Assembly: GCA_035295165.1 (NCBI GenBank)
Contig: DATGJN010000118.1
Coordinates: 1-35,379 of the forward strand
Origin: a bacterium
GTDB lineage: Bacteria > Sysuimicrobiota > Sysuimicrobiia > Sysuimicrobiales > Segetimicrobiaceae
Length of the DNA: 35,379 nt
Direction: 5' to 3'
The position numbers were made by a program, and so were the translations under genes. How positions within the stretch are numbered: position 1 is the stretch's first letter; the number at the start of each line of letters is the position of its first letter. The notes beneath the pieces were generated by a model that was not told the origin of the DNA, ran no database searches, and saw only the letters and a list, made by a program, of their open reading frames with translations. Positions 1 through 35,379 of the stretch are shown here, in pieces.

Positions 1-491
1 ATGAAAGGTCCGAACATCATCCACGTCCCCACCTCGCAGCAGTCGGGCCACCTCCTCCTCGCAGGGATTTGGTGACCCAGATTCAGTCGGGGTGGGGAAT
101 TTTACTCCGGCTCTTTGAGGAGTCTAGCACCGGTCGTGACAGCCCATCCCGTCGCCTTCCCGGCCCATCGGCCATCTGACCCAGTTCAACCAGCGTTGGG
201 GCCTGGCGGTCGAGAGCCCCATGAAAGCGCGCGGGTCCTTCGTGTGTTGAGTCGTTGGAGAAGCCGACGCCCCGAAGCCACGCGGGGCCGGGAAAAGGAT
301 ATCGAACTCCGGCGCCACGCACTGGCGCAATGTCCGCGATGGCCGTTCGGGTGGTCGAGCAATAGCTGCGGTCCTACCACTCCTAAACGAGGATCGAAGT
401 CCCACGAACGACCCCTTCGCATAACCTCGAGCCGATCGGTGCCACCGTCGTGGACGGGCGTGCCGGCGCTGTGTCTGGGCGAGGGACCGTG
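1..491. other. Gene-poor leader region
   Basis: No convincing gene is seen in this stretch. The open frames on either strand are short, overlap each other and resemble no family I recognise. The first 75 bases are open in two frames and could be the edge of a gene outside the window: an ATG pair on the minus strand at 15-20 is preceded by purine-rich, Shine-Dalgarno-like sequence. Too little is present to call it. A small GC-rich inverted repeat lies near 271-290, without a clear T-run. The promoter of the following plus-strand gene should lie here, but no good -35/-10 pair was recognised. Confidence 0.4.
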
Positions 492-3362
492 ATGCGGGGA
501 GAGACAACCCCGCGCACCTCAAAGGCCCGTCGTCAACGGACTGAGGATCCAATGCTCCCGGTCCAAGGGCACAGGGAGGAGGCTGTGGAGCCATCCCGGG
601 AACAACTTGAGCACTTAGTGAACCACATCCGCGAGGTCTTCTTCGTTAGCACACCTGAGCCCGTCCGTGTCACATACGTCAGCCCGGCCTACGAGGAGAT
701 CTGGGGCAGACCCCGTGAGGAAGTGTACCGACGGCCGGCGGCATGGATCGAGTCGATCCATCCAGAGGATCGCGAACGGGCCATCGACGTCTTTACCGCC
801 TCGCAGCGGGGCGAACCGACTCGAATGGAGTACCGGATCGTGCGACCGGACGGTTCCACGCGCTGGATCAGCAACCGTACGTTTCCAGTCCACGATTCTG
901 CCGGCAAGTTCACTGAAGTCGTCGGTGTCGCCGAGGATATCACCGACTACAAGCGCGTCGAGCAGACCTTGCGGGAGAGCTTGGAGCAGACGCAACAGGT
1001 TCAGGAGCAGCTCGCTATCGACGTTCCAGAGCGTACGCAAGCGGAGGCGCGACTGAGAGCGCTCAACGACATCATGGCCGCCGCAGCCGGCGCGGCGGAC
1101 CTGCGGACGTTTCTCGGGACGCTGCTCGATCGGGCGCTGACGGTCCTGGAAGGTGAGCGCGGTGGTATCTGGCTTGGCACGAATCCCGACAGACACGTGA
1201 CGCGAAACATGGCGCCGGAGCTGAGCACAGAGGTGGTCGCCACGGCGTCCGCTGCCGGATTGGATTTCACTCGGGTCGTCGCGGTGGAGGACTGGGACAC
1301 TCTCACAGGCCCAACTGCGGAGGCGCTCAGGCCCGTGCTACAGCGCGCCGGCGCAGCCGGGGCTTCGTTGACCGGGCCGATACTCCTGGGCGGTCGTATG
1401 ATCGGTGGGTTCGCGATCGCAACATCGCGGCCACGGCGTTGGTCGTCGCAGGAGATCCAGTTGGTCGAGGCGATCGGTAAGCAGGTCGGGGCCGTTGCGG
1501 AGCGCCTGCGCCTGTTGGACGAGGTACGCGTTCACGCGCACAACATGGAGGCCCTTCATAGTGTAGGTGTGGCTCTCCGCGGGGTCGATCGTCTCGACGA
1601 CGTGTACGCAATCATCGTGGAGCAGGCGATGGCGCTGCTGCACGGCGATCACGCCGCCCTCGTGCTCATTGAACCGGATGACGTCAACTTTCGATGTGCA
1701 TGCGTCCGGGGGATCGCAACCATACCGCAAGGCGCGGTGTTCCCTGTCGCAGGGAGTCTCTCCGGAATGGCTATCCACCAGGGTGGCGTCTTTCTTACAC
1801 CCGATCTGTCCGCGGAACCCCCATCGGTAGCCGGCGCCTCGCCCGGGAGTGGCCTCATGGGTCCGTGTATTTCGGTTCCGATGCGGGAAGGCGATCGGGT
1901 AATCGGCGCGCTCATCATCGCTCGGCAGCGCGGGGCCCAGTATGGTCCATTCACCCCCCAAGCGGTGGGAGTCGTCACGACACTTGCGGACCTGGCGAGC
2001 CACGCCATCCATCGTACGCAACTGGCCCATCAGATCGCCCAGGAACTCGCACATGTCCGCACGCTGCACGAGAGCGCCCAACGCATGGTCGAGACCTTGG
2101 ATCTTCAGCGGCTCGCGGACGAAGCGGTCGCACTGTGCGTGGGGGCGCTTGGTGTGACCTTCGCCTGGACCGCGAAGTTTGACGACTCTGGTGTGCCACG
2201 GGGTCTCGCGTGTTTCCCTGCCAATACCGACATCCCCGTATCCGTGCCAGCCGGCTGGGCCGGGTCGGAGATCGAGACACGTGTCAAGGAACGATTCGCC
2301 ACCGGAGATCCGTTTGTGGTGCCCGATTTCAATGCCACTGCCGCGCCGCCGGTCCCATGGATGCCAGCGCTTCGGGCGCTGGGGCTTCAGACCGTGGCGG
2401 CGCTCCCCCTGGCCGGCCGGAATGGGCTCTTTGGGCTACTGGCGTTGTATTCTGACCGTGCGGGGTTCTTCACGCCCGAGCGCGTGGCGTTCTTCCGAGC
2501 GTATACCCACCAGTTGGGGGCATTTTTGGAGAACGCTCGCCTGTATCACGAGACCGTCCACCGATCGGCGCAGCTTCAGGCGCTTCGGGAGATTGACCAA
2601 GCGATCACCGGGAGCCTGGACCTCGGTCTCAGTCTCAACGTGGTGCTCGCCAGCACCATGGCGCAACTCCAAGCGGATGCCGCGTGTGTACTGCTGTTCA
2701 ACCCGCACTTGCAAGTGCTCGAGTACGCGGCAGAGCATGGATTCCGCACGGCCGTCCTGCGGAACATGCGCGCCTACGATACGACGCTGGCGGGCTGGGC
2801 GCATGCACTGGAACTGCGAGATAAGGAAACAGAGGGTCACACGCAACGTGTAGCTGAGACGGCCGTACGTCTGGCGACCAAGTTGGGCATTCCGGACACC
2901 GAGCTGGTGCACATCCGCCGCGGTGCACTGCTGCATGATATCGGGAAGATGGCGATCTCGGATACGCTGCTCCTCAAGCCCGGCCCGCTGACGAGCGAGG
3001 AGCGGGCGACGATGGAGCTCCACCCCGAGCACGCCTACCACCTACTGGCGCCAATCCAGTTCCTACGCCAGGCGCTGGACATCCCATACTGCCACCATGA
3101 GAAATGGGATGGAACCGGATATCCGCGTGGGCTCAAAGGGATGGATATTCCATTGGCGGCCCGGATCTTCGCCGTGGTGGACGTGTGGGACGCACTTACA
3201 TCGAAGCGCCCGTATCGAGCCGCGTGGAGCACCGAGCGGGCTCGAAAGCATATCGCAGAACGCGCAGGCACGCATTTCGATCCGGACATCGTGACAGCGT
3301 TCCTGGAGATGCTGGAGGAACACGAGGCGCCTGCCCGTGGGCATCGTACAGGGCGTCACTAG
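492..3362 (+). CDS. PAS/multi-GAF sensor with HD-GYP c-di-GMP phosphodiesterase domain
   Basis: Likely a cytosolic signalling enzyme that hydrolyses cyclic di-GMP. Numbered from the ATG at 492 (956 residues): a PAS domain with PAC tail (about 39-158, ending DITDYKR), a linker helix, three GAF-like domains (about 190-343, 352-506, 520-686), a short fourth GAF-like segment (about 690-756), and an HD-GYP domain (about 767-946). The HD-GYP signatures are intact: HDIGK at 815-819 and GTGYP at 874-878, with His and Asp residues suited to a metal centre. No membrane segment or signal peptide is visible. Starts are possible at 450, 489/492 and 552; 489/492 has GAGGG upstream and 552 has GAGG six bases upstream, so the N-terminus is uncertain. 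This is the only confident plus-strand gene in the window and diverges from everything else. The ligands of the GAF and PAS domains cannot be told from sequence. Confidence 0.88.
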   Translation: MRGETTPRTSKARRQRTEDPMLPVQGHREEAVEPSREQLEHLVNHIREVFFVSTPEPVRVTYVSPAYEEIWGRPREEVYRRPAAWIESIHPEDRERAIDVFTASQRGEPTRMEYRIVRPDGSTRWISNRTFPVHDSAGKFTEVVGVAEDITDYKRVEQTLRESLEQTQQVQEQLAIDVPERTQAEARLRALNDIMAAAAGAADLRTFLGTLLDRALTVLEGERGGIWLGTNPDRHVTRNMAPELSTEVVATASAAGLDFTRVVAVEDWDTLTGPTAEALRPVLQRAGAAGASLTGPILLGGRMIGGFAIATSRPRRWSSQEIQLVEAIGKQVGAVAERLRLLDEVRVHAHNMEALHSVGVALRGVDRLDDVYAIIVEQAMALLHGDHAALVLIEPDDVNFRCACVRGIATIPQGAVFPVAGSLSGMAIHQGGVFLTPDLSAEPPSVAGASPGSGLMGPCISVPMREGDRVIGALIIARQRGAQYGPFTPQAVGVVTTLADLASHAIHRTQLAHQIAQELAHVRTLHESAQRMVETLDLQRLADEAVALCVGALGVTFAWTAKFDDSGVPRGLACFPANTDIPVSVPAGWAGSEIETRVKERFATGDPFVVPDFNATAAPPVPWMPALRALGLQTVAALPLAGRNGLFGLLALYSDRAGFFTPERVAFFRAYTHQLGAFLENARLYHETVHRSAQLQALREIDQAITGSLDLGLSLNVVLASTMAQLQADAACVLLFNPHLQVLEYAAEHGFRTAVLRNMRAYDTTLAGWAHALELRDKETEGHTQRVAETAVRLATKLGIPDTELVHIRRGALLHDIGKMAISDTLLLKPGPLTSEERATMELHPEHAYHLLAPIQFLRQALDIPYCHHEKWDGTGYPRGLKGMDIPLAARIFAVVDVWDALTSKRPYRAAWSTERARKHIAERAGTHFDPDIVTAFLEMLEEHEAPARGHRTGRH

Positions 3363-3516
3363 GATCGGAACAGCGAGGACGTCGTGCGACGCCCGTCCCC
3401 TTGGCGGAGCCAGTCCGACGTCTTGCTGAGAGGCTTGGGGTTACCGCGTCCCCGCGAGGTGTGAGGGGTGATGTGGTCGTATCGTCCCCGCAGGGACCTA
3501 CGAGTCTAGAACTTCG

Positions 3517-4038
3517 TCAAGAACTTTGCCAACGCGGACCGGACGGCTCAATGTCTGCGGCGAGGGAGTCGCGCGTGTTGTCCTTCAACCCGCGATACTC
3601 GTTCCAAGTCGTGAGCACGTGTTTGCGTGTGCGCGCACCTTGAAGCCGCCGGAGCAACTCTGCGGCATAGTGTGGTCGTCGATAGTACAGCACGCTGTAT
3701 AATGAGTACAACCACTCTCGAAATCTTTCGTGGGCTGTTGCGAGAGCGGCGTCTTCGGATACGTCCTCAATAGACTCTCTCAGGTGGTCACCTATTTGAA
3801 GCATTCTCACGAGTTGTCGAGGTAGGCGGTGACGGTGAAGTCCATACTGGAGCGCAAGAATCACTAGCCCGCCCAGACTCAATAGACCAGATAACCAAAA
3901 GTGCCCGAGTTCTCCGCCGAGGCTTTGCGGGTGCGCGAACACGCTCTGCCCAATGTATCGAAAAGCCAGTGACGCAAGCAGCAACGCGACGGCGACGATT
4001 CCCCACGGGTCCAGTTCGGGCAGGATCGCGATGTGCAT
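3517..4038 (-). CDS. Unrecognised small membrane protein with two N-terminal helices
   Basis: A 173-residue frame that I cannot assign to a family. It has two hydrophobic segments (about residues 10-30 and 47-67) joined by a short loop, followed by a charged, mostly helical soluble tail of about 100 residues rich in Arg, Glu, Tyr and Leu. The tail is probably cytosolic, as Arg/His residues flank the second helix. The composition looks like real protein rather than an antisense shadow: hydrophobic blocks are clean and the antisense frames are broken. The ATG at 4038 has only a weak ribosome binding site. It lies downstream of tRNA-Ala on the same strand and converges on the HD-GYP gene. Several codons are less GC-rich than in neighbouring housekeeping genes, so it may be an accessory gene. 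No function is proposed. Confidence 0.55.
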   Translation of the reverse strand: MHIAILPELDPWGIVAVALLLASLAFRYIGQSVFAHPQSLGGELGHFWLSGLLSLGGLVILALQYGLHRHRLPRQLVRMLQIGDHLRESIEDVSEDAALATAHERFREWLYSLYSVLYYRRPHYAAELLRRLQGARTRKHVLTTWNEYRGLKDNTRDSLAADIEPSGPRWQSS

Positions 4039-4142
4039 GTCGATCCGCTGGGCCAGGAACTCGCGGCGGCGGCGGCTAACGGTTTGCTCACGAAGACGGG
4101 GTCGGCGGGATCGTGGCGATCGTTCAGAAACGTGGGTAAATA

Positions 4143-4217
4143 TGGTGGAGCTGGAGGGAATTGAACCCTCGACCTCCTCTACGCCAAAGAGGCGCTCTCC
4201 CGCTGAGCTACAGCCCC
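4143..4217 (-). tRNA. tRNA-Ala (anticodon GGC)
   Basis: On the minus strand the sequence folds as a cloverleaf: a seven-pair acceptor stem starting GGGGCTG and closing with CAGCTCC (one G-T pair), a D arm with GCTCAGCGGGAGAGC, an anticodon stem CCTCT/AGAGG around loop TTGGCGT (anticodon GGC, alanine), and a T arm GAGGGTTCAATTCCCTC. The discriminator base is A and the CCA end is encoded (4143-4145 on the plus strand reads TGG). The gene is 75 bases with CCA. A promoter-like sequence lies about 40 bases upstream. Confidence 0.95.
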
Positions 4218-4253
4218 ACGTGATCCAACGCCGACGCCGTGCGGAACCTCCGT

Positions 4254-4282
4254 ATTATATCGGACGGTGAGCCCCAGGTCCA
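4254..4282 (-). promoter_or_regulatory. Promoter for tRNA-Ala
   Basis: On the minus strand, TGGACC (4282-4277, four of six matches to TTGACA) is followed after 17 bases by a perfect TATAAT (4259-4254). Transcription would start near 4247, about 30 bases before the mature tRNA 5' end. It lies in the gap between rsfS and the tRNA, so the tRNA need not depend on read-through. Confidence 0.65.
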
Positions 4283-4325
4283 TATCGGATTCGGCGGCGG
4301 TTCGACGTCAGGCTCGCGCGTCCGG

Positions 4326-4664
4326 CTAGCGTTCGACGACCGGCGCGTCCCCCCAAAGCCGCTCGAGGTTGTAGAACTCTCGCTCGCGCGGCTCAAAAAT
4401 ATGGACGACGACGTCGCCGAAGTCAAGCAGCACCCAGCGCCCGTCGCGCCGGCCCTCCGCGCGGCGGGCGCGTTCGCCGGCGGCTTCGAGCGCCTCCTCG
4501 ACCGCCTCGGTGATCGCCTTGATCTGCACCCGGTTGCTCCCGCTCCCGATCACGAAGAAGTCGGTCACCGGGCTGTGCTCCTGAAGATCAAGGACAAGAA
4601 CGTCGCCCGCCAGCTTGGACTCGGCGGCGTCGGCCGCCAACAGCGCCTTTCGTCTTGCCTCCAC
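4326..4664 (-). CDS. rsfS: Ribosomal silencing factor RsfS
   Basis: A 112-residue RsfS/Iojap protein. In this family the protein binds L14 on the large subunit and blocks subunit joining when nutrients are short. Family features seen are the core segment with LDLQEHSPVTDFFVIGSG, the helix VQIKAITEAVEEAL, and the C-terminal WVLLDFGDVVVHIF followed by the typical REFYNLERLWGDAP ending. The start is taken as the GTG at 4664, which overlaps the stop codon of nadD (TAGTG), so the two are probably translationally coupled. A much longer in-frame extension to 4958 runs antisense-like across nadD and is not believed. The nadD-rsfS order is common in bacteria. Confidence 0.93.
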   Translation of the reverse strand: MEARRKALLAADAAESKLAGDVLVLDLQEHSPVTDFFVIGSGSNRVQIKAITEAVEEALEAAGERARRAEGRRDGRWVLLDFGDVVVHIFEPREREFYNLERLWGDAPVVER

Positions 4665-5308
4665 TACCCGGCCCCCTTGGGGAGCGACGCGGGCGCTTCC
4701 ACGTAGAGGTTGTGCTTCGCGATGTACTGCTCGACGGCTTCGGGCACGAGATAGGTGATCGGTCGGCCTTCGCGCACGCGGGCCCGGATGTCGGTGCTGC
4801 TGATCGCCATCGCCGGGATCTCCATCGTATGGATGTTGTGGAGATGCGGCCGGACGTGATGGTGGCTCGCCGACACCTGGGCGGGATCGAGGTAGTAGCC
4901 GGGGCGACTCGCGCCGATAAACCGGCACAATCGGAGCAACTGCTCCGCGTCCCGCCACTCACCGCGCAGGATCTGCCCGAGCGCGTCCGCGCCGGTGATG
5001 TAGTACAGTTCGTCGCTGGGGTGTTCGCGCCCGAGCTCGCGGATCGTGTCGATGGTGTAGGATGGTCCCGGCCGATCGATCTCCATGCGCGAGACCAAGA
5101 ACCGCGGATTCGTGACGGTCGCGAGAAACGTCATGAGATACCGGTGCTCGGGTCCCGACACGTCGTGCGGGTCCTTGTGCGGAGGATGGCGGTTCGGCAC
5201 AAAGATCACGAGGTCGAGCCCGAACTGCCACCGAGCCTCCCCCGCCGTGACCAAGTGTCCATAGTGCACGGGATCAAACGTCCCGCCCATGACCCCGACT
5301 CTGCTCAC
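4664..5308 (-). CDS. nadD: Nicotinate-nucleotide adenylyltransferase NadD
   Basis: Transfers AMP from ATP to nicotinate mononucleotide to make deamido-NAD in NAD biosynthesis. The nucleotidyltransferase signature GGTFDPVHYGH lies near the N-terminus (residues about 8-18), and the C-terminal ISSTDIR motif of the family is present. Length is 214 residues, usual for NadD. The GTG at 5308 is preferred because AGAGG lies five bases upstream and few residues precede GGTFDP, as in relatives; the in-frame GTG at 5314 is the alternative. The gene ends inside the start of rsfS and follows obgE at a short distance, so it belongs to an rplU/rpmA-obgE-nadD-rsfS group. Confidence 0.95.
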   Translation of the reverse strand: MSRVGVMGGTFDPVHYGHLVTAGEARWQFGLDLVIFVPNRHPPHKDPHDVSGPEHRYLMTFLATVTNPRFLVSRMEIDRPGPSYTIDTIRELGREHPSDELYYITGADALGQILRGEWRDAEQLLRLCRFIGASRPGYYLDPAQVSASHHHVRPHLHNIHTMEIPAMAISSTDIRARVREGRPITYLVPEAVEQYIAKHNLYVEAPASLPKGAG

Positions 5309-5345
5309 ACGCACCTCTCACGTTCGTCGCCCGACATGCACCGAC

Positions 5346-6727
<1,382 letters not shown>

Positions 6728-6728
6728 C

Positions 6729-7052
6729 TCAGGCCCCCTGCCCGCTCGTGATCCGCTCGACCCGCACCCGGCTGCGGGGTTGCCGATGCCCAACGCGCCG
6801 CCGGTAGTGCTTCTTCGGCCGGAACTTCCCCACGAGGAGCTTCCGCGTCCGCGAGTGCCCGAGCACGGTGACCGTCACCCCGGCGCCTGACACCTCCGGC
6901 GTGCCGCACGTCACCGTGTCGCCGTCCACCAGCATCAACACGCGCCCGAGCGTGACCTCGGCCCCAGGATCCGCGGGCACGCGGTCCAACTCGACGACCT
7001 GCCCCGCCTCCACCCGCACCTGCTTGCCACCCACATCGATTACCGCATACAT
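6729..7052 (-). CDS. rplU: 50S ribosomal protein bL21
   Basis: A 107-residue L21, recognised by the start [23 protein letters not shown] and the C-terminal [21 protein letters not shown] segment, which contacts 23S rRNA. The ATG at 7052 has a G-rich stretch upstream. The gene is directly followed by rpmA (one-base spacing), the usual L21-L27 pair, and has its own promoter overlapping the end of the RNase G gene. Confidence 0.97.
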
Positions 7053-7082
7053 GTGACGCCCCCACGTGTTTGCAACCCAAAA

Positions 7083-7111
7083 ATGGTAGCATGCGCTCTT
7101 TGGAGTGTCAA
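7083..7111 (-). promoter_or_regulatory. Promoter for rplU-rpmA
   Basis: On the minus strand a perfect TTGACA (7111-7106) is followed after 17 bases by TACCAT (7088-7083, four of six matches to TATAAT). Transcription would start near 7076, about 24 bases before the rplU start codon. The -35 box overlaps the stop codon of the RNase G gene. Confidence 0.7.
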
Positions 7112-8892
7112 CGACCCGGGGTTCTGCCCACCCCCGCAGGGTTGGGTTCGGCATGCTCCCTGCGCCCGTCCCGAGGCAGCGGACGCCCGACCGGCGGCGC
7201 CGGCGGCACTCCACCGGCTCCGCCCAGGCGGCGCCACAGGCGCACGAACCATCCTCCCCCCGCCGACGCAGGCTCGCCGACGGCCCGGAGCACGGAGGAC
7301 TCACGCGGCTCGTCGTCCGGCAGATCCAGCCCCTCGCCGTGGATCGGGTCCAGCCAGAACACCGGCCCGAGTTTCGCGCCCTGCCCGTTTGCCTCCGCCC
7401 GCTCCATCGCCGCGGCGCTCTCACCTTGCGCCACGGCGATGCGATCGAGGTGCATCCCGGGACGCGACCGCACGACGATCGTCTTGCCGCTCTCGCGACC
7501 GAGCGCCCGCAGCCACTCCGCGTCCTCCTCGAGCACGGCCGCCACGTCGGGATGTACGTACGCCATCAGCACCTTCGCCCGCGACGTCGAGGCCGCACGG
7601 CGCAACTCCCGGCGGGCGCGCACCCCCGCGCTCTGAGGGGACAGCACCCGACCCCGCCCTTCACAGTACGGACAGGGCATCCGCATCAGCTCCTCGAGAT
7701 CCTGGTAGACGCGCTTCCGGGTGATCTCGACGAGCCCGAGTTGCGTGAGATCGATCACGTGGACCTTCGTGCGATCGGCGCGAACGGCCTCGGCGAGCGC
7801 CGCGAGCACACGGCGTCGATGCTTCTCGGCATCCATGTCGATGAAGTCAACCAGGATGATCCCCCCGATGTCACGGAGGCGGATCTGCCGGGCGATCTCC
7901 TGCGCGGCCTCGAGATTTGTCTTGAGGATCGTGCTCGCCAGGTCGGTCTTCCCGACGTACTTGCCCGTGTTCACGTCGATCACGGTCGCGGCCTCGGTCC
8001 GATCGAAGACGAGGTACCCGCCGCTGCGCAACCACACCTTCCGGTGCAGCGCCCGCTCGATCTCGCGCTCCACACCGTAGGCGTCGAAGATCGGCTCCGG
8101 CCCCCCATGAAACTGCACGCGCTCACGCAGTTCCGGCGCGAACGAGCCCACCAGGTCGCGGACCCGTTCGAACTCGAGCGGGGAGTCCACGACGAACCGG
8201 TCGACCTCCCCGGTGAACAGATCACGCACCACACGGCGGATCAGGCCGTGGTCCTGGTAGAGCACGGCCGGCGCGCGGCTGGCCGCGGCGCGCTCGGTGA
8301 CTTTCGACCACAACTGTAACAGGAAGCGGACGTCGTCGGCGAGGTCCCGCTCGTCGACGCCCTCGGCCGCCGTCCGGACGATCAGGCCCATCCCTTCCGG
8401 GCGCAGCCGCTCCCCGATCGCCCGCAGACGCTTGCGCTCCTGTTCGTTCTCGATGCGACGGCTGACCCCGATCCCCGTGACGGTCGGCATCAGCACGAGG
8501 TAGTGGCCCGGCAGCGCCACGTAGGTCGTCGCACGCGCGCCCTTGCTCCCCCGCGGCTCCTTGGTCACCTGCACGAGGATCTCCTGGCCCACCCGCAGCC
8601 GCTCGGCGATCGGACCCCGTCCGATCTGATCCTCGAGATCCTCGCCGCCCTGTCCGTGCGCCTCGATCCGGTTCGACCGTACGTCTGCGACGTGGAGGAA
8701 GGCGTTCCGCTCGAGGCCGATGTCCACGAACGCCGCCTCCATGCCGGGCAGCACGCTCGCCACCCGCCCCTTGTACACGTTTCCCGCGAGCGGGTCACCC
8801 CGCTCGAGCAAGACGCCGGTCAGCACGCCGTCCTCAAGCACGGCGACGCGCACCTCAAACGGGTCCACGTTCGCGAGAATCTCCTTAGCCAT
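7108..8892 (-). CDS. rng: Ribonuclease E/G family protein
   Basis: An endoribonuclease that processes rRNA and mRNA, 594 residues. An S1-like RNA-binding domain lies at about 36-125 (GNVYKGRVASVLPGMEAAFVDIG). The catalytic region carries the two metal-binding aspartates, D306 in VIDVNTGKYVG and D349 in LVDFIDMD. The Zn-link pair C407-P-Y-C410, which joins subunits, is also present. The tail after about residue 480 is Pro/Gly/Arg-rich and poorly conserved, much shorter than the scaffold of proteobacterial RNase E, so the protein is RNase G-like in size. The ATG at 8892 has AAGGAG ten bases upstream; a TTG at 8901 is less likely. It follows rodA closely and precedes rplU, a common order. Confidence 0.95.
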   Translation of the reverse strand: MAKEILANVDPFEVRVAVLEDGVLTGVLLERGDPLAGNVYKGRVASVLPGMEAAFVDIGLERNAFLHVADVRSNRIEAHGQGGEDLEDQIGRGPIAERLRVGQEILVQVTKEPRGSKGARATTYVALPGHYLVLMPTVTGIGVSRRIENEQERKRLRAIGERLRPEGMGLIVRTAAEGVDERDLADDVRFLLQLWSKVTERAAASRAPAVLYQDHGLIRRVVRDLFTGEVDRFVVDSPLEFERVRDLVGSFAPELRERVQFHGGPEPIFDAYGVEREIERALHRKVWLRSGGYLVFDRTEAATVIDVNTGKYVGKTDLASTILKTNLEAAQEIARQIRLRDIGGIILVDFIDMDAEKHRRRVLAALAEAVRADRTKVHVIDLTQLGLVEITRKRVYQDLEELMRMPCPYCEGRGRVLSPQSAGVRARRELRRAASTSRAKVLMAYVHPDVAAVLEEDAEWLRALGRESGKTIVVRSRPGMHLDRIAVAQGESAAAMERAEANGQGAKLGPVFWLDPIHGEGLDLPDDEPRESSVLRAVGEPASAGGGWFVRLWRRLGGAGGVPPAPPVGRPLPRDGRREHAEPNPAGVGRTPGR

Positions 8893-8913
8893 CCCGTCCA
8901 AACTCCTTTGCTG

Positions 8914-10071
8914 CTAGAACCGAATCTTCTGGTGGCGCATCCCGATATTGAGGAGAAGCGCGGTCGCCCACAGCATCGTCATGAGGGCACTGCCGCCATA
9001 ACTGATGAACGGAAGCGGGATCCCGGTGATCGGCATGATCCCGACCGTCATCCCAACGTTCACGAACACGTGAAAGGCGACCATCGAGACGATCCCCGCC
9101 GCGGCGAGCGCCCCGAACCGGTCGCGGGCCACCGCCGCGGTCCGCACGCCGCGCCAGAGCCACACGAGGAACAGCGTCAAGAGGAGCAGCGCGCCGACGA
9201 ACCCCAGTTCCTCGCCGACCACGGAGAAGATGAAGTCCGTGTGGTGCTCCGGGACGAACTGCAGCACGTTCTGCGTCCCGGCGAACAGCCCCTTGCCCCA
9301 GGTCATCCCGCTGCCGACGGCAATCTTCGATTGGATGATGCCATAGCCCGATCCGAGCGGGTCTAGCGAGGGGTCGAGGAACACCATGAGCCGCCGCCTC
9401 TGGTACTCCTTGAGCAGGTGCCAGAGCACCGGAAACAGCAGGCACGCGCCCGCCGAGAGCCCGGCGAGGTCCCGGCGGCGCGCGCCCCCCGCGTACAGCA
9501 TCCCCGCGAAGATCGCGCCGTACACGAGCGCGGTCCCGAGGTCGGGCTGGCGGAAGATGAGGAACATCGGCAGCGCGACGTGCCCGAGAAACGGCAGCAG
9601 GTCGCGGATCGATCGGTACGGTCCGGGCCGGTCGGCCATGTGCTTCGCCAGCGTGATGACGATCGCGAGCTTCGCGATCTCCGACGGCTGGAACTGTCCC
9701 AGCGGTCCGAGGGGGATCCAGCGCTGCGCGCCGAGGCTGCTGCGGCCCACGACCAGCACCGCGGCGAGTATCCCGAGGTTCGCCACGTACAGCCAGCGCG
9801 ACGCGGACGCGAGCGTGCGGTAGTCGACCGCTATCAGCACGATCCCGACGCCGACGCCGATGACGATGTGGAGCAACTGGCTGCGGGTGTACAGAAACGG
9901 ATGCGGGGAGGATCGGGTGGTGCTGTACACCATGAGCAGTCCAAACGCGACGAGCGCCGCCGTCGTACCAATCAGGATCGGATCGAGGTTGCGCGCCAGG
10001 CGCCGAGTCCGCGCGGCGCGCGCGCTCACAGATCCCGGCGCGGTGACGGCGGCCGTGCCCACGGCACTCAT
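8914..10071 (-). CDS. rodA: Rod-shape SEDS peptidoglycan glycosyltransferase RodA
   Basis: A 385-residue polytopic SEDS protein with about ten hydrophobic helices that polymerises glycan strands from lipid II during side-wall growth. Family signs are FRQPDLGTALV, the GSGYGIIQSKIAVGSG loop, the EHHTDFIFSVVGEELGF motif and the C-terminal TGIPLPFISYGGS. The ATG at 10071 overlaps the stop of the PBP2 gene (ATGA), which fits the partnership of RodA with PBP2. A longer upstream frame runs antisense-like over mrdA and is not believed. RodA rather than FtsW is preferred because of the mreBCD-mrdA context. Confidence 0.94.
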   Translation of the reverse strand: MSAVGTAAVTAPGSVSARAARTRRLARNLDPILIGTTAALVAFGLLMVYSTTRSSPHPFLYTRSQLLHIVIGVGVGIVLIAVDYRTLASASRWLYVANLGILAAVLVVGRSSLGAQRWIPLGPLGQFQPSEIAKLAIVITLAKHMADRPGPYRSIRDLLPFLGHVALPMFLIFRQPDLGTALVYGAIFAGMLYAGGARRRDLAGLSAGACLLFPVLWHLLKEYQRRRLMVFLDPSLDPLGSGYGIIQSKIAVGSGMTWGKGLFAGTQNVLQFVPEHHTDFIFSVVGEELGFVGALLLLTLFLVWLWRGVRTAAVARDRFGALAAAGIVSMVAFHVFVNVGMTVGIMPITGIPLPFISYGGSALMTMLWATALLLNIGMRHQKIRF

Positions 10072-11846
10072 GGCTTGGGGTCTCCGGCCGGCGGAGCGGC
10101 GGGCGTGAGACCGAACGCGGTTTCCAGCACGCGCTGCACAATGGGTCCGGCGAACTCGGCCCCGTAGCCCGCGTTCTCGACCATGGCGATGACCACCAGC
10201 GTCGGGTGGTCGGCCGGCGCGTAGCCAACGAACCACGCGTACGGCTTGCCGTGTGCGCTCTCCGCGGTCCCCGTTTTGCCCGCGACGGCGAGGCCAGGAA
10301 TCTGAATCGAGGTGGCGGTTCCGCGCGTCACGACCGCGGACAACCCGGCCCGGAGGACGGACAGCGTCTGCGGGCTGAGCGGCACGTCGCCCGCCGGCGG
10401 CGGCGAGATCTTCTGAATGACCTGGCCCGACGGCGTACGAATTTCCACGGCGATGTGCGGGGTCACGAGCGTCCCGCCGTTCGCCACCGCGGCGATCATC
10501 CGGGCCGCCTGCATCGGTGTCACGAGCACATACCCCTGCCCCACCGCGGTGTTGAGCGTGTCCCCGGCGTACCACGGTTCACGGTAGACGCGGCGTTTCC
10601 ACGCCGGATCGGGCACGACGCCGGCGATCTCGTCAGGTAGGTCGACGCCCGTGCGAGCGCCGAGCCCGTACAGGTGCGCGTACTCGGAAATGTGCTCGGG
10701 CCCGACCGACCGCGAGATCGTCCAGAACACCACGTTTGACGACACCGCGATCGCATTCAGGAAGTTCAGATGACCGAACGCTTCGTTTTGGTTGTCGTGG
10801 AAGATCCGCCCGCCGAGGTTGTAGTAGCCCGGATCGTAGAACTCGGTGTCGGCCGTCACGACGCCGAGCTGCAACGCCGCCGATGCGGTCACGATCTTGA
10901 ACACCGACCCGGTCGGGTAGCCGGCCTGGACCGCGCGGTCGATCAACGGTTGGCGGGGGTCGCGCAACAACGCGCTCCAAGCCGCCGCGGGGATCCCCGC
11001 CGAGAACAAGTTCGGGTCGAGCGCGGGGTGACTCGCGAACGCCTCAACGGTACCGGTCGCGGGGTCCATCGCCACGACGGCGCCCGGCCGGTCTCCGAGC
11101 GCGGCCTCCGCGGCCTGCTGCATCGGCAGGTCGATTCCGAGCACCAGGGTGTCCCCCGGCACGGCCGGGATCGTCTGAAGCGTCCGCGACAACCGGCCCA
11201 TCGCGTCGACCTCGGCGCGGAGCTCGCCGTTGCGCCCGCGGAGGTAGCGGTCGTAGACCCGTTCCACCCCCGCCTTGCCGATCAGTTCGCCGGGTTCGTA
11301 TCCGTCGGCCCGCAACTGGCGGAGGTCGGCGTCGCTGATCTCGCCGAGATAGCCGAGCAGATGGCCGGCGAGATCGTGGTACAGGTACTCCCGCACGGGC
11401 TCGACCTCCACGAGGACGCCAGGCAGATCCATCCGGCTCTCCTCGACGGCGGCGACGACCGTCTTCGGCACGTCACGACGCAACCGCACGGGCTGGAACG
11501 GCTGGCCTCGCGACGCGGTGAACCGCTGCCAGACGTCCCCGGGATCGAGGCCCAGCAAGCGGGCGATCTCTGGGATCTCCTGCTGCGGATTGACGACCTC
11601 GGTGGGCATCAGCGCCACGGTGAACGCGGGACGGTTCGCGACGAGCGGCCGACCGGACCGGTCGACGATGAGCCCGCGCGGCGCGGCGAGTGTCGTGACG
11701 CGCAGACGGTTTTCCTCCGCGAGACGGGAGAAGTAGTCGCCCTGCACGACCTGCACCTGCCAGAGGCGGACGGCCAGCACGGCGAGGAGGCCGGCGACTA
11801 CGGCGAACAGGACGACGAGGCGCCGCTCGAAGCTCTCGCGGTCCAT
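10068..11846 (-). CDS. mrdA: Penicillin-binding protein 2 (class B transpeptidase)
   Basis: A 592-residue class B PBP that cross-links peptidoglycan together with RodA. One N-terminal membrane helix (about 10-28) anchors it, followed by a PBP dimerisation domain (about 52-230) with RGLIVDRSGRPLVANRP, and a transpeptidase domain (about 255-580). The active-site motifs are complete: SVFK with nucleophile S314 and K317, SSN at 369-371 and KTGT at 524-527. The final stretch is Pro-rich. The ATG at 11846 follows a 200-base spacer after mreD, and the stop overlaps the rodA start. An internal promoter-like site in mreD may drive mrdA-rodA. Confidence 0.95.
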   Translation of the reverse strand: MDRESFERRLVVLFAVVAGLLAVLAVRLWQVQVVQGDYFSRLAEENRLRVTTLAAPRGLIVDRSGRPLVANRPAFTVALMPTEVVNPQQEIPEIARLLGLDPGDVWQRFTASRGQPFQPVRLRRDVPKTVVAAVEESRMDLPGVLVEVEPVREYLYHDLAGHLLGYLGEISDADLRQLRADGYEPGELIGKAGVERVYDRYLRGRNGELRAEVDAMGRLSRTLQTIPAVPGDTLVLGIDLPMQQAAEAALGDRPGAVVAMDPATGTVEAFASHPALDPNLFSAGIPAAAWSALLRDPRQPLIDRAVQAGYPTGSVFKIVTASAALQLGVVTADTEFYDPGYYNLGGRIFHDNQNEAFGHLNFLNAIAVSSNVVFWTISRSVGPEHISEYAHLYGLGARTGVDLPDEIAGVVPDPAWKRRVYREPWYAGDTLNTAVGQGYVLVTPMQAARMIAAVANGGTLVTPHIAVEIRTPSGQVIQKISPPPAGDVPLSPQTLSVLRAGLSAVVTRGTATSIQIPGLAVAGKTGTAESAHGKPYAWFVGYAPADHPTLVVIAMVENAGYGAEFAGPIVQRVLETAFGLTPAAPPAGDPKP

Positions 11847-12046
11847 CTAGCGATCCCCCCGGCGGTCCGGAGGCGCACACCACAACTTCGCCCCCGGACG
11901 GTTCGGGGCGGGATCGGGGACGACCGTCATGGCCCGGCGGGCGCTCACGCCCGTCCGGACGGTCCGGGGCACCCCCGGCAGGGTCCACCACGCCACACGG
12001 TGCCTCAACGTCGATAGACAGGTTCCGGCGCGGAGCTCGGGGTCGG
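11847..12046 (-). other. Spacer between mreD and mrdA
   Basis: A 200-base gap inside an otherwise tightly packed cell-shape operon. It is very GC-rich with several short inverted repeats. One minus frame stays open through it and ends in a TAG immediately before the mrdA ATG, but it encodes a low-complexity Pro/Arg-rich peptide without family resemblance. No known RNA element was recognised. Confidence 0.35.
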
Positions 12047-12553
12047 TCACCGCGGTCGTTCGGAGAGCCGCTGCAACGCCCCGTCGAGCCGGCGGAGCCA
12101 TTGGAAAACCGGAATTGCAATCATACCATTATAACATGCCGCCAGCGCCGTGACGCGAACCGCCTCCGTCAGGGGCACGTTGAGCACGCTCACCATGTGA
12201 CCGGCGCCGATCCACACCGCATACCGCACGATGGTCAGCGTGAACGCGGCGATCGCGGGCAGCCAGAGGTCCTCCAGGTAAAGCCGCCCCTCGCCGAGCC
12301 CCGCCCCGAACCCGGCGCAGAGGTTGCCGAGCATTCCAAGCCCCAGCGGCACCCCGGTCACCACGTCCTGCATCAGCCCAGCGGCCGCGCCGGCGACGGC
12401 GCCCTCGATCGGGCCGTGCAGCAGGCCGACCGACACCACGAGGACGAGGAGCGGGTCGACGGCCGCGCCCCCGGGCCGGATATCGCTCAACCATGTGACT
12501 TCAAGCGCCAGCGCGGCGAGCGCCAGAATGCCGTAGGCGACGAACCGCGTCAT
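12047..12553 (-). CDS. mreD: Rod shape-determining protein MreD
   Basis: A 168-residue integral membrane protein of the elongasome with five or so hydrophobic helices. MreD-like signs are the N-terminal helix, the DPLLVLVVSVGLLHGPIEGAV segment and the following GLMQDVVTGVPLGLGML loop. The ATG at 12553 overlaps the mreC stop (ATGA), indicating translational coupling. Near the C-terminus a run of AT-rich codons (encoding CYNGMIAI) contrasts with the GC-rich remainder and contains a promoter-like TGTTATAAT. Confidence 0.88.
   Translation of the reverse strand: MTRFVAYGILALAALALEVTWLSDIRPGGAAVDPLLVLVVSVGLLHGPIEGAVAGAAAGLMQDVVTGVPLGLGMLGNLCAGFGAGLGEGRLYLEDLWLPAIAAFTLTIVRYAVWIGAGHMVSVLNVPLTEAVRVTALAACYNGMIAIPVFQWLRRLDGALQRLSERPR
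12128..12136 (-). promoter_or_regulatory. Extended -10 promoter-like site inside mreD
   Basis: The minus strand reads TGTTATAAT (12136-12128), a perfect extended -10 element, within the 3' end of mreD. No good -35 box is seen, which extended -10 promoters can tolerate. Transcription would begin near 12121, about 275 bases before mrdA, giving PBP2 and RodA independent expression. The surrounding codons are unusually AT-rich for this gene. Confidence 0.45.
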
Positions 12554-13392
12554 CGCGCGACCTGTTCGCCACCTCGGACGACAATCAGCAACTCCTCCAG
12601 ATGGGCGAGGTCGGCGGAGGGACGCACCAGCGCCTCCTGAAACATGTCGCCGGCGGCGTGGGTGACCCCGATCACAGTGCCGACGACGAGACTGCGCGGA
12701 TAGATCTGTCCGAGCCCGGACGTGACGATCTGGTCTCCGGGCTGCACGTCCGCGTCGCGGGCGAGGTACTTCAGGTGCAGCACGGGGTAGCCCTGGCCCT
12801 CTACGACGCCGGCTTCGCGCGAACGGACCACGAGGACGCCGACGGCGCTCCGCGGATCCGGGAGGAGCAGTACGCGTGACCACGTCAGCCCGGTCTCGAT
12901 CACGTGCCCCACCAAGCCGTCGCTGGTGACGACGGGATCGTTCCGCCGGACGCCCGTGAGCGTGCCGCGGTCGACGAGCACCGTGGAGAACCAGTCGCTC
13001 GGCTCGCGGCCGATCACCCGAGTCGCCACGGTCTGGTACGGCTGGTGCTCCTTGAAGCCGAGCAGCGCTCCGAGCCGCGCGTTCTCCTGCGCGGCCGGGC
13101 GGAGTCCGGCGTTCTCCTCGCGCAACTGCCCGACCTCGGCGCGGAGACGCGCGTTCTCGGTGCGCAGGGCCCCGATCTCATTCAGAAGCGACCACGCGCC
13201 GGACACCGCGCCGCCAATCCGCGACAGCACCGTGGCGGCCGGCGCAAGCGCGAACTCCACGGCCTCGCCCACCCACCCCACCCGGCGGCGGTCGGGCGTC
13301 CGCACCTGCTCGGTCAAGACGGCGAGCGCGACGACGCTCAGCGTCAAGAACACGATGAGCCGTCGGTGGCGGAGCAGCGCGGACGAGAACAC
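12550..13392 (-). CDS. mreC: Rod shape-determining protein MreC
   Basis: A 280-residue elongasome scaffold protein. One N-terminal membrane helix (about 12-28) is followed by a coiled coil (about 69-112, with LRTENARLRAEVGQLREEN) and the two-barrel MreC periplasmic or extracellular domain (about 115-275). Family segments include VIGREPSDWFSTVLVDRG and the GDQIVTSGLGQIYP motif. The start is a GTG at 13392, eight bases after the mreB stop. The end overlaps the mreD start. Confidence 0.94.
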   Translation of the reverse strand: MFSSALLRHRRLIVFLTLSVVALAVLTEQVRTPDRRRVGWVGEAVEFALAPAATVLSRIGGAVSGAWSLLNEIGALRTENARLRAEVGQLREENAGLRPAAQENARLGALLGFKEHQPYQTVATRVIGREPSDWFSTVLVDRGTLTGVRRNDPVVTSDGLVGHVIETGLTWSRVLLLPDPRSAVGVLVVRSREAGVVEGQGYPVLHLKYLARDADVQPGDQIVTSGLGQIYPRSLVVGTVIGVTHAAGDMFQEALVRPSADLAHLEELLIVVRGGEQVAR

Positions 13393-13400
13393 GCTGTGGC

Positions 13401-14438
13401 CTACATCCGCTTGCTCGTGACCAGGACTTTCTTGAGCGTCTCGATCTCTTCGAGCGCGCGCCCGGTCCCGAGCACGACGCTGCTGAGGGGGTCGTCGGTG
13501 ATCATCACCGGCATGCCGGTCTCCTCGCCGAGTAGCCGGTCGAGCCCGCGGAGCAGCGCGCCGCCTCCCGCCATGATGATACCGCGGTCCACGATGTCCG
13601 CGGCCAGTTCCGGCGGGGTTCGCTCCAAGGTCATCTTCACCGCCTCGACGATGGCCGCGATCGGCTCCGCCATCGCCTCGCGGATCTCCGTCCCGGTCAT
13701 CCGCACCGTCCGCGGGAGTCCCGACACCAAATCCCGCCCCCGGACTTCGATCGACTGGTCCTCCTTCTGCGGGTACGCGGAGCCGATCTTGATCTTGATA
13801 TCCTCGGACGTGCGCTCACCGATCAAAAGGTTGTACGCCTTCCGCGCGTATTGAATAATCGATTCGTCCATCTCGTCACCGGCGACCCGGATGCTGCGGG
13901 CGGTCACGATGCCGCCGAGCGCAATCACGGCGACCTCGGTCGTCCCGCCTCCGATATCGACGACCATGCTCCCCACCGGCTCCGACACGGGAAGCCCCGC
14001 GCCGATCGCGGCGGCCATCGGTTCCTCGATCAGGTACGCTTCCCGCGCGCCGGCTTGGAGCGTCGCGTCGATCACGGCGCGCTTCTCCACCTCGGTGACG
14101 CCACTCGGAATCCCAACGATCACCCGGGGCCGCAACAGACTCCGCCCCCGGAGGCCGCGCTTGATGAAGTACGACAGCATCGAGGCGGTCGTGTCGAAGT
14201 CGGCGATCACGCCGTCTCTGAGCGGGCGGGTCGCGATGATGTCTCCGGGCGTGCGGCCGATCATCTTCTTGGCCTCGTCGCCGACGGCCAGCACCTCGCC
14301 GCCGTCCACCCTCCGCGCGACCACGGACGGCTCCCGCAGCACGATCCCCTCCCGCCGCACGTACACCAGGGTGTTGGCGGTCCCGAGGTCCACTCCCATG
14401 TCGCGGGTGAACCGGCCGAACAAGCCGTTGAAGATCAT
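13401..14438 (-). CDS. mreB: Rod shape-determining protein MreB
   Basis: A 345-residue actin homologue that forms membrane-associated filaments and orients the elongasome. The nucleotide-binding motifs are visible: [10 protein letters not shown] near residue 17, [14 protein letters not shown] for the second phosphate loop, and [14 protein letters not shown] near the C-terminus. Length matches the family. The ATG at 14438 gives the standard start [30 protein letters not shown] and GAGGG lie upstream. The radC stop is four bases upstream, so radC-mreBCD are likely co-transcribed. Confidence 0.96.
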
Positions 14439-14442
14439 TCCC

Positions 14443-15285
14443 TCACGCTCCTCTCGGGCCCCCCGCTGGCCCGGCCCCCCTCTTCCGCGGCGCGCGCGGC
14501 GCTCCCGGCGCCGGGTCGAACGGACCACCCCGCTCGCGGAGGCTCACGTACCGACCGTCCCCGACGATCAGGTGGTCCAGCACGGGAATCCCCATCAGCC
14601 GCCCGGCTCGGCACAGCCGCGCGGTCAGCGCCAGGTCGGATCGGCTCGGTGCCGGATCGCCCGATGGATGATTATGCACCAAAATCACCGCCGCAGCGCC
14701 TCCGCGGACGGCGGCCCGAAACACCTCCCGGGGATGGACCGGGGAGCTCGCCAACCCGCCCCGCGTCAGCTCCACCCGGTCGATCACCTCGTGCCGCGTA
14801 TTGAGTAGCAGCACCCAACATTGCTCCGTCTCGCAGAACCGCAACGCGTCGACAACCAGCGCCGCCGCGTCGGCAGGTCGGCGCACGACCGGCCGCGTCC
14901 GCGGCGGCAGTGCCCGCAACCGGCGCCCCAACTCGAACGCAGCTAGGAGGTGGAGGGCTTTAACCTCGCCCACGCCGGGCGTCCTGCACAACTCGACCGG
15001 CGTGGCGCCGGCGAGGCGATCCAGCGTCCCATGGTTCCCCAAGAGGGCGGCCGCGACCTCCAGGGCACCGTGGTCGCGGAAACCCGTACGGAGAAGAACG
15101 GCGAGCAACTCCGCGCTGCTGAGCGCGCCGGCGCCGTGCCGCAGCAGCCGCTCACGAGGACGGATCTCCTCGGGGAGATCCACGATCCGGCGTCGTCGCT
15201 CACGCAGCGCAGCACCCGAGAGCCCGAGATCGCAGACCCCCGGCCGGCCCGTCACGACCGGCGAGCCCGCGCGATGGAACGACAA
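14443..15285 (-). CDS. radC: RadC/JAB-domain protein
   Basis: A RadC family protein of up to 280 residues. An N-terminal helix-hairpin-helix region ([26 protein letters not shown], then [23 protein letters not shown]) is followed by a JAB/MPN metalloprotease-like domain with [15 protein letters not shown], which keeps the His-His-Ser-Asp metal-site residues. The historical link to DNA repair is doubtful and the biochemical role of the family is not settled. The TTG at 15285 gives about 35 residues before the conserved start; a GTG just before [12 protein letters not shown] could be the true start. The C-terminus carries an extra basic, Pro/Gly-rich tail. The position before mreB is common in many bacteria. 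Confidence 0.9.
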
Positions 15286-15347
15286 CGGGGCAAGGTCGGC
15301 GTGTGAACGCGCGCCGCCCTCACCCCCTCAACCCCTACCCCCCGCGC

Positions 15348-15617
15348 TCATAGCGCGCGGAACAAGTAGATCGCGACGATTATACCAACCACGATCGCAA
15401 CGTTCAATCGGACCGTCAGCCCGAGCGTGATCGTGAAGACACGGAGGTCCAGCGTGACGGGAGGGTCCACGCCAAACGCCACCGAGTGACCGATCGGCGC
15501 CAGATACGTAAACTGCCCGACGGCGTCGGCGAACACGCTGCCCAGCATGGCCCCCGCGATGATGATCACGACCAAGATCCACCACGGTTCGCGCGTCCGC
15601 TTGGCAACCGGTGCCAC
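15348..15617 (-). CDS. DUF4321 small membrane protein
   Basis: An 89-residue protein with two membrane helices (about 12-33 and 68-88) linked by a segment containing SVAFGVDPPVTLDLRVFTITLGLTV. The GVDPPVTLDL core and position next to radC-mreB match the DUF4321 family as I remember it; its function is unknown. The GTG at 15617 has a G-rich Shine-Dalgarno sequence (GAGGGGG) about six bases upstream. The 3' end of the gene contains a promoter-like sequence that could drive radC-mreBCD. Confidence 0.8.
   Translation of the reverse strand: MAPVAKRTREPWWILVVIIIAGAMLGSVFADAVGQFTYLAPIGHSVAFGVDPPVTLDLRVFTITLGLTVRLNVAIVVGIIVAIYLFRAL
15379..15407 (-). promoter_or_regulatory. Promoter-like site upstream of radC-mreBCD
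   Basis: On the minus strand TTGAAC (15407-15402) is followed, with a 17-base spacer ending in TGG, by a perfect TATAAT (15384-15379), so the -10 is also of the extended type. It lies within the 3' coding part of the DUF4321 gene and would start transcription near 15372, about 90 bases before the radC start. Confidence 0.6.
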
Positions 15618-15685
15618 CCTTCACCCCCTCGCCCCACCCGACCGGCCAGCCCGACGACGGCCGACCGGCCGCCGTCGGGCAACGC

Positions 15686-15712
15686 AAAAGGGAGCGGCCC
15701 GCGACCGCTCCC
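15686..15712 (-). terminator. Intrinsic terminator after tatA
   Basis: An eight-pair stem (GGGAGCGG at 15712-15705 read on the minus strand, with CCGCTCCC at 15697-15690) and a seven-base loop, followed by TTTTGCG. The T-run and following GCG are the same as at the rpmA terminator. It lies about 65 bases after the tatA stop. Confidence 0.7.
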
Positions 15713-15776
15713 CGGCCTCGCGTCCTCCACGCCCGAGGTCGCTTCGCCGCCCCCTCCGAGCCCGCGACCTCGCCGG

Positions 15777-15959
15777 TCAGCTCTTCTCCCCGGCGCTTTT
15801 GTCTGATGTCGACGACTTCGGGTCCTCGGGCTTCGTCGCGTCCTTAAACTCGCGCATGGCCTTCCCCACCGCTCCGCCGAGGCCCGCGAGCCGGCTCGGT
15901 CCAAACAGGAGGATGATGATCGCCAGCACGATGATTAGCTCCCAAAATTTCGGTCCCAT
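15777..15959 (-). CDS. tatA: Sec-independent translocase subunit TatA/E
   Basis: A 60-residue twin-arginine translocation protein. A single N-terminal membrane helix (about 5-21) is followed by the FGPSRLAGLG hinge and an amphipathic helix AVGKAMREFKDA, then a charged hydrophilic tail. This is the standard TatA/E layout at the short end of the family. The ATG at 15959 has a strong GGAGGTG five bases upstream. No tatB or tatC is in the window. At least two nearby proteins, the Rieske protein and the ABC binding protein, carry twin-arginine signal-like N-termini and could be substrates. Confidence 0.92.
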   Translation of the reverse strand: MGPKFWELIIVLAIIILLFGPSRLAGLGGAVGKAMREFKDATKPEDPKSSTSDKSAGEKS

Positions 15960-15976
15960 AGCGCACCTCCGGCCTG

Positions 15977-15982
15977 ATTATA
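15977..15982 (-). promoter_or_regulatory. -10 element-like site before tatA
   Basis: A perfect TATAAT on the minus strand lies 18 bases before the tatA start codon. No matching -35 box is seen and the transcript leader would be only about ten bases, so the call is tentative. An imperfect long inverted repeat (about 15999-16067) lies further upstream, after the response regulator gene, but it has no clear T-run. Confidence 0.3.
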
Positions 15983-16085
15983 CACCATTTGAAAGAAGCG
16001 AGCGTGGCGCGCCCGGCGTTCCTCACGGCGGTTCGAGCCCAGCCGCCGGACCCGTGGCGCACGCTCGCAGAGGTACGAAGCGCCG

Positions 16086-16667
16086 CTACAGCATCGGATG
16101 CGCCGTGATGATCGCCCGCGCGATCTCCACGAGGCGCTTGTTCTCGCGCTGGCTCTGGATCTGCATCCGCCGGAATGCCTCCGCCTCGCTGATGCGCAGA
16201 CGATCCATCAGGATCCCCTTGGCGCGCTCGATCACCTTGCGCGCCTCGAGCGCCTCGGACAGCGTGGCGACCTCCTTGCGCAGTTCCTGAAATTCGGCGA
16301 ACCGTGTGCGCGCCGTCAGGATCGCCGGCAGCAGGTCCTCTTCGGCGACCGGCTTGACGAGGTACGCGAACACCCCGGCCGCGGCGGCGCGTTCGATCAG
16401 CGCCTGATCGGAGTAGGCGGTCAGCAGGATGATCGGCACCGATTGCGCGCTGCTGATCTGGCGCGCGGCTTCGATCCCATCCATCTCTGGCATCTTGATG
16501 TCCAGGACCACCAGGTCCGGCGCGGTCTCGCGCGCAAGCGCCACGGCCTCGCGCCCCGTCGTCGCCTCGCCGACGACCTCCATCCCCAGCGTGGTGAGCT
16601 GGGTGCGCAGGGCGATCAGGCGAATCGCCTCGTCGTCCGCGATCAGGATCCTGGGGCGGGGCATCAT
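16086..16667 (-). CDS. Response regulator with ANTAR RNA-binding domain
   Basis: A 193-residue receiver-ANTAR protein of the AmiR/NasR type. The receiver (about 6-120) has the acidic pair D11-D12, phospho-acceptor D56 in VVLDIKMPEMDG, T83 and K105. A coiled linker leads to the ANTAR three-helix domain (about 132-190), with the family pattern ALEARKVIERAKGILMDR...SEAEAFRRMQ. Such proteins, when phosphorylated, bind paired hairpins in nascent mRNA and prevent termination. The start ATG at 16667 overlaps the stop of the histidine kinase gene (ATGA), so the two form a cognate pair. The target RNA is unknown; no ANTAR hairpin pair was identified with confidence in this window. Confidence 0.93.
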   Translation of the reverse strand: MMPRPRILIADDEAIRLIALRTQLTTLGMEVVGEATTGREAVALARETAPDLVVLDIKMPEMDGIEAARQISSAQSVPIILLTAYSDQALIERAAAAGVFAYLVKPVAEEDLLPAILTARTRFAEFQELRKEVATLSEALEARKVIERAKGILMDRLRISEAEAFRRMQIQSQRENKRLVEIARAIITAHPML

Positions 16668-17857
16668 CGGCGGAATGCGACCTCCGCGATCGTCCCGCCG
16701 TCCACCCACATCCGGAGCCGTCCGCGCAGATCGCGGGAGACGAGGGTGCGCACAATGGACAGCCCGAGGGACTCGACCTGCTGGGGGTCCAGCTCGGCGG
16801 GCAGCCCCACGCCGTCGTCGCGCACGACTACCGTGACCTCGCCCCCGCGCTCGTGGAGCGTGATCAGCACCGCGCCCCGCGTACGCCCGACGAAGGCGTG
16901 CTCGATCGCGTTCGTCAGCAACTCGCCCAGCACCAGGGCGAGCGAGGTCGCCTGCTTGCTCGGCAACAAGACGGATGGGCCGTCCACGCGCACGTCGAGG
17001 TACGTCCCCGGCGCGCCGAGGTCGCGGCACACGGTCTCCGCGATCGCTTCGGCGAGCCGTCGGCCGTCGGCCTCGCCGATGTGGTCCAGCGACAGCAGGC
17101 GGTGGACCGTCGCGATGCTCTTCACCCGCGCCAGGCTGTCCCGCAGGCGGCTCGCGACCTCCGGCGATCCCGCCTCGCGCCCCTCGAGATAGAGCAGGTC
17201 GGCGAGGGTTTGGAGGTTGTTCTTGATGCGGTGGTGCATCTCTTGGAGCAGCGTCCGCAGCTGCTCGTTCCCGGCCACCAGTTCCTGTTCGCGCCGATGA
17301 ATGACCCCCGCGCGCTCGTCGAGGTACGCCTGCCCGATCGCCAGCATCTCCAGATCGATCGCCTCGTTGATCCGGTCGGCGACGCGCATCACGTCCCAGG
17401 GGAACGCGAGCCACAGTCGCCGGCGCAGCATGCGCTGGATCTCCGCCAGGACGGCGAGCCGGAACAGGGCGAGCGCCTGCTGGATCTCCTCGAGCGAGAA
17501 GCCCCGCCGGAGTTGCTCTCCCGCGACCGCGCGCGCGGTCCGGAACACTGCGTCGCGGGCAAGCGCTTTCTCCTCCGCCGTCCACGCGCGCGCGACCTCC
17601 AGCACCACCCGCAACCCGTCGGCGCCCCACGCCGCGGTCTCGACGACGTCGTGGTACCGGGGCACGCGTCGGCGCAGCGACGCCTGCCACGCCGTGACGA
17701 TCGTGTCACGCGCGCGGGCGAGGTGCGCGCTCGTCGTCTGCACCGCCACGCGGAACAGGACGTCGCGCAGCCGCTGCCACGGGCGGGCCGCGTCGTCCGC
17801 GCGGACGCCCGCCGGAGGAGAGGTCATCGTGACCGTCGCCGGGGCTCGACGCGTCAT
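16664..17857 (-). CDS. HisKA_2-type sensor histidine kinase
   Basis: A 397-residue soluble kinase. The N-terminal part (about 28-150) is helical and resembles the RsbRD/RsbT co-antagonist N-terminal domain (a stretch like GFSLEEIQQALALFRLAVL); this assignment is tentative. A helical linker precedes the dimerisation motif EMHHRIKNNLQTL, with phospho-acceptor candidate H209 (adjacent H208). The ATPase domain has the N box ELLTNAIEHAF (about 312-322), DDGVGL (347-352) and SLGLSIV (363-369). HisKA_2 kinases frequently pair with ANTAR regulators, as here. No membrane helices are visible, so the input is probably cytosolic. The gene begins shortly after the polyprenyl synthase stop. The signal sensed is unknown. 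Confidence 0.9.
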   Translation of the reverse strand: MTRRAPATVTMTSPPAGVRADDAARPWQRLRDVLFRVAVQTTSAHLARARDTIVTAWQASLRRRVPRYHDVVETAAWGADGLRVVLEVARAWTAEEKALARDAVFRTARAVAGEQLRRGFSLEEIQQALALFRLAVLAEIQRMLRRRLWLAFPWDVMRVADRINEAIDLEMLAIGQAYLDERAGVIHRREQELVAGNEQLRTLLQEMHHRIKNNLQTLADLLYLEGREAGSPEVASRLRDSLARVKSIATVHRLLSLDHIGEADGRRLAEAIAETVCRDLGAPGTYLDVRVDGPSVLLPSKQATSLALVLGELLTNAIEHAFVGRTRGAVLITLHERGGEVTVVVRDDGVGLPAELDPQQVESLGLSIVRTLVSRDLRGRLRMWVDGGTIAEVAFRR

Positions 17858-17869
17858 GGCGGGATTGCC

Positions 17870-18868
17870 TTAACGAGTCCGCACCGTGACGAACTCGACG
17901 AGCCCGTGCAGGCTCGAGCGGGCGGGCGAGTCGCGCAGGCGCCCAAGCGCCGCCGCGGCGCGGTCCGCGCGCGCGCGCGCGACATCCAGCGCGTAGTCCA
18001 CGGCACCGCACCGAGCCAGAATCTCGCGGACATCCGCGGTGGGATCCTCCCGCGCGTCGCCGTTCGTCCGCGTCAACACCGCCTCCAGGTGCCGCCGATC
18101 CGCCTCCGGCGCGCGGAGCAGCGCGTGGATGATCGGCAGCGTCACCTTGCCGGTCTGGATGTCGCTGCCGATGGGTTTGCCGAGGCTCGACGCGCTCGCC
18201 GTCAGGTCCAGGGCGTCGTCGGTGATCTGAAATGCCATCCCCCACTCGAGGCCGAACGCCGCGAGCGCTGCGGCCTCGTCCTCGCCCGCGCCGGCGGTCA
18301 TCGCTCCGCACCGGCACGCCGCGCTCATCAACTGGGCCGTCTTGCCCTCGATGATGTCGAAGTAGATCGTCTCGTCGGTGTGCGGCGTGTTGCCGTACTT
18401 GATCTGCTTGATCTCCGCCTGGCTCATCCGCACCGTGGCCCACGCCATCGCGGCGGCGAGATCGGCCTGCCGCAACCGCGCGAGCATGTGAAACGCCTTG
18501 CTGAACAAGTAGTCGCCCAACAACACGGCCACCTGATTGCCCCACACCGAGTTCACGGTCGCCTGGCCCCGGCGCAGGTCCGCGGTGTCGATGACGTCGT
18601 CGTGCACCAGCGACGCGACGTGGATCAGCTCGACGGCGCCGGCAATCTCGAGCCGCCCCACGCGGTCCGGCGGCCGCCGTTCGCCGCCGGCGCACGCGAG
18701 CGCGCTGAGGCAGACCAACGCCGGACGGACCATCTTGCCGTGGGTGCGCAGCACGTGCGCGACGAGGTCCCCGATAAACGGGTCGTCGCTCGTCAACTCC
18801 GCCCGCAGACGCCCGTCCAGCGCCTCGAGATCGCCCTGAACGGGCGAGTAGATTTGGCCGAGTTCCAT
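17870..18868 (-). CDS. All-trans polyprenyl diphosphate synthase (long chain)
   Basis: A 332-residue trans-isoprenyl diphosphate synthase that adds isopentenyl units to an allylic diphosphate. Both Asp-rich motifs are present: DDVID at 90-94 and DDALD at 217-221, with GKMVRPALV near the N-terminus and GKTAQLMSAAC in the middle. Small residues precede the first Asp motif (HVASLVHDD), which in this family suggests a long product such as C35-C50, as for menaquinone tails. It could be a heptaprenyl, octaprenyl or related synthase; the chain length cannot be fixed here. It follows the respiratory gene set after about 100 bases, so supply of a quinone to that complex is a reasonable inference. Confidence 0.9.
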   Translation of the reverse strand: MELGQIYSPVQGDLEALDGRLRAELTSDDPFIGDLVAHVLRTHGKMVRPALVCLSALACAGGERRPPDRVGRLEIAGAVELIHVASLVHDDVIDTADLRRGQATVNSVWGNQVAVLLGDYLFSKAFHMLARLRQADLAAAMAWATVRMSQAEIKQIKYGNTPHTDETIYFDIIEGKTAQLMSAACRCGAMTAGAGEDEAAALAAFGLEWGMAFQITDDALDLTASASSLGKPIGSDIQTGKVTLPIIHALLRAPEADRRHLEAVLTRTNGDAREDPTADVREILARCGAVDYALDVARARADRAAAALGRLRDSPARSSLHGLVEFVTVRTR

Positions 18869-18967
18869 CGGATGGTGTGTTCTCGCCGCCCGCCGGGTTT
18901 CCCTGGAGTGGCCGGCGCCCCGGAGCGCCCGGGTGCGGTGGCGCGCGGGCGCCTCGCGACCCTCCGG

Positions 18968-19105
18968 CTACACGTCCGCGACGACGCCGTAGAATGACAC
19001 GAAGAACAGGAGGCCGAACAACAACAGCCAGAAGATCAGGTATCGCCAGTACACGACTGAGACGCTCGGCCCCTGCGACGCGCTCGACGAACGACGTTCC
19101 GCCAT
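18968..19105 (-). CDS. 45-residue single-helix membrane protein of the respiratory cluster
   Basis: A tiny protein with a polar N-terminus of about 18 residues and one strongly hydrophobic helix rich in Leu, Phe and Trp (about 19-43). Its ATG shares one base with the stop of the upstream FlpD-type gene (TGATG), which argues for translation and for membership of the same complex. Single-helix subunits of similar size accompany cytochrome b6f and oxidase complexes; by analogy it may stabilise the membrane part, but no family is recognised. Confidence 0.65.
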   Translation of the reverse strand: MAERRSSSASQGPSVSVVYWRYLIFWLLLFGLLFFVSFYGVVADV

Positions 19106-19617
19106 CACGCCCCCCCCTGCGCCGGCGCCGCGCCGCCGGGTGGTCCGCCGGCCGGGGCCGCCGGCCTCCTCGCCGGCGGGATCGCGGGACCGGGCATGCT
19201 CGCGATCCGCTGGCTGAACGCGCGGACGGCCTCGACAAACTCGGCCGCGGCGTGCTTGCCGTAAAACAGCGCCCCGATGCGCTCGGGATTGATCTTCTGC
19301 CGCTCCAACCGGCGCCGCAGCTGCTCGACCCGGTCCCCGATCAGGTTGTTGCCGAGCCGGTTGAAGCAGTCGCCAAGCGGGCACCCGCAGACGAACGCCC
19401 CGTCGGCGCCGTTTCGCAGCGCGAACTCCAGCCACGCCGGCCGCGTGAACCCGGAGCACGGGATCTTGATCAGGGTGACGTTCGGGAGGTCCCGCATCGT
19501 TCCGTCCTCGCGCGTCACCCCATCGGACGCAACCGACCAGTCGCAGAGGAACCCGACGATCTTGGGACCCCGGCCCGCGGCGGGCATGGGTTGTGGACGA
19601 TCGGCTAGCTCCGGCAT
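19105..19617 (-). CDS. FlpD/MvhD-type iron-sulfur electron-transfer protein
   Basis: A 170-residue protein of the FlpD/MvhD (methyl-viologen-reducing hydrogenase delta subunit) family. Seen are the N-terminal PKIVGFLCDWSV (C25), the conserved IPCSGFTRPAW (C54), and AFVCGCPLGDCFNRLGNN with C77, C79 and C84. These cysteines should bind a [2Fe-2S] cluster. In methanogens and relatives this protein passes electrons to HdrA for flavin-based bifurcation. Here no HdrA, hydrogenase or formate dehydrogenase gene is visible; the gene instead overlaps the end of the cytochrome b-ferredoxin fusion by 13 bases. The ATG at 19617 has GGAGAAGG upstream; a second ATG at 19587 is possible. The last 25 or so residues are a Pro/Ala/Gly tail of low complexity. 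Confidence 0.88.
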   Translation of the reverse strand: MPELADRPQPMPAAGRGPKIVGFLCDWSVASDGVTREDGTMRDLPNVTLIKIPCSGFTRPAWLEFALRNGADGAFVCGCPLGDCFNRLGNNLIGDRVEQLRRRLERQKINPERIGALFYGKHAAAEFVEAVRAFSQRIASMPGPAIPPARRPAAPAGGPPGGAAPAQGGA

Positions 19618-20762
19618 GCGCTCAGCACCTTCTCCTGAATATCCTTTTGGAGAAACCGCGGAAGTTCGAGCGCCTCGAACGGGCACGCCCCGACGCAGAT
19701 CCCGCACTCGACGCATCGCGACTCGAGGATGACCGCCCGCAGCTTGCGCGCCTGCGCGGCTTTTGTCACGCCCGGATTGGGAGTCGGCACCATCACGATG
19801 GCGTTGTACGGGCAGTCGTAGTAGCACAGCTCGCACCCCGTGCAGTTCGCGTCGATCACCTGCGCGACGCCCGAGTCCTTGATGCCGAGCTCCTTACGGG
19901 TCTCGGGAAGCTGGTACGGGATATAGAGGCCGTACGCCACGATCACGACGGCGAGCGCGATCAGCACCAGCGGCGGCAGGAACCGCATGGCCCAGTACGG
20001 TGTCAGGAACAGCCAGTCGACCGCCAGATCGGTCGGCGTGTGCAGCGCCGACGCCGGCGCCTGGCTGCTGACCGGGATGAGCCCGGTCAGCAACAGCACG
20101 AACCCGAGCGCGAACAGGGTCCACACGGCGGGCGGCCACACCTTAGGATGGCGGATACGCGTGTAGTGCCACCAGAGGAAGACGTACAGGCCGACTGCGG
20201 GTCCGACGTGGAGGAACAGGATCCGGGGCAAGAGCAGGTTCGTCAGGCCTTCGCCGCCGAACAGCGCGTGGCGCAGCCACCCGCCGACGAGCGGCACCTG
20301 CCCGGCCGCGTTCGCGGTCATTGCCACGAGCGCCGCGCTACGCTGGTCCCAGACGAGCACGTAGCCCGTCACGCCGATGAACCCCGCGAAGAGGAGCAGC
20401 ATCATACCGCTGATCCACGGTTCGTCCCGGGAGAACCGAAACCGCTCGGTGAACCAGTTGCGGAAGAAGTGCAGGAGGATCACGATCATGAACCCGTCGG
20501 CCGCGTACCGGTGGATGCCGCGGATGATCTGGCCGTACGGGACGTCGACCGTCAGGAACTGCACCGACGTGTAGGCTTGGTCGAACGACGGGGCGTAGTA
20601 CAGGAACAGGAAGATGCCCGACAGGATCAGCACCGTGAGGAACAGGTTGGCGAGGCCGCCGGTGTAGTAGAGCGGGTTGAAGTCCTCCGGGTACACCCGC
20701 GCGACGACGGTGTCCAGCCGAAGCGTGGCGTCGAGCAACCGGCCGAGCAGCCGTCTATACAC
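19605..20762 (-). CDS. Cytochrome b fused to a two-cluster [4Fe-4S] ferredoxin domain
   Basis: A 385-residue fusion. Residues about 1-290 form a cytochrome b with roughly seven to eight membrane helices. The four heme ligands are present: H84 and H98 in one helix, H185 and H199 in another, each pair 14 apart. The region matching the quinol-site PEWY loop reads VDWLF. The C-terminal domain (about 300-375) has two complete ferredoxin motifs: C307, C310, C313, C317 and C350, C353, C356, C360, each followed by Pro, suited to two [4Fe-4S] clusters on the cytoplasmic side. The ATG at 20762 overlaps the previous small membrane gene and the stop overlaps the FlpD-type gene. The arrangement suggests electron flow between a quinone pocket and soluble low-potential carriers; the direction cannot be told. 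Confidence 0.92.
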   Translation of the reverse strand: MYRRLLGRLLDATLRLDTVVARVYPEDFNPLYYTGGLANLFLTVLILSGIFLFLYYAPSFDQAYTSVQFLTVDVPYGQIIRGIHRYAADGFMIVILLHFFRNWFTERFRFSRDEPWISGMMLLLFAGFIGVTGYVLVWDQRSAALVAMTANAAGQVPLVGGWLRHALFGGEGLTNLLLPRILFLHVGPAVGLYVFLWWHYTRIRHPKVWPPAVWTLFALGFVLLLTGLIPVSSQAPASALHTPTDLAVDWLFLTPYWAMRFLPPLVLIALAVVIVAYGLYIPYQLPETRKELGIKDSGVAQVIDANCTGCELCYYDCPYNAIVMVPTPNPGVTKAAQARKLRAVILESRCVECGICVGACPFEALELPRFLQKDIQEKVLSACRS

Positions 20763-20949
20763 CCGTAAACCCTCCCTTGCGCAGGAACAACAGGATGAAC
20801 GAGTACGCGAGCAGGATCACCCCGATCAAGCTCCCCCCCAACAGCGGGTGATTCGTGAGCTCGCCCCAGACGATCCCAACGATGCACACCAGGCTCACCA
20901 GCGACAGAATCGCGATCCACGTTCCGTAGATCGACGCCCGGTCGGCCAT
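20755..20949 (-). CDS. 64-residue two-helix membrane protein of the respiratory cluster
   Basis: A small hydrophobic protein with two predicted helices (about 11-30 and 36-56) and a basic C-terminus ending LLFLRKGGFTGV. The ATG at 20949 has GGAGG eight bases upstream, a strong site; the in-frame GTG at 20958 would overlap it. The stop overlaps the start of the cytochrome b-ferredoxin gene by eight bases, implying coupling. No family is recognised. The context suggests a structural subunit of the same complex. Confidence 0.7.
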   Translation of the reverse strand: MADRASIYGTWIAILSLVSLVCIVGIVWGELTNHPLLGGSLIGVILLAYSFILLFLRKGGFTGV

Positions 20950-20954
20950 GCCGA

Positions 20955-21272
20955 TCACCTCCCCCTACCCGGCCCGGCCGACGGGTGGGCGGCCGGCCAC
21001 GTCGTGGCGTGGCGTCCCGCCGCGTCGCGCCGCGCCAGCACCCACTCGTACAGGCCCACCCGACGGCGCACCCGCCCGGCCGCGCGGTCCACCTCGTACA
21101 GTACGAACCCGAGCCACAGCATCACCACGACGAGGCCGGCCGCGAGGGCGACGACCGCCGCGGCGGCGTCGATCGTCGGCGCCGCACGCCACGCGCGCCA
21201 CGCCGAGAGAAACTCGCTGAGCCCCAGCGTCGCCGCGGCGAGGAGCGCATAGAACAGGAGCTTGCGCCGCAC
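20955..21272 (-). CDS. 105-residue two-helix membrane protein of the respiratory cluster
   Basis: A small protein starting with a basic MRRK and a short helix (about 5-22), then a second long hydrophobic helix (about 37-62), then a basic tail with LYEVDRAAGRVRRRVGLYEWVLARRD. The start is a GTG at 21272, only three bases after the cytochrome b stop. The final 25 residues are low complexity. No family is recognised; its fixed place between two cytochrome b genes suggests an assembly or accessory subunit. Confidence 0.65.
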   Translation of the reverse strand: MRRKLLFYALLAAATLGLSEFLSAWRAWRAAPTIDAAAAVVALAAGLVVVMLWLGFVLYEVDRAAGRVRRRVGLYEWVLARRDAAGRHATTWPAAHPSAGPGRGR

Positions 21273-21275
21273 GGC

Positions 21276-22430
21276 CTACGACGCCCCGGCGGGCCGCGCC
21301 GCCGGGCGTCCGCCGGTCCCCGCCGCGGCCGCGCGCCTGGCCCGGCCGCGGCGGTAGCTCAACTCCCACAGAAACGCCGCGAGCATCACGAGGACGGTGA
21401 TGCCCCAGATGAACGGCGGATCCCGGGAGATCACGGCGATGTTCAGCATAATGAGCGCGCTGAACCCGATCCAGTACACGAGCGCGAGCACGCCGACGAC
21501 GAAGAACAGCGGGCGCTGCGTCGGCAGCGTCTCCTTCGTGCGGTCGAGAAACGGCACGAGCATGCCGTACCCAATCAGCAGCGCTGGCGCGACGCCGGCC
21601 CACAACGGCGGCATGTATTTCACGACCTGGTACAGCGCGAGGAAGTACCAGTCCGAAAGCACGGGCAGCGGCGTTCGGTTGTTGTTCGCCCACTGGCCGA
21701 GGTCCGGCAGGTTGGTGAAGCTCACGAACGCGAGGAAACTCAGCACGAGCACGATCGCGAACGCCGAGAGATTGAGGTGGCGGCGGCGCGTCCGGTAGAA
21801 GAACGTCTCCGCCACGATCGCGAGGACGATCGAGATCCCGAAGTGGATCGCGTAGAACCGGGTCAGCGTGCCCTGGCCGAGCGCCGGCCCGCCAAGAAAG
21901 ATGTACGCGGTCGCGTGGCCCAGGCCGAGGTTTCCGAGGATCGGGATCTCGTCGTAGTATGTCGGCACGGTCAAGATCACCTTCGCCGCCCAGAACGCCC
22001 GCTGGTTCCACTCCAGCGTGTACCCGGTGACGCCCGAGATCATCGCCAGCACGAGCGACGCGAACAGGATCATCCACGTGAGCTCGCCCGGCTTCTTGTA
22101 CTCGCCGGCGAAGTACATGCGGTAGATCCGCAGCGTGATGCACGTGATCAGCATGTCACCGCCGTATTTGTGGAGCCCGCGCACCAGCCAGCCGAAGGGG
22201 ATGTCGTAGGTGATGTGCTCGATCGAGCGGTACGCGCCGGTCGTCGTCGGGATGTACCACAGCATCAGCACGACCCCGGAGACGATCACGACCATCCACG
22301 ACAACCAGACCAGGCTCCCCAGAATGTACAGGGGGTTGTCCTGGCGCGCCGTCTTCGTTTCGTCGAAGAGGTCCAGGTGCTGCTTGCGGTCCTGGAACCA
22401 TTCCTTCAGGTTTGCGAGTACCGCCTCCAC
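21276..22430 (-). CDS. Cytochrome b subunit of a Rieske/cytochrome b complex, n-side heme ligands missing
   Basis: A 384-residue cytochrome b with N- and C-terminal parts joined (about eight helices). Seen are RFYAIHFGIS in helix D and SDWYF (259-263) in the position of the PEWY/PDWYF quinol-oxidation loop. Of the four expected heme ligands only the p-side pair is present, H87 and H196. Fourteen residues after H87 stands R101 instead of His, and 14 and 15 residues after H196 stand F210 and F211. I re-translated both helices from the bases and the substitutions are real in this sequence. In the known family this would remove heme bH (bn). The ATG at 22430 follows the Rieske gene after 47 bases. 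Confidence 0.92.
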   Translation of the reverse strand: MEAVLANLKEWFQDRKQHLDLFDETKTARQDNPLYILGSLVWLSWMVVIVSGVVLMLWYIPTTTGAYRSIEHITYDIPFGWLVRGLHKYGGDMLITCITLRIYRMYFAGEYKKPGELTWMILFASLVLAMISGVTGYTLEWNQRAFWAAKVILTVPTYYDEIPILGNLGLGHATAYIFLGGPALGQGTLTRFYAIHFGISIVLAIVAETFFYRTRRRHLNLSAFAIVLVLSFLAFVSFTNLPDLGQWANNNRTPLPVLSDWYFLALYQVVKYMPPLWAGVAPALLIGYGMLVPFLDRTKETLPTQRPLFFVVGVLALVYWIGFSALIMLNIAVISRDPPFIWGITVLVMLAAFLWELSYRRGRARRAAAAGTGGRPAARPAGAS

Positions 22431-22477
22431 CGCTTACCTCCAACCTCCCGCCGTGGGCCCGCTGGGCCGCCCGCCGC

Positions 22478-23152
22478 CTACGCGCCTTGCGGCGCCGCCG
22501 GGTCCGTGGGCCGGCACTGCGCGATCGCCCCCACCTCGGCCCCGGTGACGACGATGTCGTCCCCGCGAATCTCGAACTTGAAGTAGCGTGCGCCCCGTGG
22601 CGCCGGACCGGAGATCACGTTTCCGGGGTTGTCGGGGTACTCGGGATCGTAAATACTGAAGTGACACGGACACGCCATCAGCGCGTGCTGTTCCCAGTTG
22701 GGCGGCGTAAAGCCGCCGTACCCGGCCGAGACCTCGTGGTAGTCGGACACGTAGTTGTAGATGCACCCGAGATGCGGGCAAATGCGGGAGAACAGCACGA
22801 TGTCGGTCTCCCCGTTGAAGCCGACGAAGCCCTCACTGTTCACGAACTTCACCTTCTTCGGGAGCCGGACCGCCACGCCGGGAACGTTGCTGGCCTCCTC
22901 CCCGTCCGGTGTGTACTGGACGAACTTCTGCACGTAGGTGAAGTAGAAGGAGTCCCACGGCTTCGCGAGCTGGGAGACCTTCCCAATCACCTGAGCGCCA
23001 CCCTGCGGCAGGTCGGGCGCGATCGTGAAGATGCCCCAGGGCTTGTCGTTCGGCTTCAGGTACCGGAACAGCGGCGAGAGGATCGCGACGAGGCCCCCGA
23101 TCACCGGGATCGCCGTCAGCGCCTTGAGCACGCTCCGCCTGTCGAATTTCAT
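22478..23152 (-). CDS. Rieske [2Fe-2S] iron-sulfur protein
   Basis: A 224-residue Rieske subunit that should pass electrons from quinol at the cytochrome b to cytochrome c. Box I is CPHLGC (C125, H127, C130) and box II is CPCHFSIYD (C161, C163, H164), giving the two Cys and two His ligands and the usual disulfide pair. The N-terminus reads FDRRSVLKAL followed by a hydrophobic segment (about 11-28), a twin-arginine signal that probably stays as the membrane anchor. An insertion lies between the two boxes (YNYVSDYHEVSAGYGGFTPPNW), of a kind found in several Gram-positive-type Rieske proteins. It follows the cytochrome c gene by 39 bases. Confidence 0.95.
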   Translation of the reverse strand: MKFDRRSVLKALTAIPVIGGLVAILSPLFRYLKPNDKPWGIFTIAPDLPQGGAQVIGKVSQLAKPWDSFYFTYVQKFVQYTPDGEEASNVPGVAVRLPKKVKFVNSEGFVGFNGETDIVLFSRICPHLGCIYNYVSDYHEVSAGYGGFTPPNWEQHALMACPCHFSIYDPEYPDNPGNVISGPAPRGARYFKFEIRGDDIVVTGAEVGAIAQCRPTDPAAPQGA

Positions 23153-23191
23153 CCGATCCGCTCCCCCTGCGTCACGTCCCGCCGCTTGTCC

Positions 23192-24064
23192 CTACTTGAT
23201 CGGCGGGTGCTTGTAGAAGAAGGTGTAGACGTAGTCCACGAGGTTGTTGACCTCGGCCGTGCTCAGCTTGCCCCGATAGCTCGGCATCGGTCCGCCGCCG
23301 TCGAGGATCGCGTTCGTGAGGTCCGCCCCGTTGCGCTGCACCATGTAGTTGATGTCGGTAAAGATACCCGGCCCTTCGTTGCGCGACCACGACCAGATCT
23401 GCGCCGCCATCTCCTGGCGGCGCGGGCCCTTGCCGTCGCCGTTGACGCCGTGGCACTGCGCGCACTGCGCTTCGTACAGACGCTTGCCCGCGCTCAACCC
23501 CTCGGGCGTGGTCCGGAACATCATCTCGTACACGTTCGCGTCCCACCGCTCAGCGTTCGTCAGTGTCTGCTGCTTGTTGGCGCCGAACGAGGCCTCGGGC
23601 CCGAACGCCGGCATCGCGGTGTACGCCCGCCCATCCGTGACGGTCTGGAACATGATCGCCGGGGTGATTACGCTCTCCAAATCGCGGTTGTGGAAATCGG
23701 CGGGCTTGCTCGGCACCGTCGGGCGGTGGATCGTGATCCCGAACAAGCCGACCACCAGCGCCAGTACGTCGTGTTGGGGCTCGACGAGCGTCGGCGCCAT
23801 CGGCCCGTTGCCGTGCCCGTCCATCCCGTGGCACACCGCGCAGTTCTGCCCGTACACCTGCTTGCCCGTGATCGCGTCCGGCACGATCGGCCGGTCGTTC
23901 TCGTCCGCCACGAGCGGCGTCTCGACATTCTCCGCCGGCGGGAGGGTCATGGGCGTCCGGGTGCCCTGAAGTCCGGTCCGGGGTTGGCAACCGGCGACCA
24001 CGACCGCGGCCGCGATCACCAGCAACAAGGCAGCCGGACGCGTCCGGCCGAACCCTCTCAGCAT
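23192..24064 (-). CDS. Diheme cytochrome c lipoprotein
   Basis: A 290-residue exported electron carrier. The signal peptide ends in a lipobox VAGC (C26), so it is probably lipid-anchored. Two class I-like cytochrome c domains follow: CAVCH at 75-79 with likely axial M151 (YTAMPAFG), and CAQCH at 201-205 with likely axial M260 (GPMPSYRG). The ATG at 24064 has GAGAGGG about six bases upstream. It heads the cluster cytochrome c-Rieske-cytochrome b and probably accepts electrons from the Rieske protein. Heme attachment would require the Ccm proteins encoded just upstream. Confidence 0.93.
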   Translation of the reverse strand: MLRGFGRTRPAALLLVIAAAVVVAGCQPRTGLQGTRTPMTLPPAENVETPLVADENDRPIVPDAITGKQVYGQNCAVCHGMDGHGNGPMAPTLVEPQHDVLALVVGLFGITIHRPTVPSKPADFHNRDLESVITPAIMFQTVTDGRAYTAMPAFGPEASFGANKQQTLTNAERWDANVYEMMFRTTPEGLSAGKRLYEAQCAQCHGVNGDGKGPRRQEMAAQIWSWSRNEGPGIFTDINYMVQRNGADLTNAILDGGGPMPSYRGKLSTAEVNNLVDYVYTFFYKHPPIK

Positions 24065-24278
24065 GCAGGCCCTCTCTTCCACGCCCATGGGCGCAGGCTG
24101 TATACGGCAACACAGAACCACGCCGTCGTGGCCTCACGCGACCGGCGCGGCTCCAGGTAAAAACGCACGCGGGACTCTCTGGTTCCACGGCGTCCTGATT
24201 CTCTCCTTCCCGCTGGGCGGGACGGCTCCCTGCGCGCCGCAGGCTGTGACGCGGTTCCAAGGCGGTTCGGGGCGCGCC
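24065..24278 (-). other. Leader/spacer before the respiratory gene set
   Basis: A 214-base non-coding gap separates the cytochrome maturation genes from the cytochrome c gene. It contains a small hairpin (TCCCG/CGGGA) and a purine-rich GGGAAGGAGAGAATCAGG stretch that looks like a ribosome binding site followed by GTG, but the frame after it is not protein-like. I looked for riboswitch motifs and found none I can name. A promoter could lie here; no clear one is seen. Confidence 0.35.
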
Positions 24279-25289
24279 TCACGTCGCCGCGACCGGACGG
24301 CGCGCGAGCGCGACCGCGACGCCCGCGAGCAGCAGCACGGCGAGCACCGACGCGGCCGCGATCGGCCAGCGATCGTCTGACGCGGGCAGCCCGTCGAGCG
24401 TGATTGTGAGCTGCCCGCCGGCCGGCACCGGGCCAGCCGACCAGCGCGCGAAGCGCCGGCCCGCGTCCGTCACCTCGGCCCCGGCGCGAAACCCCGGCCC
24501 GGAGAGCCGCACCGACGGATCGCCCACCAGCACCTCGACGTCGGTCGCACCGTACGGCAGCACCCAGGGCCAGGCGAACCGGCGGGTGCGCGGCTCCAGG
24601 CCGAACGCGTACCCGACCTGCATCGCGCCCGGCAGCACCGGGATCGTGTCCGTGATGGCGCGATCGGTGAGCCGGGGGGCGCGCCAGCCTCCGATGAACT
24701 CGACCGCCTCCGCGCCACGCGGCAACGGAAACACGAGCGGATCGTCCTCGGTGACGAGGACCGCGCGGTCGCTACCGTTCACGAGGCGCTGGACCACGCT
24801 GACGCGCACCGCCCCGCGCACCGTGTCCACGACCGCGAACATCACGGTGCCGCGGACGATCGTGCGGTCACGCGTGGACTCGTACACAGCGAGCTCAACT
24901 GTGCGCGTCGGCGCGGCAGGCGTCAGGAGCACGCGCGTCTCATACGGCACGCCGCCGTACGCGGTCCGCACAAGAAACACGCGCACGCCGCCGACCGGCA
25001 GCGCCCGGAACGAGAATCGGCCGGCGTTGTCGGTGACCGTCCGCCGCTCCGAGGACGAGCCGCGCTCCACGATCTCGAGGCTCACCGGCTGGCTGCCGAG
25101 CGGGTGCACCGGGGGGGTGTGCTGCACGACCGCGCCCTGGATCCCTCCGATGGGGCCCGCCTCGGGGGCGACCGCGCCGGACGGCGCCGCGGCCCCCGAA
25201 GGGACCCACAGCGACGCCGCGACGCACAGAAGGAGGGCCGTTCCGGCCCCCCTTCGTGAAGGACGCAGCGACGCGCGCGCGTCTGGCAC
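24279..25289 (-). CDS. Secreted, C-terminally anchored protein with carboxypeptidase-regulatory-like domain
   Basis: A 336-residue exported protein. A basic N-terminus and hydrophobic stretch (about 14-35) make a signal peptide. A beta-rich segment (about 46-125) with ERRTVTDNAGRFSFRALPVGGVRVFLVRTAYGG resembles the carboxypeptidase regulatory-like (transthyretin-type) fold. A second beta-rich region follows, and a C-terminal membrane helix (about 308-328) ends in a basic tail. The GTG at 25289 has GAGG six bases upstream, overlapping the end of the ccmI-like gene; an open frame continues upstream but is antisense-like there. It closes the ccm operon. Its role is unknown; cytochrome handling at the membrane surface is a guess from position. 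Confidence 0.75.
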   Translation of the reverse strand: MPDARASLRPSRRGAGTALLLCVAASLWVPSGAAAPSGAVAPEAGPIGGIQGAVVQHTPPVHPLGSQPVSLEIVERGSSSERRTVTDNAGRFSFRALPVGGVRVFLVRTAYGGVPYETRVLLTPAAPTRTVELAVYESTRDRTIVRGTVMFAVVDTVRGAVRVSVVQRLVNGSDRAVLVTEDDPLVFPLPRGAEAVEFIGGWRAPRLTDRAITDTIPVLPGAMQVGYAFGLEPRTRRFAWPWVLPYGATDVEVLVGDPSVRLSGPGFRAGAEVTDAGRRFARWSAGPVPAGGQLTITLDGLPASDDRWPIAAASVLAVLLLAGVAVALARRPVAAT

Positions 25290-25297
25290 CCTGCGCC

Positions 25298-25603
25298 TCA
25301 GGTCGGCCGCTCCGCTCCGGCAGGCGCCGCGCGGTCCGCGGCAAGCGCATCGAGGCGGCGCAGCACGGCGACCGCCTCGGCCTGATACCGCGCGCGGAGC
25401 GCGGCGTAGTCCGCCTCGTCCAGCTTGCCGGTGTCGCGATCGAGCTCGATTTCCCGCAGCGCCCGATACGCCGCCTCGCGCGCGTGCAACAACCGGTCGC
25501 GCTCGGCCTCCCACGCCGGCGCGGCCGCGGGCCGCCACAGCGGCGCCAGGACGAACGCCGCCGCCGCGCACGCCAGGACGACGAGCGCCACCCCCAGCGT
25601 CAC
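25298..25603 (-). CDS. CcmI-like cytochrome c biogenesis protein (short)
   Basis: A 101-residue protein: one N-terminal membrane helix (about 2-23), then a charged alpha-helical segment with REAAYRALREIELDRDTGKLDEADYAALRARYQAEA. This pattern matches the N-terminal part of CcmI/CycH, where the helix and coiled region contact the heme lyase, but the TPR domain of full CcmI is absent. The GTG at 25603 overlaps the ccmF stop (GTGA). Similar short proteins accompany ccmF in other lineages. In the known system CcmI presents apocytochrome; here that is inferred only. Confidence 0.75.
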   Translation of the reverse strand: MTLGVALVVLACAAAAFVLAPLWRPAAAPAWEAERDRLLHAREAAYRALREIELDRDTGKLDEADYAALRARYQAEAVAVLRRLDALAADRAAPAGAERPT

Positions 25604-27582
25604 TCGCCGGCGCTCCACGCGCCGCGGAACGCCGGCGCGCCCTCCGGGACCGCGCGCCGCTCCGGGATCATCGCGATGACGGCCCCGAGCGTCACCACCA
25701 GCCCGCCCGCCCACATCCACGAGACCAGCGGGTTGACGAGCAGCCGCAGCGTCGCCCGGCCGTCCTGGGTCCATCCGGCGAGAATCACGTACAGGTCGTC
25801 GCGCGGGGTACTGCGGAGCGCGACGTCGGTCGTGGCGTCGCCCGCGAGATAGAGGCTTCGCCGCGCCGCGAACGGCCCGAGATCGCGGGTCCCCTCGAAG
25901 ACGCGCAGCGCCGCGGCGATCACGAGCGCGCCGGCCCGGGTGGACTGCGACAGACCGTCGAACCGCACCCGGTACTCGCCGACGGCCGCCGTCTCGCCGG
26001 GCGCCAGCGTCGCGACGCGTTGCGTCGAGAACACCGAGGACCCCGTGACCCCGCAGAACAACAGTAGGATCCCGAGGTGCACGATGTATCCGCCGTAGCG
26101 GCGCCGGTTGTGCGCGACGAGCGCCACGAGCGCGCGCACCGGGCCCTCGGCGCGGTGGGCGCGCCGCACGCGGACGCCCCGCACCCCCTCCGCCGCGACC
26201 GTCGCCGCGACGAACCCGCACAGCACGAACGCCAACACCGCCCCGGGGGCGCGCACGCCCGCGGCGAGGAGCACGACCCCGAGCACGACCCCGGCTGCCG
26301 CGGGGAGCTGAATGTTGCGCCGCAGGGTGTCCGCGGACGCACGCCGCCACGCGATCAGCGGCCCGATCCCCATCAGCACGAGGAGACCGAACGCGATCGG
26401 CACGACGATGTGGTCGAAGAACGGCGGGCCCACGTTGATCGCCCGGCCCGTCAGCACGGCCGACACGATCGGGAACACCGTCCCGAGGAACACCGAGAAC
26501 GCGACGGCGAGGAACAGCACATTGTTCAACAGGAACGCGCTCTCGCGCGACAGCGTCGCGTCCAGCTCGTTCCGGCTGCGCAGCTCGTCCCACCGCCACG
26601 CGGCGAGGCCGAACGCGACCAGCAGCGCCAGCGCCAGGAACCCCAGGAAGAACGCGCCGAGCGGAGACTGGGTGAACGAGTGGATGCTGCTCAGCACGCC
26701 GCTGCGCGTCAGGAACGTCCCGAAGATCGACAGCCCGAACGCGAGGATGACGAGCACCACGTTCCACCGCGTCAGCATCTCGCGGCGCTCCTGAATCATC
26801 ACCGAGTGGAGAAACGCCGTCGCCACGAGCCACGGCATCAGGGCGGCGTTCTCGACCGGGTCCCACGCCCAGTACCCGCCCCACCCCAGCACGACATACG
26901 ACCACTTGGCCCCGAACATCAGGCCCATGGTCAGGCAGTACCACGCCCACAGCATCCACCGCCGCGCCAGCAGCACGCCCGCGTCCCCCGACGGCCCCGA
27001 GAGGAGCGCCGCGATCACGATCGCGAACGGCACGGTCAGCCCCACGAACCCCAGGTAGAGGGTCGGCGGGTGAATCGCCATCCACGGGTTCAGCAGCAGC
27101 GGGTTCATGCCGCGGCCGTCGGCCGGCGGGAACGACGACGTCGCAAACGGCGGCGTGATGAACGCCAGCATGAACAGGAAGAACACCGAAACGCCGGCGC
27201 ACACGGCGACCAGCCCCGGCAGCAGCGGCGGCCGCTGCCGCCCGACGCTCCGCAGCGCCAGCAGCGTGTACCCGGAGAGCAGCAACGCCCACAACAGGAG
27301 CGAGCCCTCCATCCCGCCCCAAAACGACGTCAGGTCGTAGAAGAACGGCTGGGCGTCGCTGACGTGCGACACGACGTACTGAAACGCGTAGTCGCGCGTG
27401 CCGAGCGCCGTCCACAGCACTGCGGCCGCCACGCCTTCGAGGGCGGCAACCGCGACGAGCGCGCGGGACGCGCTCCGGACGATTTCCGGGCGACGGGCGC
27501 GCGCGCCGAGCGCCGCCGCGACCATCGCGTACAGCGCGAGGACCAGCGCGCCGAGCAGCGAAAACCGGCCGAGGTCAGCCAC
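25600..27582 (-). CDS. ccmF: Heme lyase subunit CcmF
   Basis: A 660-residue polytopic protein of the CcmF family, which ligates heme to apocytochrome c. The tryptophan-rich WWD motif appears as WGGYWAWDPVENAALMPWL, flanked by conserved regions FFYDLTSFWGGMEGSLLLW and MAIHPPTLYLGFVGLTVPF. About fourteen hydrophobic helices with a large extracellular loop near the C-terminus fit the family. The start is a GTG at 27582, 15 bases after the ccmE stop, without a clear ribosome binding site. The end overlaps the ccmI-like gene. Confidence 0.95.
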   Translation of the reverse strand: MADLGRFSLLGALVLALYAMVAAALGARARRPEIVRSASRALVAVAALEGVAAAVLWTALGTRDYAFQYVVSHVSDAQPFFYDLTSFWGGMEGSLLLWALLLSGYTLLALRSVGRQRPPLLPGLVAVCAGVSVFFLFMLAFITPPFATSSFPPADGRGMNPLLLNPWMAIHPPTLYLGFVGLTVPFAIVIAALLSGPSGDAGVLLARRWMLWAWYCLTMGLMFGAKWSYVVLGWGGYWAWDPVENAALMPWLVATAFLHSVMIQERREMLTRWNVVLVILAFGLSIFGTFLTRSGVLSSIHSFTQSPLGAFFLGFLALALLVAFGLAAWRWDELRSRNELDATLSRESAFLLNNVLFLAVAFSVFLGTVFPIVSAVLTGRAINVGPPFFDHIVVPIAFGLLVLMGIGPLIAWRRASADTLRRNIQLPAAAGVVLGVVLLAAGVRAPGAVLAFVLCGFVAATVAAEGVRGVRVRRAHRAEGPVRALVALVAHNRRRYGGYIVHLGILLLFCGVTGSSVFSTQRVATLAPGETAAVGEYRVRFDGLSQSTRAGALVIAAALRVFEGTRDLGPFAARRSLYLAGDATTDVALRSTPRDDLYVILAGWTQDGRATLRLLVNPLVSWMWAGGLVVTLGAVIAMIPERRAVPEGAPAFRGAWSAGE

Positions 27583-27597
27583 GGGTCGCGGCCGCGG

Positions 27598-28014
27598 TCA
27601 TTGCGGCGTCTTCGGATCCGCCGGATTGTACTTCGTCGGACATTTCGCGAGCAGGGTGGTGGCGTCGAACGTCCCGCTGCGGTCGAGGCTCCCTTCCACA
27701 ACCACCTGGCGGCCCTCCGCGAAGATATCCGGCACCACGCCGGCGTAGGTCACGGGCAGCGCGTGTTGCCCGTCCGTGACCACAAATCGCAGGTGCCGGT
27801 GCGCCGCGTCCCACCGGATCGTGCCGGGCGCCACGGTACCGCCGAGCCGCACGCGGTCCGTCGCCGTGCCCGGCGCGCGCTGCTCGAGTTCGCCGACCGT
27901 GACCCAATACGTGGCTCCCTGCTGGATGCCCCCGTACACGAGATACGCGAGCGACAGCACAATCGCCACGGCGCCCGTTACGAACACGACCGTGCGCCGC
28001 ACGCCGTGTTTCAT
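27598..28014 (-). CDS. ccmE: Heme chaperone CcmE, CxxxY type
   Basis: A 138-residue CcmE: one N-terminal membrane helix (about 8-29) and an OB-fold domain with VRLGGTVAPGTIRWD, LRFVVTDGQHALPVTYAGVVPDIFAEGRQVVVEG. Canonical CcmE binds heme covalently through His in an HxxxY motif. Here the site reads AKCPTKYNP, with C125 and Y129, so the His is replaced by Cys (CxxxY type). CxxxY-type CcmE proteins are known, for example from Desulfovibrio, in systems that lack CcmH and CcmG. Neither ccmG nor ccmH is seen in this window, which fits. The gene lies 55 bases after ccmD. Confidence 0.93.
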   Translation of the reverse strand: MKHGVRRTVVFVTGAVAIVLSLAYLVYGGIQQGATYWVTVGELEQRAPGTATDRVRLGGTVAPGTIRWDAAHRHLRFVVTDGQHALPVTYAGVVPDIFAEGRQVVVEGSLDRSGTFDATTLLAKCPTKYNPADPKTPQ

Positions 28015-28069
28015 GCCGCCCCGCCCACGGACGCCCCCACCTGCGAGGCCGCGCCCGGCGCCTGCGCGC

Positions 28070-28252
28070 TCATCCGCGCAGCCCGGTTCCGTGCGAGGAC
28101 GCGCCCGCCCGCGGCGGGGTACCGCCTGAGCGCGACCGTTCGATCAGCTCCCCAAGCTCCCGTTCGAGCCGCCGGCTCCGCTGCACGAGCCCGTACACAT
28201 AGATGAACAGCCCGATCCACACGACCGCAAACGCCCAGAACAGGTACGTCAT
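28070..28252 (-). CDS. ccmD: CcmD-like small membrane protein
   Basis: A 60-residue protein with one N-terminal helix (MTYLFWAFAVVWIGLFIYVYGL) followed by a basic, charged tail (QRSRRLERELGELIERS), the typical CcmD layout. In the known system CcmD helps release holo-CcmE from the CcmABC complex. The ATG at 28252 lies four bases after the ccmC stop, and ccmE follows. Sequence identity within this family is low, so order and topology carry the assignment. Confidence 0.8.
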   Translation of the reverse strand: MTYLFWAFAVVWIGLFIYVYGLVQRSRRLERELGELIERSRSGGTPPRAGASSHGTGLRG

Positions 28253-28256
28253 GCGC

Positions 28257-28943
28257 TCACGCGCCTTCGTCGGCGAACGCCTGCAGCCGAGTTTCGAGCA
28301 TGCCGAGCCGGATCCGCGCACGCACGAGCACCACGTAGAAGAGGCTCCACGCCGCCAGGCCGGCGAGCAGCGCCCACGCCATCGACGGGGCGAGCCCGAC
28401 GCTGTGCGTGGTGAAGATCACGGGGCTGAGCGCGCGCAGGTAGCGCGCCGACAGCCAGACGAGCGGCACGTCCACGAACCCGACGATCGCGAACACGGCC
28501 GCAAACCGAGCCTGCCGTGGGTCGTCGCCGGCGGCCGCGCGCAGCACGAGATAGCCGGTGTAGATCAGCCACAGAATGAGGTACGTCACGAGCTGCGGGT
28601 CCCACGTCCACCACGTCCCCCACACCGGGCGTGCCCACAGGGATCCCGTGATGATCACCAACGTCGCAAACAGGACGCCGATCTCCGCCGCGGACGCGCT
28701 TGCCACGTCCCACTCCCGCCGGCCGGTTCGCAGGTAGCGCACCCCAGCCCAGCACGCGTGGCCGAACGCGACGAAGCCCACCCACGCGAGCGGCAGGTGC
28801 ACGTAGAAGATGCGCTGGATGTCCCCCATCACCGCTTCGCGCTGAGCGTACACGAACGCGCCGTAGAGGGCGAGCAGCATCGTCGCGAAGCAGGCCCAGC
28901 CGAGCAGGCCGTCCGCGGAACGGGGCACTCGTCCGTGTGTCAT
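28257..28943 (-). CDS. ccmC: Heme handling protein CcmC
   Basis: A 228-residue membrane protein with six hydrophobic helices. The WWD motif reads WGTWWTWDPQLVTYLILWLIY, with conserved His residues in the flanking loops (IFYVHLPLAW and FTTHSVGL). CcmC presents heme to CcmE. The ATG at 28943 lies about eleven bases after a predicted transcription start; an in-frame TTG at 28970 lies at the promoter and is unlikely. It is the first gene of the ccmC-D-E-F-I group, separated from ccmAB by the importer operon. Confidence 0.94.
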   Translation of the reverse strand: MTHGRVPRSADGLLGWACFATMLLALYGAFVYAQREAVMGDIQRIFYVHLPLAWVGFVAFGHACWAGVRYLRTGRREWDVASASAAEIGVLFATLVIITGSLWARPVWGTWWTWDPQLVTYLILWLIYTGYLVLRAAAGDDPRQARFAAVFAIVGFVDVPLVWLSARYLRALSPVIFTTHSVGLAPSMAWALLAGLAAWSLFYVVLVRARIRLGMLETRLQAFADEGA

Positions 28944-28960
28944 CGCGGCATCACGCGAAA

Positions 28961-28989
28961 AGCATAGCAAACGCCTGGAGGGGTTTCAA
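28961..28989 (-). promoter_or_regulatory. Promoter for the ccmCDEF operon
   Basis: On the minus strand TTGAAA (28989-28984) is followed after 17 bases by TATGCT (28966-28961). Five and four of six bases match the sigma-70 consensus. The start of transcription would be near 28954, giving a very short leader before ccmC at 28943. Confidence 0.65.
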
Positions 28990-29017
28990 CGAACGCCGGA
29001 CTCGGCGGCACGCAACG

Positions 29018-29863
29018 TCACTGCCTGACGCGGATCACCATGTTGACGGGATTGATGAATCGGAGCGCCGTCAGCAGCAGCGCAAGGCCGGTGACCATGT
29101 AGACGACGGCCATCGCGTCGATCGCTTGGCTCGGCCGGATCCCCGCCGCGAACGCCGCGTAGTAAAGCGCGACGACGAGCGTCTGGCTCTTGGCCCCAGA
29201 CACGAGGAACGTCAGCTCGAACAGCGCGATCGCCCGCACGAGGATCAACAGCCCCGCCGCGAGCACGCCGGGGAGGGCGATCGGCAGCAGCACGCGCCGG
29301 AACACCCGCCACGGCGACGCGCCGAGCGTGCGCGCCGCCCGTTCCAGGTTCGGGTCGATCTGCTCGAAGAACGGCGTCATGATCAGCACCACGAACGGCA
29401 TCGCCGGCACGATGTTCACGATGATCACGCCTGCAAGCGACCCGCCGAGGCGGGCCGTGTACAGCATCGCAGCCAGCGGGATCCCGTAGGTGATGGGGGG
29501 CACCAGCATCGGAAGGATCAACAACAGCAGGAGCAGCGGTCGCCCCGGAAAGGCCCGCCGCGCCAGGACATACGCCGCCGGCACCCCAAGCGCGAGACTC
29601 ACGATCGTCACGGTCAACCCCACGACAATCGTGATCGCCAGGACGTAGCCGAGGTCGAACTCGGCAATGGCAAACCGGTACCACTTCGTCGTGTACGCGT
29701 CGGGCAGCCACCCGCCGAACCACGTCGAGGCGATCGAGTTGAGGAACGCCGAGAGGAAGATGCCGGCCACGAGCACGGCAAACGCGCCGACGAGCGCATA
29801 CACCCACCAACTCGGGCCGCCGCCCGCGTGGGCGCGGCGCGGGCGCGCGACGGACCGGTTCAT
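29018..29863 (-). CDS. ABC importer permease (PotC/FbpB-like)
   Basis: A 281-residue inner-membrane permease with six helices. The EAA-like loop reads EQIDPNLERAARTLGASPWRVFRRVLLPIALPG, which couples to the ATPase. Similarity is to the second permease of spermidine/putrescine, iron(III) and phosphonate-type importers. The ATG at 29863 overlaps the stop of the first permease gene (ATGA). A much longer open frame continues upstream but is an alternative frame of the other transporter genes. The substrate cannot be told from the permease. Confidence 0.9.
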   Translation of the reverse strand: MNRSVARPRRAHAGGGPSWWVYALVGAFAVLVAGIFLSAFLNSIASTWFGGWLPDAYTTKWYRFAIAEFDLGYVLAITIVVGLTVTIVSLALGVPAAYVLARRAFPGRPLLLLLLILPMLVPPITYGIPLAAMLYTARLGGSLAGVIIVNIVPAMPFVVLIMTPFFEQIDPNLERAARTLGASPWRVFRRVLLPIALPGVLAAGLLILVRAIALFELTFLVSGAKSQTLVVALYYAAFAAGIRPSQAIDAMAVVYMVTGLALLLTALRFINPVNMVIRVRQ

Positions 29864-30777
29864 CCGCGTCCTCCGATCGTGGGGCCCTGGTAGGCACGGT
29901 TCCGTGCCGCCAGCACGAGCGCCACGAAGACGAGCTCGATCGCGGCCATCACCATCGCGATCGCGGACGCCTGCGGGTAGTCGAAACGCTCGTACGCCGC
30001 CTGCCACGCGGCGAGCGCGATGACGCGTGTCTCGCCGGCGGGTTGACCGACCAGCACCGCCGATGGGAATACCGAGAACGTCGCGACGAACGACAGCGCA
30101 GCCGCTGCGGCGATACCCGGCGCGAGCAGCGGGAGCGTCACGCGCAACAGCCGCTGCCACCACCCGGCGCCGAGCGTCCGCGCCGCCTGCTCGAGCCGTG
30201 GGTCGATCCCGGACGCATACCCGAGGAGAACCAAGAACACCGCCGGGAAGTCCGAGATCATGAGCGACAGGAACACCCCGGTGTAGTTGTGCACGAACTG
30301 CACCGGCGTGCCGATGATGTGGAGCGCGAGCAGGAGCTTGTTGAGCCAGCCGGCCGGCCCGAAGAACTCGATCATCCCCTCCGCGAGCAGCACGGTGCCC
30401 AGCGTCATCGGGATCACGAGCAGCCCGGTGATCACCCGCTGCCCGGGGAGCGGGCGCCGCAGTCGGTACGCCAGCGGCAGCGCGATCAGAAGGTCGAGCA
30501 GCGTCACGGGCACGGCAAGCCGCAGCGTGTTCCAGATGGACGTCCGCTCCCGTGGGTCGCCGAAGAACACGGCGTAGTTCGCGAACGCCCCGGCCTTGGC
30601 CAGGGCACCCTGCGGATGGAGCGACAGCATCAGACCGTATGCGAACGGATAGATAAAGAGCATCAGGACGACCAGCAGCGCGGGCAGGAGCGGCAGCAAC
30701 ACGGCCCCACCTCGGCGCGCGCGCGGCGCCGGGACCGCCGCACCTTCCCCCGTCCGGTGTCGCACCGCCCGCTGCAT
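29860..30777 (-). CDS. ABC importer permease (PotB-like)
   Basis: A 305-residue permease with six membrane helices and a basic, Pro-rich N-terminus of about 30 residues. The coupling loop reads SGIDPRLEQAARTLGAGWWQRLLRVTLPLLAPG. It is the partner of the downstream permease, as in potABC-type transporters. The ATG at 30777 lies five bases after the ATPase stop. An in-frame extension to 30906 overlaps the ATPase gene and is rejected. Confidence 0.9.
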   Translation of the reverse strand: MQRAVRHRTGEGAAVPAPRARRGGAVLLPLLPALLVVLMLFIYPFAYGLMLSLHPQGALAKAGAFANYAVFFGDPRERTSIWNTLRLAVPVTLLDLLIALPLAYRLRRPLPGQRVITGLLVIPMTLGTVLLAEGMIEFFGPAGWLNKLLLALHIIGTPVQFVHNYTGVFLSLMISDFPAVFLVLLGYASGIDPRLEQAARTLGAGWWQRLLRVTLPLLAPGIAAAAALSFVATFSVFPSAVLVGQPAGETRVIALAAWQAAYERFDYPQASAIAMVMAAIELVFVALVLAARNRAYQGPTIGGRG

Positions 30778-30782
30778 GTCGC

Positions 30783-31895
30783 TCACTCGGGGGGAAACAC
30801 GAGCAACCGGTCCGGGTCCACGCGCAGAGCGACGGGCGCCCCCTGCGGCCAGCGCTCGGCCGCCCGCACGACGAAGAGGGCACTCGTGTCCGTTTCCACG
30901 CTGCACTCGAACGCGTCGCCGATGAACTCGGCGAACTCGACCCTCGCCGGCACGCCCCCCGCCGCATCACCAAGCGGCCGCAACACCACGTCCTCCGGCC
31001 GCACCGCTGCGACGGCCTCGGCGCCCGCGGCCAGATCCCCGCGCGCCGTGCCTTCGAGCCGCAGGCCGCCCAGCGCGACGACGTGGACGCGGCCGCCGCG
31101 CACCGCCTCGACCCGTACGGGAAAGAGATTGCGGTACCCGAAAAAGTTGGCCACAAAGGAGGACTGCGGATGGAGATACACGTCCTCCGGCGTCCCGACC
31201 TGCCGCAGCGTGCCGTCCTTCATCAGCGCGATGCGGTCGGACAGCGACAGCGCCTCCTCCTGGTCGTGTGTCACGTAGAAGGTGGTGAGCCCGAGGGTCT
31301 GATGCAGCCGGCGGATCTCGAGGCGCATCTCCAGCCTGAGCTTCGCATCCAGGTTGCTCAGGGGCTCGTCCATCAGCAAGAGACGGGGTTCGATGACCAG
31401 CGCGCGGGCCAACGCGACCCGCTGCTGCTGGCCGCCGCTCAGCTGCGCCGGATACCGGTCGCCCAGATCCTCGAGGTGGACGAGGGCAAGTGCCTGCGCG
31501 ACGCGGCGGCTCAACGCGTCCGGCCGCACCCCCATCATCTCGAGCCCGAACGCCACGTTGCGCCCGACTGTCAGGTGCGGGAACAGCGCATAGCTCTGGA
31601 ACACTACCCCGAACCCGCGCCGCTCCGGAGGCACGGGTGACAGGTCGTCCCCGTCGAGCAGGATCTGCCCCGCGTCGGGGTCGACCAGGCCCGCGAGGCA
31701 GTTCAGCGCGGTGCTTTTGCCGCAGCCGGAGGGCCCGAGCAGACTGATGAATTCGCCGCCGTGTACGTCGAGATCGAACGCCGAGAGCGCAACGACGTCG
31801 GCGAACCGCTTCGTCAGCCCGCGAATCTCCATGCGACCGATCTTCCGGCCAGGGGGCGCGGCCGGCGCCTCACCCCCCGGCCCGGACGGCCGCAT
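30783..31895 (-). CDS. ABC importer ATPase (PotA/FbpC-like)
   Basis: An ATP-binding subunit with Walker A GPSGCGKST (about 54-62), signature LSGGQQQR (about 152), Walker B LLLMDEPLSNLD and switch THDQEEAL, followed by a C-terminal TOBE-like domain, the layout of the PotA/FbpC/MalK group. Numbering is from the ATG at 31895 (370 residues). Other starts are the GTG at 31913, which would overlap the binding-protein stop (GTGA), and the ATG at 31832, which begins at the conserved MEIRGLTKRF. The Pro/Gly-rich N-terminal extension is unusual and may not be translated. Confidence 0.92.
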   Translation of the reverse strand: MRPSGPGGEAPAAPPGRKIGRMEIRGLTKRFADVVALSAFDLDVHGGEFISLLGPSGCGKSTALNCLAGLVDPDAGQILLDGDDLSPVPPERRGFGVVFQSYALFPHLTVGRNVAFGLEMMGVRPDALSRRVAQALALVHLEDLGDRYPAQLSGGQQQRVALARALVIEPRLLLMDEPLSNLDAKLRLEMRLEIRRLHQTLGLTTFYVTHDQEEALSLSDRIALMKDGTLRQVGTPEDVYLHPQSSFVANFFGYRNLFPVRVEAVRGGRVHVVALGGLRLEGTARGDLAAGAEAVAAVRPEDVVLRPLGDAAGGVPARVEFAEFIGDAFECSVETDTSALFVVRAAERWPQGAPVALRVDPDRLLVFPPE

Positions 31896-31909
31896 CGCCG
31901 TCTGCGCGG

Positions 31910-33124
31910 TCACTTGAGTTTGTTCGCGCCGACCCGTTGGTCCCAAATCTGAAACGCCTGCACGAGCTTGTCGGGATCGAGCGGAATCTCGATCGGCTGG
32001 CTCCGAATCAAATCGTCAAACGACTTACGCCGGACCGGGGCGAGCGTGTCCTGACTGTCTTTCGGCGCCATCGCCAGCGTCACGCCCTTGACGGCCGGCC
32101 CGGGATAGAAGTATCCGGTGTCGTACACCTTGGCCTGCTGGTCCGGCCGCAGCGTCCACGCGATCAGATCGAGGACCAACCCGAGCATCTCCGGCGAGTT
32201 GCCCTTCGGCACGCAGATGTACTGCGTGTCCGCGACAAGGTGCTCGCCCGTGAACGTAAATGCCCCGAAGTTCTTGGGCACCACGCCGAGGGCTCGGACG
32301 TTGAGGTCCCACCCCATCGTCGAGACCGCGATCGTGCGCGCCCCCTGCCCTAGTTCTTGAAATGTCCCGGCCGTCCCGGTCGGGTAGTACTGGATGCTCT
32401 GGCCAAGCTGCTGGTAGTACGGCCACACCTTGGTCCAGGATTGGGGCTCGCGCGGCTGCGCTTCGCCGAGCAGGTACGGCAACCCCATCAAGAAGCTCCG
32501 GCCAGGGCCGGAGTTTGCAGGACGCGCGTAGATCAGCTGCTGCGGGTTGCTCTTCGCCCACTGCAGCAGGTCGTCGGGCGTCTTGGGCGGCGACGGCAAC
32601 TTCGCGGGATTGTACGTGAACGTCGGTCCATAGTTGCCGAACACGTCGAGGATGCCGTACCCTTGGGCGAGCCCCTGCGCCTTGGGCTGCTGGTAGTTAC
32701 CGATGAGGTTCGGGAACTTCTGCTGAAAGTCCGGCAGGATCCGCTGCCAAATGTCTTGGACGATGCCCGCGGACAACGCATCGGAACCCGTCAGCACCAT
32801 GTGGATCTGCAGCTGGTTTGCCAACTGTTGCGCCTTGATCTTCGCCGGGAGTTCCGGCGCCGTGGCCTGCTGGTAATTGACCTGGCTAACGTACTGGCCG
32901 TGCGACTTGGCGTAGTCCTCGATGATCGCCTTCGTCAGCTGCAGCTGACCCGCGACATCGATGATCGTCAACGCGAGCGGGCGAGACGGCATCGGGGGCA
33001 GCGCGGCCGCCTGCGCGGCCTCGACCGCGCCAAGACCCCGCGACCACAGCCCCGCGCCGAGCGCGGTCGCCCCGGCCCCGATCAGAAACGCCCTGCGCTT
33101 GAACGCCTTGCCGTCGCTCTCCAC
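31910..33124 (-). CDS. Extracellular solute-binding protein with Tat signal
   Basis: A 404-residue binding protein of the family 1/PotD-like type. The N-terminus carries a twin-arginine signal, KRRAFLIGAGATALGAG, so it is probably exported folded by Tat; no lipobox Cys is seen. The mature part contains typical periplasmic-binding features such as TGSDALSAGIVQDIW and ICVPKGNSPEMLGLVLDLIAW. The GTG at 33124 is chosen because GGAGGTG lies about five bases upstream; the ATG at 33142 is an alternative. Together with the following ATPase and permeases it forms an importer. The ligand is unknown; the architecture is that of polyamine, iron or organophosphate importers, while the adjacent LacI regulator would more often go with carbohydrates. 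Confidence 0.87.
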   Translation of the reverse strand: MESDGKAFKRRAFLIGAGATALGAGLWSRGLGAVEAAQAAALPPMPSRPLALTIIDVAGQLQLTKAIIEDYAKSHGQYVSQVNYQQATAPELPAKIKAQQLANQLQIHMVLTGSDALSAGIVQDIWQRILPDFQQKFPNLIGNYQQPKAQGLAQGYGILDVFGNYGPTFTYNPAKLPSPPKTPDDLLQWAKSNPQQLIYARPANSGPGRSFLMGLPYLLGEAQPREPQSWTKVWPYYQQLGQSIQYYPTGTAGTFQELGQGARTIAVSTMGWDLNVRALGVVPKNFGAFTFTGEHLVADTQYICVPKGNSPEMLGLVLDLIAWTLRPDQQAKVYDTGYFYPGPAVKGVTLAMAPKDSQDTLAPVRRKSFDDLIRSQPIEIPLDPDKLVQAFQIWDQRVGANKLK

Positions 33125-33194
33125 ATGGCACCTCCCACGCATGATCGACTGCGCCTCTCGCACTCTGGCTTTTCGTAGCACTTCACCCACCCCC

Positions 33195-34205
33195 CTACGG
33201 TGCGCTCGCGCGCGCCACCAGTTCGGGCCGGATAACGACCTCCGCACGCTCGCCGCGGTGCCCCGACCCCGCGATCCTGCCCAACAGCATCCGCACCGCG
33301 GACGCGCCGATCTCGTACTTGGAGACGCGCATCGTCGTCAACGACGGCGTCACCAGTCTTGCCAGCAAGATGTCGTCGCACCCCACGATCGCCACGTCGT
33401 CCGGGACACGAACCCCGAGGTCATGGCACGCCTGGAGCGCGCCGATCGCGACCAGGTCGTTGTAACACACGAGCCCGTCGATCCCCCGGTTCGCGGACAG
33501 GAGGCTCGTCGCCGCCTGGTAGCCGCCCTCGAGGTAGGGCGGACAGGATACGATCGACGACGGGTCGTGCAGCCCGCCAGCGTCACCTACGGCGTTACGG
33601 AAGCCGTGCACCCGCTCCCGGCCGCTGTGCGAGTTCTCGGGCCCGGCGAGCATCGCCAGCCTCCTCCGGTGGCCGGCGAGCAGGTGGCCCACGGCCTGCC
33701 GGCTGCCGCTCGCATCATCGACACGCACGGTCCCGGCCGTTTCGTTCGGGACCGTGCGGTTGACGAGCACGACGGCGTGCTGCCGCTTGAGCATCGGCAC
33801 GAGTTGCTCGTCGGGAAGACGGGCGCTACACACCACCACACCGTCCACCCGTTTCTCCTCGAGCAGACGCAACACAGCGACCTCGCGCTCCGCCTGCTCG
33901 ATCGTGTTGCAGAGGAACACGCTGTACCCGGCCGCGAGTGCGACGTCCTCCGCGCCCCGTGCGATCTCTGGAAAGAACGGGTTCGCGATGTCCGGCACGA
34001 CCAGACCCAGACTCAGCGTCCGCCGAGTCACCAGGCTCCGGGCGACGGCGTTGGGGCGATACCCCAACCGCTGGATGACCTCTGACACGAGCCGGCGGGT
34101 TGTCGGGCTGATTTCACCTTTGTTGTTAAGCACACGAGACACCGTCTGGGTCGACACCCCAGCCTCGCGCGCGACGTCTGAGATCGTTATTGTTGACTTC
34201 ATCAT
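33195..34205 (-). CDS. LacI/GalR family transcriptional repressor
   Basis: About 336 residues. The N-terminal helix-turn-helix is canonical: ITISDVAREAGVSTQTVSRVLNNKGEISPTTRRLV, with the hinge helix region YRPNAVARSL. The periplasmic-binding-like effector domain follows (about 60-330), with GLVVPDIANPFF and DGLVCYNDLVAIGAL. The ATG at 34205 (or the adjacent 34202) is preferred over the in-frame ATG at 34250, because the predicted transcription start and two inverted repeats lie between them. It precedes the importer genes by about 70 bases and is their likely regulator, and probably its own. The effector is unknown. Confidence 0.92.
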   Translation of the reverse strand: MMKSTITISDVAREAGVSTQTVSRVLNNKGEISPTTRRLVSEVIQRLGYRPNAVARSLVTRRTLSLGLVVPDIANPFFPEIARGAEDVALAAGYSVFLCNTIEQAEREVAVLRLLEEKRVDGVVVCSARLPDEQLVPMLKRQHAVVLVNRTVPNETAGTVRVDDASGSRQAVGHLLAGHRRRLAMLAGPENSHSGRERVHGFRNAVGDAGGLHDPSSIVSCPPYLEGGYQAATSLLSANRGIDGLVCYNDLVAIGALQACHDLGVRVPDDVAIVGCDDILLARLVTPSLTTMRVSKYEIGASAVRMLLGRIAGSGHRGERAEVVIRPELVARASAP

Positions 34206-34220
34206 CACAAGTGACGGAAT

Positions 34221-34232
34221 GTTAACGCTAAC
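34221..34232. promoter_or_regulatory. LacI-type operator candidate
   Basis: GTTAACGCTAAC is a palindrome with five of six pairs matching around a central CG, the usual layout of LacI/GalR operators. It lies in the leader of the repressor gene, just downstream of the predicted transcription start, which fits autoregulation. Confidence 0.55.
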
Positions 34233-34247
34233 GTGAGCCTTCACGTT
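34230..34247. promoter_or_regulatory. Second inverted repeat in the lacI-type promoter
   Basis: AACGTGAGCCTTCACGTT has perfect seven-base arms around a four-base centre. It directly abuts the other operator-like palindrome and covers the predicted transcription start. It could be a second binding site for this repressor or a site for another regulator. Confidence 0.5.
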
Positions 34248-34248
34248 C

Positions 34249-34278
34249 ATTCTACTACGAGTCGCCTGGTCCCTTCAA
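34249..34278 (-). promoter_or_regulatory. Promoter for the LacI-type repressor
   Basis: On the minus strand TTGAAG (34278-34273) and TAGAAT (34254-34249) are separated by 18 bases. Transcription would start near 34241, inside the inverted repeat and upstream of the ATG at 34205. Confidence 0.55.
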
Positions 34279-34309
34279 TTGGGGGTGGGACGGCGTGAGG
34301 TGACGTTCG

Positions 34310-34978
34310 TCAGTCAGCCACGACGTACTCGAACAGCCACGCTCCCAGCAGCACGAAGATGATGTCGTATGCGGTCAGCAACTTGATGGGCCCGAGGAGC
34401 GCGTCGAACCCGGCGCCGGCAAGCGCCAACCCGACGCCGGCGAGCGACACGATGATCACCGGAAGCACAACGGGCAGCAACAGGATCGGGAGCAGCACCT
34501 CGCGGAGCCGGGTGGTCGCGGTCATGGCGCCCAACAGAGTGCCGACCGCCGCGAACCCCACGCCGCCGAGCACGAGCGGGGCCGCGAGCGCAGGGGCACG
34601 GCGCCCCACGTCGGGATTCACGAACACGGCGGCGGCGACGACCACGACGGCCTGGAGGACAATGATGAGCACGAGGTTGGCGGCGCACTTGCCGAGGAAC
34701 ACCTCAGCACGACCGACGGGCGTCAGCAGGATCCCCCGGAGGGCGTCCCGCTCCTGCTCGATCGCATGCGACCGAGCCAGGCCGAGCGTCGCCCCGAACG
34801 CGACCGTCACCCACAAGATCGCGGGGGTCACGACCGCAGCCGCGCTCGGATCGGCCCCGACGGCGAGCCCCAGGATGACGACGGTGAGAAACGCGACGAG
34901 GCTCATCGAGCTCAGCAGCTCTCGCGTGCGTGCCTCGACGACGAGGTCCTTCCACGCCAGCAACACAACGGCCCTCAC
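34310..34978 (-). CDS. ccmB: Heme exporter permease CcmB
   Basis: A 222-residue membrane protein with six helices. The N-terminal WKDLVVEARTRELLSS segment and length match CcmB, the permease of the CcmAB transporter that uses ATP to release holo-CcmE from CcmC. The GTG at 34978 overlaps the ccmA stop (GTGA). The gene is separated from ccmC by the LacI/importer group, about 5.4 kb. The assignment rests on the CcmA neighbour and the WKDL motif; a general ABC-2 permease is the alternative. Confidence 0.85.
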   Translation of the reverse strand: MRAVVLLAWKDLVVEARTRELLSSMSLVAFLTVVILGLAVGADPSAAAVVTPAILWVTVAFGATLGLARSHAIEQERDALRGILLTPVGRAEVFLGKCAANLVLIIVLQAVVVVAAAVFVNPDVGRRAPALAAPLVLGGVGFAAVGTLLGAMTATTRLREVLLPILLLPVVLPVIIVSLAGVGLALAGAGFDALLGPIKLLTAYDIIFVLLGAWLFEYVVAD

Positions 34979-35379
34979 GGGTCCGGCTCCACACCGGCGG
35001 CGTCCCGGTACCACGTCTCGAATGCCGCCGTGTCCAGTCCCGCAAGCGGTCGGGGCGGGCCGAGGCGCCCGTGCACGAGGACGCGCGCCTGTTCGGCGAC
35101 GCGGAACGCCTCCGCCGCGTGATGCGTGGTCACGATGAGCGCGCCACCCTGCGCGCGAAACTCGCCGAGGAACCCGGTGAGCCGGCTCGCGGCGTCGGGA
35201 TCGAGGCCGGCAAGCGCCTCGTCGAGCAACAACACCGTCGGCTGGTGCACCAGCGCCCGCGCGAGCGCCGCCCGCTGCAGCAGTCCCCGCGACAGGCTGC
35301 GCACCGGGTCGTCGCGACGACCGAGCCCGACAAGGTCACACGCCCAGATCGCGCGCTCCCGCACGTCCCGCACCCCGTA
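34975..35379 (-). CDS. ccmA: CcmA-like ABC ATPase (partial, 5' end beyond window)
   Basis: The C-terminal 134 residues of an ABC ATPase. Seen are the signature region VRSLSRGLLQRAALARAL (a variant of the usual LSxGQ), Walker B TVLLLDEALAGLDPDA and the switch His in IVTTHHAAEAF. The Walker A part lies outside the window, and the frame stays open to the last base. Overlap with a CcmB-type permease gene supports CcmA. The signature has RGLLQ where SGGQ or AGQ is usual, which deserves comparison with relatives. Confidence 0.82.
   Translation of the reverse strand, partial: YGVRDVRERAIWACDLVGLGRRDDPVRSLSRGLLQRAALARALVHQPTVLLLDEALAGLDPDAASRLTGFLGEFRAQGGALIVTTHHAAEAFRVAEQARVLVHGRLGPPRPLAGLDTAAFETWYRDAAGVEPDP

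Follow-up and report, generated by a model that had tools for sequence, protein, structure and literature searches.

Cytochrome b normally binds heme bL through the first histidines of helices B and D, and heme bH through the second. To our knowledge, enzymes of the bc1 type can pass electrons from one half of the dimer to the other and none is known to depend on it; whether such cross-dimer transfer does occur, and of what consequence it is, has been a matter of long debate, because the two halves of bc1 are identical. Electrons are also exchanged with quinone by the Qmo complex, which combines membrane heme b, iron–sulfur clusters and an FlpD domain, and in the known bifurcating enzymes the usual partner of FlpD is HdrA. 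Most of the MvhD protein of Sporomusa ovata was recovered with the membranes, and it has been proposed as the membrane link (PMC9430772). The nearest known system to the one described here is the Rieske/b complexes of anammox bacteria that work with an NAD(P) oxidoreductase, Kustd1480-1485 and Kuste4569-4574, which carry a cytoplasmic iron–sulfur module and for which a bifurcation of quinol electrons has been proposed, with an acceptor of low potential in the cytoplasm (PMC12954380). Their cytochromes b are described as homodimers, accompanied by multiheme cytochromes c and an FAD-containing NAD(P) oxidoreductase (PMC12954380).

The locus we describe lies in a window of 35,379 nucleotides (the whole stretch of DNA that was analyzed, contig DATGJN010000118.1), part of a 4.79 Mb genome that is 98% complete. 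The closest named relatives are metagenome-assembled genomes (MAGs) called 'Terrabacteria group bacterium ANGP1', which NCBI places in Candidatus Sysuimicrobiota (formerly CSP1-3). The bearers of the gene set are a little-known bacterial group from soil and hot springs. The 2024 paper on the phylum describes it as uncultivated, and its text is silent on Rieske proteins, on cytochrome b and on complex III (PMC11604079). Eight genes run along the minus strand from 24064 to 18968:

23192..24064, minus strand: diheme cytochrome c lipoprotein (lipobox VVAGC, two CxxCH motifs, PF13442)
22478..23152, minus strand: Rieske [2Fe-2S] protein (CPHLGC and CPCHFSIYD)
21276..22430, minus strand: cytochrome b1, resembling b6 plus subunit IV (PF00033 and PF00032)
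20955..21272, minus strand: small membrane protein of 105 residues with about two transmembrane (TM) helices (conserved locus position)
20755..20958, minus strand: small membrane protein of up to 67 residues with two TM helices (conserved locus position)
19605..20762, minus strand: cytochrome bFd, with two [4Fe-4S] motifs (PF00033 at E=2.5e-31, and Fer4)
19105..19617, minus strand: FlpD/MvhD-like [2Fe-2S] protein with four conserved cysteines (PF02662 at 83 bits)
18968..19105, minus strand: protein of 45 residues with a single TM helix (conserved locus position)

A preliminary description of this DNA had named these genes, and motifs and domain matches bear the names out. It had also called the genes contiguous and overlapping. 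All eight are where it placed them and the last five do overlap, by 1–13 bases; the first three junctions are gaps of 39, 47 and 3 bases. Conservation of gene order in relatives was the check it suggested, and the order proved identical in all 18 complete annotated loci from relatives at 54–90% protein identity, apart from one (L047) in which the 45-residue gene was not detectable. The gene set is not a product of chance. The downstream neighbor encodes a polyprenyl synthetase. On the upstream side, genes for cytochrome c maturation (ccmF, ccmE, a CcmC-like gene and ccmB) flank a LacI regulator and an ABC transporter of the sugar type. The eight operon genes include none for an FAD/NAD(P) oxidoreductase or other flavoprotein, and of the two small membrane proteins the 105-residue one belongs to no Pfam or NCBIfam family and the other (20755..20958) to no known family.

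Beyond these loci, bFd is present at an identity of at least 54% in 37 of the 43 genomes of the phylum, and in one further genome (G004) Rieske and b1 genes sit at the end of a contig. Contig ends excepted, the genes for b1 and bFd are never found apart in the phylum. The 43-genome search did not find the operon in G019, which is rated 85% complete, nor in G008-G011, which make up the sole genus lacking heme-copper oxidases altogether. Several genomes, among them G034 with a completeness rating of 100%, have the operon as the only cytochrome b system detected (E<=1e-20).

The loss of the heme bH ligands in b1, which the preliminary description had missed, is the key feature of the locus. Cytochrome b1 retains H87 and H196, the ligands of heme bL. 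At the bH positions every b1 examined has an invariant arginine in helix B (Arg101), which aligns onto the bH-ligand histidine of solved b6, and a residue other than histidine in helix D, F210 in the window and mostly Phe or Tyr in relatives. E208 is invariant among the b1 sequences examined, and the b1 alignment contains no invariant cysteine. The features that face the Rieske protein are still there, namely SDWYFL and a cd1 stretch with a Trp, the Qo-like motif being SDWY in place of the P[E/D/P/V]W[Y/F] of bc1 and b6f. The phylum also has canonical cytochromes b, of which this genome encodes two, and these have all four histidines and PEWY or PDWY. Since every b1 examined lacks the bH ligands and its canonical paralogs keep the four histidines, the decay is complementary and not random. 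None of the best matches inspected in 36 genomes of two other phyla was a cytochrome b without bH.

Cytochrome bFd has been spared where b1 has not. Its four heme histidines (H84, H98, H185 and H199) are all retained, its Qo motif is weakened to mostly [VIL]D[WV][LF], and it has lost the aromatic residues of cd1. All eight cluster cysteines are invariant in a 16-row alignment from the phylum and are the only invariant cysteines; one of them is serine in a single relative. A covalent heme cn of the b6f type is unlikely, given that cysteines are not conserved outside the clusters. An AlphaFold2 model built from 67 diverse sequences (pLDDT 89.3, pTM 0.85; an earlier run with 16 close sequences reached a pLDDT of 47 and was discarded) resembles the cytochrome b of bc1 (Foldseek E ~1e-10), with the iron–sulfur domain following the last helix. 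By homology, the six TM helices are predicted to put this C-terminal domain in the cytoplasm, on the bH side. Inspection of the bFd sequence revealed no recognizable signature of an N-side quinone site.

The next protein in the operon belongs to the FlpD/MvhD family, scoring 83 bits against a curated cut-off of 22.3 for PF02662 and aligning to the MvhD of PDB 5odc with E=8.8e-18. It is the only copy in this genome. HdrA was not found: a search with NF040770 recovers only the operon FlpD, here and in most relatives. One QmoB/HdrA-like protein that ends in an FlpD domain was encountered (G043, L113). Service to HdrA or to a 3c hydrogenase was rejected as the role of FlpD, since the genome encodes just one FlpD and HdrA is absent from it. 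That FlpD might instead act as a port at the membrane is made plausible by the recovery of Sporomusa ovata MvhD mostly with the membranes (PMC9430772).

On the other side of the membrane, CPHLGC and CPCH[FL]SIYD recur in the Rieske proteins of all aligned relatives; the protein has no Pfam match at 1e-3, and NCBIfam Rieske models match it below their cut-offs. The serine and tyrosine of the high-potential site are retained, two residues that raise the potential of a nearby Rieske cluster. The upstream gene for the diheme cytochrome is present in all complete loci, and its lipoprotein product is the expected, putative periplasmic acceptor at high potential. Some relatives have what looks like a cbb3 oxidase directly downstream of the operon. 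We considered it as an electron sink and rejected it, as its COX1-like protein lacks the histidine ligands of an intact COX1 and is probably not an oxidase.

Where did two such different cytochromes b come from? A tree of cytochrome b cores, some of whose branches are long (L093, L109), has two sides. On one, b1 falls among the canonical cytochromes b (99/96); on the other, bFd joins proteins in which cytochrome b, two [4Fe-4S] clusters and FlpD form a single chain (99/96). We found the single-chain proteins in 19 of 24 genomes from the phylum of a Nitrospirae MAG (L052) and in 10 of 52 from that of a Deltaproteobacteria MAG (L053), usually adjoining coxII, coxI and a SCO gene. Fusion elsewhere in one chain ties the clusters and FlpD functionally to a cytochrome b of the bFd type. 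Some oxidase-linked members of the bFd clan have neither clusters nor FlpD (L096). A recent duplication of cytochrome b inside the operon is ruled out by the placement of b1 with canonical cytochromes b and of bFd with the oxidase-linked clan. It appears, rather, that a module of cytochrome b, clusters and FlpD joined a Rieske/b module whose own cytochrome b lost bH.

Our preferred reading, to which we give a probability of roughly 0.4, is an asymmetric Rieske/cytochrome b complex, probably heterodimeric, that would export low-potential electrons through bFd to the iron–sulfur clusters and FlpD. Its parts do not stand equally firm. The genes, their ligand sets, domain architecture and conservation are established, and so, by homology, is the topology; the heterodimer, the transfer across it, the exit at FlpD and the cytoplasmic partner are inferences from these. 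That b1 and bFd pair asymmetrically is likely; export at the FlpD port falls somewhat short of even odds; and it is doubtful that transfer from bL to bL between the unlike cytochromes b is obligatory, with the bifurcated low-potential electrons going to the clusters and FlpD and not to the quinone pool. Menaquinol (this genome encodes MenD, and the futalosine-pathway enzymes searched for were not found in it) would be oxidized at the Qo-type site of b1, beside the Rieske protein. The first electron would travel by way of the Rieske protein and the diheme cytochrome c, finally reaching an oxidase, and the second would pass onto heme bL of b1. Since b1 has no heme bH, that second electron would most simply cross to bFd, moving from bL to bL and then to bH of bFd and the cytoplasmic side. 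From there the two [4Fe-4S] clusters could deliver it to FlpD and a cytoplasmic partner, with a quinone at bH perhaps accepting electrons also, or instead. The enzyme would thus bifurcate quinol electrons, its low-potential branch running through a second cytochrome b to a cytoplasmic iron–sulfur port.

The complementary losses in b1 and bFd are a stronger argument than gene order for cooperation between the two. Export requires a Rieske protein of high potential, a need that its Ser and Tyr fit, and the link of the operon to respiration, missing as it is in the one genus without a heme-copper oxidase, counts in favor as well. Energetics of this kind have been argued for the anammox complexes (PMC12954380). 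On the debit side, menaquinone paired with a cytochrome c of the ordinary kind leaves little driving force for reduction at the level of ferredoxin, and the absence of HdrA, the known partner of FlpD, weighs against export. Export as an obligatory reaction is disfavored by genomes like G034, in which the operon is the sole cytochrome b system found: half of the respiratory electrons would be forced to FlpD, unless they were returned to quinone. Nor is the cluster–FlpD part always needed, to judge from the oxidase-linked cytochromes b of other phyla that do without it.

The main rival runs the cytoplasmic half backward. Electrons from a reductant in the cytoplasm, either a flavoprotein or reduced ferredoxin, would enter by way of FlpD and the [4Fe-4S] clusters and reach bH of bFd. 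A quinone there would be reduced by one of these electrons plus another arriving along the Qo/bL chain, much as Mitchell's first Q-cycle had it. Overall, the cytoplasmic reductant would be oxidized by cytochrome c and protons would be translocated, in the same two-cytochrome-b architecture as for export. Import of this sort is thermodynamically easy. It would provide an outlet that reduced ferredoxin needs, 2-oxoacid:ferredoxin oxidoreductases being encoded in 42 of the 43 genomes, and it sits well with an operon whose presence tracks that of the oxidase and beside which some genomes show no other Rieske/b system. However, it gives no reason for the loss of bH from b1, these genomes have no known reductant of FlpD, and inspection of bFd gave no recognizable N-side signature, as noted above; we consider import unlikely, if a serious contender. 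A good deal less probable are two separate enzymes: a homodimer of b1 with its Rieske protein, having bL as its sole heme, and a bFd–FlpD enzyme through which the quinone pool would exchange electrons with the cytoplasm. Two other phyla do have the bFd–FlpD module by itself and lack Rieske beside it, but a b1 homodimer without bH would leave the low-potential electron no outlet, and the b1 and bFd genes, which part in this phylum only at contig ends, also speak against it. The least probable reading, by a little, is a Q-cycle split between Qo and bL in b1 and bH and an N-side quinone site in bFd, the clusters and FlpD being a redox sensor or minor side reaction; it would explain both the operon's standing as sole cytochrome b complex in some genomes and the oxidase-linked relatives without clusters and FlpD, but eight invariant cluster cysteines and an FlpD in every complete locus are too strict for a side role.

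If the proposed asymmetric complex is real, then one half is unable to finish the reaction alone, and cross-dimer transfer becomes a yes/no test. The complex would also stand beside the anammox proposal as another candidate, of different build, for bifurcation from quinol to a low-potential carrier in the cytoplasm, and would add FlpD to aerobic respiration in Sysuimicrobiota.

The preliminary description had envisaged a complex in which two unlike b subunits connect quinol and cytochrome c outside with clusters and FlpD inside, an idea that the conserved set and the complementary losses support in part. It knew of no described complex with this set. Our literature search likewise turned up no description of it, though the claim of novelty has to yield ground to the single-chain proteins and the anammox complexes (PMC12954380), which are similar. 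The single-chain proteins share with bFd and FlpD the order of domains, the four heme histidines, the eight cluster cysteines, the [VIL]-D-W motif and the clan. They differ in being one chain, not two genes, in lying beside oxidase genes, and in having neither Rieske nor second cytochrome b in the stretches read. Compared with the anammox complexes, the locus has two different cytochromes b, a diheme cytochrome c, FlpD and no flavoprotein in the operon. HdrABC-MvhADG and the MvhD-HdrCBA-MetVF of Sporomusa ovata (PMC9430772) have the FlpD family in common with it; theirs work with HdrA, which is absent here. Qmo has HdrA-type flavoproteins and no Rieske, whereas here there is a Rieske protein and an HdrA-like protein was not detected. 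Likeness to bc1 and b6f extends to the Rieske protein with CxHxGC and CxCH, the cytochrome b fold, the bL ligands, a Qo-like motif in altered form (SDWY in b1), a gene for a c-type cytochrome subunit and, as expected, quinol oxidation. There the likeness ends. In bc1 and b6f one kind of cytochrome b carries both histidine pairs and forms a homodimer; here two unlike b genes suggest otherwise, b1 without the bH histidines and bFd with all four, and the second of them carries two [4Fe-4S] clusters and is tied to FlpD.

In several families, a COX1-like protein is encoded immediately 3′ of the operon, and its neighbours are FixO-like and CcoP-like cytochromes c. It was located in four of the stretches that carry relatives of the operon:

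L042:7571-8986, COX1-like protein
L044:5237-6631, COX1-like protein
L048:2829-4277, COX1-like protein
L051:9732-11138, COX1-like protein

Because the metal-binding histidines present in intact COX1 are absent from its sequence, this protein is probably not an oxidase.

Two phyla besides Sysuimicrobiota have single-chain cytb-[4Fe-4S]2-FlpD proteins, the genes for which are adjoined by coxII/coxI/SCO genes:

L052:7860-9506 (Nitrospirae MAG), single-chain protein
L053:7920-9497 (Deltaproteobacteria MAG), single-chain protein
L081-L092, further single-chain proteins

Some of them (L087-L089) carry an extra periplasmic domain at the C terminus, which in L052 is a gene of its own.

Two other features lie in the window:

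24279-25571, gene for a protein that is predicted to be secreted and has a carboxypeptidase-regulatory-like domain
28257-35014, sugar-type ABC transporter and LacI regulator

The former is close to the respiratory genes, and its product is resembled, to the eye, by a protein encoded beside the L053 oxidase genes (L053:13000-14034). The latter sits between the cytochrome c maturation genes ccmB and ccmC-like.

In addition to the operon, the same genome (G000) holds two ordinary Rieske/cytochrome b-cytochrome c sets, with the motifs PEWY and PDWY:

L100 (contig C22), ordinary set
L101 (contig C3), ordinary set, with a COX1 gene close by

In other Sysuimicrobiota (L103-L107, L112), open reading frames with five to nine CxxCH motifs adjoin Rieske/cytochrome b genes.
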